In this document: positions 1 through 64,000 of the stretch, piece after piece
How positions within the stretch are numbered: position 1 is the first letter of the stretch
How the letters are laid out: each line of letters begins with the position of its first letter
NCBI RefSeq assembly: GCF_014696715.1
Contig: NZ_JACJQO010000005.1
Coordinates: 1,054,001 to 1,118,000 of the forward strand
Direction: 5' to 3'
Length of the DNA: 64,000 nucleotides
Origin: Pseudanabaena sp. FACHB-2040
Lineage (GTDB): Bacteria > Cyanobacteriota > Cyanobacteriia > Phormidesmidales > Phormidesmidaceae
Position numbers and translations under genes: made by a program
Notes under the pieces: generated by a model
Told to the model about the DNA's origin: nothing
The model's database searches: none
Seen by the model: the letters and a program-made list of their open reading frames with translations, nothing else

Positions 1-1
1 T

Positions 2-877
2 GTATCTCTGCCAGTAGGAATGCATCTGTGCAACGGCAGGGTGTTTGATGAAGCTCTTCTCGATCCAGTATTGCTGACTAACCCGAAGTATGTTCTTGAT
101 CTGGAAAAAATATCCTTCAAAAAGAAGATAAGGATTACTGAGCCAGTCGTCTTTCTATCTATGCCCTGGCACCACAATCTTTATCACTGGCTCATCGAGA
201 TCCTTCCTAGGCTGTTCTTATATGACCAATCCACAGACATTAACCATTTGCGGATTGTCATGCCCAGCTCGGTTCCAGGATTTATCAGAGATAGCCTTGC
301 ATTAGCAGGATATCTCGACAAGATTCTGTTTTTAGATGACGGAGTTTATCAATTTGAGGAACTGCATCTTTTAAGTAGACTCTCTCCATCTAGTATGCCT
401 TCGCCCATTGCAATTAAATGGCTTAATGAAAATCTAGCTGAACCAAAAAGTTCTCGGAAGAGACGAACTTATGTTTCACGCGCAGATGCAAAATATCGCT
501 TTGTTACCAATGAATTAGAAGTTCAGGAACTGTTATCTGAATTTGGGTTTGAGACCGTTGTATTGAGCGAATATACGCTTGAAGAAAAAATCCAAATTTT
601 CCGGGAATCCGAGATGGTGCTAGGCAGTTCAGGAGCAGGTTTTTCGGGAATTGCCTTTATGGAACCAGGATCACTGTTCCTAGAGTTCTTTTCAGAAGGG
701 CACTATGCTGACTGTTTTTACAATATGGCCAACCTAAAGAACCTAAAATATGGATTTTTAGTAGGCAAGAAGGATGGTCTTGGATTCTCTGTAGATACAT
801 CGCAACTGAGGATGGTTGTGGAGCAGGCTGTCAGGGATGGTCTTGTGAGTGAAGCTAGCCAAGAAGCGTCTCTTTAG
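2..877 (+). CDS. Glycosyltransferase family 61-like protein (5' partial)
   Basis: The reading frame is open to the left edge of the window, so the true start probably lies upstream; the first ATG inside is at 20. The protein resembles the DUF563/GT61 family used in capsule and exopolysaccharide synthesis. Visible family features are the NLYHWLIEILPRL segment about 55 residues in, RRTYVSRADAKYR in the middle, and VLGSSGAGFSGIAFMEPGS near the C-terminus, where GT61 proteins carry a conserved glycine-rich loop and an acidic residue. It is followed by GT2 and GT4 genes on the same strand, which fits a surface-polysaccharide cluster continuing to the left. Base composition is AT-richer than most of the window, common for polysaccharide loci. 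The sugar and acceptor cannot be inferred. Confidence 0.8.
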   Translation, partial: VSLPVGMHLCNGRVFDEALLDPVLLTNPKYVLDLEKISFKKKIRITEPVVFLSMPWHHNLYHWLIEILPRLFLYDQSTDINHLRIVMPSSVPGFIRDSLALAGYLDKILFLDDGVYQFEELHLLSRLSPSSMPSPIAIKWLNENLAEPKSSRKRRTYVSRADAKYRFVTNELEVQELLSEFGFETVVLSEYTLEEKIQIFRESEMVLGSSGAGFSGIAFMEPGSLFLEFFSEGHYADCFYNMANLKNLKYGFLVGKKDGLGFSVDTSQLRMVVEQAVRDGLVSEASQEASL

Positions 878-1318
878 GGCGCAGACAGAGGTTGACTGTT
901 GATCTTTGATGTAGCTGTGAGCTGCAAGAAACTTCTATTTTGTCAAGCGTTGGGCTAATGGCTCTAGCCATGACGGCGTTACCTTATGAACTGCTGAAAA
1001 TCTGAGTGTCTTGCTAAGCTCAAACTTTACTGGTGTGGGTATAGATGCGATCGCACCTACACCCACACCAGTTCCTTAACAGCCAGTAGACTGGACAAAC
1101 AGCTAGTAGCTCTGTAAAGCTAGGGTGTGCGCTAATCGTTTTCACGAGGAGCCAGGCTGAAGATTTCACTGAGAGTGAATTTTACAGAATCACCTATAAA
1201 GATGAAGAAGGTAAGAAGAAGGCTACAGGCAGCTTCAATTCCTGAATCGCCATAGATAGCATAATTTATAAGCCTTCCTAGTTCCAAAACCCCTAGTCCC
1301 AAAATAAGAACTAATCAA
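878..1318. other. Intergenic stretch with a possible gene remnant
   Basis: No intact gene is visible. A short + frame from 1090 to the TGA at 1243-1245 has no start codon, but its last 29 codons (ending YKDEEGKKKATGSFNS) read like the hydrophilic tail of a real protein. This could be the 3' end of a deleted gene between the two glycosyltransferase genes. One HIP1-type GATCGC site lies near 1050. No terminator was recognised. Confidence 0.3.
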
Positions 1319-2263
1319 ATGGCAAACAATTGTCAGCCACGCGTTTTCATCGGGATGCCAGTTTACAATGGCGAGAAGCATATTCGTGAAACCATTGATT
1401 CGATCCTTAGTCAAACTTTTACAGATTTCCAGCTGCTAATTAGTGACAACGGATCGACTGATCAGACGGGTGAAATTTGCCGCGAGTATGCGGAACGCGA
1501 TGAGCGTGTGGTTTATTGCCGCCAGAAGGAGAATCTGGGAATGGCAGGCAATTTCAATTATGTTGTACAGCCAAATGGCGCTGATTACTTCAAGTGGGCA
1601 GCACACGACGATACTCTAGAACCAGATTATCTACTTAAATGTGTTGAACTGCTTGACAGCAATCCATCCTTAGCGATGGCTCACTGTCTTACTAACAGAA
1701 TCAGCGATGACAGTACTTGGCTAGAAATCTATAAGGATTTAGGCCTGAGTAGTTCTCGCGTTAGCGAACGCTTCTGGCGGGTTTTATGGACAGTTAATAT
1801 CTATGAGATTTACGGTGTCATTCGGTCTGAGGCGATTGAAAAGACCAGACCTGTTGGCACGTTCTTTGGTTCTGAGAGAAATCGCCTAGCCGAAGTTCTC
1901 CTACAGGGCGATATTGGTTACTTGAAAGAAGCTCTGTTTTCCCGGCGTGATCATGAGAGCTCTTTAACTGCTCTACACCTTGATTCTAAGGAGAATGACA
2001 ACTTCACTGCTATGCAGGAAGCTCATGCTCCAAAGGCAAAAATGTCTAGTATCCAAGTAGCTGTTCTTAAGCTCAACGAGTATTTTGAATCAATCTTTAG
2101 ATTCCCCATGCCCTGGTCGGAGCGTATTTCCTGTGTGGGCATTCTCCTAGAGTGGAGCGTCAGGAGACTATTGGAAGGGTCTTCTGAAAAGTATCGGGTC
2201 AAGCTCTACTCCACAGCTGAAAGCATGATGAAGATTCCTGAGCCTAGCAAATTGAGCGCCTAA
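1319..2263 (+). CDS. Family 2 glycosyltransferase
   Basis: A 314-residue GT-A fold transferase. The N-terminus shows the nucleotide-sugar binding pattern of GT2 enzymes: PRVFIGMPVYNGEKHIRETI, then LLISDNGSTDQT, and the DxD-like metal site in KWAAHDDTLEPDYL. The family transfers a sugar from a nucleotide donor to a polysaccharide or lipid-linked acceptor at the cytoplasmic face of the membrane. No transmembrane segment is evident, so it may be peripheral. It starts at an ATG with no strong ribosome binding site. It lies between GT61 and GT4 genes, supporting a role in one surface glycan. Donor and linkage are unknown. Confidence 0.88.
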   Translation: MANNCQPRVFIGMPVYNGEKHIRETIDSILSQTFTDFQLLISDNGSTDQTGEICREYAERDERVVYCRQKENLGMAGNFNYVVQPNGADYFKWAAHDDTLEPDYLLKCVELLDSNPSLAMAHCLTNRISDDSTWLEIYKDLGLSSSRVSERFWRVLWTVNIYEIYGVIRSEAIEKTRPVGTFFGSERNRLAEVLLQGDIGYLKEALFSRRDHESSLTALHLDSKENDNFTAMQEAHAPKAKMSSIQVAVLKLNEYFESIFRFPMPWSERISCVGILLEWSVRRLLEGSSEKYRVKLYSTAESMMKIPEPSKLSA

Positions 2264-2373
2264 GCTGACGGAGTTTTAGCGCTTCTGGATTCTGAATGAA
2301 TTGATAACAGCAGTAGGGATACGTCGTCGACCAGTAGCAATGATGAGTTACTAACCTAACTATCCCTGCATTG

Positions 2374-2433
2374 TTTAAGCCTCTATCTTGCCCCAGCTCT
2401 ACTAGAGCTTTGGGCTTAAGATGGGGGCTTAAA
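2374..2433 (+). terminator. Nested hairpin after the GT2 gene
   Basis: Three stems are nested: TTTAAGCC (2374-2381) with GGCTTAAA (2426-2433), ATCTT (2385-2389) with AAGAT (2418-2422), and AGCTCT (2395-2400) with AGAGCT (2404-2409). A short T-run follows a few bases after the outer arm. It may end the GT2 transcript, though the T-run is not immediately adjacent. Confidence 0.45.
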
Positions 2434-2679
2434 ACTACTTTTTACTTATTTTCTGCCTTTTGTAGTCATTTCAGAGATTGTAGCAGGCAGAATTTCTTAT
2501 ATGCTAGTGCTTACGGGCGAGGTCAAGCATATCTGGGCTGGCATATTTTAGAGGCTCGTAGATTCACTTGTACTCCCCTTATTAATCATGCTTTTAATCA
2601 TTTCAAGTATTCCTCAGTTCGGCTGCTAGGGACACAAAGCCCTGATTCATGAAGGGTTCTAAAGCGCGAAGTGAATACA

Positions 2680-2709
2680 GAAGCAGACTACATCACGATC
2701 TGCTTTTTC
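2680..2709 (+). terminator. Rho-independent terminator candidate
   Basis: Stem AAGCAGA (2681-2687) pairs with TCTGCTT (2699-2705) around an 11-base loop, and the right arm runs into five Ts. It is well placed to stop transcription from the upstream glycosyltransferase genes before the GT4 gene. Confidence 0.5.
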
Positions 2710-3031
2710 TTACCAAGCAACCTCTTCAGTAAGCGTTAAGCGCTGCTTAAACCTTTCCTCTGACAGATTTTAATACTGAAGATGTTGAGTAAACTTTACG
2801 GGTACTTTTCCCCGTCGGTTCCGTAGGGTGAATTACCGAACTTGACTCTTTCCGGCCATCTTTCTTTGTTGTGCTCTTTGATTTGTTCTGAGGCAGCCAA
2901 GAAATCTCTATTCCTTCAGGGAACCTTTAGAGCCGTCTTTTAGGATGGCTAGTTCTTGAAGCAGATACGGGTTTTGGCCTTGTTTTGCGTTGAGCACTTC
3001 AAGATTTAAGACGTTTCGGCTTAGTTTAGAT

Positions 3032-4339
3032 ATGAAAACTCAAGAGAAAGTAGTTCGAGCTGAAGATTCCCTAGAAGGTGCCGCTCGTCTTCGTTCACCT
3101 AGTAGGTCTGCTGATAAAAGAATAGGCTATTTAATCCCTGAGTTTCCGGGTCAGACACATAACTTCTTCTGGCGGGAATCCCAGGCGCTCAAGGAAATTG
3201 GCCTAGAAACTGTTTTAATTTCAACCCGTAAGCCTCCTAAGGAAATCATGTCGGCTAGCTGGGCTGAACAGGCTCAGAAAAGGACAACTTATTTACTTCC
3301 TCTCTCCTGGTCAGAAATTATTCAGGTGTTGACCGTTGTCTTGTCTGCTGGCCCAAGGGCATGGTTGATGTGCACCAAGATGGTGCTTGATGCGTCTGAT
3401 ATGACTTCTCGGCAGAAGCTGCGGTTAATTTTGCTCATTCCCTTCGCTGCTAAGCTGGTGTGGCTTAGCCAAGAGCAGGATTGGTCGCACATTCACGTTC
3501 ACTCCTGCGCGGATGCTGCCAATATCGCGATGCTCGCAACCTCTCTATCGAAGTCAAGGCTGACCTATAGCTTGACGCTTCACAACCCGCTTTGTGTGTA
3601 TGGCCCAAATCAAGCCCAGAAGTGGGGCTTTTCAAAGTTTGCGGTTGTGATTACCCAGAAAATTTATCAGGAAGTGGTCAGTAGCCTTAGGAACTGTTTA
3701 CCTCAAAAGATTGAGGTCTGTCCTATGGGAGTAGATCTGGCTAGTTTTAGAAGGGACTTAACGTATGCTCCCTACGATGGCTCCGATGCATTTCGTGTGT
3801 TTAGCTGTGGCCGATTGAATCCCTGCAAGGGATATGAGTACCTCATTCGTTCAATTAGTCTTCTCCGCAGCCAAGGACTGAATGTCAGGTTGGAGATTGC
3901 AGGAGAAGATGAGCAAGGAGGAGCTGGCTATCGACAGGAACTGGAAAGGCTGATTGGTGATCTGGATTTGCAGGACAGCGTCACCTTACTAGGCGCTGTT
4001 TCTGAAGAGGCTGTTAAACAGGGTCTCAAGAAAGCTCATGTTTTTGTCTTGGCTAGTTTGGAAGAGCCCCTTGGCGTTGCCACTATGGAAGCCATGGCCA
4101 TGAATGTGCCTGTCGTAGTTACCAATGGTGGCGGTGTATCAGAGTTGGTAGACGATGGGCAGAATGGCATTTTAGTGCCTCCTGAAAATTCAGATGCGAT
4201 CGCACAAGCCCTCCTCCGAATCTCGAAGAATCAAAGACTGGCGATTGAGCTAGGCCAGGCCGCCCGAGAAAAGGTGGTTCAGTCTTTTAGCTATCGCAGA
4301 AGTGCTCAGGCTATTGCTTCTATGCTCGAACAAGCCTAG
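3032..4339 (+). CDS. Family 4 glycosyltransferase
   Basis: A GT-B fold enzyme of 435 residues when started at the ATG at 3032; the frame also extends back to a TTG at 2990, and neither has a clear ribosome binding site. The N-terminal half carries RIGYLIPEFPGQTHNFFWRE, the acceptor-side start typical of polysaccharide GT4 enzymes. The C-terminal half has the donor-binding domain: VFSCGRLNPCKGYEYLIRS, then LASLEEPLGVATMEAMAMN with the EX7E-type glutamates, and VVTNGGGVSELVDDG. The enzyme would add a hexose with retention of configuration during capsule or exopolysaccharide assembly. It is the last gene of the glycosyltransferase run and is followed at once by a strong terminator. Confidence 0.88.
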   Translation: MKTQEKVVRAEDSLEGAARLRSPSRSADKRIGYLIPEFPGQTHNFFWRESQALKEIGLETVLISTRKPPKEIMSASWAEQAQKRTTYLLPLSWSEIIQVLTVVLSAGPRAWLMCTKMVLDASDMTSRQKLRLILLIPFAAKLVWLSQEQDWSHIHVHSCADAANIAMLATSLSKSRLTYSLTLHNPLCVYGPNQAQKWGFSKFAVVITQKIYQEVVSSLRNCLPQKIEVCPMGVDLASFRRDLTYAPYDGSDAFRVFSCGRLNPCKGYEYLIRSISLLRSQGLNVRLEIAGEDEQGGAGYRQELERLIGDLDLQDSVTLLGAVSEEAVKQGLKKAHVFVLASLEEPLGVATMEAMAMNVPVVVTNGGGVSELVDDGQNGILVPPENSDAIAQALLRISKNQRLAIELGQAAREKVVQSFSYRRSAQAIASMLEQA

Positions 4340-4369
4340 CCGCTACAGCGGATCAAATCAGTGAAATCA

Positions 4370-4408
4370 AAAAGATGGCAGGGTTGTTCAAACCCTGCCA
4401 TCTTTTTT
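4370..4408. terminator. Strong bidirectional terminator
   Basis: A perfect 11-bp stem, AGATGGCAGGG (4373-4383) with CCCTGCCATCT (4393-4403), is flanked by an A-run on the left and a T-run on the right, so it works as an intrinsic terminator on both strands. It separates the GT4 gene (+) from the convergent aconitase gene (-). Confidence 0.9.
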
Positions 4409-4434
4409 GCTCTAGACAGATAATCTGGTGAAAA

Positions 4435-7116
4435 TTAGGCGGCTAGAAGCTGTCGCAGCACGTAATGGAGAATGCCGCCATTACGGTAGTACTCGACTTC
4501 ATCCAGGGTGTCTATGCGGCACACTAGAGGAACTTCTTCATGGCTGCCATCAGCCCGGTGGATTACCAGCGTGACGATCATACCTGGCTGGATGCCTTGG
4601 CTGAGGCCGGTAAGATCAAAGGTTTCACTGCCATCGAGATTGAGGGTGTTGCGATCGCACCCCTCCACAAACTGCAAGGGCAACAGCCCCATACCGACCA
4701 AGTTAGAGCGGTGAATACGCTCAAAACTCTCGGCAACTACCGCTTTGACGCCCAGCAAGCGGGTTCCCTTGGCAGCCCAATCGCGGGAAGACCCAGTACC
4801 GTACTCCTTGCCAGCAAAGACAATCAGCGGTGTCCCTTCAGCCTGGTACTGCATTGCTGCATCGTAGATGGACATTTCGGTGCCATCGGGCATGTGCTTG
4901 GTGACGCCACCTGAAGATCCTGGCACCATTTCATTGGTTAGCCGGATGTTGGCAAAGGTGCCACGCATCATCACTTCATGGTTGCCACGTCGAGATCCGT
5001 AGGAGTTGAAGTCAGCAGGCGTGACCTGGTTGCCAACCAGATAGCTGCCAGCCGGGCTGTCGGTTTTAATCGATCCGGCAGGCGAGATGTGATCGGTAGT
5101 GATGCTATCGCCCAAGATCGCCAGGGGACGAGCCCCCTCAATATCGGCAAAACTGTGACCGTTGACCTCGGAGCTCATGCCCTCGAAGTAAGGCGGGTTT
5201 TGGACATAGGTGCTGGAGCCTTCCCAGGTGTAGGTCTGGCTGTCGGCGGTGCCGATCTGCTGCCAGGCTGGGGTGCCGTCAAAGACATTGCCGTAGCGGC
5301 TGCGGAACATCTCAGGCGTTAGCGCTTCGGCCATTACGGACTTAATTTCTTCGGTAGAAGGCCAGATGTCTTTCAGGTAAACCGGACTGCCGCTGGAGTC
5401 TTGACCAATGGGATCATTTTTGAGGTCGATGGCTAGGTTGCCTGCGATCGCATAGGCCACCACTAACGGAGGCGATGCCAGGTAGTTAGCCTTTGTATGA
5501 GGGCTGACCCGTCCCTCAAAGTTGCGGTTGCCAGAGAGCACCGCTCCCACAACCAGATCCTTCTCATTGATGGCGCTGACGATGGGATCGGGCAGCGGCC
5601 CAGAGTTACCGATACACGTGGTGCAGCCGTAGCCCACCAGGTTAAAACCCAGAGCATCTAGGTCTTCCTGCAAGCCAGCTTTTTGCAGATAGTCAGACAC
5701 AACCTGGCTGCCAGGGGCTAGAGACGTTTTTACCCAAGGCTTAACCGTTAGCCCTTTTTCTCGGGCCTTGCGGGCGACCAGACCAGCTCCAATCATGACT
5801 GAGGGGTTGGAGGTATTGGTGCAGCTAGTAATGGCAGCAATTACAACCGCTCCATCGGTTAAGTCATAGGAAGCATCGGGAACAGGAGCGGAGCGCTTTT
5901 CGCTGTAGGGCAAACTACTGAAGCTCGTGAAGTCTTTTTCTTTAAACTGGACCGCTAAGTCAGACAGCAGCACCCGGTCCTGGGGCCGCTTTGGCCCGGC
6001 TAGAGATGGCTCAACCGTACCCAGATCCAGTTCCAGCGAGTCGGTAAAGACAGGGTCAGGCATATTAGAGTAGCGCCACAGCCCTTGAGCCTTGGCATAG
6101 GCTTCTACCAGGGCCACTCGCTCTGGCTCACGCCCAGAGAACTCCAGATAGCGGATGGTTTCTTCATCCACGGGAAAGAAGCCGCAGGTAGCGCCATACT
6201 CAGGAGCCATGTTGCTGATCGTCGCCCGATCGGCCAAGGTCAGGTGGGCTAGCCCCTCGCCATAGAACTCAACGAATTTGCCTACTACTCCTTTCCGCCG
6301 CAGCATCTGCACTACGGTCAGCACTAGATCGGTGGCCGTCGCCCCTTCTGGGAGCTGGCCGGTCAGCTTAAAGCCCACCACTTCAGGGATTAGCATGGAG
6401 ATGGGCTGGCCTAGCATAGCCGCTTCGGCTTCGATGCCGCCCACACCCCAACCCAGCACGGAGAGACCATTGACCATGGTGGTGTGGCTATCGGTGCCGA
6501 CTAGCGTATCGGGGTAGGCAACGGTCTCACCGTTTTCCTCTTTAGTCCAAACGACCTGAGCCAAATATTCCAGGTTGACTTGGTGGCAAATGCCGGTGCC
6601 AGGGGGCACTACCCGGAAGTTGTCGAACGCTCTTTGGCCCCAGCGCAGGAAGGCATAGCGCTCGTGGTTGCGCTGAAACTCCATCTGAACGTTGGATTGA
6701 AAGGCGTTGGCACTGCCGAAGCTGTCTACCATCACCGAGTGGTCGATCACCAGATCCACAGGAGACAGGGGGTTAATCTTGTTGGGGTCGCCGCCTAGGT
6801 TGACGATCGCATCTCGCATAGCCGCCAAATCGACCACCGCTGGCACCCCGGTAAAGTCCTGCATCAGCACGCGGGCTGGACGGTAGGCGATCTCGCGATC
6901 GGAGGTGCGGGTCTGGAGCCAGGTTGCGATCGCACGCACATCATCAGCACTGACAGTCCGCCCGTCCTCGTAGCGCAGCAGGTTTTCTAGCAGCACCTTA
7001 AGACTATAGGGCAGGCGACTGACATCCCCCAGGGTCTTAGCCGCCTCTGGCAGACTATAGACGGTGTAAGTTTTGTCGGCAACGGTCAAGGTAGTTTTGG
7101 CGTTGAAACTGTTCAC
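4435..7116 (-). CDS. acnA: Aconitate hydratase, AcnA/IRP type
   Basis: Interconverts citrate and isocitrate through a [4Fe-4S] cluster in the cytosol. The 893-residue length and domain order match the AcnA/IRP1 class, not AcnB. The three cluster cysteines are visible: C432 in [12 protein letters not shown], and C498 and C501 in [13 protein letters not shown]. Substrate-binding segments include [20 protein letters not shown] and [16 protein letters not shown] in the swivelling C-terminal domain. Translation starts at GTG (7116), with GGAGA upstream. Cyanobacteria more often encode AcnB, so this form is worth noting. It stands alone, ending convergently on the terminator shared with the GT4 gene. 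Confidence 0.96.
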
Positions 7117-7286
7117 GGCAGTGTCTCTCCGAGGCTCTACGGGCGATTGACGAATGAAAAGAAGGGCTGTCGCTGGGCAGGCTAAATGTGTTGCGCTATG
7201 TTAACGATGCAATCTTACATCTTACCTAAAACTTCGCTGTAAGCTGGTTAGCCAATTCACAATTGGCAGTTCACAGTTGAGGGCAC

Positions 7287-8273
7287 TCACCCATCACTTC
7301 TATTGTCCGCAGGACGACCCTCTGCTGTGTACAAGATCATGCCGTGTTGATCTAAAAAAGTTGGATTAGAAGCCAGCGGTTCAACCCCTGTATTACGAAA
7401 CAGAGCGGTAAACGCGCCTGCCCCTAAACCCGACTGGGGCCAGAGCCGGTAGCAGGGCCAGTTTGCCAAATGGGACTGATACGATGCTAGTGAGCTCACC
7501 GCAACAGGTTTGAACTGGGGAAATTTGCTGAGAAACCACTCACACACCTGCTCATTTTCTTCAGGCGAAAACGTGCAGGTCATGTAGGCGAGATACCCCT
7601 GTCCGGCTACCACTTCAGCTGCATTAGCCAGAATCCGCTTTTGTCGATTGGCATTCTTGTTGAGGTTGACCGGATGAAAGCAGCCCAACGCCGTCTCTCC
7701 CTTAGCCAACAGCGATTGACCGCTGCAGGGCGCATCCACCAGCACTAGGTTGGCCGATCGAGGCATCTGCTCGGCAAAGACTGACGGATCGAGGTTAAAC
7801 ACCAGAGATGAGGTCGCCCCACACCGCTTTAAGTTAGAAATTAAGATTCTCACCCGCTTACGAATCACCTCATTGCACCAGAGATGGTCCGGCTGCAGCG
7901 CTTGCCAGGCAAAGAGGCTTTTGCCGCCAGGAGCCGCACACAGATCCAAAACGGTTGAAACTGGCTCAGCGATCCCAGCCAAAACCGTCGCCGCAAAAAC
8001 AGAGGAGAAATCAAGACAGTAGAAGTAGCCTTCGCCATGCAGAGGATGCTGGCCGGGTCGAGTGGAGGGACTCAATCGATCTACCCAACCGGGCTGCCAG
8101 GACAGAGGAGCCTCCTTTGGGAACGGATCGACCTCAGGGCGCGAACGTGTCCACAGAATTGCGGACGCAAATTCTTGAGGCTGGATCAGGGCCTCAACAA
8201 AGGCATCTCGCTCGCCCGGTTCTGGAAATAGCCGCTGGCTCAGTTTGATCAGGAGGTTGGAAGGTTGCGCCAC
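7287..8273 (-). CDS. RsmB/NOP2-family RNA cytosine-C5 methyltransferase
   Basis: A 328-residue SAM-dependent methyltransferase of the class that makes 5-methylcytosine in rRNA or tRNA. The SAM-binding loop is VLDLCAAPGGKS (about 108-119). The two catalytic cysteines are in DAPCSG (C183) and MTCTFSPEENE (C233): in this family one attacks the cytosine and the other releases the product. The N-terminal region is short, with no evident NusB-like domain of full RsmB, so the target RNA is uncertain. It begins 11 bases after the HerA-like gene on the same strand, suggesting co-transcription. Confidence 0.9.
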   Translation of the reverse strand: MAQPSNLLIKLSQRLFPEPGERDAFVEALIQPQEFASAILWTRSRPEVDPFPKEAPLSWQPGWVDRLSPSTRPGQHPLHGEGYFYCLDFSSVFAATVLAGIAEPVSTVLDLCAAPGGKSLFAWQALQPDHLWCNEVIRKRVRILISNLKRCGATSSLVFNLDPSVFAEQMPRSANLVLVDAPCSGQSLLAKGETALGCFHPVNLNKNANRQKRILANAAEVVAGQGYLAYMTCTFSPEENEQVCEWFLSKFPQFKPVAVSSLASYQSHLANWPCYRLWPQSGLGAGAFTALFRNTGVEPLASNPTFLDQHGMILYTAEGRPADNRSDG

Positions 8274-8284
8274 AGACTCCTCAC

Positions 8285-9976
8285 CTAATCAATGCTGAAG
8301 CCGCGTACGGTTTCTGCCTTTTTGACTCCGGTAGCAACGGGAGCTTGCTCAATCTGGCGCGACTTAATCCGGTGGTTTTGAAAATGGCCCATCCACTCCT
8401 GGGGCGCATCCATCGTTTCGCCGCCATGCTTAGTCAGGCGCTTGCGGATTTGGCACAAGACTGGCGTGTTGACGCAGGCCCCCGAAATAATGACCTGACC
8501 TTTGGTCAGTGAAGGCAGTTCCTTAAGCAAGTCCCGGCCTGCTGCTTCAACGCCGTACTTCAGGCTCTCCTGATCCACTGGGTTAACAATCCGCATCAGA
8601 AACTGGCTCATGCACTGAGAGAGCACATCGGAGTCGAGCTTACCGGGGCGTTGGGTGATTAGGCCCACGCCCATGCCAAACTTACGGCCCTCGCTGAGAA
8701 TGGTGCGGAGAATCATTTTGCAGCGGGAGGGTTCGTTGGCTGGGGCAAAGCGGTGGGCTTCTTCGATCAGAATGAAAACCGGATAGGGCAGGTAGTTTTC
8801 ATCGTCGGCACTGATTTTGTCCCGGGCCGTGTTCATGCGGGCCTGATAGCTCTGGCGCAGCACCGCTGCACAGATCACCTGCTGTTCCTCCTGGCTAATC
8901 TCGTTCATTTGCAAAACCGTTACCCGGCCCGGCTCAAACAAATCCTTGGGAGCCAGGTGCTGCATCCGGTGAAAGTACTCGGAGCGCTCTAGCTTGCTGA
9001 GCTTCCACTCAATAGCAGGAGCCGAGGAGCCAGTTTTTTCATTGCCTTCTTCGTCGGTGCTGCGATCGCTTTCATACACCGCCGAAATCAAATCCTGCAC
9101 ATCCCAGCGATAGTCGCCCTTGCGGTGCTTCGTCAGCAGGCTAAAGGCCTTGTTGAGAATGGCCTGCTGGCGATCGCTCATGTCCGGCAGCAGGGTCAAA
9201 ATATCGTAGTAGTCGAGGGAAGACATGCGAATGCGAATGTCTTCTGGCGTCAAGATCTTCACATCCGGACTATAGCCGTCCTCTGCCTCGAAGCTAGTAT
9301 GCCCTCGCATGTCGGCTAGGGTACCGTACTCACCGTGGGGGTCGAAAATGAGGACGGCAGCGCGGTTGTAGGGCCGCATCAGTTCTTCAATCAGCACCCC
9401 TGCCGTATAGGACTTGCCGGAACCCGTCCCAGCTAGAATCGCCATGTGAGTGCTGACCAGTTCCTTCACGTCTAGGGCTATGGGAACGGCATTACCAGGG
9501 CGCAGCAGCAGGGAGCCAACATGGGCTGAGCCAACATCACCGGGCTGTTTTTTGTTGACTACATGGCGCAGCGTTTCATCATCGGTCAGGCAAACCTTCG
9601 CCCCCGGATCGGGCGTGATGCGCGGGTTGATGAAACCAAGGGCTGGGTGAAAGTAGCCGATGACATCGACGGTAACTTCGTAGATCTCGGGGTTGGGGTA
9701 GGCAAAGCCGACTAGGGCTGCGATCGCATCCGGGCTGATCTCGGTATCAGCAAAAATGCGATCAGGCAGGTGGTCGATTAGGCAGCGGTCGGAAATCTTG
9801 CCCAAGATTTGAGCCGTCTCGCCCAGATCTGGTAAGTCGATGCTGTAGTAGACAAATTCCCCAATTTTGACCTGCCGGTTGTTAGCCGTAATAAAAACGT
9901 ATTGATTACCGTTTTCCCCCGGTCCTTTGACCGTGCCAATTACCGGGGATTCCTTCGGCTTTGCTGCCCGCGCCAT
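8285..9976 (-). CDS. HerA/FtsK-like DNA-translocating ATPase
   Basis: A 563-residue hexameric-type P-loop ATPase. The N-terminal ~170 residues form a HAS-barrel-like region, followed by a Walker A GTGSGKSYT (183-191), then FDPHGEYG (typical of the DUF87/HerA core) and the Walker B ILIEEAHRFAP, with a distal LITQRPGKLD sensor and the ISGACVNTP tail. HerA proteins translocate on DNA during double-strand break processing, normally with the nuclease NurA. No NurA gene is beside it here. It lies upstream of the RNA methyltransferase in a probable two-gene operon. Confidence 0.85.
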   Translation of the reverse strand: MARAAKPKESPVIGTVKGPGENGNQYVFITANNRQVKIGEFVYYSIDLPDLGETAQILGKISDRCLIDHLPDRIFADTEISPDAIAALVGFAYPNPEIYEVTVDVIGYFHPALGFINPRITPDPGAKVCLTDDETLRHVVNKKQPGDVGSAHVGSLLLRPGNAVPIALDVKELVSTHMAILAGTGSGKSYTAGVLIEELMRPYNRAAVLIFDPHGEYGTLADMRGHTSFEAEDGYSPDVKILTPEDIRIRMSSLDYYDILTLLPDMSDRQQAILNKAFSLLTKHRKGDYRWDVQDLISAVYESDRSTDEEGNEKTGSSAPAIEWKLSKLERSEYFHRMQHLAPKDLFEPGRVTVLQMNEISQEEQQVICAAVLRQSYQARMNTARDKISADDENYLPYPVFILIEEAHRFAPANEPSRCKMILRTILSEGRKFGMGVGLITQRPGKLDSDVLSQCMSQFLMRIVNPVDQESLKYGVEAAGRDLLKELPSLTKGQVIISGACVNTPVLCQIRKRLTKHGGETMDAPQEWMGHFQNHRIKSRQIEQAPVATGVKKAETVRGFSID

Positions 9977-10223
9977 AAGCTTCTCGGTGTGTGGAACGTC
10001 TAATACAAATGTCCTTGTGTCGTTTATAGCAGACCCCAGCTCTGCTGAACATCGCGGCTTAAAAACACTGGAGTAACAACTCTTGTCTAGTATTCCTCTA
10101 TTTGGGGAGCAAAAGCCTTGTTCTGCCGTTCATTGATAGCAGAATTGCGGATTTGACTGAAGAGTCTTTAGGAAAAAGACTGGAGGATTCACGGATATCG
10201 ACCGGGCTCTGGATGGATAGGCT

Positions 10224-11675
10224 ATGGGTAGCAACGCCGCAGACTGGGGTCGTGGGCTGACGATCAAGAGCGCACCGCTAGAGGCTACTTGTCAACTCCT
10301 AATCGAGACTATGGTACTCAACAATTCTCTAATGCTGTTGGCTGTGCCCTCTTCAAAGGGTACCTCTGGTGCCGCCGGTTCTCTGCCCGAACAGCGAGTT
10401 GCTTCGTTAACGGACATGAATCTTCTCACCCGCACTCTCACCCATGCGCTTTATAGCGATAGTCCGCTGCCAGATCTGGCCTCGGGATTGGGCATTCAGC
10501 TAGCGGCAGATGCCTGTGTATTTATCGGACGGCACCTGCCCACAGGCAAGATTACCCTGACCCTTTGGCAGCCTCAGACCTTGGCCCAGGTTTGGCAATT
10601 TTGCCCAAACTTATCCGCTAGCCTAGAAGCTGCTCAGCTCGCTCTGAAACTGATTCGAGAAGCCTGTCGAGCTGCCGACGCCGAGTGGCAACAGGCTCTA
10701 GAACGCCTGCTCAGTCTAGGGAATGGTGGGGATTGGCTGAGGGAAATGAGATCGCACTACATCACCCCGATCAGAGCTTCGGCTGAAACCGAGGGAATTG
10801 TGCTGCTGCTGAGTCAAGAAGAGCATTCAGGGCGAACGCTCCATCCCGCCTTGGCCGAAGAGATCGGGGCTTTGGTGGCCCTAGCTTTTCACCAGCACCA
10901 CCTGCACCAGCAGGCCCAACACAGCCTTGAGCAGCTGCGCTACCTCAACCAGCTCAAAGACGACTTTCTCAGCACCCTCAATCACGAACTGCGAACACCC
11001 TTGACTAGCATGATGCTGGCCATTCGGATGCTGCGGCGACCTGATCTAACGCCCGAGCGCAAAGCAATGTATCTAGACATTCTGGAGCAGCAGTGTTCGC
11101 GGGAGGTGACGCTGGTCAACGATCTGTTGGCCCTTCAGGCGATTGAATCGGGCAGCGCTCAGGTGACCCTGTCGCCTCTCAATCTGAACCACTTTTTGAG
11201 ATCGCTGGCAACGGCGCAGCAAGACAGCTTCGACCAAGCCAATTTGAGCCTGCACCTGGAGTTGCCCCAGCGGTGGATCACCGTAGAAACAGAGGCTAAC
11301 AACCTATCTCGAATCTTTCAGGAGCTGTTGAGCAATGCCCGCAAATATGCCGAGCCTGGAACCACCGTGATCCTTTCAGCTGACTCCAACTCAGCCGATC
11401 CTGATTCTGTAATCATCAGGCTGCAGAGTGAAGGAGCTGGTATTGAGCCAGCAGAGTTGCCCCACATCTTTGATAAATTTCGGCGTGGGCAGGGCGTTAC
11501 TCAACGGGCAATTCCGGGAACAGGGACAGGTCTGGCTTTGGTCAAAGGGCTAGTGCAGCAAATACACGGCCAAATATCAGTTACCAGCCAGCCCACCGCT
11601 CAAAAAAACTGCTGGAAGACCTGCTTCACAATCTACCTACCGCACCATGCCGTCAAGTCCCTCGTCACAGGATAA
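10224..11675 (+). CDS. GAF-domain sensor histidine kinase
   Basis: A soluble 483-residue histidine kinase without transmembrane helices. Residues ~65-225 look like a GAF sensor, followed by a coiled linker and the phosphoacceptor H-box STLNHELRTPL with His254. The ATPase domain has an N-box around QELLSNARKYAEPG (366-379) and a G2 box PGTGTGLAL (431-439). The G1 box reads SEGAG instead of the usual DxGxG, so the nucleotide-contacting Asp is replaced by Glu; activity may still be possible. No response regulator is adjacent, so the partner is unknown. ATGs at about residues 30 and 65 are alternative starts. Confidence 0.88.
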   Translation: MGSNAADWGRGLTIKSAPLEATCQLLIETMVLNNSLMLLAVPSSKGTSGAAGSLPEQRVASLTDMNLLTRTLTHALYSDSPLPDLASGLGIQLAADACVFIGRHLPTGKITLTLWQPQTLAQVWQFCPNLSASLEAAQLALKLIREACRAADAEWQQALERLLSLGNGGDWLREMRSHYITPIRASAETEGIVLLLSQEEHSGRTLHPALAEEIGALVALAFHQHHLHQQAQHSLEQLRYLNQLKDDFLSTLNHELRTPLTSMMLAIRMLRRPDLTPERKAMYLDILEQQCSREVTLVNDLLALQAIESGSAQVTLSPLNLNHFLRSLATAQQDSFDQANLSLHLELPQRWITVETEANNLSRIFQELLSNARKYAEPGTTVILSADSNSADPDSVIIRLQSEGAGIEPAELPHIFDKFRRGQGVTQRAIPGTGTGLALVKGLVQQIHGQISVTSQPTAQKNCWKTCFTIYLPHHAVKSLVTG

Positions 11676-11775
11676 TTCACTAGATCTTGCAGTGATCTTT
11701 ACAAGTTTGCTGCTATTCTGTTGCATGAGTGGATGCTAGGCAACGTTACTCACCCAACGCGCTTAAAATGGTCCT

Positions 11776-12378
11776 ATGAGCCAACATCCTACCAACACCG
11801 ACCGCTCAGTTCCCATCGAGCTCTCCGTAGCTGACCCGCTGGCCAATGTGCCCACGGGAAGTACGATGCAGGTTGCTCTGGGAGAGGTTGAGATTTTTAC
11901 CCAAAAGCTAGAAGGACGGCAGCGACGTATCACGGCTGCTATCCACATTCCTTCGGGCCTGGATCAGGTCTGGCAGGTACTCACTGATTACGAGCACTTG
12001 GCTGACTTCATTCCCAATTTGACTCAGAGCAAGCGGCTGCCTCACCCAGCGGGCGGCATTCGGCTAGAGCAGATTGGGGCTCAGTGCTTCCTTAATATCA
12101 AGTTCTGCGCTCGAGTCGTGCTAGACATGGCCGAACGCTTTCCCCAGGAACTAAGCTTTTCTATGGTGGAGGGAGACTTCCGCCAGTTTGAAGGGGCTTG
12201 GAAGCTAGAGCCGATCTCTTTGGCCGAAGGTGAAGCGACGCGGCTGGTGTACGACCTGAAGGTGCTGCCGCCCCGAGCCATGCCCGCCGGACTGATCGAG
12301 CGGCACATCCGCCACAACCTATCAGAGAATCTGACGGCAATCCGCGATCGCACCGTGCAGCTATTTGCGATCGCATAA
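11776..12378 (+). CDS. SRPBCC (START-like) family protein
   Basis: A 200-residue protein whose core (about 50-190) has the hydrophobic-pocket START/polyketide cyclase pattern, with the characteristic IPSGLDQVWQVLTDYEHLADFIPN near its beginning. Such domains bind lipids or other hydrophobic ligands; cyanobacteria encode many of unknown function. It lacks a signal peptide. It lies 100 bases downstream of the histidine kinase and converges with the methyltransferase gene. Confidence 0.82.
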   Translation: MSQHPTNTDRSVPIELSVADPLANVPTGSTMQVALGEVEIFTQKLEGRQRRITAAIHIPSGLDQVWQVLTDYEHLADFIPNLTQSKRLPHPAGGIRLEQIGAQCFLNIKFCARVVLDMAERFPQELSFSMVEGDFRQFEGAWKLEPISLAEGEATRLVYDLKVLPPRAMPAGLIERHIRHNLSENLTAIRDRTVQLFAIA

Positions 12379-12411
12379 CTCCCTTCCATTTCTAAAACGC
12401 AGCCCTCTATA

Positions 12412-12460
12412 GAGACGCGGTCAGACAGCCCTAGCAGACATGCCTGGTTCAACGCGTCTC
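12412..12460. repeat. GAGACGCG...CGCGTCTC inverted repeat
   Basis: Eight-base perfect arms at 12412-12419 and 12453-12460 lie between two convergent genes. A second element with the same arms is at 57106-57199. This looks like a small dispersed palindromic repeat and may also help end transcription, though no T-run follows. Confidence 0.5.
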
Positions 12461-12484
12461 CACGTTTAAGGGGTTACTAACGGG

Positions 12485-13147
12485 TCACGACGACGGCACT
12501 AGAGGTTTTTGCCGTTCGGCAATCACCGCGTAGAAAGGATCAGCCCCACCCATACCCAGCATTTGCAGGAAGGGGGGCACTGAGGACTGTTGAGAAATCA
12601 CCTCAGGCGTGCCAAACCCCGGCACCGACTGAAAATACTGCTTCACCAATTCCACCCGCTGGGCCTCCGACCCCTCTCGCCAAGCTGCGATCGCTTTTTG
12701 GTAAAACATTCGGTTGGAAAAGCTGAAAATAGCAATTCCCCCCGGCTTGAGAATTCGGTAGACCTCAGCAAACACCTGCTCGGGATACTGCAAGTATTGG
12801 ACAGAAACCGTATTCAAAACGGCATCAAAGGACTGATCTTCGAGAGGAAGCTGGGGGTTTTCGTTGAGGTTCTGCAGAAAGTAGTGGTTGAGCCGAGGAT
12901 TCTTAGCCAGCTCTTCTTCATTCAAGCCGTGGCCCTCAACCCACTCAAAATCCACTCCATCGGGCAGGTGAGAAACCCAGCTGCTCATCATGTCGAAGAT
13001 CCGGCTACCGGGCCGCAGCCGCTGCCGGTACAGATCGGTAAGCTGCTGAATAAACCCATCGTCTACGTGGGTAACAAAGCGAGGATAGTCGTAAAAGAGC
13101 GTGTCGCTAGACGAGTCTAGCTTGGCGCGCTGTTCGGGATGCAGCAT
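12485..13147 (-). CDS. Class I SAM-dependent methyltransferase
   Basis: A 220-residue methyltransferase of the Methyltransf_11 type. SRIFDMMSSWVSHLP (about 48-62) takes the place of the usual glycine-rich motif I, and SFDAVLNTVSVQYLQYPEQV followed by ILKPGGIAIFSFSNRMF are motifs II and III. The motif I region lacks the usual GxGxG, so cofactor binding may be atypical. The substrate cannot be inferred from the neighbours. The gene converges with the SRPBCC gene. Confidence 0.8.
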   Translation of the reverse strand: MLHPEQRAKLDSSSDTLFYDYPRFVTHVDDGFIQQLTDLYRQRLRPGSRIFDMMSSWVSHLPDGVDFEWVEGHGLNEEELAKNPRLNHYFLQNLNENPQLPLEDQSFDAVLNTVSVQYLQYPEQVFAEVYRILKPGGIAIFSFSNRMFYQKAIAAWREGSEAQRVELVKQYFQSVPGFGTPEVISQQSSVPPFLQMLGMGGADPFYAVIAERQKPLVPSS

Positions 13148-13221
13148 GGGTTAACCAGATCAATGACGGCTTTTCTTTGAGTGTAAACAAAGATTAAGCC
13201 AGTGACATCGCCATTGAGGGG

Positions 13222-13776
13222 TCAGGCAAACCATTCGGCCAACTGCTGATTCACGTCTTTCGAATCGAAGTGTTCGGGATTGAAGCTCTCACCCGCCTGC
13301 TGCCAAAGGGCGTCATACTCTGGATCTTCGGGGTCGTTAAGGCGCTCTAGAAACTCCTCATAGCCCCAGACACCGCCGCTTTTTTCGGGTGGACAGGCCC
13401 GTTCGCCATCGATGCAGCAGAGGGCGGCCTGCTCCGGTTGCTCCAGCACTTCGTTGAGTTCTAAGCGGTGTAGCCAGCCCTCAGCCGGGTCATAGGTGTA
13501 GAAACAGGGCTGGGGATCAAAGGAGAAGATTTCGGTAAGTGCGATCGCACCTTCATCCTCAACTGCAGATCCAGCAGAGGCCTGACCGTACCGTTTGTCG
13601 TTGACCTTAAAGAAATGGGGATACTGGTCCTTCCAGCCCATGACCGATTGAAGCACTGTATGAAGCTGCTCAAGCGTGAATCGGGCCGGCACCTGGAAGC
13701 ATCGCCAGATAGGCGGGTAGCTGTCTACCAGTTCAACATAGAACTGATAGAGGATTTCAGCCGAGGTATTGTTCAT
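13222..13776 (-). CDS. Plasmid pRiA4b ORF-3 family protein
   Basis: A 184-residue acidic protein of the pRiA4b ORF-3/IS1096 TnpR-like family. The start EILYQFYVELVDSYPPIWR and the following ARFTLEQLHTVLQSVMGW are the family signature, and a C-terminal segment GVWGYEEFLERLNDP matches the conserved end. The molecular role of the family is not established; despite the name there is no transposon around it. No operon partner is evident. Confidence 0.85.
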   Translation of the reverse strand: MNNTSAEILYQFYVELVDSYPPIWRCFQVPARFTLEQLHTVLQSVMGWKDQYPHFFKVNDKRYGQASAGSAVEDEGAIALTEIFSFDPQPCFYTYDPAEGWLHRLELNEVLEQPEQAALCCIDGERACPPEKSGGVWGYEEFLERLNDPEDPEYDALWQQAGESFNPEHFDSKDVNQQLAEWFA

Positions 13777-13941
13777 GGAGCGTTGGGATGACTCTAGGGG
13801 GTGGAAGGCGAAAGGGAAGGCAAAAGGCAGAAGGTAGGAATCTTTGGGTGTTTGCCTGAAAGCTTTTCTTAACAGCTAAGGTCTTTTATGGCTACCTTGG
13901 CCTTCTGTTGTGCTGCCCTAGCCATTTTACCGTGACTGGTT

Positions 13942-15456
13942 CTATGGAATGGCTGTGATCAGTTTGGTTAGGAAGTTGTCTTCCTGCACCCAGACTGAAA
14001 CAGAGCCGCCCTGACAACGAAATTCGCCCCAGCCGTCAGCGTTAGTATCAATGGGAGTTGGGATGTGGCCTGTCATATCTATGAAGCGGGTGTTGGGTTT
14101 GCCAACTTCCATCCATTTTGAGCCCTCAGCACCATTGCTCATAACTACTGCTAAAGCGCGAGGATTGGCCGCATTACCCAGGCGAGTCCAACCGATGGTG
14201 TTGGGGTGATCAAAGTAGTCGTACTGTGGCCCGTAGGCGTAGTACTGTCGGGCGGAGAGCAGCTTGTCTAAAATTGGTTTAAAGCAGGGCATATGGATGG
14301 CATATTCGTTGCCATCTTTGCCTTTATCTGTGTAGTCGGCCCCATAGTAGTCGGCATAAAAAATGCACGGATAGCCTTCCTGGCGTAGCAGGATGAGGGC
14401 GTAGGCTAGGGGCTTAAACCAGGGTTCCACAGGAGACTCTAGCGCCTGCAGAGGTTGGGAATCGTGGTTTTCTACAAAGGTTACCGCATGGGTAGGGCGG
14501 TGCTGCATCACTGTGCCTTCTAGGATCTGGCGCAGGTCGTAGTGGGAGCCTTCTTTGCTAGCCCGGTAGAAGCTGTAGTGGAGACACACGTCAAAGACCG
14601 ACATTCTGCTGCCCACGGCGTCTATGTACCAGAGCAGAGTGTTGAGATCTGGCACCCAATACTCTCCCACTACAAAGAGGTCTTTACCTACGTGCTGCTC
14701 TAGGGCGTCGAGCCAGTTTGGGAAAAACCAGGCTGAGATGTGCTTAATGGCGTCTAGTCGAAATCCGTCTACCCCAGTGGTGTCGAGATACCACTTGCCC
14801 CAATCGGTAATTTCGCGGCGCACCCCCTCATTCTGAAAATCAAGATCACAGCCCATGAGGTAAGAAAAGTTGCCCTTCTCCAGGGCGACGTAATCATCGA
14901 ACTGCTTGCCTTCTACCAGGTAAACGGTGCTGCGATCGTCTGGGTTTGTGGCGTTGTAGTCAACAGCATCGAAGTGGTGCCAGTGCCATTCAAACTGGGA
15001 GTATTTTCCCTGACGACCAGGAAAATTGTAGTAGGTGTAGCTCTCGATCTCGTGCAGTTCCCCTTTAGGATGGAGCCGATCGCCTTGCCAGAAAGGAGTT
15101 GCTCGAAAGGTTTCCTTGGCATCACCGCCCATTTTGTGGTTCAGCACAGTGTCGGCATAAACCTGGATCTCATTTTTCTGTAGGGCTTTTATTGCCTCTA
15201 GATACTGTTCGCGGGTGCCATACTTCGTGCGAACGCTGTCTTTCTGGTCAAATTCGCCCAAATCATATAGGTCATAGACCCCATAGCCAACATCGTATCC
15301 GCCGCTAAGACCTTTATAGGCAGGCGGTAGCCAGAGGGCTGTAAAACCGACATCAGCCAAATCCTTCGCAGCTTTGTTAACTTCACTCCAAAGGGTACCA
15401 TCGGCGGGAGTGTACCAGTGGAAGTACTGCATCATGACGCCGTTGCTTTGTGCCAC
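13942..15456 (-). CDS. Cytosolic alpha-amylase (GH13, subfamily 5-like)
   Basis: A 504-residue alpha-amylase without signal peptide, so it should act on intracellular alpha-glucans such as glycogen or maltodextrins. The (beta/alpha)8 barrel begins GVMMQYFHWYTPADGTLW. Catalytic residues are visible: nucleophile D235 in VDGFRLDAIKH, acid/base E265 in VVGEYW, and transition-state D332 in FVENHDSQ. The family's B domain follows the DTVLNHK motif (~102-108). Length and motifs match the cytoplasmic amylases of the AmyS type. It is monocistronic, with ~140 bases to the next gene. Confidence 0.93.
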   Translation of the reverse strand: MAQSNGVMMQYFHWYTPADGTLWSEVNKAAKDLADVGFTALWLPPAYKGLSGGYDVGYGVYDLYDLGEFDQKDSVRTKYGTREQYLEAIKALQKNEIQVYADTVLNHKMGGDAKETFRATPFWQGDRLHPKGELHEIESYTYYNFPGRQGKYSQFEWHWHHFDAVDYNATNPDDRSTVYLVEGKQFDDYVALEKGNFSYLMGCDLDFQNEGVRREITDWGKWYLDTTGVDGFRLDAIKHISAWFFPNWLDALEQHVGKDLFVVGEYWVPDLNTLLWYIDAVGSRMSVFDVCLHYSFYRASKEGSHYDLRQILEGTVMQHRPTHAVTFVENHDSQPLQALESPVEPWFKPLAYALILLRQEGYPCIFYADYYGADYTDKGKDGNEYAIHMPCFKPILDKLLSARQYYAYGPQYDYFDHPNTIGWTRLGNAANPRALAVVMSNGAEGSKWMEVGKPNTRFIDMTGHIPTPIDTNADGWGEFRCQGGSVSVWVQEDNFLTKLITAIP

Positions 15457-15595
15457 GATCTGCCGACCTCTGTTGAATGCAATAGCGGAGACAATACCGT
15501 GAATTATTGCCTGACGTGGATCAGAACGGTTTAATTAGAGAGCTTTTCTTTAGCTTTCCTCAGACTGAGTAACGGGCGTTGAATTGAGTGCTCAC

Positions 15596-16792
15596 TTAGC
15601 CTTGTTTTACAGCAAGTTGGGGAGCCCGTCGCCACAGGTCAAGCCCGACTTGAATGGCACAAATAAGGGTGAGAATAGCCACCAGATTAAGGGATGAAAT
15701 CTGGCTTCCGCTTACTGCAAGTAGAAGAATCAGAGCGGCAGCAGTTAATCGATAGGTGCTGAGCACCCTGCGGAATCGAGGCGTACCCAAAGTGCAGGTC
15801 ATCCAATGAATGCCCGCTAAGACGGAAAGGGAAAGTGCGATCGCACCACACAACAGCCACCGCTCCGCTGTTTCCGGCGGCATTCCAGGGCCATTTTCGA
15901 TCATTCGCCCTACCCCCACACCAGCAGCCGTAAGGCTAGCCGCCAGCGGTAAGTGCGCATAGAGCCAGGTCAACCCGATGGTCATTTGACCTCGCTTCAT
16001 AGACTGCAGAGGAGATCCGTCAGCAGAGTCGAAGTAGAGCCACCAGAGACTAAAAGCCAGGCTCAAACCTAAAAAAGCGGTCAAGCCCGCTTCAAAGCTC
16101 CACTGCAGTTCCTCCAAGCCATTGACCACAGCAATAATAGATTCTCCCAGCACAATGATAGTGAATAGGCCAATTCGCTCTGGAATGTGGGTCAGGCTAG
16201 GGGGAATCAGCACTACCAACTTCCTTGCTGTTAAAGGAGTGCCGAGGTCAACCAACATACCTACCGCCCAGAGCACATAGCGCCAGGGCACCGGCACAAA
16301 TATGGAGGCAAGCCAAAGCATGACACTACTGCCAAAGCCCAGAGCATAACGAGTGGTTAAGCCACGCGCTTCGGCAATAAAGTGCCCAGCAATTAAGTAC
16401 TGCACCACCAGCAAGCCTCGAAAGAGGACATAGCAGAGGGCAAATCCAACTGAACCGTCTTCCAATCCGTGGTGGGCGTTGACCGCCATCGCTGCCACAA
16501 TTCCCATTTGCAGAAAGGTGAGCAGCCGGTCAGGAATAGCATCATTGTCAAAGCGGGTGGCGTAGAAGGTTGCCCCTACCCAGCACCACCAGATGGCAAA
16601 AAAGAACAGCGCAAAACTCATTAGGCCCCCACCTGACAGGTGATCCCTCAGGTAGTGAGCCAACTCTCCAATGGCCGCTACAAAGACCAGGTCATAAAAC
16701 AGCTCCAGCCAAGTTGCCCGCCGTTCTTCTGATTCTTCTCCATCCCGTCGCAGGGTCGGGGGTTGCCACAGGGCTCTCAACATCGAGTTCAC
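15596..16792 (-). CDS. Low temperature requirement protein A (LtrA) family membrane protein
   Basis: A 398-residue integral membrane protein with the LtrA signature ESEERRATWLELFYDLVFVA near the N-terminus and eight or more hydrophobic spans. LtrA was named from Listeria, where it affects growth at low temperature; the transported or sensed substrate is unknown. Another family segment is IGLFTIIVLGESIIAV (about 205-220). No partner genes are apparent. Confidence 0.87.
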   Translation of the reverse strand: MNSMLRALWQPPTLRRDGEESEERRATWLELFYDLVFVAAIGELAHYLRDHLSGGGLMSFALFFFAIWWCWVGATFYATRFDNDAIPDRLLTFLQMGIVAAMAVNAHHGLEDGSVGFALCYVLFRGLLVVQYLIAGHFIAEARGLTTRYALGFGSSVMLWLASIFVPVPWRYVLWAVGMLVDLGTPLTARKLVVLIPPSLTHIPERIGLFTIIVLGESIIAVVNGLEELQWSFEAGLTAFLGLSLAFSLWWLYFDSADGSPLQSMKRGQMTIGLTWLYAHLPLAASLTAAGVGVGRMIENGPGMPPETAERWLLCGAIALSLSVLAGIHWMTCTLGTPRFRRVLSTYRLTAAALILLLAVSGSQISSLNLVAILTLICAIQVGLDLWRRAPQLAVKQG

Positions 16793-17048
16793 CTTGATAG
16801 CTGGGCTATTGGGCCGTTTCTATAGGTCAGTCAGTTAGAATACCGCTTCTACAATGAAACAGAGCTAAGAGCACTGTCAGTATTTTGGAGTACCAAAAAT
16901 CCTCTGTTCTCTTATCCCCGCTTTTCCTTTAGCAGTCTTATCAGATTAACTTTTCAGCAGCGGCTCTTTCTAGGACTTGAGGTGGCTTCTGTCAACGTTG
17001 GTTGCCCCAAGGTGAAGCCTGAACAAGCAGACTCCACCTTGGAGGAGA

Positions 17049-17750
17049 TTAGGCTGCCATGTCGAACAGCAGCACTTCAGCTTCGGTGGCGGCAGCCAAG
17101 GTCAGGACCTCTGAATGGGTGACAGCGGCCCCATCCCCTGCCGTAAGAGTGTAGCCATTGAGATCAATGGTTCCTCGCGCTACCTGCAGCCAGGCAACTC
17201 GCCCCTGCCGCAGCGCATGGTCTACAGCCTCACCCTCCTGCAACGAAGTGGCATAGAGATTCACGTCTTGGTGAATGGTGACTGAGCCTTCTCGACCGTC
17301 GCGAGAGCCTACCAGCCGCAGCTTACCCTGCTTCTCTTCAGAGGAGAAATGGGTTTGCTCATAACCGGGTTCAATGCCGCTCTGATCCGGCAAAATCCAG
17401 ATCTGCAGAAAGTGAACCGGGTCGGTTTTGGAGGCGTTGTACTCGCTGTGGAGAATGCCAGTGCCTGCCGACATCCGCTGCACATCGCCAGGGCGAATGA
17501 TGGAACCATTGCCGATGTTGTCTTTGTGCTCCAGGGCTCCCTCAAGGACGTAGGAAATAATTTCCATGTCTCGGTGGCCGTGAGTACCAAATCCTTGGCT
17601 AGGAGAGACTTTGTCCTCGTTAATCACTCGCAGGGTGGCAAAGCCCATGTGATTGGGGTCGTAGTAGTTACCGAAAGAAAATGTGTGGCGACTGTCTAAC
17701 CAACCAAAATTCGCCGCACCTCTTTCATTTGCCGGACGAATCGTGATCAT
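17049..17750 (-). CDS. Pirin family protein (YhhW type)
   Basis: A bicupin of 233 residues when started at the ATG at 17750, which has a near-perfect AGGAGG eight bases upstream; the frame extends 13 codons further but without such a site. Metal-binding residues of the N-terminal cupin are visible in [14 protein letters not shown] and [10 protein letters not shown]. Pirins of this type are iron-binding proteins, and some have quercetinase activity; the role in cyanobacteria is unclear. The gene is transcribed divergently from a LysR regulator 150 bases away, which probably controls it. Confidence 0.9.
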
Positions 17751-17823
17751 GGGAAACCTCCTAACGTGTATTTGCGGAAGATCGTTCATAGCTTGGAACC
17801 AACCGCATAGTCCTAGAATAGAT

Positions 17824-17869
17824 TGAATCTAAATAAAAGACAATACTCTATAATGGAAACAGTTTGTCT
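17824..17869. promoter_or_regulatory. Pirin/LysR divergent promoter and operator candidate
   Basis: On the + strand TTGAAT (17824-17829) and TATAAT (17849-17854) resemble a -35/-10 pair with a 19-base spacer for the LysR gene. An inverted repeat AGACAA (17838-17843) / TTGTCT (17864-17869) straddles the -10. LysR proteins bind dyad sequences in such divergent regions, so this is a likely autoregulatory and pirin-controlling site. Confidence 0.45.
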
Positions 17870-17899
17870 CTTATTCGGAAGCAATAAACAGGTTTAGCG

Positions 17900-18811
17900 A
17901 TGGACAGGTTTGAAAGCATGCGGGCCTTTACCCGAGTGGTAGAAGCTGGAGGATTTGCGGCAGCAGCGCGCGAGATAGGGCTGACGCGATCGGCCGTTAA
18001 CAAACTGGTGATGAACCTAGAAAATGACTTAGGGGTGCAGTTGTTGCACCGCACTACCCGCAAGGTCACCCCAACGGATACCGGAATTGCTTTCTACGAA
18101 CGTTGCGTGGCTATTTTGGCGGACTTAGAAGAAGCTGAGCTAGCCGTTACCCAACTGCATGAAGAACCCAAAGGGACGCTTCGCATCAATGCTCCCATGA
18201 GCTTTGGCACGCTGCACTTGGCTCCTCTGGTAGCAGACTTTTTGGGGCAGTATCCAGACTTGCGGATTGAGCTGGTGCTGAGCGATCGCATTATTGACCC
18301 CATCGAAGAAGGCTTTGACATCACCGTGCGAATTGCCCAGCCCCCAGAATCTGCCCACCTCATTGTCCATGAACTGGCACAGGCTCCAATGGTCATTTGT
18401 GGGTCCCCGAGCTATCTGGCACAAAAAGGCATTCCCAACCACCCGCAGGATCTCAAACACCACAACTGCCTGCATTATGGCCACATTGCCTCGACCAACT
18501 ACTGGCAATTGATAGGCCCAGATGGAGAGCACCAAGTCAAAGTCCACGGTCCCCTATGTTCAAATAATGGGGAAGTTCTACGAGATGCCGCCATTAAAGG
18601 GCAAGGACTGGTGCTCCTACCCATATTTATCGTCGGTAACGAGCTACAGCAAGCCATTCTCAAGCCTGTTTTAGAAAAATATTACGCTCCCAAACTTTCT
18701 ATTTCCATTCTCTACCCCGTCAACCGGCATCTCTCGACTAAAGTGACCCTCTTTACCGAGTTCCTAAGTCACTCCATCAAAAATAATCCTCTACTTCAAG
18801 CACAGAAGTAG
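17900..18811 (+). CDS. LysR-family transcriptional regulator
   Basis: A 303-residue regulator. Residues 1-60 form the winged helix-turn-helix (MDRFESMRAFTRVVEAGGFA, then AREIGLTRSAVNKLVMNLEN), followed by a linker helix and a periplasmic-binding-protein-like effector domain from about residue 90 (PKGTLRINAPMSFGTLHLAP). It resembles the DNA-binding-first group that often governs a divergent oxidoreductase or pirin gene. The pirin gene lies immediately upstream on the opposite strand. The inducer is not inferable. Confidence 0.92.
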   Translation: MDRFESMRAFTRVVEAGGFAAAAREIGLTRSAVNKLVMNLENDLGVQLLHRTTRKVTPTDTGIAFYERCVAILADLEEAELAVTQLHEEPKGTLRINAPMSFGTLHLAPLVADFLGQYPDLRIELVLSDRIIDPIEEGFDITVRIAQPPESAHLIVHELAQAPMVICGSPSYLAQKGIPNHPQDLKHHNCLHYGHIASTNYWQLIGPDGEHQVKVHGPLCSNNGEVLRDAAIKGQGLVLLPIFIVGNELQQAILKPVLEKYYAPKLSISILYPVNRHLSTKVTLFTEFLSHSIKNNPLLQAQK

Positions 18812-19234
18812 CCCAACAGCATGCCTTGACCGGCCTTTGAGAATAAACAGAGAGCCTTTGTGCCCCTACAAGACATGCTCAGGCCTCAGTTCCTATTTTC
18901 CAGCTTTGACGAAATATTTACGAACTTCTTCAAGCCCAAATTTTTTGCATGAACCTTGTTCCCAAGAGTTGCCAGCGTTTCTAACACTTCGCTAAGTTAA
19001 TACGTAATTCTACGGATATGGATCTTTTGTTTAGTTCCAGCAAATTTAGGAACATTGCCAAGGCTGGTCTAAAGGGAGATTAGTCTTGCCTGGGCAAAAC
19101 CTGTTTTGCCGGATCTATTGCAAGCGTTTCCTACAGCTGGCTTCATACCAGGCTTGAGCATCTCCAAAGAACTAAGTGGGCGCATCCTACCTTCCCTCTC
19201 TTACGACCTACTTGAAATTATTGGAAGCTACAGG
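18812..19234. other. Gene-free leader of the PTPA-CTERM gene
   Basis: About 420 bases with no supported gene. The frame of the downstream protein is open back to a TTG at 19106, but the residues there do not look like a signal peptide and the ATG at 19235 does. No strong hairpin or recognised regulatory box was seen. Confidence 0.4.
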
Positions 19235-20143
19235 ATGGTTAGGAAGCAACTTCTCAGCATGTTTTGCCTGAGTATTTTGAGCACAGGTGTCGGGCTGGTA
19301 TTTTTTTCAGAGATAGCTCTAGCAGTAGCTAATGACGCTCCCCAGAACGGAGCTCAAGATTACAGAACAGGCTCTCCAACGAATGGCTCCAGGGAGAGCT
19401 CAAGCAACCTAGTTGGCCAACCCTTTACTGTTGCCAGTGAGGACATTACCCTAGAGAGTTTTTCATTCCGGATTCGTGGCAGTTTTAATAACTCCCAACC
19501 GATGTCATTCACTGCCTATGTGAGCGAGTGGACTGCTGCGGGTCCTACTGGCGAAATCCTGCACACAAGCACCATTCAAACTAAAGCTGCGGATGAGAAA
19601 TCTGAGCAGTTTAGCTTTGCCGCCAACATGCTTGAGTTAAAGGCAAACAAAAGTTATGTCGTGTTTGTGACAGTGAATGACTTTGGTGGTAGCACCAGCT
19701 TAGAGATTGAAAACGTAGAGTTCAAAGCTTCACGTAAGTCGACCGGTGGCAGCGGTGGTGGCGGTGGCGGTGGCGGCGGTGGCAAAAGCCTTCAAGCAAT
19801 AACGACTCTAGCCAGTCCCCTCATCGGTTATCTGTTGAGCTCTAGCAGCCCCAACAGGAGTTCCCAATCATTAAAGGCAACTGTCTCAGAGACAGTTGCC
19901 CGTGGTTCTTCACCAAACTCGAAGACTGAACCTGAAGGGCCACAAACGCCTAACCCAGAGAATCCTTCTGTAGGGAAGAACCCCAAGGATCCAACCCCCG
20001 ATCCAACCCCCGATCCAGCCCCAAATCCAACCCCAGATTCAAGGGCTGTTCCCACACCGGCTTTGCTCCCAGGATTAATTGGCATGGGGGCTAAACTTTG
20101 GACGAAGCGAAAAGCGGAAGCGCTGGAACCAGGTAGTAACTAG
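19235..20143 (+). CDS. PTPA-CTERM sorting-domain surface protein
   Basis: A 302-residue secreted protein. The start at 19235 gives a signal peptide (MVRKQLLSMFCLSILSTGVG, cleavage near ALAVA). A beta-rich domain (~60-165) is followed by a run of about ten glycines, a low-complexity Pro/Asp stretch with DPTP repeats, and the C-terminal PTPALLPGLIGMG hydrophobic segment with a basic KRK tail from about residue 273. That tripartite end is the cyanobacterial PTPA-CTERM signal, thought to be recognised by an exosortase-like processing system. The protein is probably exported and anchored or released at the cell surface. No exosortase gene is in the window. Confidence 0.82.
   Translation: MVRKQLLSMFCLSILSTGVGLVFFSEIALAVANDAPQNGAQDYRTGSPTNGSRESSSNLVGQPFTVASEDITLESFSFRIRGSFNNSQPMSFTAYVSEWTAAGPTGEILHTSTIQTKAADEKSEQFSFAANMLELKANKSYVVFVTVNDFGGSTSLEIENVEFKASRKSTGGSGGGGGGGGGGKSLQAITTLASPLIGYLLSSSSPNRSSQSLKATVSETVARGSSPNSKTEPEGPQTPNPENPSVGKNPKDPTPDPTPDPAPNPTPDSRAVPTPALLPGLIGMGAKLWTKRKAEALEPGSN
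19988..20040 (+). repeat. 12-bp in-frame tandem repeat encoding DPTP
   Basis: About four copies of a 12-base unit based on GATCCAACCCCC encode the DPTP-type linker just before the C-terminal sorting signal. Being a multiple of three, copy number can change without breaking the frame, so linker length may vary among strains. Confidence 0.65.
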
Positions 20144-20216
20144 CATTTGGCCAACATCTATGCCAACTGGCTAAGAAACCTACAGACTTCTTGACCAGTT
20201 GGCTACCAAACCTAGA

Positions 20217-21611
20217 TCAAAGCCGGTTGCCGTGCTCGTCAAGCCAGTCTTTGCCCAGCTGAATTGTTACATCCGAATCAAGAATGCCGGTGCTCTCGAC
20301 CCGCACCTCTCCCACTCTCAAGAAGCGGTGCAGCATTTCTGCGCTGGCAACATCTCCCTGCTGAGCCAAGATGCGAGTGATCGGCAACTCATTATTCCAA
20401 TCCTGATCGGTGTAGACGTTGGTGTAGCCGCTCTCGTACAGTGTGTCGATTAGAGCCTGAACAGCGACTGAATCTCCTGTGCTGTCTTGAATTGCAATCC
20501 GAACGTAGGAGGGATCGTGAACAGTAGAAGCGGTAGCCGCCCTAAAGCCGAAGTACTGATCGACCATGGAGTCGATCGCACTGTAGTCGGGTAGCCAGTA
20601 GCTCAGCTCAAAATCATCGGGATTGCTGAATTCACCTGGCAACATCAGCATCTGCACATTAGAGCGATTGGTTTGAGCACTGTAGCCTACCAGAGCTAGC
20701 AGCTCTTCTATGGTTAGGTTGGTATCAACATGCTCCTGAATCACCGACAAAATCTTCGGCATGCGGGCAATGGTAGCCGGGTTTAGGGTCTGCTCTACGA
20801 CAGCCCGCATCATCATTTGCTGGCGCTGAATGCGGCCAATATCGCCTTTTTCATCGTAGCGGAAGCGCAGAAACTGAAGAGCCTGGTTGCCGTTGAGATG
20901 CTGTTCTCCGGCTTTGAGATTGATGTAGAGGTGCTGACTGTCATCTTGGTACTTCATGTCCTGGGGGACGTTGACAGTAACACCGCCTAGGGCATCAAAC
21001 AGCTTCTCAACACCCTGCACATTAATTCGCACATAGCGATCGACGGCAACTCCGCCCAGCAAGTCGCTGACCGAAGACGCCGCCAAGGCCGGGCCTCCGT
21101 CTCGGTTAGCCTCGTTTAACTTGGTCAGACTGCCATTGATTTGGGTGCGGGTATCGCGGGGAAGTGAGAGGATGACGAGCTGCTCGGTCTGAGGATTAAA
21201 CCGCAGCAGCAGCATAGTATCGCTAAGCCCTTCAAAGGAATTGACTAGGGCATGGTATCCCAAGTCTTGTAGCTCTGACGGCGCATCTTCAACATCTGAG
21301 CTGAGGACTTTGGTACCCAGCACCAGGATGTTCACTGGCCGGGTGAGCCGAGGCAAACGCAGATTGCTCCCAGTCGAGATCGGGTTACCTTGGCTAAAAA
21401 TCTTAGCTTCTTCTGGGCTTAGCTGCCCCTGCATCAGCGGGGTGCTGGACAGAGACGTCGCTAACAGGGCTCCAGCTGTTGCTGAAATACTGGCAACCCC
21501 TGCCAGAGCAATACCCAAGCCAATCCACCGGGGAATACGTGCAGGCTTTTTCTGAAAACTTTGTTTAGATGGTTTGGGTGGAATAGGGCGGTTTGGGTTG
21601 TGTGTGGACAC
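20217..21611 (-). CDS. LCP (LytR-CpsA-Psr) family protein
   Basis: A 464-residue single-pass membrane protein. A proline/lysine-rich cytoplasmic start leads into a transmembrane helix (about 27-52), followed by the extracellular LCP domain with the pyrophosphate-binding arginines in LVILSLPRDTRTQING and DLLGGVAVDRYVRIN. The last ~95 residues form a LytR_C domain (YVRIAIQDSTGDSVAVQALI). LCP enzymes transfer lipid-linked glycopolymers onto peptidoglycan; in cyanobacteria they may attach surface polysaccharide. It is convergent with the PTPA-CTERM gene. Confidence 0.9.
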   Translation of the reverse strand: MSTHNPNRPIPPKPSKQSFQKKPARIPRWIGLGIALAGVASISATAGALLATSLSSTPLMQGQLSPEEAKIFSQGNPISTGSNLRLPRLTRPVNILVLGTKVLSSDVEDAPSELQDLGYHALVNSFEGLSDTMLLLRFNPQTEQLVILSLPRDTRTQINGSLTKLNEANRDGGPALAASSVSDLLGGVAVDRYVRINVQGVEKLFDALGGVTVNVPQDMKYQDDSQHLYINLKAGEQHLNGNQALQFLRFRYDEKGDIGRIQRQQMMMRAVVEQTLNPATIARMPKILSVIQEHVDTNLTIEELLALVGYSAQTNRSNVQMLMLPGEFSNPDDFELSYWLPDYSAIDSMVDQYFGFRAATASTVHDPSYVRIAIQDSTGDSVAVQALIDTLYESGYTNVYTDQDWNNELPITRILAQQGDVASAEMLHRFLRVGEVRVESTGILDSDVTIQLGKDWLDEHGNRL

Positions 21612-21833
21612 CAGATAACCTCAGATGTTGATCAGACAGGGGTACGTATTGGATCGGTAGGCCTTCACCCAGATTCTCATAGGTGCCATGAGCCGCTGAA
21701 ATTATGGGCTACATTGGCGAAATGGTCAATTCCTAGGATTTTTAAGCAGCAGTTTAGCAGCTATTTCCGGAAGCAGATTAAGAAGTCTCTGGTTTATCAA
21801 TTAATTTACGTTAAACCGCCTGCGCTCAAGGCT

Positions 21834-22193
21834 CTAGGGAAGACGATTACTCAACTGACTGATACCTGGCAGCTTGACCGGCTTGCCTTTTAGCAGGCGG
21901 ATCATCAGCCAGAGATTGGTTGTAAAGTACCCAGTCGTTACTAGAGTGCTGCTGACCAGCAGCCGAAGCGAGAGAGAGGGCGCAAGCTGACCCCCCACAC
22001 TGAGAATGCCAAAGGTCAACAGCCATCCTATAGCTAGGGTGACAACCAGGCGGCTAATAGCCTTTTCCTGGCGGCTGCCCTGCTTTAGATACAGGCTCCA
22101 GAGGGCTGGGAAGAAACCAAAAACAGGCACCAGATAGAGGAGCAGCTGCAGGCGCTCCAGGGTTTGGCTAGCGTCGGGATCGGATTTAGGCAT
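21834..22193 (-). CDS. Small multi-pass membrane protein, function unknown
   Basis: I do not recognise a named family. The 119-residue product has three to four hydrophobic segments (LLLYLVPVFGFFPALWSLYL, then VVTLAIGWLLTFGILSVGG, then a last span before LWLMIRLLKG) and a short positively charged loop KQGSRQEKAISR. Such layouts are typical of conserved cyanobacterial membrane proteins. It lies between the LCP gene and a substrate-binding lipoprotein on the same strand, with no sign of coupling. Confidence 0.7.
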   Translation of the reverse strand: MPKSDPDASQTLERLQLLLYLVPVFGFFPALWSLYLKQGSRQEKAISRLVVTLAIGWLLTFGILSVGGQLAPSLSLRLLVSSTLVTTGYFTTNLWLMIRLLKGKPVKLPGISQLSNRLP

Positions 22194-22273
22194 GGGGAGA
22201 CGGGTGGGGTTGAAGGGTGAGGTGGGGTTTTGGTGGGCAGGAACCCACTACCCCGGTTCCGCTTGAGCGTACC

Positions 22274-23545
22274 CTAGCGCCCTGCAAAAATTAAGGCAAG
22301 GCGCTTTTGGGAGGTTGTCAGAGCCGCTTCGGGAGGCTCTCCTAGAAGGCTGGCTTCGATGGCACGACCGAAGTTTTCAGACAGGTAAGTGTAGCCGGGA
22401 AGAATGGGTCGGGCTTTGGCCCACTGCATCTGGTCGAGAAATACGTTCAAGGTCGGGTTCTCGCGGATGAAGTCTTGGTAGGCTTGGCTCGCGCGCACCT
22501 TTACGTTGACCGGCAGGTAGCCAGTGGCCAGAGCCCATTCCTGCTGGAAGGTTTCGCTGAGGACGTACTCAAAAAAGGTCAGGGCAGCCCGGGTCTTTTC
22601 GGGGGTAGTTTGGCAGAGAAAGAGGTTTTCACCACCGACTACGGCAGCGGGCTGCTTGGCTACGGGAAAGGGCATTACGCCAAAGTCAATGCCTGCTGAC
22701 TGCATTTGGGGCAGGTTCCAGGGGCCTGTGACTTGCATGGCCACCTTCCCAGCAATGAAGCTATCGGTTTCATAGCCTCGCTCGGGCGGCGAGAGGATAG
22801 CTGAGCCGTCTTGAATTAGGTCTTGAGCGAATTGGAGGGTTGCGATCGCACCCGCATTCACCAAGTCAGGCCGATCGGCCTGACTGATCCAGCCACCCGA
22901 GCTGTAGACAAAGGGCAGCCAGGCAAACACCGACCACTCGCCCTTCCCCAGTGACAGCCAGATGCCATGCTGATCGGCGCGACCGTCATTGTTTGTATCT
23001 TGGGTAAGCTGCCGAGCGGCTGCCCGCAGCTCCGGCCAGGTTTTGGGCAGCTCTGTAATGCCAGCAGCTTCAAACAGGCTGGGACGGTAGAAAATAGCTG
23101 CATTGTTGGTAGCAAAGGGAATCGACCAGAGATGCCCTTCTAGGCTCATGGTGTCGAACAGGGCTGGGTCGATCTGGGCCTTGAGAGGCGACTGATCCAA
23201 CCAGTTCTCCAGCGGCTGAATTGCCTCTAGTTCAACCAGTTGCCCAGTGAGCTGAGGCACGTACCAGAGAATGTCTGGGGCGGCATTGCCGACAATGGCT
23301 GTGAGAATCTTGGGAATCTGCTGGTCGGGCTGCCCAACGTATAAAGACTCCACCTCAATATCAGGATGGGTCTGATTAAACTGAGCCACCAGAGATTGAA
23401 ACACCTCGCGGTTAGCGGGAGGGCTAATGCCCTGCCAGAGCGTGAGATGTACCTGCTCAGGGGAAGCCGTTGGCTGCGTCTGACAGCCTGAGAGCAGCAG
23501 GACACAGGCCAGAGCCGAAAATAGCCAGCGACGCCATTTACCCAT
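22274..23545 (-). CDS. ABC transporter substrate-binding lipoprotein (sugar type)
   Basis: A 423-residue family 1 extracellular solute-binding protein. The N-terminus is a lipoprotein signal with lipobox LLLSGC (Cys21), so it should be anchored outside the inner membrane. The binding domain starts VHLTLWQGISPPANREVFQS and contains ILWYVPQLTGQL and VMPFPVAKQPAAVVGGENLF, typical of carbohydrate-binding members such as MalE/UgpB relatives. No permease or ATPase gene is adjacent, so it is an orphan whose partners must be elsewhere. The ligand is probably an oligosaccharide but is not determined. Confidence 0.88.
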   Translation of the reverse strand: MGKWRRWLFSALACVLLLSGCQTQPTASPEQVHLTLWQGISPPANREVFQSLVAQFNQTHPDIEVESLYVGQPDQQIPKILTAIVGNAAPDILWYVPQLTGQLVELEAIQPLENWLDQSPLKAQIDPALFDTMSLEGHLWSIPFATNNAAIFYRPSLFEAAGITELPKTWPELRAAARQLTQDTNNDGRADQHGIWLSLGKGEWSVFAWLPFVYSSGGWISQADRPDLVNAGAIATLQFAQDLIQDGSAILSPPERGYETDSFIAGKVAMQVTGPWNLPQMQSAGIDFGVMPFPVAKQPAAVVGGENLFLCQTTPEKTRAALTFFEYVLSETFQQEWALATGYLPVNVKVRASQAYQDFIRENPTLNVFLDQMQWAKARPILPGYTYLSENFGRAIEASLLGEPPEAALTTSQKRLALIFAGR

Positions 23546-23644
23546 TTCGCGCGTTTTCTAACTTATTACTGAACTCTAGCAGGGCAAAAAGAGCCTTTCT
23601 CCCGGTTTGCTTCTAAAATCCGTCTATGGTTACGAGGAAATTCC

Positions 23645-24703
23645 ATGGAACCGGCTAAACCAATCCGCCAGCTAACCTTGATCGTGCAAGAAACGGCCCA
23701 AGCCATTTTGCAGGATCTTTCTGCCGTGCGCTGCATTGGCGACCACATCTGGCTGGGCTCCGATGAGGGAACAGATCTGGAGCGGCTAACGCTAGAGGGC
23801 GACACCACCAGCGACCACCAGAGCATTCCCGTAGCCCGGTTCCTCGACCTGCCGGAGGGTGAAAGCAAAGAAATCGATATCGAAGGGCTGTCCTATGCCG
23901 ACTATTACCTGTGGATTGTCGGCTCCCACAGTCTAAAGCGCAAAAAGCCCAAGCTAGACAGCTCCCATGAAGAAGCTTTGGCACGGCTACAGGTAATCAC
24001 GCGGGAGGAAAATCGCTACCTGCTGGGCCGCATTCCGCTGGTAGACGGGCAGCTATATCGGGAATACCCCCATCCAGAAGATCCCAAGAAAATGCTCACT
24101 GCTGCCCAGCTCAAGCGCAAGCAGCAGGGCGGCAACCAGTTGACCCACTGCCTGCAAGCTGACCCGCACTTGGGGGCGTACTTGGCAGCAGCTATTCCCG
24201 GCAAGGAAAACGGCTTTGACATTGAAGGCGTGGCCGTGAAGGAGAATCGCGTCTTTCTGGGGCTGCGGGGGCCAGTTTTGAGAGGCTGGGCCGTTTTGCT
24301 AGAGCTGAGCCTTACAGACGATGGACCAGGTCTCTTGAAGATCAAGAAGCTGGAGGGCACGCAGCGCTACCGCAAGCATCTGCTGGATCTGCAGGGGTTG
24401 GGCATTCGCGATCTGTGCTGGGATGGCGACGACCTGCTGGTGCTGGCAGGCCCAACGATGGATCTCTCGGGCTTAGCTGAGGTCTTTCGCATTCCAAACG
24501 CAGTCGAGACATTGAGCCAGAACGCTTGCCTAAAACCGGAGCCCATTCTAGACCTCTTAGATAAGAGAGACAGCGACAAAGCTGAGGGCATTAGCCTGAT
24601 GGCTGGTTCGCCGGGGTCAGTCCTTGTGGTCTATGATGCTCCTTCGGCAGAACGGCTAACTGATTACACCGTAATCGCCGATGTCTTCTCCCTTAACCAA
24701 TAG
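23645..24703 (+). CDS. DUF3616 domain-containing protein
   Basis: A 352-residue soluble protein matching DUF3616, with the conserved opening DHIWLGSDEGTDLERLTLE, DIEGLSYADYYLWIVGSHS in the first third, and GFDIEGVAVKENRVFLGLRGP in the middle. The repeated IEG-(L/V) segments suggest a beta-propeller-like fold, which is an inference. The function is not known. It is divergent from the sugar-binding lipoprotein. Confidence 0.85.
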   Translation: MEPAKPIRQLTLIVQETAQAILQDLSAVRCIGDHIWLGSDEGTDLERLTLEGDTTSDHQSIPVARFLDLPEGESKEIDIEGLSYADYYLWIVGSHSLKRKKPKLDSSHEEALARLQVITREENRYLLGRIPLVDGQLYREYPHPEDPKKMLTAAQLKRKQQGGNQLTHCLQADPHLGAYLAAAIPGKENGFDIEGVAVKENRVFLGLRGPVLRGWAVLLELSLTDDGPGLLKIKKLEGTQRYRKHLLDLQGLGIRDLCWDGDDLLVLAGPTMDLSGLAEVFRIPNAVETLSQNACLKPEPILDLLDKRDSDKAEGISLMAGSPGSVLVVYDAPSAERLTDYTVIADVFSLNQ

Positions 24704-24813
24704 CCAGGCTAAACCCAAAACGTTAAATTGTTTGTCAGGATGTAGCCAGCTACTGGGAAGCTGCCCAGGTGCAATTCCCAGCGGCTAAACGGCATTGAGG
24801 TCACTTTTTAGCT

Positions 24814-25779
24814 ATGCAACCTCGCAAACTTGGCAATACAGATATTTCAATTACGCCTGTTGTGTTCGGCACATGGCAGGCGGGCAAACGAGGCTGGGTT
24901 GGCGTTGAAGATGAGCCGGTGATTTAGGCCATGCAGGCCGCTTTCGAGGCTGGCGTAACCACCTTTGATACGGCTGAGATCTACGGCGAGGGCTATTCCG
25001 AAGAACTAGTGGGCAAGGCATTGGCGGAGGTGCGCGATCGCATTATTCTCGCTACCAAAGTTTTTCCTAACCACCTCAAGGCCGACCAGGTAATCACTGC
25101 CTGCGAAGACTCCCTCAAGCGCCTCCAAACCGACTACATCGACCTCTACCAGATCCACTGGCCTGCCGGAGCCTTTAACAGCGAAGTTGTCCCGCTGGCC
25201 GAAACGATGGGCGCGTTGACCCAGCTCAAAGATCAGGGCAAGATCCGGGCGATTGGCGTGTCTAATTTTTCGCGATCGCAACTCCAAGAAGCGATGCAGT
25301 ACGGGCCTATCGACAGCCTGCAACCGCCCTACTCTCTATTCTGGCGGCAGCTCGAACAAGAAACGCTGCCCTTCTGCGTTGAAAACAACATTACCGTTTT
25401 GGCCTACTCCTCCTTAGTCCAAGGCCTGCTGACCGGCAAGTTTAGCCCCGACCATGTCTTTCCCCAAGACGACATCCGCAGCAAAAACAAACTGTTTCAG
25501 GGAGAGCTGTACCAGAAAGCTCAGGCCGCTCTAGATCAGCTTCGCCCCCTAGCTGCAAAATATCAAACTACCCTGGGCAACCTGGCCCTGGCCTGGCTCA
25601 TCGCCCAGCCCCAAACCTGTGCGATCGTCGGAGCTCGTAACCCCAAGCAGGCCCAAGAAAATGCCTTAGCAGCGGCGATTAACCTCTCAGCAGAAGACTT
25701 AGCTGAGATAGACACCATTAGCCACAGCGTTACGGAGCATCTAGATCAAGACCCAGTAATGTGGCGTTTTTCTGCTTAA
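24814..25779 (+). pseudogene. Aldo/keto reductase interrupted by an in-frame TAG
   Basis: The gene starts at ATG 24814 with the normal family opening MQPRKLGNTDISITPVVFGT, but codon 38 is TAG (24925-24927), after DEPVI. The frame then continues without further damage to 25779. The downstream part (ATG at 24931, 282 residues) keeps the whole catalytic tetrad: Asp and Tyr in FDTAEIYGEG, Lys in LATKVFPN and His in YQIHWP. It lacks only the first strand of the barrel. A single C-to-T change in a CAG codon would explain the stop. It may be a young pseudogene, a read-through gene, a truncated protein still made from 24931, or a sequencing error. Confidence 0.85.
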
Positions 25780-25822
25780 GATAGCGATTATCTTTTTCAG
25801 GCTGCTCGCTCTACTAGCGCGT

Positions 25823-26353
25823 CTAGCTTAAACTGTTGGGTTGTTTTGAGGCGCTAGAGTCCTTAGAACAGGCTTTATAAGGCGGAAGGCTAGTGAGCCA
25901 TTCATCCACCCGAATGACTCGCTTGTGTCCTGATGTCTCTTTGCCTTGCAACCCCAAAGCATTCTGCTTCCCGATCTCGATCTGAAGCGTTTGCCCCTTC
26001 GGATTTTGTGTCGTGCCACGCTCGTATACATCTATGAGTTCCGCACCGACAGCCAGTGGTGTATCCACGGTACAACGGTAGCGCCAGCCATAGTTGGGCA
26101 ATTCCGTTCGGTAAAACTGCTGAACACGATGGGCTGCTCCTTGATCGATTTCAAATTGGGTGATCCGCTCCACATCGTTGGAGGGATGGAACACCTTGAG
26201 GGAGGTGGCCTCTGCTGGAATGGGAGGCTGCACATGAAATCGCCAGCGCCACTGCGGATCATTCGATAGGACAAGGACACTTAATCCAATGGCAATAAAG
26301 CTCAGTAGGCTAGCGATCCCAACCCAGGCCTTACGGAACCACATCTGTTTCAT
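25823..26353 (-). CDS. Membrane-anchored protein of unknown function
   Basis: I do not recognise a family. The 176-residue product has one hydrophobic N-terminal segment (GIASLLSFIAIGLSVLVL), then a soluble domain with VERITQFEIDQGAAHRVQQF and FYRTELPNYGWRYRCT, a pattern seen in small extracytoplasmic alpha/beta domains. Two Cys residues (in YRCTV and YKACSK) could form a disulfide. An alternative start is the ATG three codons in. It converges with the broken aldo/keto reductase gene. Confidence 0.65.
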   Translation of the reverse strand: MKQMWFRKAWVGIASLLSFIAIGLSVLVLSNDPQWRWRFHVQPPIPAEATSLKVFHPSNDVERITQFEIDQGAAHRVQQFYRTELPNYGWRYRCTVDTPLAVGAELIDVYERGTTQNPKGQTLQIEIGKQNALGLQGKETSGHKRVIRVDEWLTSLPPYKACSKDSSASKQPNSLS

Positions 26354-26438
26354 AAAGATTGTAGGCTAACGATTGCACTAATACATTCGTCAGTACTATT
26401 CCCCTTTCCTGATTGATGCAATTAGGATTTCTGGGAAA

Positions 26439-26524
26439 GGCTAACGGTGAAGTTGTGCGGCGGCAGATAACCTCGAACTCCCACCGATAACCTCTATACC
26501 GTCCGCACCAACGAGGTGTTAGGC
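26439..26524. repeat. attC-like recombination site (solitary)
   Basis: The 86-base palindromic element has the parts of an integron attC. R''-like GGCTAAC (26439-26445) and R' GTTAGGC (26518-26524) match the GTTRRRY consensus on the right and nearly so on the left. Inner arms GTTGTGCGG (26452-26460) and CCGCACCAAC (26503-26512) pair with one extra base in the right arm, like the extrahelical base of attC. Spacers of 6 and 5 bases separate inner and outer arms. By that extra base the site belongs to a minus-strand cassette, consistent with the SDR genes beside it. No integron integrase gene is in the window. Confidence 0.4.
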
Positions 26525-26581
26525 GGCTTTAGCGAATATAGGGTTGCTCCAGACTCAAGCCTGAGATGACTTTGTAGTGCT

Positions 26582-26641
26582 TCACTGCCCCAATCCTCCA
26601 TTTGCCCCGGTTACAAAAGCAATTGAATTTGCAACGTCCAT
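26582..26641 (-). pseudogene. SDR gene stub (first 17-19 codons only)
   Basis: On the minus strand a GGAG ribosome binding site precedes ATG 26641 and the peptide MDVANSIAFVTGANGGLGQ, then TGA. The TGANGGLG motif is the NAD(P)-binding start of a short-chain dehydrogenase, but nothing of the enzyme follows. It therefore looks like the 5' end of a second SDR gene, cut off close to the attC-like site. It begins 25 bases after the stop of the intact SDR gene, so the two were probably one operon. Confidence 0.6.
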
Positions 26642-26666
26642 GATCTCTCCTAAATAATTCAAAAGC

Positions 26667-27401
26667 CTACAAAATGCCGCCGTTCACTTGAATGGTCTGC
26701 CCGTTCACCCATCGGGCATTGTCAGAGGATAGGAAAGCAACCACATCAGCAATATCCGCCGGCTGTCCTAAGCGTCCTAGGGGAGTGGACTGAACTAATT
26801 CTTCCAGGGCATCCGCAGGCATAATTAATCCATCAGTGTTGGTCACTCCGGGTGAAACCAGATTCACCGTGATTCCCCGATGCCCTAATTCTTTAGATAG
26901 AGCAAAGCTAAATTGCTCGATCGCAGCTTTACTTGCAGCATACAACCCTCCTGTGGGAATGCTTTGCTTGGTTGCACCACTTGACAAACTAATGATGCGG
27001 CCACCATCGTTGATATGCTTTGCGGCTTCTTGTAGGGCAAAAAATGTTCCTTTAGCATTGGTGTTGAAGACTAAATCAAAATCGAATTCTGTAATGTCAG
27101 CCGTAAGTTTGTAGACCGATACACCAACGTTATTGACAACAATATCAAGCTGGCCAAACGTGTTGATAACTTGCTGGAAAAGGTTGCGAGTTTCTTCAAT
27201 TTTGCTTATGTCTGATTGGATTGCGATTGCCTGTGTTCCATTTTTTTTGATCGTTTCGACAACGGCTTCCGCCTTCTCTCGACTCCCGGCATAGGTAATG
27301 GCAACACTCGCACCGTCACACCCTAACCGTTCGGCGATCGCCTGACCAATTCCTCGCGATGCACCTGTAACAAGTGCTACTTTTCCTGCCAACGACAGCA
27401 T
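26667..27401 (-). CDS. SDR family oxidoreductase
   Basis: A 244-residue classical short-chain dehydrogenase. I use the ATG at 27401 because GGGGAGG lies seven bases upstream and family members begin MLSLAGKVALVTGASRGIGQ; the open frame extends 20 codons more. NNVG is in IVVNNVGVSVYKL, and the catalytic Ser and YxxxK are in ISLSSGATKQSIPTGGLYAA and YAASKAAIEQ. It would use NADP(H), given GSREKAEAV after the second strand. The substrate is unknown; the fabG-like label is only structural. A divergent HxlR-type regulator lies 120 bases away but is frameshifted. Composition is AT-richer than neighbours, suggesting transfer. Confidence 0.9.
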   Translation of the reverse strand: MLSLAGKVALVTGASRGIGQAIAERLGCDGASVAITYAGSREKAEAVVETIKKNGTQAIAIQSDISKIEETRNLFQQVINTFGQLDIVVNNVGVSVYKLTADITEFDFDLVFNTNAKGTFFALQEAAKHINDGGRIISLSSGATKQSIPTGGLYAASKAAIEQFSFALSKELGHRGITVNLVSPGVTNTDGLIMPADALEELVQSTPLGRLGQPADIADVVAFLSSDNARWVNGQTIQVNGGIL

Positions 27402-27478
27402 GTACAGCCTCCCCAATTCCCTAGAGGTGAGATTAAACCAATTATTAAGGTATACTCTCACTGTTTTTTTAGGAAGTA

Positions 27479-27494
27479 CTTACTTTTTTGTAAG
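27479..27494. promoter_or_regulatory. Operator candidate for HxlR between divergent genes
   Basis: CTTAC (27479-27483), six Ts, and GTAAG (27490-27494) form an inverted repeat between the SDR and HxlR genes. HxlR/YodB-type winged-helix regulators bind dyads of about this size in the gap next to the genes they control. The match is by pattern only. Confidence 0.4.
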
Positions 27495-27524
27495 CTCTAA
27501 TAAACTGGTAAGGAGGTAATTTTC

Positions 27525-27865
27525 ATGCAATCAGAACAAACTGATGCTACAGTCTTTGTGCAAACCACCCTTAGTGTATTGGGTGGCAAATGGAAGCTTT
27601 TGATTTTATGGCACCTCAAGATGATGGAAAGCGTTACAGTGAATTGAAACGATTGATTCCTGCAATTAGCGAAAAAATGCTAATTCAGCAGCTTCGAGAG
27701 TTGGAAAAGGACACAATCATTAGCCGCAAAACCCTATCAGAGATGCCCCCTAAAGTTGAGTATTCCTTCACAGACTACGCCAGAACTCTCATACCTGTCT
27801 TTCAACCACTGTTCGATTGGGGGCAAACGCACTTTAAACGAATGAATATAGACAAATTAAGTTGA
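27525..27865 (+). pseudogene. HxlR-family regulator broken by a frameshift
   Basis: A good AAGGAGG site precedes ATG 27525. The first frame encodes the N-terminal part of an HxlR winged helix (TTLSVLGGKWKLLILWHLK), then diverges and stops within about 10 codons. The rest of the domain, DGKRYSELKRLIPAISEKML through LRELEKDTIISRK, lies in the frame of a second open stretch that ends at 27865. The break falls near 27615-27625, where a one-base loss or two-base gain fits. As written no full regulator can be made. A sequencing error is possible, as is decay of the adjacent SDR locus. Confidence 0.85.
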
Positions 27866-28019
27866 TTTAATGAGGATTTTTATATCGATCTGTCTACTTA
27901 AAGCCTTGCGTTGCAAGATAGTCCGAATAAACCGATCTATGAAAGTAATCATAAGGCGGCATGATAACCACAGCCAGAAAATCAAGCCGCATAACAATTA
28001 TTTAGAGGAAAATTTTCTG

Positions 28020-28140
28020 CCTAATACCCCTATAAGGGTGATTAGGTAGAATTCCGTCAGCCTAATACCCCTGTGGGGTGATTAGGTGGAAATTTGTCAG
28101 CCTAATCCTCCTGTAGGGGTGATTAGGTGGAAACTTTCTG
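28020..28140. repeat. Three tandem 40-bp palindromic units
   Basis: Units at 28020-28060, 28061-28100 and 28101-28140 each hold a hairpin of the form CCTAAT-N-CCC..GGG-TGATTAGG, followed by a related 13-14 base spacer ending near GTCAG or TTCTG. Spacers resemble each other and are too short and uniform for CRISPR. The arms stay paired although loops differ. The array sits just downstream of the broken HxlR gene. Possible roles are protein-binding iterons, transcript stabilising hairpins or a remnant of a mobile palindromic element. Confidence 0.8.
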
Positions 28141-28253
28141 CATAATATCCTGCCAATGTAGAGGAGTCGGAAACTTTAAGACTGTCTTTAATGTGCGATG
28201 GTCGTACATCCCTCAACTGTTAGGTTGCCCTCTCTCAGTAAGCCTTAACCAAC

Positions 28254-28286
28254 AAAAAAGCGAGCTTCTTCAAGAAGCCCGCTTTT
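28254..28286 (-). terminator. Rho-independent terminator
   Basis: On the minus strand AAAAGCGGGCTTCTT pairs with AAGAAGCTCGCTTTT with a single mismatch, followed by a run of six Ts. It is much stronger on the minus strand than on the plus strand. No minus-strand gene precedes it within 250 bases, which is why a small RNA is suspected. Confidence 0.75.
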
Positions 28287-28456
28287 GGGTGTATCGGTTT
28301 TTACTTGAAATCGAGGATCAGATCGGCTAGTATCTTTCCTCATAGCTGTGTACAAGCAGCTTGTCTTCCCCCGAAAACTTGGTCTGCGGCACTGGCAAAT
28401 GCTACCAACATCAACCAGCGCCTAACCCGTTGACAGAACACACCTGTCTCAGGGCT
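28254..28456 (-). ncRNA. Candidate small RNA ending at a strong terminator
   Basis: No protein is seen on this strand, yet the minus strand reads several hairpins in order: GACAG-loop-CTGTC near 28430-28446, GGCGCTGG with CCAGTGCC (apical stem at roughly 28386-28424), CAAGC-CTTG, and the terminal stem-loop at 28254-28286. A weak promoter-like TTGACA (28490-28495) and TAAAAT (28464-28469) lies upstream, spaced more widely than usual. The ~200 nt size is compatible with a 6S-like or novel regulatory RNA, but I could not match it to a known family. Confidence 0.3.
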
Positions 28457-28510
28457 TTGCCTATTTTAGGTCGCTCTGTTAATTCAGCAATGTCAAGGGC
28501 TGCCATTTTT

Positions 28511-28549
28511 TCGGGGATTCCTACCCGTTGATTTCAAAGGAATCCCTGA
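28511..28549 (+). promoter_or_regulatory. Hairpin masking the ribosome binding site of the next gene
   Basis: TCGGGGATTCCT (28511-28522) pairs with AGGAATCCCTGA (28538-28549) over 12 bp with one G-U pair and a 15-base loop. The right arm contains the only ribosome binding site (AGGA, 28538-28541) and ends one base before the ATG at 28551. In this folded state ribosomes could not bind, so expression of the downstream gene should depend on melting, a protein, or a trans RNA. Confidence 0.6.
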
Positions 28550-28550
28550 A

Positions 28551-28841
28551 ATGATTCAAATTCAATACTTTCTGTCGTCTCCCTACACCGAGACGACACG
28601 GCCTGCTGCGCGTCAAGTTCCTCTAGTGCAGCCTCGGCGCAGGCGCTTGCGTCTGTATCTAGTCGGCTCCAATGTCGATACCCGCAGCGCCATTGCCAGT
28701 CTCCACCATCTTGGCTATGCCGAGCAATTTGAGTGGAGCCACGTCATCGACATTCCCGAAAATGGCTTGTTCGTGCAGCCCGACCCTGGCGACGTGTTGC
28801 GCTATCTCCAGCGCTACCCCGCTCCCAGACCCCCTGTGTAG
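28551..28841 (+). CDS. Small protein of unknown function
   Basis: A 96-residue protein. The middle, RRLRLYLVGSNVDTRSAIASLH, then YAEQFEWSHVIDIPENGLF, and a C-terminal DPGDVLRYLQRY, has the balanced, folded-protein character of a conserved cyanobacterial ORF, although I do not know a family. The start codon follows a hairpin that covers the ribosome binding site. It is bounded by repeats on both sides. The first ~25 residues look poorly ordered. Confidence 0.6.
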   Translation: MIQIQYFLSSPYTETTRPAARQVPLVQPRRRRLRLYLVGSNVDTRSAIASLHHLGYAEQFEWSHVIDIPENGLFVQPDPGDVLRYLQRYPAPRPPV

Positions 28842-28902
28842 TTTCTATCAGGAATGGCATTGACTAAGGTGGGTAGGGCTCTGGGCATTGTCCAACCTAC
28901 TC

Positions 28903-28981
28903 GTGCGTCTACCTCAAAATGTGGGTGGGTGCCGAGCCTTACACCCACCCTAGCCAAGTCGGTATTTGGGCGTAGACGCAC
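28903..28981. repeat. Nested inverted repeat (GTGCGTCTAC arms)
   Basis: Outer arms GTGCGTCTAC (28903-28912) and GTAGACGCAC (28972-28981) enclose inner arms GGGTGGGTG (28923-28931) and CACCCACCC (28942-28950). The ~80-base size and lack of coding content match the small non-autonomous palindromic repeats common in cyanobacterial intergenic DNA. Whether other copies exist must be checked genome-wide. Confidence 0.6.
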
Positions 28982-29133
28982 TACTTCATTAAGGGGAGAG
29001 GTGCGATCGCATTTCCCCACCCCAATGCCGTTCTGCATAAGGTGCACTGTCGCCCTTTGCCCATCTTTTAGAAGCCTATGCTGTGACGGGCACACTTTGC
29101 TTTGCCCAGCCTACGAGATCCCAACTGTAAGCC

Positions 29134-29751
29134 TTACTTGCAGACTAAAGAGTCAAACACCGCTCTTGCATTTGTCTCTGCCTGCTCACCATTAGCCAAT
29201 ACCCAGGCAAAACGGTTTGTCCCGGCGTAGTCTACTGCAGCCAGATAACTCACCGACTGTAAAACTTGATCAGCGCTTCGAAAGGTACCTTCTTCGATCC
29301 GCACCGGGACTGTTTGACCACATAGAGGCAGATTTTCGGTTCGCTGAGTTTCCGCCGTATACTCTCCTTCCTGGGACATGCTTTCCTGAAAAGAGTCCAA
29401 CATAGACGTTTGAGCAGCCTCATCCTGCAAGTAGGCAGGCAGTCTACCCACTGTCAGCAAAACTCCAGGCGGGTCTTGCGCATCTGCTACCTGCGCCAGC
29501 TCCACCCCCATTACATTCATGTTGAGCAGCCCTCTCGTCTCCCCTGGAATTTCGTACTCAAAGAGTTCTTGGGCCTGCTGCTCTACGTTCTCAGGATCGA
29601 TTGAGAAATTTAATGCTCGGCTGAAGAAAACTGTCAATACAACTATCGACAAAACAGAGAGCCCCAGACATCCACCACAGCCAAGAGCAAGCCACTTCCA
29701 AGTACCATTGCTCTTGGCTGCAGAAGGCTGAGTCGGTTCAAAGTCCTGCAT
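29134..29751 (-). CDS. Membrane-anchored protein of unknown function
   Basis: I do not recognise a family. The 205-residue product has one hydrophobic segment near residues 19-45 (WLALGCGGCLGLSVLSIVVL) and a soluble part with FEYEIPGETRGLLNMNVMG, a strand-rich central region, and a conserved-looking end around LAAVDYAGTNRFAWVLANG. The likely topology is a short cytoplasmic start with the bulk outside the membrane. No operon partner is evident. Confidence 0.65.
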   Translation of the reverse strand: MQDFEPTQPSAAKSNGTWKWLALGCGGCLGLSVLSIVVLTVFFSRALNFSIDPENVEQQAQELFEYEIPGETRGLLNMNVMGVELAQVADAQDPPGVLLTVGRLPAYLQDEAAQTSMLDSFQESMSQEGEYTAETQRTENLPLCGQTVPVRIEEGTFRSADQVLQSVSYLAAVDYAGTNRFAWVLANGEQAETNARAVFDSLVCK

Positions 29752-29876
29752 GATTTTCCCTCAGGTTTGTCAGGGCCTATGCCCTCAATTTTGATACAGC
29801 TACAGTCAAGGAATAAAGAATTCCACAATCTTCAAAACAAAATAGGCCCATAGCAAACAGGCCCAAAACAAACCTG

Positions 29877-29951
29877 CCCAAAGCAAACCAATTCAAACTA
29901 AACAGGCCCAAAGCAAACCAATTCAAACTAGACAGGCCCAAAGCAAGCAGA
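29877..29951. repeat. 30-bp tandem repeat
   Basis: Two near-identical 30-base units (29877-29906 and 29907-29936; unit contains GCCCAAAGCAAACCAATTCA) and a partial third precede TldD. Weaker relatives of the GCCCAAA core extend left to about 29846. On the minus strand the repeat is in frame and would encode LGLFSLNWFA repeats, but without a convincing start. Confidence 0.75.
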
Positions 29952-30022
29952 CTGACTGCCACTGGCGCGGGTATGGCCTCTGCTCCCCCGGGCCACAAAG
30001 CCTTTTGTTAGACTAGAAGGGC

Positions 30023-31543
30023 ATGATTTGCGATACCCCTACTGGCGTAATACTTGGCATGACGGTTGCAACCTCGCCTCTAAACCTGCTTCGCACTCAA
30101 GAAATTCCCAACCTGCAGTACAGCGCTACCCGTGAGCGGTTTGATGCTTCCTGGGAGGCCCCTCTCTCTACATTGTTGGGGCTAGGTCGGGCAGCAGGTG
30201 CCGATTTTGTTGAGTTCTTTTTGGAGCGCAATAACTACATTAGCTGTCTCGCTGAAGACGATGCGATTACCAGCATTTCTCCTCGCCTGACAACGGGAGC
30301 AGGAGTGCGCGTCTTTCGCGGCAAGGCTGACTGCTACGTTAGCACCAACGACCTCTCCTTTAGTGGATTAAAAGCCGCCCTAGAAAAAGGGCTGTCGATT
30401 ATGGGGCTATCTTTGCCCGGCCCAACCGCCCATATTCCTGAGATCAATCTGGAGATGCTGCGGGACTACGCCACTGTTCGAGGCAAAGAAGCCTGGCTGG
30501 CAGCCTGTAGCTCCATGCAGGAAATGGGCGATGTGCTGCTGTCTGCCAATGGAGCTTTGGCGCAGAAGGCAAGCCACGTTCAAGCCCGCCGCGCTGCCTA
30601 CTTTAGAGACTGGCAGGAGGTTCTAGTAGCCTCTAGCGACGGCACCTTTGCCCGTGATATCCGCCTGACTCAGTCAGTAGGTTTCAACCTACTCTGTGCC
30701 GATGGTGAACACCGCGCCTCTATTGGTCAGCGAGATGGCAACACCAGCGATCCAGCCTTTCTGCGAACCTGGAATTACCAAGACACCGCCGCTGCCGTCT
30801 CTGAGTCGGCAGGCAAGATGCTCTATGCCGACTATGTAGAGTCGGGGTCTTACCCAATTATCATGGCCAACCATTTTGGCGGCGTGATTTTCCATGAGGC
30901 CTGCGGCCACCTGCTAGAAACCACGCAGATTGAGCGGGGCACAACCCCCTTCATGGACAAAAAAGGCGAAAAGATTGCCCACGAGAGCCTAACTGCCTGG
31001 GATGAGGGGCTATCTGAGGATGAGTTTGGCACTATCGACATGGATGACGAGGGCATGCCTGCTCAGCGCACCCTGCTGATTGAAAACGGCATTCTCAAAA
31101 ACTTCCTGTCGGATCGGGCTGGCTCTATGCGTACAGGTCATCCCCGCACCGGCAGCGGTCGCCGCCAGGGCTATACCTATGCGGCGGCTTCTCGCATGCG
31201 CAACACCTACATTGCCCCTGGTGACTACAGCCTTGAGCAGCTATTTGCCTCGGTTGAGAAAGGCATTTACTGCAAAAAGATGGGCGGCGGTAGCGTTGGC
31301 CCAACTGGCCAGTTTAACTTTGCCGTCGATGAAGCCTACCTGATTGAAAACGGCCAGATCACAAAGCCGCTGAAAGGAGCCACTCTGATTGGAGAGGCCA
31401 AGGAGATCATGCAAAAGATTTCTATGTGCTCGAACGATCTGGGCCTAGCGCCGGGCTTTTGCGGCTCGGTGAGCGGCAGCATTTATGTGACCGTAGGCCA
31501 GCCGCACCTAAAGGTCGATTCGATCACTGTGGGTGGACGGTAA
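30023..31543 (+). CDS. tldD: TldD metalloprotease subunit
   Basis: A 506-residue TldD/PmbA protein. The zinc-binding HExxxH is visible as HEACGH (291-296). The enzyme forms a heterodimer with TldE and cleaves peptides inside a closed chamber; in Escherichia coli it degrades the CcdA antitoxin and matures microcin B17. The start at 30023 has GAAGG closely upstream, while the ATG at 30059 (12 codons in) is also possible. The partner TldE/PmbA-type gene follows 54 bases later, with a terminator after it, so this is an operon. Confidence 0.92.
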
Positions 31544-31597
31544 CTCCCCAGAAATTTATTGCCTGAAAAGCACAAGAATAGCTATAAGAAGAAGCTC

Positions 31598-32941
31598 ATG
31601 CCGACTGTTCAAGATATTGCGGCCTACGCTGAAACCAGTGCCAAGAAACTGGGCATTCACAAGTACGATGTCTACGGGTCTTCGGTCGATGAGACCAGTG
31701 TGCAAGTAGACAAGGGCGAGCCCAAACAGGTAAAAGCGTCTAACCGCTCCAGCGTGATTGTGCGGGTATGGAGTGACCAGGGTTTGTTAGGCGTCACCAG
31801 CACCACAGACGTTGACCCAGCTGGGCTGGAACTGGCGCTGAAAACGGCTCAGGAAGCCGCTGCCTTTGGCGCTAAAGAAAACATTCCTGACTTTAGCCCG
31901 GAGGCGACTGTGCCAACGACAGAGGTGCAGGTAGATAACCTACCGCCTGCTCCAGTATCAGACTTGATCGAGGGGCTGGTGGGATTGGAAAAGCGATTGC
32001 TGGAGGCACACCCTGCGATCGCAAGTGTGCCCTACAACGGGCTAGCCCAGCGCGACATTGACCGCTTCTACCTCAATAGCGAAGGAGCGCTGCGCCATGA
32101 AAACCGCTCCTATGCTTCGGTCTACCTCTACAGCAAGACTGAGCAGGAAGGCCGCAAGCCTCGTTCTGCTGGGGCCATGCGAATTAACCGGGGACTGCAA
32201 AACCTAGACCTGGAAGGCTGCTTAAAAGAGGCGACTGAAAAGACCCTCAGCCATCTGGACTACCAGAAGATTGCCACCGGCAAATACCGCATTGTCTTCT
32301 CGGCAGAGGCTTTTTTGAGCCTGCTCGGGGCTTTTTCCAACCTGTATAACGCCCAGAGTATTTTGGATCGGCGCAGTTTGGCGACCCCAGAATCACTGGG
32401 CACACAGATTGCCTCGTCGCTACTCTCTGTCTTTGACGATGCCCTCCACCCTGAGAACATCGGTGCTGAAACCTTTGATGGGGAAGGCACACCGACCCGC
32501 CGGGTGCCCATCATCGCTGAGGGGGTGCTGACTCAGTTCCTTCACAGTGCGGGCACCGCTAAGCGAATGGGAGCTTCTCCAACAGGCCACGCTGACATTG
32601 GCGCTAAAGTCTCTATCAGCCCCAGTTTCTACCACGTAATGCCCGGTCAAAGTGACAGCAACGGCTTTAGCCTAGAGACGGCAGACAACGTGATTTTGAT
32701 CGACGATTTGCAGGCTCTCCACGCCGGGGTGAATGCGCTACAGGGGTCTTTTTCCCTGCCCTTTGATGGCTGGCTAATTCGCCAAGGTGAGCGCATCAGC
32801 ATCGAGTCGGCTACCGTGGCCGGAGATTTTCGGGAGGTGCTGAAATCGATCATTCATGTCGAACCTGAGGCTGAAGTTACCCCTGGCGGCATTTGCCCCC
32901 GGATCTGGGTGGATGAGCTTTCTGTTACGGGAGAGGCTTAA
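31598..32941 (+). CDS. pmbA: TldE/PmbA subunit
   Basis: A 447-residue TldE/PmbA protein lacking the HExxxH zinc site, as expected for the non-catalytic half of the TldD/E protease. The start is the ATG at 31598 after an AAGAAGAAG purine stretch; the frame is open back to a TTG at 31559. Conserved segments include KYDVYGSSVDETSVQVDKGE near the start and VPIIAEGVLTQFLHSAGTAK in the C-terminal half. The downstream terminator at 33085-33120 ends the tldD-pmbA transcript. Confidence 0.9.
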   Translation: MPTVQDIAAYAETSAKKLGIHKYDVYGSSVDETSVQVDKGEPKQVKASNRSSVIVRVWSDQGLLGVTSTTDVDPAGLELALKTAQEAAAFGAKENIPDFSPEATVPTTEVQVDNLPPAPVSDLIEGLVGLEKRLLEAHPAIASVPYNGLAQRDIDRFYLNSEGALRHENRSYASVYLYSKTEQEGRKPRSAGAMRINRGLQNLDLEGCLKEATEKTLSHLDYQKIATGKYRIVFSAEAFLSLLGAFSNLYNAQSILDRRSLATPESLGTQIASSLLSVFDDALHPENIGAETFDGEGTPTRRVPIIAEGVLTQFLHSAGTAKRMGASPTGHADIGAKVSISPSFYHVMPGQSDSNGFSLETADNVILIDDLQALHAGVNALQGSFSLPFDGWLIRQGERISIESATVAGDFREVLKSIIHVEPEAEVTPGGICPRIWVDELSVTGEA

Positions 32942-32983
32942 CCTCAGAGGGAAATAGCACGTCCAGGCTGAAACTACGAGAAC

Positions 32984-33062
32984 CGTAGATTGGCTTGAGC
33001 ATAGTGAAACCCAACAGCTTCAGGGGATGTTGGGTCGCGCTGCGCTTGACGCCAACCTACCG
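32984..33062. repeat. Dispersed palindromic repeat (ACCCAACA...TGTTGGGT)
   Basis: An imperfect palindrome about 80 bases long: the GTAG..TTGG..AACCCAACA arm (32985-33016) pairs with TGTTGGGT..GCCAACCTAC (33028-33060). This sequence class, containing TTGGGTTTCAC-like blocks and ending in CAACCTAC, is widespread between cyanobacterial genes. It lies before the tldD-pmbA terminator. Confidence 0.6.
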
Positions 33063-33084
33063 GAGTGATTTTTAGAGTGGTATT

Positions 33085-33120
33085 AAGGAACCCAGGCTGA
33101 CTCAGCGGTGGGTTCCTTTT
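33085..33120 (+). terminator. Rho-independent terminator
   Basis: AAGGAACCCA pairs with TGGGTTCCTT, with a smaller inner stem GCTGA/TCAGC in the loop, and four Ts at the end (to 33120). It ends transcription of tldD-pmbA. Confidence 0.85.
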
Positions 33121-33218
33121 GCTGTAGGCGTTTTCCGCTGATCTGCCCACGGCTTTAAAGAACAGTCGATATAGTGAAGGTGAAGTACCTATGGGGCATC
33201 GGACAAATGGCCGTGTCT

Positions 33219-34097
33219 ATGATGACCGAAGTGCAGCACCGCTTCATTGAAACCAACGGGATTCGCCTGCATTATGTGACGCGGGGGGAAGGGCCCCTGC
33301 TGCTCTTACTCCACGGATTTCCGGAATTTTGGTATTCCTGGCGGCACCAGATTCCTGAGTTTGCTCAAGATTACACCGTGGTGGCTTTGGACCTGCGGGG
33401 CTACAACGACAGCGACAAGCCCGAAGGCGTAGACGCCTACCGCATGCCGGAACTGGTGAAGGACATTGCGGGCGTAATTCGGGGGCTGGGGTATGAGCGC
33501 TGTGTGCTGGCAGGACACGACTGGGGCGGTGCGATCGCATGGGCCTTTGCCTATGAGTATCCCGAACTGCTAGAAGCCCTGATTGTGCTCAACATTCCCC
33601 ATCCGGCTCGGTTTAGGGCGGGTTTGCAGATGCCCCAGCAGCTCCTAAAGAGTTCCTACATCGGCTTTTTCCAGCTGCCCGTCCTGCCCGAACTGGTGAT
33701 CCAGGCTGGAGACTATGCGGCACTCACCTACGCCTTTCGAGGCATGGCCGTTCGCAAAGACACCTTTTCTGACGAAGACATTGCGACTTACAAAGAGGCC
33801 GCGTCGAAGCCAGGGGCGTTAACCGCCATGCTCAACTACTATCGGGCAATTCCCAGTTCACCCTTCTTTCAAAAGTCTTGGGGCATTTTAGAGGTGCCCA
33901 CGCTGATGATTTGGGGAGAGGAAGACACCGCTCTCAGCAAAGAACTCAGCATGCAGACCGAACAATATGTGAGCGATTTCCACCTGCGCTATATCCCCAA
34001 CTGCAGCCACTGGGTGCAGCAGGAGCAACCTGAGCAGGTTAACCGCTACATGCGAGAGTTTTTGGCATTAGAGCGACGACTGCACGGGCAGGCTTAG
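33219..34097 (+). CDS. Alpha/beta hydrolase (epoxide hydrolase/haloacid dehalogenase-like)
   Basis: An alpha/beta-hydrolase fold enzyme, 292 residues from the ATG at 33219; upstream starts at 33174 and 33207 are less convincing. Visible features: oxyanion loop LLLLHGFPEFWYSWRH, nucleophile elbow GHDWGG with Asp, so it is an ester-intermediate hydrolase of the epoxide hydrolase or fluoroacetate/haloalkane dehalogenase type, and a C-terminal His in CSHWVQQEQPE. The acid residue is likely the Asp in EEDTALSKE. The substrate is unknown. It is preceded by the tldD-pmbA terminator and stands alone. Confidence 0.85.
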   Translation: MMTEVQHRFIETNGIRLHYVTRGEGPLLLLLHGFPEFWYSWRHQIPEFAQDYTVVALDLRGYNDSDKPEGVDAYRMPELVKDIAGVIRGLGYERCVLAGHDWGGAIAWAFAYEYPELLEALIVLNIPHPARFRAGLQMPQQLLKSSYIGFFQLPVLPELVIQAGDYAALTYAFRGMAVRKDTFSDEDIATYKEAASKPGALTAMLNYYRAIPSSPFFQKSWGILEVPTLMIWGEEDTALSKELSMQTEQYVSDFHLRYIPNCSHWVQQEQPEQVNRYMREFLALERRLHGQA

Positions 34098-34285
34098 ATC
34101 TACCAATTTGCTACGGGCTGCTAGTTAGAGAGGGCATCGCTGCCAGTTTGGAAGGAGGACGGCCAAAGTCTTTACGCCCTACCATCGGGAATGCGAAGGC
34201 CTGCTCCTGTAGCTGTAGCTGAGGTGGCCTGATGGACGCGCCTGCGATCTTGGGCACCTTAGATGCTACTTTCCCCTAAGCACCC

Positions 34286-35818
34286 ATGTCTTTTGCTGCC
34301 AGCGTACGGCATTTCCAGACCCTGGTTCTGGCCTTTCATCCGGCAATTGTAATTGAAACGGTTGAGGAGGAGCGGGTTCATACCCTCATCACCAAAGCCT
34401 GCAACGAGCTGCAGATCTCGGTGTTCGAGTGGAGTGTTGCCCAGGGGCTGGTGCGATCGCAAGGCAACCTGCACAACCGCTGGCAAAACGAATACGCCCC
34501 ACCCAACACTCAGCGGCCTCAGCCGATCGAGCAAACAGCTGATCCGCTAGACATGCTAAGGCACATCCAAAGCATGAGCTGTCGGGGCATCTACTGGCTC
34601 AAAGACTTTGCTGAACACCTGAAAGATGCAACCGTCGCCCGCCAGTTTCGAGAGGTCGCCGACCAGTTTGCCTACAACCAGTCCACCCTAGTAATCACAG
34701 GCGATGATGTAGCCCTACCGGCCTCCATTGCCCACGACGTAATTTACTTCGACGTTAAGCTGCCAGAGCCCGACGAACTGTACCAGACCATTTCAGAAGT
34801 GGTGCGATCGCTCAAGGGCAAAGTCAAAGTCGAACTCACCCCCGAAGACATCCATGCCTTGGTGCAGGCAATGCAGGGCATGACCCTAAAGCAGGCCCGC
34901 AAAGTCATTGCCTACGCCGCTCTGTACGATGGCAAGCTCAATGCGGAAGACATCAAGCGAGTTTTAGAACGCAAGGTGCGCATTCTCCATGAGGAGGGGC
35001 TGCTGGACTATTTTCCGCCAGAGACCAACGTGGCCCAGCTAGGGGGCTTTGAAGGGCTCAAGCAATGGCTAGCCTGTGCCAAAGTCGGCTTTACTCCCCA
35101 AGCCAAAGCCTTTAACCTACCCGCTCCTAAAGGTATCTTGATCGTCGGCATTCAGGGCTGCGGCAAATCCCTCGCGGCCAAGACTATTGCCCGCGAGTGG
35201 AGCCTGCCCTTACTCAAGCTCGATGCTGGGCGGCTCTACGACAAATACGTGGGCGAGTCGGAGAAAAACTTTCGGCGGGCCATCACCCTGGCTGAAACAA
35301 TGGCCCCTTGCGTACTGTGGATTGACGAAATCGAGAAAAGCATGGGCCAGTCGGGCAGCGATGCCGATGGCGGCCTGAGTCGTCGCCTGTTTGGCTACTT
35401 TCTCACCTGGCTGCAGGAAAAATCCCAAGAGATCTTTGTCGTCGCCACTGCCAACGACCTCGCCCAACTGCCGTCCGAACTGCTGCGAAAAGGCCGCTTT
35501 GACGAAATCTTTTTCGTCGATCTGCCCGAGGCTCCAGAACGGCAATCGATTTTGCACATTCACCTGACCCGACACCAGCAGCAGCCTTTGCGGTTTGACC
35601 TAGCAGCTCTAGTCCAAGCCACCGATGGCTTCAGCGGAGCCGAAATCGAGCAGGTGATTATCTCAGCCATCTACCGCGCCATTTACGAGAAACGCCCCGT
35701 CGATACGACCCTGATCATAGACGAGGTCAAGCGCACAGTGCCCCTATCTGTCTGCCGCCGCGAAGATATTCAGCGCCTACGCACCTTTGCCCAATCTCGT
35801 TTTGTCAGCGTAAAATAA
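34286..35818 (+). CDS. ycf46: AAA-family ATPase Ycf46
   Basis: A 510-residue AAA ATPase with the Ycf46 layout: an N-terminal ~230-residue domain, then the P-loop [12 protein letters not shown], Walker [11 protein letters not shown], and the arginine-finger region [19 protein letters not shown], followed by a C-terminal helical lid. Ycf46 is encoded in some plastids and in nearly all cyanobacteria and has been linked to acclimation of photosynthesis and CO2 uptake. The next gene on the opposite strand converges 20 bases away. Confidence 0.92.
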
Positions 35819-35837
35819 GCCGCCCAGACACGCCAGA

Positions 35838-36131
35838 CTAAATGCCTAGATCTGCCAAAACAGCCTGAAACGCCTCCCAACTCACCCCCTGCTCCAAATA
35901 CTGAGGGTTGCTGGGGTTGTAAGGCCCTAGCAGTCGATCAATGGAGCTAATCACAGCCTCCTCCGGCAACACCGGCACATCTGGGTCAAAGGCAGTAGGC
36001 CGCATCAAAGAACTGGAGAAACCCCGAAACACCAAGATCTGATCTGCCTCACCTGCAACTTCAGCAGCGACCAGTAGAACTTCCTGTGGCCGCTTCAGAG
36101 TGTATTGTTCCAAGCGTTTCCCAGCATCCAT
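35838..36131 (-). CDS. Small conserved photosynthetic-lineage protein
   Basis: A 97-residue protein with no signal peptide or transmembrane segment. The LLVAAEVAGEADQILVFRGF and FRGFSSSLMRPTAFDPDVP segments resemble a family shared by cyanobacteria and plants (I recall it as DUF7734, not certain). The function is unknown. It ends 20 bases from the convergent ycf46 stop and may be transcribed from its own promoter. Confidence 0.75.
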   Translation of the reverse strand: MDAGKRLEQYTLKRPQEVLLVAAEVAGEADQILVFRGFSSSLMRPTAFDPDVPVLPEEAVISSIDRLLGPYNPSNPQYLEQGVSWEAFQAVLADLGI

Positions 36132-36288
36132 AAACCGCGTCTTAAATAATTGCGCCCTACTTAAGCGTTCTTCTGACCCTTGAGCCAGGCTCTTACACCC
36201 CTAACCCCTTCTCATTTCTAGGCACAGGCCCATACACCCCTACCAAAACCCCTTCCGCCCTTATACCCTCTACCCTTTTGCCTTCCCC

Positions 36289-36882
36289 TTAATTAATCGC
36301 CTGCCGCCCCTGCTTACCCAGGCGCACAAAAACAAACCAGGCCAGAGTCAGCATATAAATAATCAGGCCGACAATACCGAAAAAGCCTAAAAACCCGTTG
36401 GTGTAGTTGGCGTGTAGAAACTCCTTATAGAGTAGGGGAGCTTCTAGCCATGCCTGACAGCTAGCAGAGGCCAGCCGCGCATTAGAGAAGGCGCAGGGTA
36501 GATAGGTCAGGGAAATGGCGGTGCCAATGATGCCATAGAGAGTGACGGCCCAACGCCAAGAGTTAAACGTCAATTTCAGAGCACTATCGGGCTGCTCTCG
36601 GATTTCCTCATTGAGATCCACCCAAAACCAGAGACCAACAGGAATTAAAATCCGCGCCATGACCGCCGAGACGAAGCTGATGCTAAAACCGCCGATCATC
36701 AGGTAGATCGTAATCATCAGCAGACTGGACACTTTCCAGTAGATCGTCAGCAAATGCTGGATAGCTGTATTTCGCTTGTAAGCCGCCCAAATTAGCAGCA
36801 CCAGCGGAAAAGAGACGAGAAACAGCACTGCTAGCCGATAGTCGGTCCAGACCAGGGATCGCAGTATTAGAGGGTCCAGCAT
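36289..36882 (-). CDS. DUF3177 family membrane protein
   Basis: A 197-residue protein with about five hydrophobic segments (LAVLFLVSFPLVLLIWAAYK, then SSLLMITIYLMIGGFSISFV, and others), matching DUF3177 from cyanobacteria. The role is unknown. It has about 160 bases on each side before the next gene, and no obvious partner. Confidence 0.8.
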   Translation of the reverse strand: MLDPLILRSLVWTDYRLAVLFLVSFPLVLLIWAAYKRNTAIQHLLTIYWKVSSLLMITIYLMIGGFSISFVSAVMARILIPVGLWFWVDLNEEIREQPDSALKLTFNSWRWAVTLYGIIGTAISLTYLPCAFSNARLASASCQAWLEAPLLYKEFLHANYTNGFLGFFGIVGLIIYMLTLAWFVFVRLGKQGRQAIN

Positions 36883-37040
36883 GATAGGTTTTGACTCGCT
36901 TGTCGAACGGGCGATACAGCCGCAAAAATTTCGCCATTTACCAGATTAACACTCGACATAGAGCGGTTGGTTCTAGAGATGTTTCTTCTGCTTGGTCTTA
37001 GTGTTGGTGTAGGGGCAAGCGAGGGCCTATCCTGCACCCC

Positions 37041-38579
37041 TTAGGCCAAACGAATCTGCCGCAGCATCTGCCGGTGCTGCTGGGCTGAGGCCAGAGTGTT
37101 GGCCGTGATTAGGCCGCTGGCGGCGACTGCTGGCAGACCAATGCCCGGAAAGGTTGAGTCGCCGCAGCAGAGCAACCCCGGCAGCGGCGTTTTGGGGCCA
37201 GGGAAGAAGCCATCGCTGGCGGCTATGGCTGGGCCATAGGTGCCCCGGTGGCGGCGCAGGTAGCGTTCGTGAGTCAGAGGTGTGCCCACCAGGCTGACCT
37301 CACAGCGGCGGCGAATATCGGGAATGACTCGCTCCAGCGCCCACCACATAACCTCGGCTCGCTGCTCTTTAAGTTGGGCGTAGGTTGGGCTGTTGCGATC
37401 GCATCCCTGCCACAAATCATAGGGTTCGCTGCCGGGGGTGTAGACGTGGATAGCGTGTTTACCCGCCGGGGCTAGTGTGGGGTCGAGCACAGAGGGAATT
37501 GAGATCAGCACTACGTTTTGGGGCGCAGTAACTCCTGGAGTCCAATCGTTCACCACGATGTAGTGGCAGGCTAGATCGGCGGGCAGGCCATTGCCGTCAA
37601 TGCCTAGGTGCAGGTGCATGAAACTTTCACATTCTGGGGTGGACTGCCGCTGTTCGACGAACGACTTGGGCACTGCATCCTGGGGCAAAAGCTTTAGCGT
37701 GTCCCAAGTAGAAGCATTAGAGACGACAGCTCGCTGCGCTCTTAAAACTTCTCCACTCCGCAGCCGCACCCCTGTGGCCCGACCCTCCTCGACCAGGATT
37801 TCTTGCACGTGGGCGCTGAATCTAAGGGAGCCGCCAAACTTCTCCAAACCTCGCACCAGAGCATTGACCAACGCCCCGCTGCCGCCGATGGGGTAGTCGA
37901 GTTTGACACCGGGACGATACCACTCAGCAAACATAAAGGCCGTCTCTGCCGCACTGGTGCCGCTGGCTGGCAGACCAGAGAGCAAAAAGCACAGCAAATC
38001 CAGCCAGTTGCGCAGAAACTCATCTGTAATCACCCCGTCCATGACTCGGCTAAAGGGACCATTGAGTTGACCCAAGCTGGGCGCGTGTCGCAGCAGTTTT
38101 GGGGCAAAGGGGGCAACTGTGCTCAGCACTTTCCAGTCAAAGCGCAGGGCGGCGGGAGGCAGTGCGATCGCACCTTGCCCCAGCGGCCCCATCACCTGCT
38201 GCAAAGCTCGCCATTCCTGTACGGCCTGTTCACCTCGAATCTGCTGCAGCACCTCACAAAACTGATCGGCCCCCACCGTCGTCAAAAAATCGCCCTCCGG
38301 CAAACACACGCCCCAGGTATCGTAAGTGGCCCAGTCCAAGTCTTCCTCAAGGGCATCGAGCACCTGCCGCAGAGGATTCGTTGAGGGGCTGTGGGAGAGA
38401 CCGGAGTAAAGCGAAGGGCCAGAGTCAAAGGTAAAGCCGCTCCGCTCAAAGCTATGGGCCGCTCCACCAGCAATAGAGTGGCTTTCGCAGACTGTTACGC
38501 TATTGCCATAGCGGGCCAGCAGTGCCGCACAGCTCAAGCCACCAATGCCGCTGCCGATTACCAAAATGTCTGCGGTCAT
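37041..38579 (-). CDS. CrtISO/phytoene desaturase-like FAD oxidoreductase
   Basis: A 512-residue flavoprotein of the carotenoid isomerase/desaturase superfamily. The FAD dinucleotide-binding motif is ILVIGSGIGGLSCAALLARY, and the C-terminal FAD motif is FPGIGLPAVAASGLITANTL. The early segment HSIAGGAAHSFERSGFTFDS resembles CrtISO and its relatives. It may isomerise or desaturate a carotenoid, but the family includes enzymes with other substrates, so I leave the symbol blank. No other carotenoid genes are nearby. Confidence 0.82.
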   Translation of the reverse strand: MTADILVIGSGIGGLSCAALLARYGNSVTVCESHSIAGGAAHSFERSGFTFDSGPSLYSGLSHSPSTNPLRQVLDALEEDLDWATYDTWGVCLPEGDFLTTVGADQFCEVLQQIRGEQAVQEWRALQQVMGPLGQGAIALPPAALRFDWKVLSTVAPFAPKLLRHAPSLGQLNGPFSRVMDGVITDEFLRNWLDLLCFLLSGLPASGTSAAETAFMFAEWYRPGVKLDYPIGGSGALVNALVRGLEKFGGSLRFSAHVQEILVEEGRATGVRLRSGEVLRAQRAVVSNASTWDTLKLLPQDAVPKSFVEQRQSTPECESFMHLHLGIDGNGLPADLACHYIVVNDWTPGVTAPQNVVLISIPSVLDPTLAPAGKHAIHVYTPGSEPYDLWQGCDRNSPTYAQLKEQRAEVMWWALERVIPDIRRRCEVSLVGTPLTHERYLRRHRGTYGPAIAASDGFFPGPKTPLPGLLCCGDSTFPGIGLPAVAASGLITANTLASAQQHRQMLRQIRLA

Positions 38580-38728
38580 ACGGTTTCATCCCCTATCAAC
38601 GGTTCACCTTGAGATCCTAATGTTCTGATGAACTGACGGGCAGGCACAGTACCGATTCAGCGCGACCGGATATGGTGAAAAGGATCTAGAAGGATCTAGA
38701 CAGTTACATTAGGGTGAGAAAAGTAAAG

Positions 38729-39196
38729 ATGGTGAAGTTGGTATACGGCGATCGCATTGGCAGGCTAGGTCACATCATCGTGGGCTGTTCTGCCACCATT
38801 CGAGACGGTAACTGGGAAAAAGTACTGCTCACGCGCCGCACCGACAACGGTCGCTGGTGCCTGCCGGGAGGCCGCATGGACCCAGGTGAAAGTATTGAGG
38901 AAGCCTGTTGCCGAGAAGCTTTGGAAGAGACGGGGCTACAGGTCGCGGTCAAGCGGCTACTGGGGATCTACACCAGTCCACACTGCCTGCTGGAATATGC
39001 TGATGGAGAGCGCTGCCAGGTAGTCGCCATGAATTTTGAAGCCGTAGTGATCGGAGGCGAGCTGCGGCTCAGCGACGAAACCACAGAATACGGCTATTTT
39101 TCTGCAGCCGAGATCGATCAGCTCGATGTCATGGAGCACCATTTAGAGCGCATCCACGATACCTTTGCCAGCCATGGCAGCCCTCTAATCAAGTGA
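38729..39196 (+). CDS. Nudix hydrolase
   Basis: A 155-residue Nudix hydrolase. The Nudix box GX5EX7REUXEEXGU is complete in GGRMDPGESIEEACCREALE followed by ETGL (around residues 50-73). The start is the ATG at 38729; the frame extends five codons upstream to a GTG. Nudix enzymes cleave nucleoside diphosphate-linked molecules, and the sequence does not show which. It is convergent with mysC and separated from it by a tandem hairpin array that may end both transcripts. Confidence 0.88.
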   Translation: MVKLVYGDRIGRLGHIIVGCSATIRDGNWEKVLLTRRTDNGRWCLPGGRMDPGESIEEACCREALEETGLQVAVKRLLGIYTSPHCLLEYADGERCQVVAMNFEAVVIGGELRLSDETTEYGYFSAAEIDQLDVMEHHLERIHDTFASHGSPLIK

Positions 39197-39237
39197 TTCC
39201 AGTTGGCTCGGCGAATCAAAAATGTGCCCTAAACAAA

Positions 39238-39516
39238 GGAGCACTTCCAGATCCCTGGGTTCTCAGGAAAAGGCAGAGATCTACACCTACGGTCAAGAAC
39301 CCAGGGATCTCGCGTAAGGAGCACTTCCAGATCCCTGGGTTCTCAGAAAAAGGCGGAGATTTACGACTACGGTCAAGAACCCGGGGATCTCGCACAGGGG
39401 ACGCCTCCAGCTCCCCGGGTTCTCGGGAAAAGGCAGAGGTCTATAGCTCTAGCGAAGAACCCGGGGATCTCGCATAAGACGAAGATCTGCGGCTACCGGC
39501 AAGAACCCGGGGATCT
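39238..39516. repeat. 80-bp tandem hairpin array (three and a half units)
   Basis: Units begin at 39238, 39318 and about 39399, with a partial unit from 39478. Each unit holds a left arm like AGATCCCTGGGTTCT and a right arm like AGAACCCAGGGATCT, separated by ~40 bases, so each can fold into a hairpin. The arms alternate CCTGGG and CCCGGG forms with T-C and A-G changes that keep pairing by G-U or G-C. A single-copy relative with a short loop occurs after gltB at 51000-51032. The array lies between two convergent genes. Confidence 0.8.
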
Positions 39517-39522
39517 ATAGGC

Positions 39523-40932
39523 TCACCGAATCACCTCGCCAATATTAAAATCTATCCGAATCCAGCTTTGCAGCTTTCGCAGATTGTCTAGAACCAGCAG
39601 GGGAATCTGCCAGTGATGCACCATCAGAAACGGCAGCGGATCGTTGACCTCAAAAATAGCCTCTTTGCCGCGCCAGATATTGCGCCACCAGGTTTGAAGC
39701 TGAGAGAGCGATCGCACCTCATTGAGCCGCCAAAGTTCGTGGTAGAGCCAGTAGGTGGGCCTGCTGTTGACCAAAGGCTCTAGGGGTTCGCCTGAGAAGG
39801 CAGGATCGAGATAGGCCTCTGCTACCTGAGGATGGTTGTAGAACAGGGTAATGGCTGAGTGCGTGCGGGGGTTGCACTCAATGGCATAGGCCGTGCCATC
39901 TGGGGTCTGAATAAAGTCAAAAGAGGCTTGCCCAAAGCCGTCAACCCCTTTCAAAAAACGACGCACCCACTCGCTAATTTGGGGGTTATCGACTATTTCG
40001 TAATTGACCTGAAAGGCAGACGACTCGCAGCAGCAGTAAAGGGTCGATTGCCCACTACGGACAGTGCTGTGGGTGCAGTATTCTTGGCCGGGGATGAACT
40101 CCTGCATAATCCAGGGCGTTTTTTCGCTGATGGGCAGGCTGTTGACAAAGGCGGCGGTCTCTTCGGGCGTAGGGCAGGGCAGCTTGGTCAGATTGAGGCG
40201 GCGACAGGCATCGTAGGGAATGCTCTTGAGAATGTACTGCCGCTGCTCCTGAGAAAAATCAAAATTGAGCACCTGCTCCGGCGCGGTGATTTTGAAGGAT
40301 TTGGGCACCGAGAGGCCGAGCGATCGCGCTTTCTCAGCAAAGGCAAATTTGTCGTCTAGCATGCCGGTGACAGCGACATCAAAGTGGCATACCTCACAGT
40401 AACCTGCCAGCGGGTGCTGCTCCATCCCCTCCGGATAAACCACAGAAAAGATGGCAACGGGAATAAACAGATTGATGTTTTCCTGCTGGGCAATGGCCTG
40501 GAGCTTTTGGGTATAGCCCGCTAGGTCTTTCTGCGGGTCGGGAACGGTGTAGAACCCGGCAACCGCGTTGGAATATTGATTTCCGTTGAGCCAAAACTTT
40601 TCGGTGTCGATCAAAATCACCCGATGCCCAGCCGCGTGAAAAGTACGGGCCAGCAGCAGGGTTTTCGTCATCCTGGCCCCAGCAATAAGAATGTTTTTGG
40701 GGGACTTAACCCTAACGGGTGCCTTATGAAAGGGGCGGCTCACCCAGCTCCACACCAGCGCTAACAGCACAGCCACACAGTTGAAGGGAAACGCAAGGGC
40801 CAATAGCATCAGCGTGCCCAAGTTTTGCCAGAGGGCTTGAATTGGGCTGTCTGAGCTTTGCCCCTCAGACGGTAAAGGTTGGGCAGCCTGCTGTGAGGCT
40901 GCGGTTGTTTGAGTCGGCGTCTTAGTTTGCAT
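39523..40932 (-). CDS. mysC: MysC, ATP-grasp ligase making mycosporine-glycine
   Basis: A 469-residue ATP-grasp protein that attaches glycine to 4-deoxygadusol. It has an N-terminal membrane segment (LMLLALAFPFNCVAVLLALV), as in characterised MysC proteins, then ILIAGARMTKTLLLARTFHA and the ATP-grasp core: YILKSIPYDACRR and WIMQEFIPGQEYCTHS, with the metal ligands in AYAIECNPRTHSA. It follows mysB by 97 bases in the same direction, after mysA. Product: mycosporine-glycine, the core sunscreen. Confident because of the three-gene context. Confidence 0.9.
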   Translation of the reverse strand: MQTKTPTQTTAASQQAAQPLPSEGQSSDSPIQALWQNLGTLMLLALAFPFNCVAVLLALVWSWVSRPFHKAPVRVKSPKNILIAGARMTKTLLLARTFHAAGHRVILIDTEKFWLNGNQYSNAVAGFYTVPDPQKDLAGYTQKLQAIAQQENINLFIPVAIFSVVYPEGMEQHPLAGYCEVCHFDVAVTGMLDDKFAFAEKARSLGLSVPKSFKITAPEQVLNFDFSQEQRQYILKSIPYDACRRLNLTKLPCPTPEETAAFVNSLPISEKTPWIMQEFIPGQEYCTHSTVRSGQSTLYCCCESSAFQVNYEIVDNPQISEWVRRFLKGVDGFGQASFDFIQTPDGTAYAIECNPRTHSAITLFYNHPQVAEAYLDPAFSGEPLEPLVNSRPTYWLYHELWRLNEVRSLSQLQTWWRNIWRGKEAIFEVNDPLPFLMVHHWQIPLLVLDNLRKLQSWIRIDFNIGEVIR

Positions 40933-41029
40933 TAGCTATCTCAGAGAAATGGCAGTAAATGCTAGTGGCTGCCCCAACAGGTGCAGGGCAGCCACAGCCC
41001 CAATGGGGGAGCGTCTAGCGGTTGCGAGA

Positions 41030-41884
41030 CTACACGCGCCGAATCAGAGTCAGCCCGTCTCGCAGCGGCAAGATCACCTGCTCCACCCTAGGGTCGGCGG
41101 CGACCACCTGGTTGAACTGTGCGATCGCAGCCGCACTCACTGAGCGCTCGGCCTCAGGCAAATAAACCTGCCCTTGAAACAGCGTGTTATCGACGCAGAT
41201 GTAGCCCTGGTCTGAGAGCAGGCCGCTGTCTAGCAGCCTCTGGTAGTACTGCACGTATTCCTGCTTATCGGCATCGATAAACACAAAGTCAAAGCACTCA
41301 CCGTGGGCGGCCAGACGCTCTAGCGTCTCCAAAGCTGGCCCTAGCTCAACCTGGATCTTGCTGCCGTAGGGTGACTTTTGAAACAAGGTTTGGGCAAAGC
41401 GGGCAGCGTAAGGATCGACCTCACAGGCAATCAGGTGACCGTCGGCGGGGAGGGCTTCGGCCATCGCCAGCGCCGAGTAGCCGGTGAACATGCCGATGTC
41501 CAAAATGCGGCTGGCGCGAATCATGTGAACAAACAGCTTCAGCGTCTGTCCTTCAATATGGCCAGAGAGCATTTCCTGCTCCAGGGGACGAACGGTTTCG
41601 CCTTCATCAAACTTTGCCTGCCAGGGTTCGTGGTGGGTTCTCTCGGCAATTTCTGTGAGCGCCGCAGAGGCTGGCGTTGCGGTCTGCTCCAGGTAGGGAT
41701 CTAGCCCCGACATCAGATCAAACGCTTTTTGCAGGTGGTGTGCCGCCTCGGCAGAGAGGTTGGTTGGAGAATTGGCTGCCTGGTTTAGCAGCGTAATGGC
41801 AGACTCTAGATGACCCACCGCAATGCCCAGAGGCGTGACCGGACGCGGTGCATTTGGGGTCGTTGGGTTCGCGGCTGCCTGCAT
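41030..41884 (-). CDS. mysB: MysB, O-methyltransferase of MAA biosynthesis
   Basis: A 284-residue class I SAM-dependent O-methyltransferase of the caffeoyl-CoA/catechol type. The SAM site is ILDIGMFTGYSALAMAEALP, and metal/substrate residues include FDFVFIDADKQEYVQYY. In this context it converts 2-demethyl-4-deoxygadusol to 4-deoxygadusol. The start codon overlaps the mysA stop by one base (TAATG), indicating translational coupling. Standing alone it would only be called an O-methyltransferase; the neighbours make it MysB. Confidence 0.9.
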   Translation of the reverse strand: MQAAANPTTPNAPRPVTPLGIAVGHLESAITLLNQAANSPTNLSAEAAHHLQKAFDLMSGLDPYLEQTATPASAALTEIAERTHHEPWQAKFDEGETVRPLEQEMLSGHIEGQTLKLFVHMIRASRILDIGMFTGYSALAMAEALPADGHLIACEVDPYAARFAQTLFQKSPYGSKIQVELGPALETLERLAAHGECFDFVFIDADKQEYVQYYQRLLDSGLLSDQGYICVDNTLFQGQVYLPEAERSVSAAAIAQFNQVVAADPRVEQVILPLRDGLTLIRRV

Positions 41885-43134
41885 TACGCTTTGCCTCCTA
41901 CCAGCGTGGGTGCGGGCTGTGCAGACTCCCCGTCGCCGACGTAGGCATCGATGCCAGCTCCAGATCGAGGGTAATCGGCACAGAGTCGCTTGTGAGTGCT
42001 GAGAGCAGCATCAAGCTCTGTTCGGGTCAGGTCATTGATGAATGCACAGACGCCGATGGGCTGGGGCACGGCTGCCCGCAGCAGGCCATCGCGGGTGAGG
42101 GTGATCGACTGCGTGGCCTGCCAGAGCAGGTCGCTGTCCATTAGGGGGTGATCAAGGGCCAAGCCCAGACGGCTCATGAGATTGAGAATGCGATCGCGAT
42201 CGGCCACCGTAATGTAGCCTCGCTCGGCAGCCAGAGTCGCAGAGAGCGCCATGTCAATGTTGACAGCATGACCATGCAGCAGCGGTGGCTCTGGCGTCAG
42301 CTCCAGCGTGGGGCTCCAGGTGTGGCCATAGGCAATCACGCGATCTAGCATCAGCTCGTGCAGGTTGGACGTCTCTAGCTCCAGCATGGTCTTGATCGCC
42401 CCGTAGTTGACGCGATGCCCCACCTGGCGCAGGAAAGCATCGTCAGTTAGATAACCGAAATGACTGTAGAGCAAGTCTTCGCCGTAGCGATCAAGCAAAT
42501 CAAACACCTCAGCATTAGCAACTACGGCAATTTTGACCAGCTCTGCCATGCCGTTGCGGATTTGATCAACCGGTAAAGTCTTGAGGAATGAAAAATCGAG
42601 AAAGATTTCCTTGGGCGCATGATAGGCCCCCAGTCGATTCTTAAGCTTGCCGTGGTTGACCGCAACTTTGATGGCAATACCTGCATCGATCAGGCCAATC
42701 AGCGTCGTAGGAATGCGGATGTAGTTTGTGCTGCGGCGATAGGCGGCGCAGGCAAAGCCCGTTACATCTAGAACTAGCCCGCCGCCAATCACCAAAACCG
42801 GCTCTTTTCTTAAGAGGTTAAACCGGCAGAAGGCATCAATAATGGTTTGAAACGTTTCGATTGTTTTGTCTGGCTCTTCAATCACTACCGGAAAGACTGT
42901 CAGTTCCACACCATAGTGCAGGAAGTACCGGTGCAGTTGAGCCCCGTAAAACTGATAGACGTTGTGATCTACGATGGCAAGACAGCGCCTGAGTGCAGTG
43001 TAATGGCTGGCTAGATCGGGCTTTTGAATATCAAAAATCCCTTCAACAAACTGAAAGTCCAGCTCAATCTTTTCGTACGCTTCAACTCGAAAGCTGGTTT
43101 CAGAAGTAGATAGCTGCGCTTGTATGTTGCTCAT
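41884..43134 (-). CDS. mysA: MysA, demethyl-4-deoxygadusol synthase
   Basis: A 416-residue sugar phosphate cyclase of the dehydroquinate-synthase superfamily that uses sedoheptulose 7-phosphate and NAD+ with zinc. The NAD-binding region is [20 protein letters not shown], with [20 protein letters not shown] after it; zinc ligands are expected from the Glu in GMAELVKIA and His in AYGHTWSP and [12 protein letters not shown] and 2-epi-5-epi-valiolone synthase look alike, but the mysB-mysC context favours DDGS. It is the first gene of the operon, with a long upstream region and no strong ribosome binding site. Confidence 0.9.
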
Positions 43135-43912
43135 GATGACTATGCAAAGATTAAGGTGTGCAATTGGTTAGGGCAGAGGCAATCGCCCAACACGGCGCAT
43201 CGATTTATTAGGTTGCCTACTGCCGAGAACTAACCCAGATTCTGTGTCGCTGAAGTGTTCAAACTACAGGTAAATACTCGCTCTGTGCGAAGTTGACAAG
43301 GTACTCCAAAGTGCCTGCCGGACCCCTTGCTTCAGACACGCTGAAAATTACCCTTGCCTCTGGTCGCTAGGCACTATAATCCTGTGTTCTAAAGGGGCTG
43401 CTAACGACCACATAGAACGGTTGAGTAGCCAAACAAATCAGCCTGTCACCAACTAGAAATTGGCGACAGCGATGTATCCGCTTAAGGCTCAGTTGCCAAA
43501 AGCAGACAGCGGCTTCTAGAAATGTCAGATAAATCTTTAACGGGGTTTAAGCCCTTACCAGCCAATCTGTCGCCGAAAATTGCGAACAGATAAAGACACG
43601 GATACGAATAGATTTGGCGAACTCCCAGTAGATGACGAGTCCAAAAATACCTTTGATCTGGCTCATTTGCGGAGCACACCATAGACTGAGAGTAGCTTAG
43701 TAAGTCCTCGTGCAGAGCTCAAACTGTCGATAGAAGTAGAGCAGCTCTCTCCAAAGGTAGAGAAGTACATCTGTATGCATAAAATTTGAACCCCCAAGAT
43801 CAGTTTTAGAAGAGGTTAAATACACGCTGGGCGAGAATCACCGCTTTTAGGGAGAGTTTTTTTGCGTAAGGTTATGTCACTTTGGGGCAGTAAGCTTAAG
43901 CAGGAGAAGACC
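43135..43912. other. Long upstream region of the mys operon
   Basis: About 780 bases between the divergent mysA and HAD genes with no supported gene. A TATAAT (43374-43379) on the + strand is preceded by TTGCC-type -35 sequence. A hairpin CTGTCACCAA with TTGGCGACAG, one mismatch, lies near 43444-43470 and lacks a T-run. Regulation of mys genes by light or UV would act in this region, but I cannot identify a specific site. Confidence 0.4.
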
Positions 43913-44581
43913 ATGACCCTTGAGGGCGTGATTTTAGATGTAGATGGCACTCTAGTCTTGAGCAACGATGTTCATGCTCAGTGTTGGGTAGAAGCCTTTG
44001 CAAAGTACGGCTACACCGTTGATTTTGAGAAGGTGCGCCCGATGATGGGGATGGGGGGCGATAAGGTCATTCCTCAATTGTTTCCGGATTTGAACGACGA
44101 AGAGGGGCCGGGTAAAGAGGTTGCCGACTACCGCAAGGAGCTGGTGCTAAATGATTTCCGCGATCAGATTGAGCCAGCCCAGGGGTCACGGGCACTGGTG
44201 CAAAAGCTACGGGCAGAAGGATTAAACCTGATTATTGCCACTTCAGCCTCTGCAAAAGAGCTTGAAACTATGTTGAAGATTGCTCAGGTTGACGATTTGC
44301 TGAAGCAGGCTACCAGCTCAGATGATGCCGACGCGTCTAAACCCTCTCCAGATATTGTAGAAGCGGCTCTGCACAAAGCTGATCTCGACCCCAGCCGTAC
44401 CGTCATGCTTGGGGACACACCCTACGATATTGAGGCTGCGGGAAAAGCAGGCGTGGATGTCATTGCTTTTCGCTGCGGTGGCTTTGATGATGAGGCGCTG
44501 AGAGATGCGATCGCAATCTACGATGACCCTGCCGATCTGCTGAATCACTATGACCAGTCTCCGCTGGCACAGAAAGCTTAG
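43913..44581 (+). CDS. HAD-superfamily hydrolase
   Basis: A 222-residue phosphatase/phosphoglucomutase-like HAD protein. The start at 43913 has AGGAG six bases upstream, better than the upstream TTG at 43862. Motif I is VILDVDGTLV, motif II lies in IIATSASAKE, motif III Lys in DASKPSPDI, and motif IV GDTPYDIEAAGKAG. The cap-domain position (after motif I, with ALVQK downstream) suggests the subfamily I members acting on small sugar phosphates or phosphoglycolate. The substrate is unassigned. Confidence 0.9.
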   Translation: MTLEGVILDVDGTLVLSNDVHAQCWVEAFAKYGYTVDFEKVRPMMGMGGDKVIPQLFPDLNDEEGPGKEVADYRKELVLNDFRDQIEPAQGSRALVQKLRAEGLNLIIATSASAKELETMLKIAQVDDLLKQATSSDDADASKPSPDIVEAALHKADLDPSRTVMLGDTPYDIEAAGKAGVDVIAFRCGGFDDEALRDAIAIYDDPADLLNHYDQSPLAQKA

Positions 44582-44730
44582 CAGTAGGCTATTTGGGGCT
44601 TTGGCTCTGTCTAGGGATGGACTGTTAGCACCTGAGTTTCCCTCTTCTGAATCACCAGAGCGGTAGAGTCGGCGAACTGCTCAGTCAGGTAACTTTAACC
44701 TTGAATGGAATATTTCAAACGAGGTTAATT

Positions 44731-44934
44731 ATGCTGACTTTTTTAGCAACTGCTGCTGATATAACTGCTGCTGATGGTCCCCATTTTCCTATTTCGGCAA
44801 CCCTGGTTTATGTAGTTGGTTTTATTGCAGCTACCACTATCGGGTCTATCGCCTGGTACAACTCCAAGCGTCCGGTTGGCTGGGAAAATAAAGAGCGCCC
44901 CGACATCGTTCCTGAAGTCGATTCAGAAGTTTAA
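44731..44934 (+). CDS. Psb35-like photosystem II assembly protein
   Basis: A 67-residue single-span membrane protein. The ATG at 44731 has GAGG eight nucleotides upstream, so the earlier TTG at 44701 is unlikely. The transmembrane helix is about ATLVYVVGFIAATTIGSIAW, followed by YNSKRPVGWENKERPDIVPE, a motif I recall in the Psb35 family (Synechocystis Ssl2148), which stabilises the CP47 module during photosystem II assembly. The match is from memory, so the name is probable, not certain. Confidence 0.65.
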   Translation: MLTFLATAADITAADGPHFPISATLVYVVGFIAATTIGSIAWYNSKRPVGWENKERPDIVPEVDSEV

Positions 44935-45232
44935 GGCAAAGCTAATTGGGGCTCAAATGCCGTAAACCCCAAAGGGCGAAAGCCAGCTCGCATCTGCTAG
45001 AACTGCGCGGACGCCCTCGCCCCTTTCCCTGGCCAGAAGAAGTCAAGCTGCCTTGTTAAGCAGCCCCTCACGCTGAAAAGCACTAAAACAATGGGTACTG
45101 TCTTAAACAGGCGATCTCAAAGTAGTCATTGTGAGCAAAGCGTATAAAGTAGCTGCCACGAGGCTGCTGCGCTTCGCACTCCACAAAAAGCAAGCTACGC
45201 AGTGACAGCTATACCTAATTAGAACACTCACT

Positions 45233-45274
45233 AGCGCTGTCCCCTAGACGAAACGACGTCTGGGGGACGGCGCT
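45233..45274. repeat. 18-bp-stem hairpin
   Basis: AGCGCTGTCCCCTAGACG (45233-45250) pairs with CGTCTGGGGGACGGCGCT (45257-45274) over 18 bp with two G-U pairs and a six-base loop. There is no T-run, so it is not a typical terminator. It lies in a 700-base gene-free gap between the Psb35-like gene and the next small gene; nothing else in that gap could be assigned. Confidence 0.65.
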
Positions 45275-45632
45275 AAAGTGGCTGCTTCTAAAAAGTTCCT
45301 TATTCCTAAAGAAACTTCCCTAAAAGAAAGATTAGTTTATGTAGCGTGACCAAAAATAGTTCGGATTAACAGACGTCATCAGCAAATCTTCAACGTCTGT
45401 TAAGAACTTCCACGTTTTACGTGAAGCGCCATTCTGTTACCTAGGGAACATATCTACACTGGAGTCATGCTATGAAATGGCTGGCTTTTAACGAGGGTGA
45501 CTCAGCCTCCTGTCTACGCGCGTTAGCCTCAAGCTAGATGCGCTGATGACTTCCCCCGCAATGAGCCTTGAGAATCGTCTCATCCTCAAAACCAGCCATC
45601 GCTATTTTGAGACTGTAAAAGGAAGTGAAATT

Positions 45633-45848
45633 ATGATGCAGGTTCCGCCCCAAAGTGTGTATGACAAACTTCAGGAACTCGACAGCGTAGACATCGCAAC
45701 CAGTGCAGCCTACCGCCGGCTGGCCCAAGAAGTTTTGGCCGACGATGACATCAGCTTGAAATGGCGCGAAGCCATTGCTGAAAGGCTAAACCAAGCCAAC
45801 CAGCTACTGGGTATTCAAACGGTCGGTGATAAAGACGACAGCTACTAA
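45633..45848 (+). CDS. Small protein of unknown function
   Basis: A 71-residue soluble protein from ATG 45633, with GGAAG eight bases upstream; the open frame begins at 45546 but the extra residues look non-coding. The middle, SAAYRRLAQEVLADDDISLK and WREAIAERLNQANQLL, is predicted to be two amphipathic helices, typical of small conserved cyanobacterial proteins. No family recognised. A terminator follows about 150 bases downstream. Confidence 0.65.
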   Translation: MMQVPPQSVYDKLQELDSVDIATSAAYRRLAQEVLADDDISLKWREAIAERLNQANQLLGIQTVGDKDDSY

Positions 45849-45997
45849 ACAACATCAACCAGCGGTTTCAACCAGTCTATGAGGTCAGCAAAGCCCTCGC
45901 ACTCATCCGTAGAGTGTTTTCTGGCTAGACGTGACTTGAGTGATTTTGAGCTGGCTTGAACCGTCCATATTTGTGACATTTTAAGTTTGAGCTATAC

Positions 45998-46033
45998 AGT
46001 TGCTTCTGGGTTTATACTCAGGAGCAACTTTTT
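45998..46033 (+). terminator. Rho-independent terminator
   Basis: AGTTGCTTCTGGGT (45998-46011) pairs with ACTCAGGAGCAACT (46016-46029) with two G-U pairs, followed by TTTT. It ends the transcript of the small gene upstream and insulates gltB. Confidence 0.8.
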
Positions 46034-46041
46034 ATTGTGGT

Positions 46042-46236
46042 CTAGTTACCGCTGAGACTAAGGGCTGACCTGTGCCTGAGCGCTTTGGGGAGACTGTCAT
46101 AAAAAGCCAACATCATCTCAGCCATTTCCTCGGAAACACCTAAAGTTCTTAATAAATGACCTGGTAACTGTAATCCATATGTGACAATTTCCTTAAGACA
46201 TGGCGCTCGTTTGCCTTTCTTGCTAGAAAATCCGTT
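46042..46236 (-). pseudogene. Gene remnant: protein-like frame without a start codon
   Basis: A minus-strand frame of 64 codons, bounded by stops, lacks any standard start before an internal ATG. Yet its residues read like a real protein end: CLKEIVTYGLQLPGHLLRTL, then GVSEEMAEMMLAFYDSLPKA, with a plausible helix pattern. I infer the 3' part of a decayed gene. The family was not recognised. The rest of the 548-base gap upstream of gltB holds the terminator and no obvious NtcA box of the form GTAN8TAC. Confidence 0.35.
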
Positions 46237-46396
46237 TTAGCTAGAGTAAGGTATTTTTTCCAGCATAGAAAAATAAATTGGGCTTACCAGTCTACGGATT
46301 TAACAGAGGGCCTAACGAAAACTCTCTGTGAGAATCTGACTGACTGCTTGCCGTTCTCTAGATGACTCCCTCAAGGCCGCTTCCCGGGTTTTCAAA

Positions 46397-49300
46397 ATGA
46401 CACTCTTCAATTTGCCCTCCAAACAGGGTCTATACGACCCTCAATTTGAGCACGATGCCTGCGGTGTCGGCTTTATTGTGCACATGAAGGGGAAACCCTC
46501 CCACGATATTGTTGAGCAAGCGCTGACTATTCTGCTGAACCTGGAACACCGGGGCGCGGTCGGAGCCGAGATCAATACTGGCGATGGTGCCGGTATTTTG
46601 ATGCAGATACCGCACCAATTTTTCCAGAAGTTCGCAGCGACACATGCGATCGCACTGCCTGCTGCAGGCGAATACGGCGTTGGCATGATCTACAGTTCAC
46701 CTCAGGCGGCTGACCGCGAGCAGGGGCGGCGAGCTTTTGAGCAGATTGTGGCCGAGGAGGGGCTGCAGGTTTTGGGCTGGCGCGATGTGCCGACAGACAA
46801 TGCCTCTCTGGGAGATACGGCCAAAGCCAGCGAACCCTTCATGCAGCAGGTCTTTATCCAGCGGCCTACAGGACTCGATGAGCTGGGGCTAGAGCGCAAG
46901 CTGTACGTGATCCGCAAGCGATCCCACAGCGCTATTCGGGCAGCGGAGATTGATCCCTACTGGTACCCGGCCAGCCTCTCCTGCCGCACCCTGGTTTACA
47001 AGGGCATGTTGACGCCAGCCCAGGTCGGCGAGTATTTCCTAGATCTGAAAGACCCCGATCTGACCAGTGCGCTGGGGTTGGTGCATTCTCGCTTTAGCAC
47101 CAACACGTTCCCGAGCTGGGAGCGATCGCACCCCTACCGCTACATTGCCCACAACGGCGAAATCAACACCCTGCGCGGCAACATCAACTGGATGCACGCT
47201 CGGCAGTCGCTGTTTGAGTCAGACCTGTTTGGCGATGCTCTCAAGCGAGCGCAGCCGGTGATCAATATCGACGGCAGCGACTCGCTGATCTTTGATAACG
47301 CCTTGGAACTGCTGGTGCTGGCCGGACGCTCCCTGCCCCACGCCATGATGATGATGATCCCCGAACCGTGGGCCGCTCACGAGTCTATGAGTCCGGAGAA
47401 AAAGGCGTTTTACAAGTACCACTCCTGCCTGATGGAGCCGTGGGATGGCCCCGCTTCCATTGCCTTTACCGATGGCACCATGATGGGTGCGGTGCTCGAT
47501 CGCAACGGCCTACGCCCCTCTCGCTACTACGTCACCAAAGACGACCTAGTGATTATGGCCTCTGAGGCGGGCGTACTGCCGATTGAGCCAGAGCGAATTG
47601 CCCAGAAGGGCCGCCTCGAGCCGGGGCGGATGTTCCTAGTAAATATGGAAGAGGGCCGCATTGTCTCAGATGAGGAGATCAAGAGTGCGATCGCATCTGA
47701 GCAGCCCTACCAGGAATGGCTCGATCAGCATCTAGTGCCGCTGGCCAGCCTGAAGGAAGCGCCAATAGATCGCACCTTGCCAGAAATTCCCCTGCTAAAG
47801 CGCCAGATGGCCTTCGGCTATACCTTTGAGGAGCTGCGCCTGCTGCTGACCCCGATGGCGCGAGACGGCGTGGAGGCGATTGGCTCAATGGGCACCGACA
47901 CTCCCCTAGCGGTGCTATCAGATCGGCCCAAGCTGCTCTACGACTACTTCCAGCAGCTCTTTGCCCAGGTCACTAACCCGCCGATTGACTCCATCCGAGA
48001 AGAGATCATTACCTCGCCAGAGACGACGGTGGGAGCTGAGCGCAATCTGCTCAAGCCAGAGCCTGAAAGCTGCCACCTGATCGAGCTAAAATCACCGATT
48101 CTCAGCAACGGGGAGTTGGCCAAGCTCAAGCATGAGTCGGGCGACTTCAAATCTGTTACTCTGCCCATCCTGTTCGATCCCCAAGCCGGAGTGAAGGGGC
48201 TGGAAGCAGCGCTGGAAGGTATTTCTGCCGCAGCAGATAAGGCGATCGCCTCAGGCACCAGCCTGATCATTCTTTCTGATCGAGAGATGAATCCGGCCCA
48301 GGCTCCGATTCCCGCTCTGCTGGCGGTTTCGGGGCTGCACCACCACCTCATCCGCCACGGCACTCGCACTCGCGTTGGCCTGGTGCTGGAGTCGGGTGAA
48401 CCGAGGGAGGTGCATCACTTTGCGGTGCTGATCGGCTACGGCTGCTGTGCTATCAACCCCTACCTAGCCTTTGAATCAATTGACTCGCTGATTCAGCAGG
48501 GTCTGCTGGTCGATACCGACTACCCCACGGCCTGCAAAAACTACATCAAGGCCGCCACCAAGGGCGTGATCAAGATTGCCTCTAAGATTGGCATCTCCAC
48601 TATCCAGAGCTATCGGGGAGCGCAGATCTTTGAGGCAATCGGTCTAAACCAGACTCTGATCGATCGGTACTTTACCTGGACGGCCTCTCGGATTGAGGGA
48701 GCCGATCTGGCGGTGATTACCCAGGAAGCCATTTTGCGCCACGCTCATGCTTTCCCTGATCGGGAGGCTGACAGCCCCACCCTAGACGTGGGCGGCAGCT
48801 ACCAGTGGCGCAAGGAAGGAGAGCGGCACCTGTTTAGCCCCGAAACCATCCACAACCTACAGAAGGCTGTGCGCACCAACAGCTACGAGCTCTACAAAAC
48901 CTATGCCGCCCTGATCAACGATCAGGACAAGCACCACTTCACTCTGCGCGGTCTGCTCGGTTTTCAAGAGCGGCAGCCGGTGCCGCTGGAGGAGGTAGAG
49001 CCCATTGAAGCGATCATGCAGCGCTTTAAGACCGGGGCCATGAGCTATGGGTCAATTTCGAAGGAAGCTCACGAGTCGCTTGCGATCGCAATGAACCGCA
49101 TCGGCGGCAAGTCCAATACCGGCGAAGGCGGCGAAGACCCCGAACGCTACACCTGGACCAACGAGCAGGGCGATTCTAAAAACAGCGCCATCAAACAGGT
49201 GGCCTCTGGGCGCTTTGGCGTCACCAGTCTCTACCTATCTCAGGCCAGGGAACTGCAGATCAAGATGGCCCAGGGCGCGAAGCCCGGTGAGGGTGGCCAG

Positions 49301-50980
49301 CTTCCAGGGCGCAAGGTCTACCCCTGGATTGCCAAGGTGCGTTACTCTACCCCCGGCGTGGGTTTAATCTCGCCGCCACCCCACCACGACATCTACTCCA
49401 TCGAAGATCTAGCTGAGCTAATCCACGACCTCAAGAACGCCAACCGCAAGGCCCGCATCAGCGTCAAGCTGGTGTCGGAGGTGGGCGTCGGCACTATCGC
49501 TGCCGGAGTCGCCAAGGCCCACGCTGATGTGGTGCTAATCTCCGGCTTTGATGGCGGCACAGGCGCATCTCCCCAGACCTCGATCAAGCACGCCGGACTG
49601 CCTTGGGAACTGGGCCTAGCCGAAACCCACCAAACCCTGGTGCTCAATAACCTGCGTAGCCGCATTGTGATCGAGACGGACGGGCAGATGAAGACCGGGA
49701 GAGATGTTGCGATCGCAGCCCTGCTCGGAGCCGAAGAATTTGGCTTTTCCACCGCGCCCTTGATCACCCTAGGCTGCATCATGATGCGCGTCTGCCACCT
49801 CAATACCTGTCCCGTTGGAGTCGCCACCCAAAATCCGGAGCTGCGCAAGTACTTCACAGGCGACCCGCAGCACACGGTCAACTTCATGCAGTTCGTTGCC
49901 CAAGACCTGCGGGAGATCATGGCCCAGTTAGGCTTCCGCAGCCTCAACGAAATGGTAGGCCGCACCGATGTGCTGGAGGCCAAACAGGCCGTCAACCACT
50001 GGAAGGCCAAGGGCATTGACCTGTCAAAGATTCTTTACCAGCCCCAGATGGGCCCTGAGGTTGGGCGCTACTGCCAAATTCCCCAGGATCACGGTTTAGA
50101 GAAGTCTCTGGACATGACCGTGCTGCTAGATCTGTGCCAACCCGCCATCGAACGCGGTGAGAAGGTGAAAGCCACTCTGCCTATCCGCAACGTGAATCGA
50201 GTCGTCGGCACCATTCTGGGCAACGAAATCACCAAACGCCATTGGGAAGGTCTGCCAGAAGACACCATTCACCTACACTTCCAGGGCAGCGCCGGACAGA
50301 GCTTTGGCGCGTTCATTCCCAAAGGCGTCACCCTGGAGCTAGAAGGCGATGCCAACGACTACCTGGGCAAGGGCCTCAGTGGCGGCAAGATCGTGGTCTA
50401 TCCCTCTTCGGGCTCAACCTTCGTGCCCGAAGACAACATCATCATCGGCAACGTGGCTCTCTATGGCGCAACCGGCGGCGAAGCCTATATCTATGGGGTA
50501 GCTGGGGAGCGCTTCTGCGTTCGCAACTCCGGCGTCAACACCGTTGTCGAAGCAGTGGGCGACCACGCCTGTGAATATATGACCGGCGGCAAGGTAGTCG
50601 TGCTGGGTCACACCGGACGCAACTTCGCAGCCGGTATGAGCGGCGGCGTCGCCTACGTGTTTGACGAAACCGGCGACTTCCCCACGCGCTGCAACACCCA
50701 AATGGCCGACCTGGAAACGCTAGAAGATCCCGAAGAAATCGCCGATCTGCGTCAGCTAATCCAAAAGCATGCTGACTACACCGGCAGCCAAAAAGCCCAC
50801 ACCATTCTCGCCAACTGGGAAACGCTGCTGCCCAAATTCGTCAAAGTCATGCCGCGCGACTACAAGCGAGTTCTCCAGGCCATCAAGCGAGCCTTGGCCG
50901 ATGGCCTCAGTGGCGACGATGCCCTAGCAGCAGCGTTCGAGGAAAACTCCCGCGACGTCTCCCGCATCGGCGGTAGCTAA
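46397..50980 (+). CDS. gltB: Glutamate synthase large subunit
   Basis: Converts glutamine and 2-oxoglutarate to two glutamates in the cytosol. The 1527 residues include an N-terminal propeptide ending before the nucleophile Cys22 ([11 protein letters not shown]), the glutaminase domain, the FMN-binding synthase barrel, the 3Fe-4S cysteines in [20 protein letters not shown], and a C-terminal beta-helix ([27 protein letters not shown]). Its pairing with gltD just downstream indicates the NADPH-dependent enzyme rather than the stand-alone ferredoxin type, though both exist in cyanobacteria. The length is normal. Confidence 0.96.
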
Positions 50981-50999
50981 TCTACACCTCCAGATCCCC

Positions 51000-51032
51000 A
51001 GATCCCCGGTTTCTTAAAGAAACCGGGGATCT
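51000..51032. repeat. Single-copy hairpin related to the 39.2-kb array
   Basis: AGATCCCCGGTTTCT (51000-51014) and AGAAACCGGGGATCT (51018-51032) form a perfect 15-bp hairpin with a three-base loop in the 98-base gltB-gltD gap. The arms share the AGATCCC(C/T)(G)GG core with the tandem array at 39238-39516. No T-run follows, so gltD can still be read through. It may stabilise or process the gltBD mRNA. Confidence 0.7.
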
Positions 51033-51078
51033 GAACCCCCCTCGGCACCCCCTATACCCTTCACCCCTCACCTAACCC

Positions 51079-52563
51079 ATGGGAAAACCAACCGGCTTTA
51101 TTGACTACCTACGCGAACTGCCGCCCGAGCAAATGCCCATTGAGCGCGTTCGCAACTGGGACGAGTTTCACCTGCCCATGGAGGAGGAAAAACTCCGCAC
51201 CCAGGGCGCGCGCTGCATGGACTGTGGCACTCCCTTTTGTCACACCGGCGACATGCTCAGCGGCATGGCCAGCGGCTGCCCCATCAACAACCTGATCCCT
51301 GAGTGGAATGACCTAATTTACCGAGGATTGTGGAAGGAAGCGCTGGCCCGGCTGCACAAGACCAACAACTTCCCGGAGTTCACAGGTCGAGTCTGCCCCG
51401 CTCCCTGTGAAGGTTCCTGCGTGCTGGGCATCACCAACCCGCCCGTCACCATCAAAAATATTGAATATTCCATTGCCGAGCGCGGCTGGGAAGAAGGTTG
51501 GATTGTCGCTGAACCGCCCCAAAAGCGCACTGGCAAAAAGGTTGCCATCATCGGCTCTGGCCCCGCCGGGCTCTCAGCGGCCGCTCAGCTCAACAAAGCA
51601 GGCCACTGGATCACGGTCTATGAGCGGGCCGACCGTCCGGGTGGGCTGCTGATGTACGGCATCCCCAACATGAAGCTGGACAAGCAGGACGTGGTGATGC
51701 GCCGCATTGAGCTGCTCAAAGCCGAAGGGGTGCAGTTTGTCTGCAACACCGAAGTGGGCAAAGACTTGCCAACCGAGATGCTGCTGAAAGAATTTGATGC
51801 CGTTGTGCTCTGCACTGGGTCAACCCGTCCCCGCGACCTGCCCATTGAAGGGCGAGATCTAGCCGGCATTCATTTCGCTATGGACTTCCTAACGGCCAAC
51901 ACTAAAGCAGTCCTAGAGGGTCAACCTGGCGATGGCTATCTCTCTGCCGCCGGTAAAGACGTGGTTATCATTGGCGGCGGCGACACTGGCACCGACTGCG
52001 TAGGCACCTCCATCCGCCACGGCAGCAACAGCGTGGTACAGGTTGAGATCATGCCCAGACCTCCCTTGGAACGGGCAGCCGACAACCCCTGGCCCGAGTA
52101 TCCAAAGGTCTACCGCCTCGACTACGGCCAGGAAGAAGCCGTCGCCAAGTTCGGCAACGACCCCCGCACCTATCTCACAACCGCCACCGGCTTTGTTGGC
52201 AATGACAGGGGCCAAGTCGAAGGCGTTCGCACCGTACAGGTCGAATGGCAGAGAGACGAGCAGGGGCGGTTCACCCCCAAGCACGTTCCCGGCAGCGAGA
52301 GGGTGCTGCCAGCCCAGCTAGTCCTGCTGGCAATGGGCTTCCTCGGCCCCGAACAGCCCTTGCTAGACAGCCTGGGCCTAGATCGCGATCCGCGCAGCAA
52401 CATCAAAGCAGACTACGGCCAATATGCCACCAGCCTTCCCGGTGTCTTCGCCGCAGGCGACTGCCGCCGAGGCCAAAGCCTAGTGGTGTGGGCCTTCAAT
52501 GAAGGAAGAGGGGCGGCGCGGGAGTGCGATCGCTATCTCATGGGCACGACTGAGTTGCCGTAA
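51079..52563 (+). CDS. gltD: Glutamate synthase small subunit
   Basis: A 494-residue flavoprotein that takes electrons from NADPH to GltB. N-terminal 4Fe-4S cysteine clusters are visible: CMDCGTPFC (46-54) and CPAPCEGSC (106-114). The FAD site is [17 protein letters not shown], and the NADPH site is [17 protein letters not shown]; the C-terminal FAD motif ends in [18 protein letters not shown]. It follows gltB by 98 bases with the same direction, forming an operon. Confidence 0.96.
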
Positions 52564-52638
52564 GCGGAGACATGGGGACACGGAGACACGGGGACGTAGG
52601 CATGTCTCACTACCTGTGTTCCCTCTACTGAACCGGCC

Positions 52639-54483
52639 TCATCTCTGCATCTCCGGGTTTCCCATTCCCCGCATCTCCCCTTTGGTAAACTGCTCTCGCA
52701 CCTGCTCATGAACAAACCGATAGCCGCCACCCACTTTTTGGAGGAGGCGCTGGCTGGCGGCAAAGTTGAGAAAGTGGGCGTAGTTCCAAGGCGTTGAGCC
52801 ACTGGCGCTGAGGAGAGCCCGAATGACAAAATGCTGGATGCTGTAGGAGGCCCACAGGCCAAAGGCGAGACCTGTGGCTAGGAGCCCTTGCAGGAGATCG
52901 GTATTGACCAAGTCGCGGACAGCAAGACCGCTACTTAGGTTCAGCAGGGTCAAACCAACCTGCACCAGCACTCCCAAAAGGGCGAGGACGATGAATAGGT
53001 TGCGCACTGCATTAAAAATGTCTTGGTTGGGCCGCCGCCGTACTTGAATGCTGCTTTGCAAGCCCGAGCGCAGCTCAAACAAACAGCCGAAAATCAGGCC
53101 CAGTCCCAACCCAATCAGGCCGCCCAGGGTGAAACCTGTTCCACCCTGACCAAAGCGACCGCCAACCAGTCCGGCCAGTCCTCCTAGCACCAGGGCCAGC
53201 AGCAGCCCTGGAATAAAGGCCCGCAGCAGAAGCGATAGACCACTGCCCCAAGAGAGCGATGCAATTGACAGTTTGTATTTGGGGTACGCCTCTAGATCTA
53301 CCTGGGAAGCCATAAGGCCCACAGCCAAGCCAAACATAGGATGCACAAATACTCCCGTCAGCAGGCCCAAAATTAGCCCTACCAGCAGGCGGTACAGCCA
53401 GCGCTGAGAGTCTAAAAGCGCGCTTGAATCAAGAGACTCAATGTAGAAGGTGCGATCGCGTTTCTCCAAGTGATTTGCTAGCCAGGTTAGATACCGATGC
53501 CTGTCTCTAGGGGAAAAGGGCTTTTTCGGAGCACCGCCTATCGTGATCTGATGGGTAATAAAGCGCTGCAGCAGATCGCCCTGATTGGCTACTGGCTGAC
53601 CCTCAAAAAATTCTGCCAAACAGTTGAGCAGAAAAGGGGAGCGGGCCAGGGGCTGCAGTACTTTACTGGCCTTAATGCCCTTCCAAAGGTCGGCCTGGTC
53701 CAGACCCGTGGCGTAGTCCTTAACTTGCTGAGCCCCTAGCGGCATTAGATGCACACCGCCATTGAACTGGTCAAAGGGAATGCCCGATCGCTCCATCACC
53801 TGACGCTGACAGCAAAGTGCCAAGGTCTGATCCACATTGCCCCGCAAAAAAGCATCGATCTCTGCTGCACAGGTACGCTGCTGGCTCACCTCCAGATTGT
53901 CAAAGCCATCCAGCATTAGAGTCAGTTGGGCATTGATGAGCCAAGCACGGGCGCAGTTGTCAGGTACCCGGTAGAGTTCCCAGAGCTTGGCAACGGCCCA
54001 GCTAGAAATAGGTTCTCCCCGCCAGCTAGATAGATCTAGCAGCACCGGGACAGGAGCCGTTGAGGTACGAGACTTCTTTAATAAGTCACTCGCTAGAGTT
54101 AGCAGCGTCTGAGTTTTGCCAGACCCCGGCTCTCCCAAAATCAGCAGGCGGCCATCCATACCGTCCCGCTGAAACAGCTTGACAACCTCTGATGGGGAAG
54201 ACAGTTTCTGGGTGGCCTGCTTCCCCATCTGCAGAGACCAAATTTGGTATTGCAAAGTGACCAAAGAAGGAACAGATTTAACCGCAGTGGCTTGGGCCGT
54301 TGACTGCCTACCGCTGCCTACGGCAACCGTTGTACGGCGTTTAGCTTTGGCCTGTTGCAGAACGTGTAGCGCAGTCTGCTGCTGCCAAGCAATCTGCTGA
54401 TTGACAGCAGTAATCAGCAGAGCGCGATCATAAGCACTCGGGGGTCTTAGCGGCGTTAAATCTAGCAGAGAAGGGGTTGCCAT
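52639..54483 (-). CDS. NACHT-type ATPase with C-terminal membrane domain
   Basis: A 614-residue STAND-like NTPase. The N-terminus has ~110 residues of unknown type, then the P-loop GEPGSGKT (117-124), Walker B LTLMLDGFDNLE (187-198), and helical ARC2-like segments ending around residue 345. About residues 360-555 are highly hydrophobic with Gly/Leu-rich repeats (LLALVLGGLAGLVGGRFGQG), predicting at least seven transmembrane helices, followed by a soluble tail with VGGGYRFVHEQVREQF, as in NACHT proteins' winged-helix end. Some NACHT proteins are immune or signalling ATPases, but this membrane class has no known role. It converges with gltD. Confidence 0.8.
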   Translation of the reverse strand: MATPSLLDLTPLRPPSAYDRALLITAVNQQIAWQQQTALHVLQQAKAKRRTTVAVGSGRQSTAQATAVKSVPSLVTLQYQIWSLQMGKQATQKLSSPSEVVKLFQRDGMDGRLLILGEPGSGKTQTLLTLASDLLKKSRTSTAPVPVLLDLSSWRGEPISSWAVAKLWELYRVPDNCARAWLINAQLTLMLDGFDNLEVSQQRTCAAEIDAFLRGNVDQTLALCCQRQVMERSGIPFDQFNGGVHLMPLGAQQVKDYATGLDQADLWKGIKASKVLQPLARSPFLLNCLAEFFEGQPVANQGDLLQRFITHQITIGGAPKKPFSPRDRHRYLTWLANHLEKRDRTFYIESLDSSALLDSQRWLYRLLVGLILGLLTGVFVHPMFGLAVGLMASQVDLEAYPKYKLSIASLSWGSGLSLLLRAFIPGLLLALVLGGLAGLVGGRFGQGGTGFTLGGLIGLGLGLIFGCLFELRSGLQSSIQVRRRPNQDIFNAVRNLFIVLALLGVLVQVGLTLLNLSSGLAVRDLVNTDLLQGLLATGLAFGLWASYSIQHFVIRALLSASGSTPWNYAHFLNFAASQRLLQKVGGGYRFVHEQVREQFTKGEMRGMGNPEMQR

Positions 54484-54738
54484 AGGGGGCTCACTGAGGC
54501 AGCAGAGGGCCTAATTGTAAGGGGTACTGGTCACAACTATAACAACGGTTCTTAACTGCAGCATTCAGGAGACAAAGTCTTTAAGTTAGGGCTCTTAGAG
54601 ATAGGTTGGCTTTCTTTATAAAGCAGTAAACCCTTGACAGGTGTGCCTTTTGGCTTAGTTCCTGCGACCGAGGTAATGCCAACAGAACTCGTTACGCTGC
54701 AGAAAGGTAATGGTTCTAAAACTCAGCTCTAAAATTTA

Positions 54739-55764
54739 ATGACTGCTATTCAACTCAAGCCAATCAATCAGCAAGTGGTTGCAGTGGTCGGTGCCTCTAG
54801 CGGCATTGGTCGAGCCACCGCGCTTCAGTTCGCTCAGCAAGGGGCTAAGGTTTCTGTCTCAGCCCGTAGCCAATCAGGGCTAGATTCTCTGGTTGAAGAG
54901 ATTAAGGCAATGGGGGGAGATGCGATCGCAATTACCGCCGATGTCGCCGACTTCGATCAGGTCAAAGCCATTGCCGACAAAACCGTTGAGTACTTCGGAC
55001 GGCTCGATACCTGGGTTCACGTGGCCGCCACCGCCGTGTTTGCCCGCTTTGAGCAGCACACCCCCGAAGAGTTTCGGCGCGTCATCGAAGTTAACCTGAT
55101 GGGCCAAGTCTACGGCGCAATGGTCGCCCTGCCCTACCTGCGTCAAACCGGTCAGGGTGCGCTGATTAGCGTCGGCTCTGTGGAAGGACACCGCTCCCTG
55201 CCGCTGCAAAGCGCCTACTCCTCCTCCAAACACGCCACTGAGGGCTTCCTCGACTCTCTACGAGTCGAACTGATCCACGACAAAGTGCCCATCAGTGTCA
55301 CCAACATCATGCCCGCTACCATCAACACTCCCTTTTACAACAATGGCCTGACCAAGCTAGGGAGAAAACCCAAAGGCGTGCCCCCCTTCTACCAGCCCGA
55401 GCTGGTAGCCCGCTCCATTCTCCATGCCGCTGAAAATCCAGTCCGCGAACTGATCGTGGGTGACGTAGGCCGCATTCTCGATATTGCCCAGAAGCTCGCC
55501 CCCGGCCTGGTCGATGTCGCACTCGCCCTAATCGCTGTTCCCGGCGAGCACAGCAGCGAGCCCAAATCCGAAACCGACCCCAACAACCTCTATACCCCCG
55601 TCGAAACCGACAACCGAGTGCGCGGCGATTTCGATAACCAGGTCATCCCCAGCTTCCTCGACTGGTTTGACTGGCACCCCGCCGCTAAATGGGGCACCGT
55701 CGCTGGCATCGCGGGCCTAGCCCTGCTGGCCGTTCAGAACCTGAGCGACAACAACCCCGCTTAG
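54739..55764 (+). CDS. SDR family oxidoreductase with C-terminal extension
   Basis: A 341-residue short-chain dehydrogenase. The Rossmann motif is AVVGASSGIGRATALQFAQQ; the catalytic serine and YxxxK are in ALISVGSVEGHRSLPL and AYSSSKHATEG. Beyond the catalytic domain (~250 residues) an ~80-residue tail ends in a hydrophobic segment, TVAGIAGLALLAVQNL, which could dock to a membrane. This architecture is common in cyanobacteria. A zinc alcohol dehydrogenase gene lies 160 bases downstream, so both may handle alcohols or aldehydes. Confidence 0.88.
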   Translation: MTAIQLKPINQQVVAVVGASSGIGRATALQFAQQGAKVSVSARSQSGLDSLVEEIKAMGGDAIAITADVADFDQVKAIADKTVEYFGRLDTWVHVAATAVFARFEQHTPEEFRRVIEVNLMGQVYGAMVALPYLRQTGQGALISVGSVEGHRSLPLQSAYSSSKHATEGFLDSLRVELIHDKVPISVTNIMPATINTPFYNNGLTKLGRKPKGVPPFYQPELVARSILHAAENPVRELIVGDVGRILDIAQKLAPGLVDVALALIAVPGEHSSEPKSETDPNNLYTPVETDNRVRGDFDNQVIPSFLDWFDWHPAAKWGTVAGIAGLALLAVQNLSDNNPA

Positions 55765-55772
55765 GAGAGTGG

Positions 55773-55796
55773 ATGAGTAGATGAGTAGATGAGTAG
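55773..55796. repeat. Short tandem repeat, ATGAGTAG x3
   Basis: Three exact 8-base copies lie just after the SDR gene. Such microsatellites are prone to slippage and can differ among strains. No coding role. Confidence 0.85.
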
Positions 55797-55925
55797 ATGG
55801 TGAAATCGTTGCCCTAACCCTAAACCCTCTATCTTCTGCCCCATCCCTACCTCTAAACTCACCCACCCCCTACCCATCTACCCCCATACCCCTTTAACCC
55901 TAAACCCTCAACCTCCTAACCCCTT

Positions 55926-57095
55926 ATGAAAGCAGTCTGCTGGCGTGGAGCCACCGATGTTCGGCTCGAAACCGTCCCCGATCCTAAGATCCTTAACCCT
56001 CGGGATGCCATTCTCCGGGTCACCGCTACCACGATTTGTGGCTCTGATCTGCATATCTACGACGGCTACATCCCCACCATGCAGCCCGGTGACATCATTG
56101 GGCACGAGTTTATGGGCGAAGTTGTCGAGATCGGCAGCGAGGTGAAAAAGCTGCGCGTGGGCGATCGTGTGGTCGTCTCCTCCATCATTGGCTGCGGCCA
56201 TTGTCTCTACTGTGAGAGCCAGCGCTGGTCTCTCTGCGACAACTCCAACCCCAACGCCTGGATGCAGGAACCAGCTATGGGGTTTGGTACCGCTGGCATC
56301 TTTGGCTATTCCCACGCCTTTGGAGGCTACGCCGGGTCATTTGCCGAGTATATTCGGGTGCCCTACGCCGATTTTGGTGCGATCAAGGTGCCCGATGGGC
56401 TGCCGGATGAAAAGGTGCTGCCCGTCTCCGATGCCTTCCCTACAGGCTTTATGGGTGCGGATATGTGCAACATTCAGCCGGGGCAAATTGTTGCAGTCTG
56501 GGGTGCAGGGCCAGTGGGCCTGTTTGCCATGATCAGCGCTTACATGCTGGGGGCTGAACGGGTGATTGCCATTGATCACGTACCCGAGCGGCTGCAGATG
56601 GCTCAAGACTTTGCCAAAGCCGAGCCGGTCAACTTTATGGAAATTGACGCCGGAGAAGCTCTTAAGCAAATGACTGGCGGGCGCGGCCCCGATGCCTGTA
56701 TTGATGCGGTGGGGCTAGAAGCTCACGGCATGGGACCAGAGGGCCTCTACGACAAGGCCAAGCAGGCAATTCGCCTAGAAACTGATCGACCCCACGTGCT
56801 GCGGCAGATGATGTTGGCCTGCGGCAAAGGCGGCACGCTCTCTATTCTGGGAGTCTACAGCGGCTTTATCGACAAAGTCCCGATGGGTGCAGCGATGAAT
56901 AAGAGCCTCACTTTCAAAATGGGGCAGATGTACGGCCAGAAGTACATCCCCATGTTGCTAGAGCGGGTTGCCAATGGGGAAGTAGATCCCTCTCGCGTCT
57001 TTACTCATCAGCTACCGCTGGAAGAAACTCGCCAGGGCTTTGAGTTGTTTAAGCACAAGAAAGACAACTGCATTAAGGTGTTGCTCAAGCCTTAG
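55926..57095 (+). CDS. Zinc-dependent alcohol dehydrogenase
   Basis: A 389-residue medium-chain dehydrogenase of the formaldehyde dehydrogenase/FdhA-like group. Catalytic zinc ligands lie in [13 protein letters not shown] and [11 protein letters not shown]; the structural zinc cysteines are [15 protein letters not shown]. The NAD-binding motif is [15 protein letters not shown], and the C-terminal half has the insert typical of the group ([12 protein letters not shown]). It probably oxidises an alcohol or formaldehyde-like aldehyde; the exact substrate is unknown. It follows the SDR gene in the same direction. Confidence 0.9.
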
Positions 57096-57105
57096 TGCTT
57101 ATCTG

Positions 57106-57199
57106 TAGAGACGCAGACTTAATAGTCCCTTGAGCCATAGTTCTTCAGGCCATAGCCCGAAGGACTGTGGCTGCTTGGGGCTTTACTAGCGCGTCTCTA
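57106..57199. repeat. TAGAGACGC...GCGTCTCTA inverted repeat
   Basis: Perfect nine-base arms at 57106-57114 and 57191-57199 enclose a second stem, GCCATAGTTCTTC with GAAGGACTGTGGC. It shares its arms with the element at 12412-12460, showing a dispersed family of small palindromic repeats. It lies after the alcohol dehydrogenase gene. Confidence 0.6.
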
Positions 57200-57354
57200 A
57201 CACTGTTTGTTTATCTGTGCGCTATGGCTATGCGATTCGGCAAGATCCTCACACGGCAGACGGATAAGTACATATGAACTAAACAGCTCCCCAGGTAGAG
57301 GGGAAAAGGCTGCTAACCCTCTACAACAGATATGGTGACAAGGGAAATTAGTGA

Positions 57355-57750
57355 ATGGTGACGAATATGGCACTTGAAGAACTGCGGAAAAGTGATGTAA
57401 TGGCCCATCTGCTCGACGCCCTTGAGTCTGGGCAAGATATTGGCCACTACGGCAGATTGGTATTTACCATGGTGGCCCACCACTTTATGGCAGAAGATGA
57501 GCTGGTGCAGTGGCTGCAAAAAGACTCTGACCTGAGCGAGCAAGAGGCGCGGGCGCTGTACCTGCAGGTGCAGGGTAAGGACTACAACCCTCCCAAACGC
57601 GATCGCATCTTAGAGTGGCAGAAGCAGCAGGACTTTCCTATCTGCCCCAACTCAGACGATCCCGACGCTTGCAATGTCTACAAAGACCTGTCCTTCCCCG
57701 AGCAGGTGTACGAACACATCGCCGAATACTACGAGCAAAAGTCTCACTAG
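57355..57750 (+). CDS. Conserved small protein, function unknown
   Basis: A 131-residue soluble, acidic protein with family-like segments SDVMAHLLDALESGQDIGHY, then FTMVAHHFMAEDELVQWLQK, and a Cys-containing ICPNSDDPDACNVYKDL. It looks like a conserved cyanobacterial protein, with no domain I can name. An internal start at ATG 57367 is possible. It converges with the AI-2E family gene. Confidence 0.75.
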   Translation: MVTNMALEELRKSDVMAHLLDALESGQDIGHYGRLVFTMVAHHFMAEDELVQWLQKDSDLSEQEARALYLQVQGKDYNPPKRDRILEWQKQQDFPICPNSDDPDACNVYKDLSFPEQVYEHIAEYYEQKSH

Positions 57751-57760
57751 TGCCTACGGC

Positions 57761-58831
57761 TTAAAGATCTCTGGAGACCCCTGCTGCGATGGGTTCCCGT
57801 TCGCGGCTAGGGGTCTGCCAACGGTTCATCACGTCTTTGACCAGTACTTCCCGCAGCCAAACCTGCACTACCAAGAGCAGCGGGATAGCCATAAACAGCC
57901 CCAAAAAGCCAAAGAACACGGAGAAGACAACGACAGAGAGCAGGGTAAATAGGGGCAGTATAGAGACCTCATGCTTCATCACAAACGGTACCAGCACAAA
58001 GCTCTCAAACTGCTGGATCAACACATATAGAATGACCACAGCCACTGCTTTCCAAGGATCCACTAGCAGCGCCAGCAGCAGCGGCGGAATGACAGAAAGC
58101 GTCGGGCCAATATTGGGAATGAACTCCAAAAGGCCTGCTAGCAACGCATTCACTAGAGGCAGCGGCACTCCCAAAATCAGTAAGCCTAAATAGCTGACCG
58201 CAGCCACGACGGTCATCGCAACAAAGGTAGCGCGAATCCACCCCACGAGCGAAAGCTCGCATTCGTCCAGTATCTGGTTGATGCGGGGGCGATAAAAGGC
58301 AGGAAAAGCCATGATAAAAATGCGCCGATACTGAATCGGGTTGATCAGCAGCATGATGGCAGCTGCCAAAAAGAGCAGGAAGTTGAGCACAATTCCCACC
58401 GAGTTGGTAACAAACGAAAAGAGGTTACCAACAGCCAGCGTTGCCCAAGTCTGCAGTTCCCGAATCAGATTGTCGATGCCCTCATTATTTGGCAGCAAAT
58501 TTCCAGGAATTCTAGCCTGGATACTGCTATAAGTAATTTCCAAACGATCTACAACTTCTGGCAAGACCTGCAGCAAGAGCTGAAACTGCCCGGCTAAGCG
58601 CGGTAGGATAATCGCGAAAAGACTAAATAGCGCTAGCAGCAGCAGCAACAGGGTAATTGCGATCGCAGGTCCCCGCTTAACATGCATTCGCCGCAGATAG
58701 CGCACTACTCGGTTAAGAATAGTGGACAACACAGCGGCAGCGAACAATAGCAAAAGCACATTCCGGATTTGCCACAGAATGTAGATCGCAATCCCGAGGG
58801 CGAGTAAACTAACCCATTGCCCTAGCCGCAC
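57761..58831 (-). CDS. AI-2E family transporter
   Basis: A 356-residue integral membrane protein with seven to eight hydrophobic spans, including LLALGIAIYILWQIRNVLLL at the N-terminus and EFIPNIGPTLSVIPPLLLAL in the second half. The segment FIPNIGPTLSVIPP is the family signature. Members export or import small molecules; autoinducer-2 is one proposal, and some act as Na+/H+ antiporters. No quorum-sensing genes are nearby. Confidence 0.9.
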   Translation of the reverse strand: MRLGQWVSLLALGIAIYILWQIRNVLLLLFAAAVLSTILNRVVRYLRRMHVKRGPAIAITLLLLLLALFSLFAIILPRLAGQFQLLLQVLPEVVDRLEITYSSIQARIPGNLLPNNEGIDNLIRELQTWATLAVGNLFSFVTNSVGIVLNFLLFLAAAIMLLINPIQYRRIFIMAFPAFYRPRINQILDECELSLVGWIRATFVAMTVVAAVSYLGLLILGVPLPLVNALLAGLLEFIPNIGPTLSVIPPLLLALLVDPWKAVAVVILYVLIQQFESFVLVPFVMKHEVSILPLFTLLSVVVFSVFFGFLGLFMAIPLLLVVQVWLREVLVKDVMNRWQTPSREREPIAAGVSRDL

Positions 58832-58960
58832 AAGCCTGCCTCCTTAAGCCACCTATAAAACCATGACCCTGTCCGCAGGCAGGGATTGCCTTGACAGTAA
58901 AACAGACTACATTCATGAACATCTATTGCTAGGAAGAAGAATTCTCTGTGAAGCAAAGAA

Positions 58961-59428
58961 TTAGCCTTTACTCTTAGACAATTCCTTTCTCATATGCAGG
59001 TATTGCTTGCCCTTTTCGGTAATCTCAACCGTTTCTTTGAGATCTCCATCTGCAGGTAAGGTCTCAATTGGTTCAATCGACTCAATCAAGCTTAGGTTAC
59101 AAAGCCGCTTCAACTCATCCAAAAGATGATCGTTTTTCTTATAAAAGAAAGGATCAGGGCCATTTAATTTGCTCAAATGGTCAAATTCGTAATCGGTCAC
59201 AAAACTGTTGATGATGAATTCAACATTCTCAGATTGAGGAGTCAAATCCTCTTGAATTTCGACTGGGCCGATTTTGGCCTTATTAATATTGGTCTCAGAG
59301 AAGTTTTCTAAAAGCTTGAGTAAGGGCTGGCGAAAAATCAAAACAGCCACAAAAATGACAAAAGGCCAAGAAAATATAATTGGACCTACTACCGAAATCC
59401 AATCAAGAAGCGTTGCTGAGTTTTCCAT
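58961..59428 (-). CDS. Membrane-anchored protein, winged-helix-like tail
   Basis: A 155-residue protein with one N-terminal transmembrane segment (GPIIFSWPFVIFVAVLIF, about 15-32), then a linker and a C-terminal part whose pattern, LLDELKRLCNLSLIESIEPI and ETVEITEKGKQYLHMR, resembles the winged-helix motif of DNA-binding or protein-binding domains. The function is not recognised. AT-richer than neighbours. It may be an accessory gene. Confidence 0.65.
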   Translation of the reverse strand: MENSATLLDWISVVGPIIFSWPFVIFVAVLIFRQPLLKLLENFSETNINKAKIGPVEIQEDLTPQSENVEFIINSFVTDYEFDHLSKLNGPDPFFYKKNDHLLDELKRLCNLSLIESIEPIETLPADGDLKETVEITEKGKQYLHMRKELSKSKG

Positions 59429-59543
59429 TTCAATAGACCTGCCGCAAAAATGCCTTTAAGCATCCTGCAGATAAAGATATAATTTTCTTCGTTAACTGGC
59501 GTCTATCCTAGGGATAGATACTGTCGCGTCGTGCTGCTTAGAT

Positions 59544-61280
59544 CTACTTGACTGGCAAAAAAAATTGGTTAAACTCAAGTGCTGAAACAGGTCTGCCAAA
59601 CAAGTATCCCTGCCCCATCTGACAGCCGTGAGACAGCAGAAAATTAAGCTCCTGCTCTGTTTCAATTCCTTCGGCAATCAAATCTAGATTCAACTCCTTA
59701 GCAAGCTGAATAATGATGCGAGTAATGGGAATATTGCCAGGGTTTTGATGAATGTTGCGAATGAAAGACTGATCGATCTTCAAAACATCAAAGGGAAACT
59801 GCTTAAGGCAGCTGAGGGAAGAGTACCCCGTCCCAAAATCATCTATAGCAACCTCTATGCCCAAAGCTTTGAGATCTTCAAGGGTAGACAGGGCTTTTTG
59901 AGTGTCTTCTAAAATTGAGCTCTCGGTCACCTCCAGCACCAACCCTTGGGGAGCTAGCCCCGTCCTCTGGAGAACGCTTTCAACCTGGCCCGTCAAATCC
60001 GGCTGGTGAAACTGCCTAGCAGATAGGTTGACGCTGATGGTGAGAGATTTAGCCAACGCTTGCTGCCAGTAGCAAGCCTGTCGGCAGGCAGTTTCTAAAA
60101 CCCATTCTCCAATCGGAATGATCAGCCCGGTTTCTTCTGCAATTGAAATCAGCTCAATGGGCGAGATATATCCTCGCTCAGGCAAGTACCAGCGAATCAG
60201 GGCTTCTGCCGCTATCAGGCGCTGACTAGCCAACTCCACTTGGGGCTGATAAAAAACCTGCAGTTCATCGTTCTCTAAAGCGTGGTGCAACTTCGATTCC
60301 AGCGTCAATCGCTCCAGCGCCCGAACATGATGCTGCGGGGTATAGAAATAAAACCCCACATCCAGAGGCTTGTCGCCTTTGTACTTGTTTCCTTTGTAAA
60401 TGGCTCCCTCAGCGCAGCCCAACAGCCGATCGAGCACCTCTCCATTTTCTGGGTATAGAGAAATGCCGATAGTCGGCTTAACAAAGATTTCTTGGCCGGC
60501 TACTAGAAAGGGTTTTCGCAACTCTTGCAGCAGAGACCCTGCCAGCTCAGCGATCTGAGCCTGTCCCATGGCAGGACGGCTCAGCATCGCAAACTGACGA
60601 CCGCCGAGATAGGCAATTACCTCTAGGGAAGGCAAAGCGGCGGAAAAGGCCATTAGTCTTTGAGCAAAGGACTCTAGCAGCAGCTTGCGCATCCGGTGAC
60701 CGAGAGTCGCGCTGATGTGCTCTAGCTGGTCTAGCTCCACCACCAAAACCGCCAGCGACACAGTTTGCTGTTGGGCGTAGATTTTGGCAAGGTCAAAGTG
60801 CTTCTCTAGAAGCTGATAGTTGGGCAGCCCAGTATCCCGGTCGTAGTGCTGCAGAAACTGAGCGGCTTCCTTGGCCTGTTCTAGCTGTTGGTTGAACCGA
60901 TCAACCAGGCCCAGGTGTTTGTTGAGGCGCACAGACACTGCTTCTAACAGGTCTTCGGGCGAAAATGGCTTTCTCAGGTAGTCGTCAGCCCCTAGCTGCA
61001 TCCCTTGGCGCAGCGCGTCTTGCTCAGAGCGGGCCGTTAGGAAAATAAAAGGCGTATTGGCGGTTTCAGGATGCTGCCGAAGTTCTGTTATCACCCCATA
61101 GCCGTCTAGGCGAGGCATCATCACATCGCAGATGATTAAGTCGGGGGCCTGCTGTTTGGCCAACTCCACACCGCTCATGCCATCTGCTGCTGCCAGAGTG
61201 GTGTAGTCAGCCAGCTCTAAAATTTCGCAGATGTTTGCCTGAACCTGAGGTTCATCCTCAATCACCAAAATTGTGCTCAT
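59544..61280 (-). CDS. REC-GGDEF-EAL cyclic di-GMP regulator
   Basis: A 578-residue cytosolic protein. Residues 1-120 form a receiver domain with phospho-acceptor Asp52 in LIICDVMMPRLDG and the Lys in YLRKPFSPED. The central domain corresponds to GGDEF, but the signature is GGRQF in AYLGGRQFAML, so it is probably not a cyclase. The EAL domain keeps E-A-L (AEALIRWYLPERG) and DDFGTGYSSL, so phosphodiesterase activity is likely. It should lower cyclic di-GMP in response to phosphorylation, affecting motility or biofilm. The cognate kinase is unknown. Confidence 0.9.
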   Translation of the reverse strand: MSTILVIEDEPQVQANICEILELADYTTLAAADGMSGVELAKQQAPDLIICDVMMPRLDGYGVITELRQHPETANTPFIFLTARSEQDALRQGMQLGADDYLRKPFSPEDLLEAVSVRLNKHLGLVDRFNQQLEQAKEAAQFLQHYDRDTGLPNYQLLEKHFDLAKIYAQQQTVSLAVLVVELDQLEHISATLGHRMRKLLLESFAQRLMAFSAALPSLEVIAYLGGRQFAMLSRPAMGQAQIAELAGSLLQELRKPFLVAGQEIFVKPTIGISLYPENGEVLDRLLGCAEGAIYKGNKYKGDKPLDVGFYFYTPQHHVRALERLTLESKLHHALENDELQVFYQPQVELASQRLIAAEALIRWYLPERGYISPIELISIAEETGLIIPIGEWVLETACRQACYWQQALAKSLTISVNLSARQFHQPDLTGQVESVLQRTGLAPQGLVLEVTESSILEDTQKALSTLEDLKALGIEVAIDDFGTGYSSLSCLKQFPFDVLKIDQSFIRNIHQNPGNIPITRIIIQLAKELNLDLIAEGIETEQELNFLLSHGCQMGQGYLFGRPVSALEFNQFFLPVK

Positions 61281-61418
61281 AGTTTTGGGGGAAGGCGTAG
61301 CAGTGGAGCAGGTTCCCGCTTCGCTGGTAGAGCCAGGAGTGTTAGAGCCATGAGTAAGGCTGTCCTGCGGGAATACTCGGGCGTTAATGTTAAGATTACC
61401 CAGCTTAACCGGCCAACT

Positions 61419-62864
61419 TTACACCAGAGTTGGGGTCGCCCACTGCACACCGCTGTTTTGGGGAACCTCAGCGAGGAACTGATCGAGCTGCTGTAGGGTG
61501 AGCGGAGTAGGCATAGGGAAGCGGTCAGGAAGCTTTTTGAGCTCAGTATAGTGGCGAACGAAAGAAGCGCCATCTCGGGGATATTTCCGCTCATCTACGC
61601 CGAGAAAATGGCCCTGACGGGTAGCCTGCTTCAGCACTGTTCGCCACTCCTCAATAGAGGCACCTCCCAAGGCCTCTAAGCCATTGGAAAACAGCGTTAG
61701 ATAGATATCGTCGTAAGGGGGGCTGCTGTCTAGATAGCGGTTGAGCAGTTCTAGAGAGGTGCGATCGTTAAATACTTTCCAGTACGGCACTAGCCCCAGC
61801 CGCAGTGCCCACCAGGGCTGCAAGTAGACAAAAGACTCGACGAATAAGCGATTGCTGGGCAGACCCCGCTGTTGATACCACCAGCGATAGAGATCAGCCA
61901 CTAAGGGGCTCAGATCCTGGGGGTCGTTAAAGCAAATTCGGCGCACCCGAAATCCGTTCTCTCGGGCAAAGGCTTCCACGTCTTCGCGCAGCTCTGCGTC
62001 AAAACCCCACTCTGACTCGGGTATCCAACCGCTAGCGAGGGGCGGCTGCCAGCGGCGGTGCTTTGACCCGCGCTGGTGGAGAAACTCGGCTAGCTCAGGG
62101 GTGGGCTGGAAATAGTCGATGGGGGTAAGCTTTCCCTTGCCGCCGAACTGAAAGGAGTGGCGCTCATCGGCCTGAGTTGCCAGCCACTGATACTCACACT
62201 CCAGCAAAAACAGAGTCGCTCCAGGTTCTAACGTGTCTTTGAGAAACTGCTTATACTGCTCTCCTAAGCGGGTGCGCTTGAGCCGGAAATAAGTGACATG
62301 CCCCACCTTCAACCGATCCTGGTTGGGATCGTGCATTTGATAAACCTTAAGGTCGGGGTTGTTTTTTAGCAGGCGTTGGGCAGGGTCTGTAGCCCAGGCT
62401 AGCTCTTGTTCAGGGTCGTCTTTATCCACGGAGTGGCGCAGACAGGTAAGCAGGGTTTGGGGCAACCAGGGCATACCCAAGGCTGCACAGAGATGGACGG
62501 CTGCGCCATTGGACGAACCGATCATGGCCCCAGGGTAGTGACGCTTGGGGTATAGGTTAACGACCCAGCGCGATACCGTTTCTGCCCGCACACTATCGGC
62601 TACCCAGGGACCAGAGGCATCTAACCAGCCGGAGAAAGTAGAAACTGTTTCAACCCACTTGTTGGGGAGGCGGTTGCCAACCTCAGCCAGAGTCGCCATT
62701 AGTTCAGGCGCTACTCCTCCTGATCGCAGTTCTTTGCCATGCAGATACTGAGCAATGCCCTTAAGCGCTACCGTGGCTGAATCAAGCCCAATGACGTAAC
62801 CGGGCTTACGTCCTTTTGAAACGAGGTAGTCAGTTAAGCGGGCGTAAAGGGACGAAACAGGCAT
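61419..62864 (-). CDS. Large protein with a GxSxG motif, family not recognised
   Basis: A 481-residue protein from the ATG at 62864; an upstream TTG at 62900 is possible. I cannot name a domain. PGAMIGSSNGAAVHLCAALG contains GSSNG, which fits the nucleophile elbow of an alpha/beta-hydrolase near residues 116-120, and other segments (YHWQRG-like Arg/Trp-rich patches and KERLKVGHVTYF-type beta strands) support a large enzyme fold. It may be an esterase or acyltransferase, which is inference. It is divergent from the GH31 gene. Confidence 0.75.
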   Translation of the reverse strand: MPVSSLYARLTDYLVSKGRKPGYVIGLDSATVALKGIAQYLHGKELRSGGVAPELMATLAEVGNRLPNKWVETVSTFSGWLDASGPWVADSVRAETVSRWVVNLYPKRHYPGAMIGSSNGAAVHLCAALGMPWLPQTLLTCLRHSVDKDDPEQELAWATDPAQRLLKNNPDLKVYQMHDPNQDRLKVGHVTYFRLKRTRLGEQYKQFLKDTLEPGATLFLLECEYQWLATQADERHSFQFGGKGKLTPIDYFQPTPELAEFLHQRGSKHRRWQPPLASGWIPESEWGFDAELREDVEAFARENGFRVRRICFNDPQDLSPLVADLYRWWYQQRGLPSNRLFVESFVYLQPWWALRLGLVPYWKVFNDRTSLELLNRYLDSSPPYDDIYLTLFSNGLEALGGASIEEWRTVLKQATRQGHFLGVDERKYPRDGASFVRHYTELKKLPDRFPMPTPLTLQQLDQFLAEVPQNSGVQWATPTLV

Positions 62865-63061
62865 GAGGCTGAGCTGGTTTTCTTCCCCTAAGTTACGCAA
62901 CCTCAGTCTTAAGGAAATCGGGCCAGAGGCAGAGAACAGAGGTTAGCCTTTCAGTAGAAGCCTTTTGGCTGACTAAAACTTACTTTAGGGGGGATGTTTT
63001 GCTGCTGCGGCTGACATCGAATAGAGCGTTTGCTCTGCCTTGAAGTGTTTTGGGATGGCCT

Positions 63062-64000
63062 ATGGGGTTTCTGCACAAGGTGATGTTGCGGGTTCAGGCG
63101 CTGCTGCGATCGCTATTTTTTCTCCAGTTTCTTCCAGCCTCTTTTCTCTATGCTTTTAAGCGCGATCGCAACGAGCGCCGCTTTGCCAGCTCTGCCGCCC
63201 CCGCCGATCCGACCGCCCCTGGAAAACTGCAAAAGGCGGCAGCTACGGAGCGGGGCGCTCACTTCGTCTTTGAGCAGGCCACCCTTGATCTAGAATTTCT
63301 CGCCGCAGACTTGGTGTGCCTTACCTGGCAGCCAGGACTTTTGCCAGTGCCCTATGCCATTGCCCGTCAGGACTGGGAACAGGTCCAGACTACACTCAAG
63401 CCCTCTGAAGCAGGCTGGATGCTGACCAGTGAGGCGCTAGCGGTGACGGTGGAGCCAGCGGGGGCAGTAAAGCTGTGCGATCGCAACAACAATCTCTTGC
63501 GCCAGGACGATCCCCCAGAGTGGCGCGGAGAGACTTGGACCCATCGCACGCCGCTGCCGCAGGAGGCTCATATCTACGGCCTGGGCGAACGGATAGCCGG
63601 GCTCAATCTGCGGGCCGCCCGCAATGCTCAGGGCCAGCCCAAGACCTTCAGCCTGTGGAACACCGACCCTGCCAATATCAGCGAGCCAGGGCAAGACCCG
63701 CTCTACATCACGATGCCGGTGTATCTCGGGCTGCATCACCAGGGCAGCTACCTAACGTTTTACGAAAATTCTTTTAGGGGGGAGATGCAGTTTGGGGAGG
63801 GGGATGCGATCGCAAACTTCTCTGGTGGAGCCTTGCGCTACTATCTGGCAGCAGGCGATCCGCCCCAGCTACTAGAGCGCTTTAGTGAGCTGACTGGGCG
63901 AGCCCCTTTGCCGCCCCGTTGGGCTTTGGGCTACCACCAGTCGCGCTGGGGCTACCGCACCGAGGCCACAGTGCGGGCCGAGGTGGCGCTGTTTCAGCGC
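63062..64000 (+). CDS. Glycoside hydrolase family 31, N-terminal part (3' partial)
   Basis: The start at ATG 63062 opens a frame that runs to the right edge of the window, 313 codons without a stop. It reads as the N-terminal half of an alpha-glucosidase-type GH31 enzyme: a beta-sandwich with HIYGLGERIAGLNLRAARN, YITMPVYLGLHHQGSYLTFY and GALRYYLAAGDPPQLLERFS, then the start of the barrel PPRWALGYHQSRWGYRTEA. The catalytic aspartates lie beyond the window. A hydrophobic LRSLFFLQFLPASFLYAF start may be a signal-like or membrane segment. The substrate is likely an alpha-glucan. Confidence 0.88.
   Translation, partial: MGFLHKVMLRVQALLRSLFFLQFLPASFLYAFKRDRNERRFASSAAPADPTAPGKLQKAAATERGAHFVFEQATLDLEFLAADLVCLTWQPGLLPVPYAIARQDWEQVQTTLKPSEAGWMLTSEALAVTVEPAGAVKLCDRNNNLLRQDDPPEWRGETWTHRTPLPQEAHIYGLGERIAGLNLRAARNAQGQPKTFSLWNTDPANISEPGQDPLYITMPVYLGLHHQGSYLTFYENSFRGEMQFGEGDAIANFSGGALRYYLAAGDPPQLLERFSELTGRAPLPPRWALGYHQSRWGYRTEATVRAEVALFQR

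Follow-up and report, generated by a model that had tools for sequence, protein, structure and literature searches.

A Shine-Dalgarno-burying hairpin as the likely closing element of a conserved two-state leader RNA before a multicopy small-protein gene family in cyanobacteria

The hairpin that directly precedes a 96-aa open reading frame (ORF) of Pseudanabaena sp. FACHB-2040 is confirmed, and it forms the final segment of a larger structured RNA. In the reading that we favor, at a probability of roughly 0.6, this start-site hairpin would terminate a conserved leader RNA that has two states and controls translation, and would close it in the OFF state. The helices of the leader, their co-variation, the strands that they share and their link with one small-protein family emerge from sequence comparison. 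All coordinates refer to the window, i.e., the whole stretch of 64,000 nucleotides that was analyzed, and the leader, its helices and the ORF are all on the plus strand.

The start-site (SD) hairpin occupies positions 28511-28549 and was read directly from the sequence, recovered by a repeat finder and supported by conservation. Its arms, TCGGGGATTCCT (28511-28522) and AGGAATCCCTGA (28538-28549), form a stem of 12 pairs, 11 of them Watson-Crick and one G-U, around a loop of 15 nt. The right arm begins with AGGA (28538-28541), all bases of which are perfectly paired. The stem buries this motif nine bases before the ATG at 28551, and a single base (28550) lies between stem and start codon. The repeat finder returned the same structure as inverted repeat I2 (28509-28522 / 28538-28551; 93% complementary, arms 15 nt apart). 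An earlier, sequence-only reading of this DNA had described a hairpin that hides the ribosome binding site of a small gene, and the stem, the 15-nt loop, the AGGA and the one-base gap to the ATG are all confirmed as it described them.

The local fold of the hairpin has a predicted energy of -22.7 kcal/mol, which exceeds that of shuffled sequences only moderately (z -1.88; 6 of 200 shuffles were as good). Among the 42-nt pre-start segments of the window ORFs of at least 90 aa (n=96), that of the 96-aa ORF was the most stable at -19.2, the next being -17.5 and -14.0. Decisive over the single-sequence z, the hairpin recurs copy after copy with compensating changes, and it is therefore not due to chance. 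The comparison covered 82 leaders whose start codon was identified, comprising 37 from a first set and 45 from 48 distinct extra hits. The median start-site hairpin in these leaders had an energy of -18.95 kcal/mol and 13.5 pairs, and 76 of the 82 had 0-4 nt separating the hairpin from the start codon. A strict rule, by which the SD core must be fully paired within a stem of 8 bp or more, held in 60 leaders, two of which (the insertion carriers L182 and L187) pass via a different stem. In most of the 22 leaders that failed, either the stem is the same but for a single core bulge or mismatch, or the script had chosen another stem. The hairpin is weak in L143, L144 and L148. Within the near set of 37 leaders, only one pair of the start-site hairpin, taken alone, was changed on both sides.

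The leader upstream of the hairpin is ∼211 nt long. Similarity between copies starts about at a promoter-like site (28305-28333; TTGAAA, 17 nt, TAGTAT), where the conserved unit begins; the consensus scan found one such site versus 0.8 expected by chance. Transcription would start near 28340, from this site. The presumed 5' end of the leader carries the hairpin P1 (28344-28349 / 28356-28361), taken from the consensus fold of 37 copies. It is followed by the 5' strand of a long-range helix, PL (CCCCGAAAACTTGGTC, 28369-28384), which was detected as inverted repeat I3 and in the alignments. The hairpins P2 (28388-28395 / 28415-28422, inner pairs 28399-28401 / 28409-28411) and P3 (28432-28436 / 28444-28448) are both backed by compensatory changes. 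P4 (28450-28455 / 28473-28478, inner pairs 28459-28461 / 28469-28471) is based on alignments and on the arm-swap test described below, and its 3' strand is common to P5 (28469-28476 / 28497-28504), a hairpin that was recognized by the arm-swap test and is an alternative to both P4 and PL. The 3' strand of PL (TGCCATTTTTTCGGGG, 28501-28516; alignments and arm-swap) then runs into the start-site hairpin, whose loop motif UACCC (28523-28527) resembles a conserved CUAACCC between P2 and P3. ACCC-like loops are kept in many subfamilies despite differing arms, and the UACCC motif may possibly make a tertiary contact.

The consensus fold of the 37 leaders consisted of P1, P2, P3, P4 and the start-site hairpin; 16 of its 37 pairs were double-changed in one or more sequences. 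PL had first shown up as inverted repeat I3 and was added to this fold by hand. In alignment A7, which holds 87 distinct leaders, 90.9% of the cells were paired and 35 of 41 pairs were changed on both sides. The covariation score of this alignment, which was fitted to the structure, was 0.440, as against 0.043-0.075 with slid partners, while the 25 training sequences alone gave 0.247 against 0.041-0.081. Conserved unpaired bases also lie between the helices. Rfam gave no match at the gathering score in the window or in nine copies, and weak matches appeared only at E up to 10. On these comparisons, the leader probably represents a structured RNA family that is new and has a bistable expression platform. 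Neither the leader RNA nor the gene family was described in the portions of the literature that the search covered, which is no proof of their being unpublished.

The promoter, the ∼211-nt leader and the 96-aa ORF together make up a unit of ∼0.53 kb. Its borders were determined from the window copy, 20 other places in the same genome and 20 from three relatives (G001, G022 and G058). The unit begins at about -262 and ends with the ORF, at or close to its stop codon; its boundaries are sharp between paralogues, and the flanks are unrelated between copies. Broken copies also occur (L042, L044, L050 and L055). A covariance model of PL, P2, P3 and P4, trained on 25 copies, yielded 30 leader matches in the genome itself. 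Of the 59 relatives, 30 had matches, among them 27 of the 36 that belong to the window's own family, and a single genome carried as many as 37. In a search of 15 loci, the model recovered the untrained subfamilies L045-L049, L056-57 and L066-L070 at E ≤ 3e-17. In the phylum sample, where up to seven candidates per genome were scored, at least 5 of 386 genomes carry the leader.

The leader is constantly linked to one small-protein family. Family ORFs, as defined by our own rule, follow 45 of the 48 distinct extra leader hits, and L168 has a protein match, while only truncated ORF remnants follow the leaders L129 and L147; the 37 leaders of the first alignment had been picked by their ORF. Leader hits that initially had no protein match precede divergent family members (e.g., MFDYQEPD...KVRHMLYGSLAAIDRTIKILHALGYADPNDWS). 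The leader is also better conserved than the ORF, with a median identity of 0.749 versus 0.708 over 276 pairs, on a scale on which unrelated flanks reach ∼0.62 with the same aligner. Thus, the window copy and L038 share 93% of the leader versus 77% of the ORF, and L031 and L038 share 94% versus 77%.

The ORF itself (28551-28841) encodes a small, Arg-rich protein of a multicopy, unnamed cyanobacterial family. It is coding, as the distribution of changes over codon positions (465:268:1207 in 35 close pairs) shows, most of them falling in the third position. Matches numbered 27 in the genome itself and were found in 36 of the 59 genomes searched and in 32 of 386 phylum genomes. Pfam, NCBIfam and PADLOC returned no match; PHROG gave a weak match only (E 0.042), and phages gave none with two family members as queries. 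Among solved-structure sequences, none matched with A3 and two matched insignificantly with A6 (best E 0.019). Two structure predictions had pLDDT values of 60.5 and 69.1 and pTM values of 0.45 and 0.50, too poor for use, and a PDB fold search returned nothing. The protein family occurs without the leader in some copies of the window's own clade (e.g., L005 and L008) and in other cyanobacteria, and a search with R1 did not find the leader in the four Nostocales plasmid loci and six other distant chromosomal loci examined. Family proteins, annotated as hypothetical, are present on ten Nostocales-type cyanobacterial plasmid records. The plasmid homologues L203-L206 are leaderless and hypothetical, and one of them adjoins ParG and replication genes on Trichormus variabilis plasmid D.

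The start-site hairpin does not stand on its own, since its left arm and the 3' strand of PL have GGGG (28513-28516) and flanking bases in common. The two helices share at least three bases in 81 of the 82 leaders (median 7 nt). When the PL strand was removed from the 82 leaders, the median fold of the start site weakened from -20.0 to -5.9 kcal/mol, and the mean openness of the SD core rose from 0.04 to 0.24. Even when PL has formed, the SD core remains largely paired, and its openness is near zero in some leaders (e.g., L045, L139 and L189). Exclusion need not be full; in 33 of the 82 leaders, a partial PL and a partial start-site hairpin were both predicted at above 0.5. In the predicted ensemble of the window leader, PL ranged from ∼0.04 to 0.4 and the start-site hairpin from ∼0.6 to 0.98, depending on the length of coding sequence that was folded.

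For the arm-swap test, the 82 leaders were reduced to 34 representatives, 32 of which were used (L144 and L187 were dropped). With permutations that ignore kinship among these 32, own arms gave -26.2 kcal/mol versus -20.4 for swapped arms in PL, -18.3 versus -15.6 in the start-site hairpin, -15.7 versus -13.5 in P4 and -22.8 versus -19.1 in P5, with 0 of 10,000 permutations in each case. Three control pairings were not significant (9323, 9635 and 882 of 10,000). P4 and P5 thereby form a second pair of mutually exclusive, co-varying helices, although the subgroup of the window copy (L036, L032, L034, L037, L039 and L040) has a weak P5 relative to most subfamilies. In one subfamily, the arms GUUCUGUUUC / GAAACAGAAC replace GGGGAUUCC / GGAAUCCCC, and CAGAAC serves as their competitor upstream; with arms that differ wholly and a competitor to go with them, the logic of competition is kept despite the changed sequence.

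A mechanism can be proposed from these shared strands. In the OFF state, P5 would form, leaving the following strand TTTCGGGGATTCC free to pair with the ribosome-binding arm, and the SD would be buried. In the ON state, the strand at 28369-28384 would capture GGGG via PL and P4 would replace P5; the start-site hairpin would then be reduced to a few weak pairs, and ribosomes could bind. That the switch acts on translation, which of the two states is ON, and what triggers the change are points that we infer. The leader precedes this one gene family only, in dozens of copies, and on that ground our guess for the trigger is the encoded Arg-rich protein, which would bind its own leader in a feedback loop. 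A ligand, or some other protein, has almost the same likelihood. A broader and rather doubtful extension is that of a self-contained RNA-protein module, in which a bistable RNA would be spreading in cyanobacteria as a ∼0.5-kb cassette, the Arg-rich protein would work with or on the RNA, and the copies would cross-regulate in trans.

Translational control by hiding of the start site, as put forward in the sequence-only reading, is well supported by the comparisons; that reading was of the correct type but had missed the length of the leader, the helix that competes and the multitude of copies. Of the three triggers suggested there, a protein is possible and is the one that we prefer. Melting is less likely in view of the strong hairpin (median -18.95 kcal/mol), the usually perfectly paired SD and the conserved competing helix. 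A trans RNA from the neighborhood, which we took to be the hairpin array at ∼28018-28135, is not supported, as it pairs with the start-site region no better than shuffled sequences do: 167 of 500 shuffled arrays, in which only single-base composition was kept, pair as well, and the array is itself a dispersed repeat.

Several other explanations of the hairpin were weighed. The leader could be a small-molecule riboswitch, with PL, P2, P3 and P4 as the aptamer and the start-site hairpin as a translational expression platform, and both its sensor-like multi-helix domain with a shared switching strand and the conserved unpaired bases between the helices would fit such an arrangement. We nevertheless consider it unlikely, because the same small-protein family follows 46 of the 48 extra hits, with truncated remnants after the other two, as well as the 37 leaders chosen by ORF; up to 37 copies per genome would be odd for a metabolite sensor, and no Rfam riboswitch matched. 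We give the same low standing to the leader RNA being itself the product, either a non-coding RNA or part of an RNP with the small protein, in which case the start-site hairpin would mark the 3' end or couple synthesis to translation. The greater conservation of the leader than of the ORF (93% versus 77% between the window copy and L038), the dispersal of the unit in many copies and the position of the RNA directly before its ORF, as in HEARO/omega RNA, all agree with this idea. The stem, however, stays within 0-4 nt of the start codon in 76 of 82 leaders, and the SD stays inside it while the stem sequence changes, which points to translational control.

The remaining explanations are considerably weaker. 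An RNA thermometer, i.e., a hairpin that melts with heat, would account for an SD buried in a hairpin adjoining the start codon, but it is improbable for a hairpin of such strength (median -18.95 kcal/mol, 13.5 pairs) and would have no need for a conserved competitor strand 130 nt upstream. Slightly less probable still is a DNA-level structure of a mobile element, such as recognition hairpins for a transposase, even though the ∼0.53-kb unit is dispersed between unrelated flanks and some of its sites are lineage-specific (e.g., G001 lacks the segment at 25.8-29.1 kb). The non-Watson-Crick cells of the A7 helices comprise 256 G-U versus 145 A-C, and those of the start-site hairpin 16 versus 3; this excess of G-U on this strand fits plus-strand RNA as the selected form. 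The hairpin is, moreover, tied to the SD and the start codon, neither terminal inverted repeats nor target duplications were seen by eye at the unit copies, and a clean empty site was not found. A chance palindrome or a transcription-factor operator would agree with the single-sequence z of only -1.88; conservation with compensating changes over many subfamilies contradicts this reading, which we find scarcely credible.

Among known systems, translational riboswitches resemble the leader in having two exclusive folds with a shared switching strand, one of which buries the SD. The SD of the leader likewise lies in one of two exclusive folds, with exclusion being partial by prediction in 33 of the 82 leaders. 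Unlike those riboswitches, the leader has no known ligand or Rfam family, and its dozens of copies per genome are restricted to a place in front of a single small-protein family. In ribosomal-protein operons, autogenously controlled leaders are structured and precede a gene whose product may bind them. The leader is similarly a structured RNA before the gene of a candidate binder, but the gene is multicopy, encodes an unnamed small protein and is less conserved than its leader. The HEARO or omega RNA of IscB elements is a large structured RNA directly before an ORF, with many copies reported from some cyanobacteria. The leader did not match the HEARO covariance model even at E 10, and its ORF of 96 aa has no match to an IscB/IsrB-type nuclease domain in Pfam or NCBIfam. 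RNA thermometers (ROSE, fourU) also pair the SD in a hairpin that adjoins the start codon, but whereas an imperfect or marginal SD hairpin is expected of them, the leader has a strong stem of 12 pairs with a perfectly paired AGGA and a conserved competing long-range helix. By analogy, the leader may act in the manner of a translational riboswitch or of an autogenously controlled leader, and it appears to belong to no known class.

What had been seen as a lone hairpin thus becomes a large and strongly co-varying RNA family that is absent from Rfam. The switching model is precise, in that it predicts the competing bases and the mutants that would lock the leader on or off. It is unusual for a regulatory leader to surpass its gene in conservation and to recur dozens of times before one gene family, and this raises the question of a joint role for the RNA and the small protein.

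The sequence around the unit contains further repeats. Three tandem units of ∼40 nt, each a hairpin (GCCTAATACCCC..GGGGTGATTAGG), make up the array at 28018-28135; similar arrays occur elsewhere in the genome (14 matches), some of them just upstream of sister leaders (near L031, L035 and L038). A strong inverted repeat with a T-run on the minus strand lies at 28256-28286, just before the conserved unit, and similar palindromes (AAGCGGG..CCCGCTT or GGTTTCTT..AAGAAACC) are found beside several other copies of the unit. Downstream, a short dispersed repeat at 29058-29120 is present in many places in G000 and G001. The close relative G001 lacks the whole segment 25780-29133, and its aldo/keto reductase gene is directly followed by the gene at 29134. 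Within this segment, an HxlR-type regulator (27525-27865) appears to be split over two frames (ORFs 27525-27647 and 27590-27865), and its Pfam match begins at profile position 17, which together suggest a frameshift or an upstream start.
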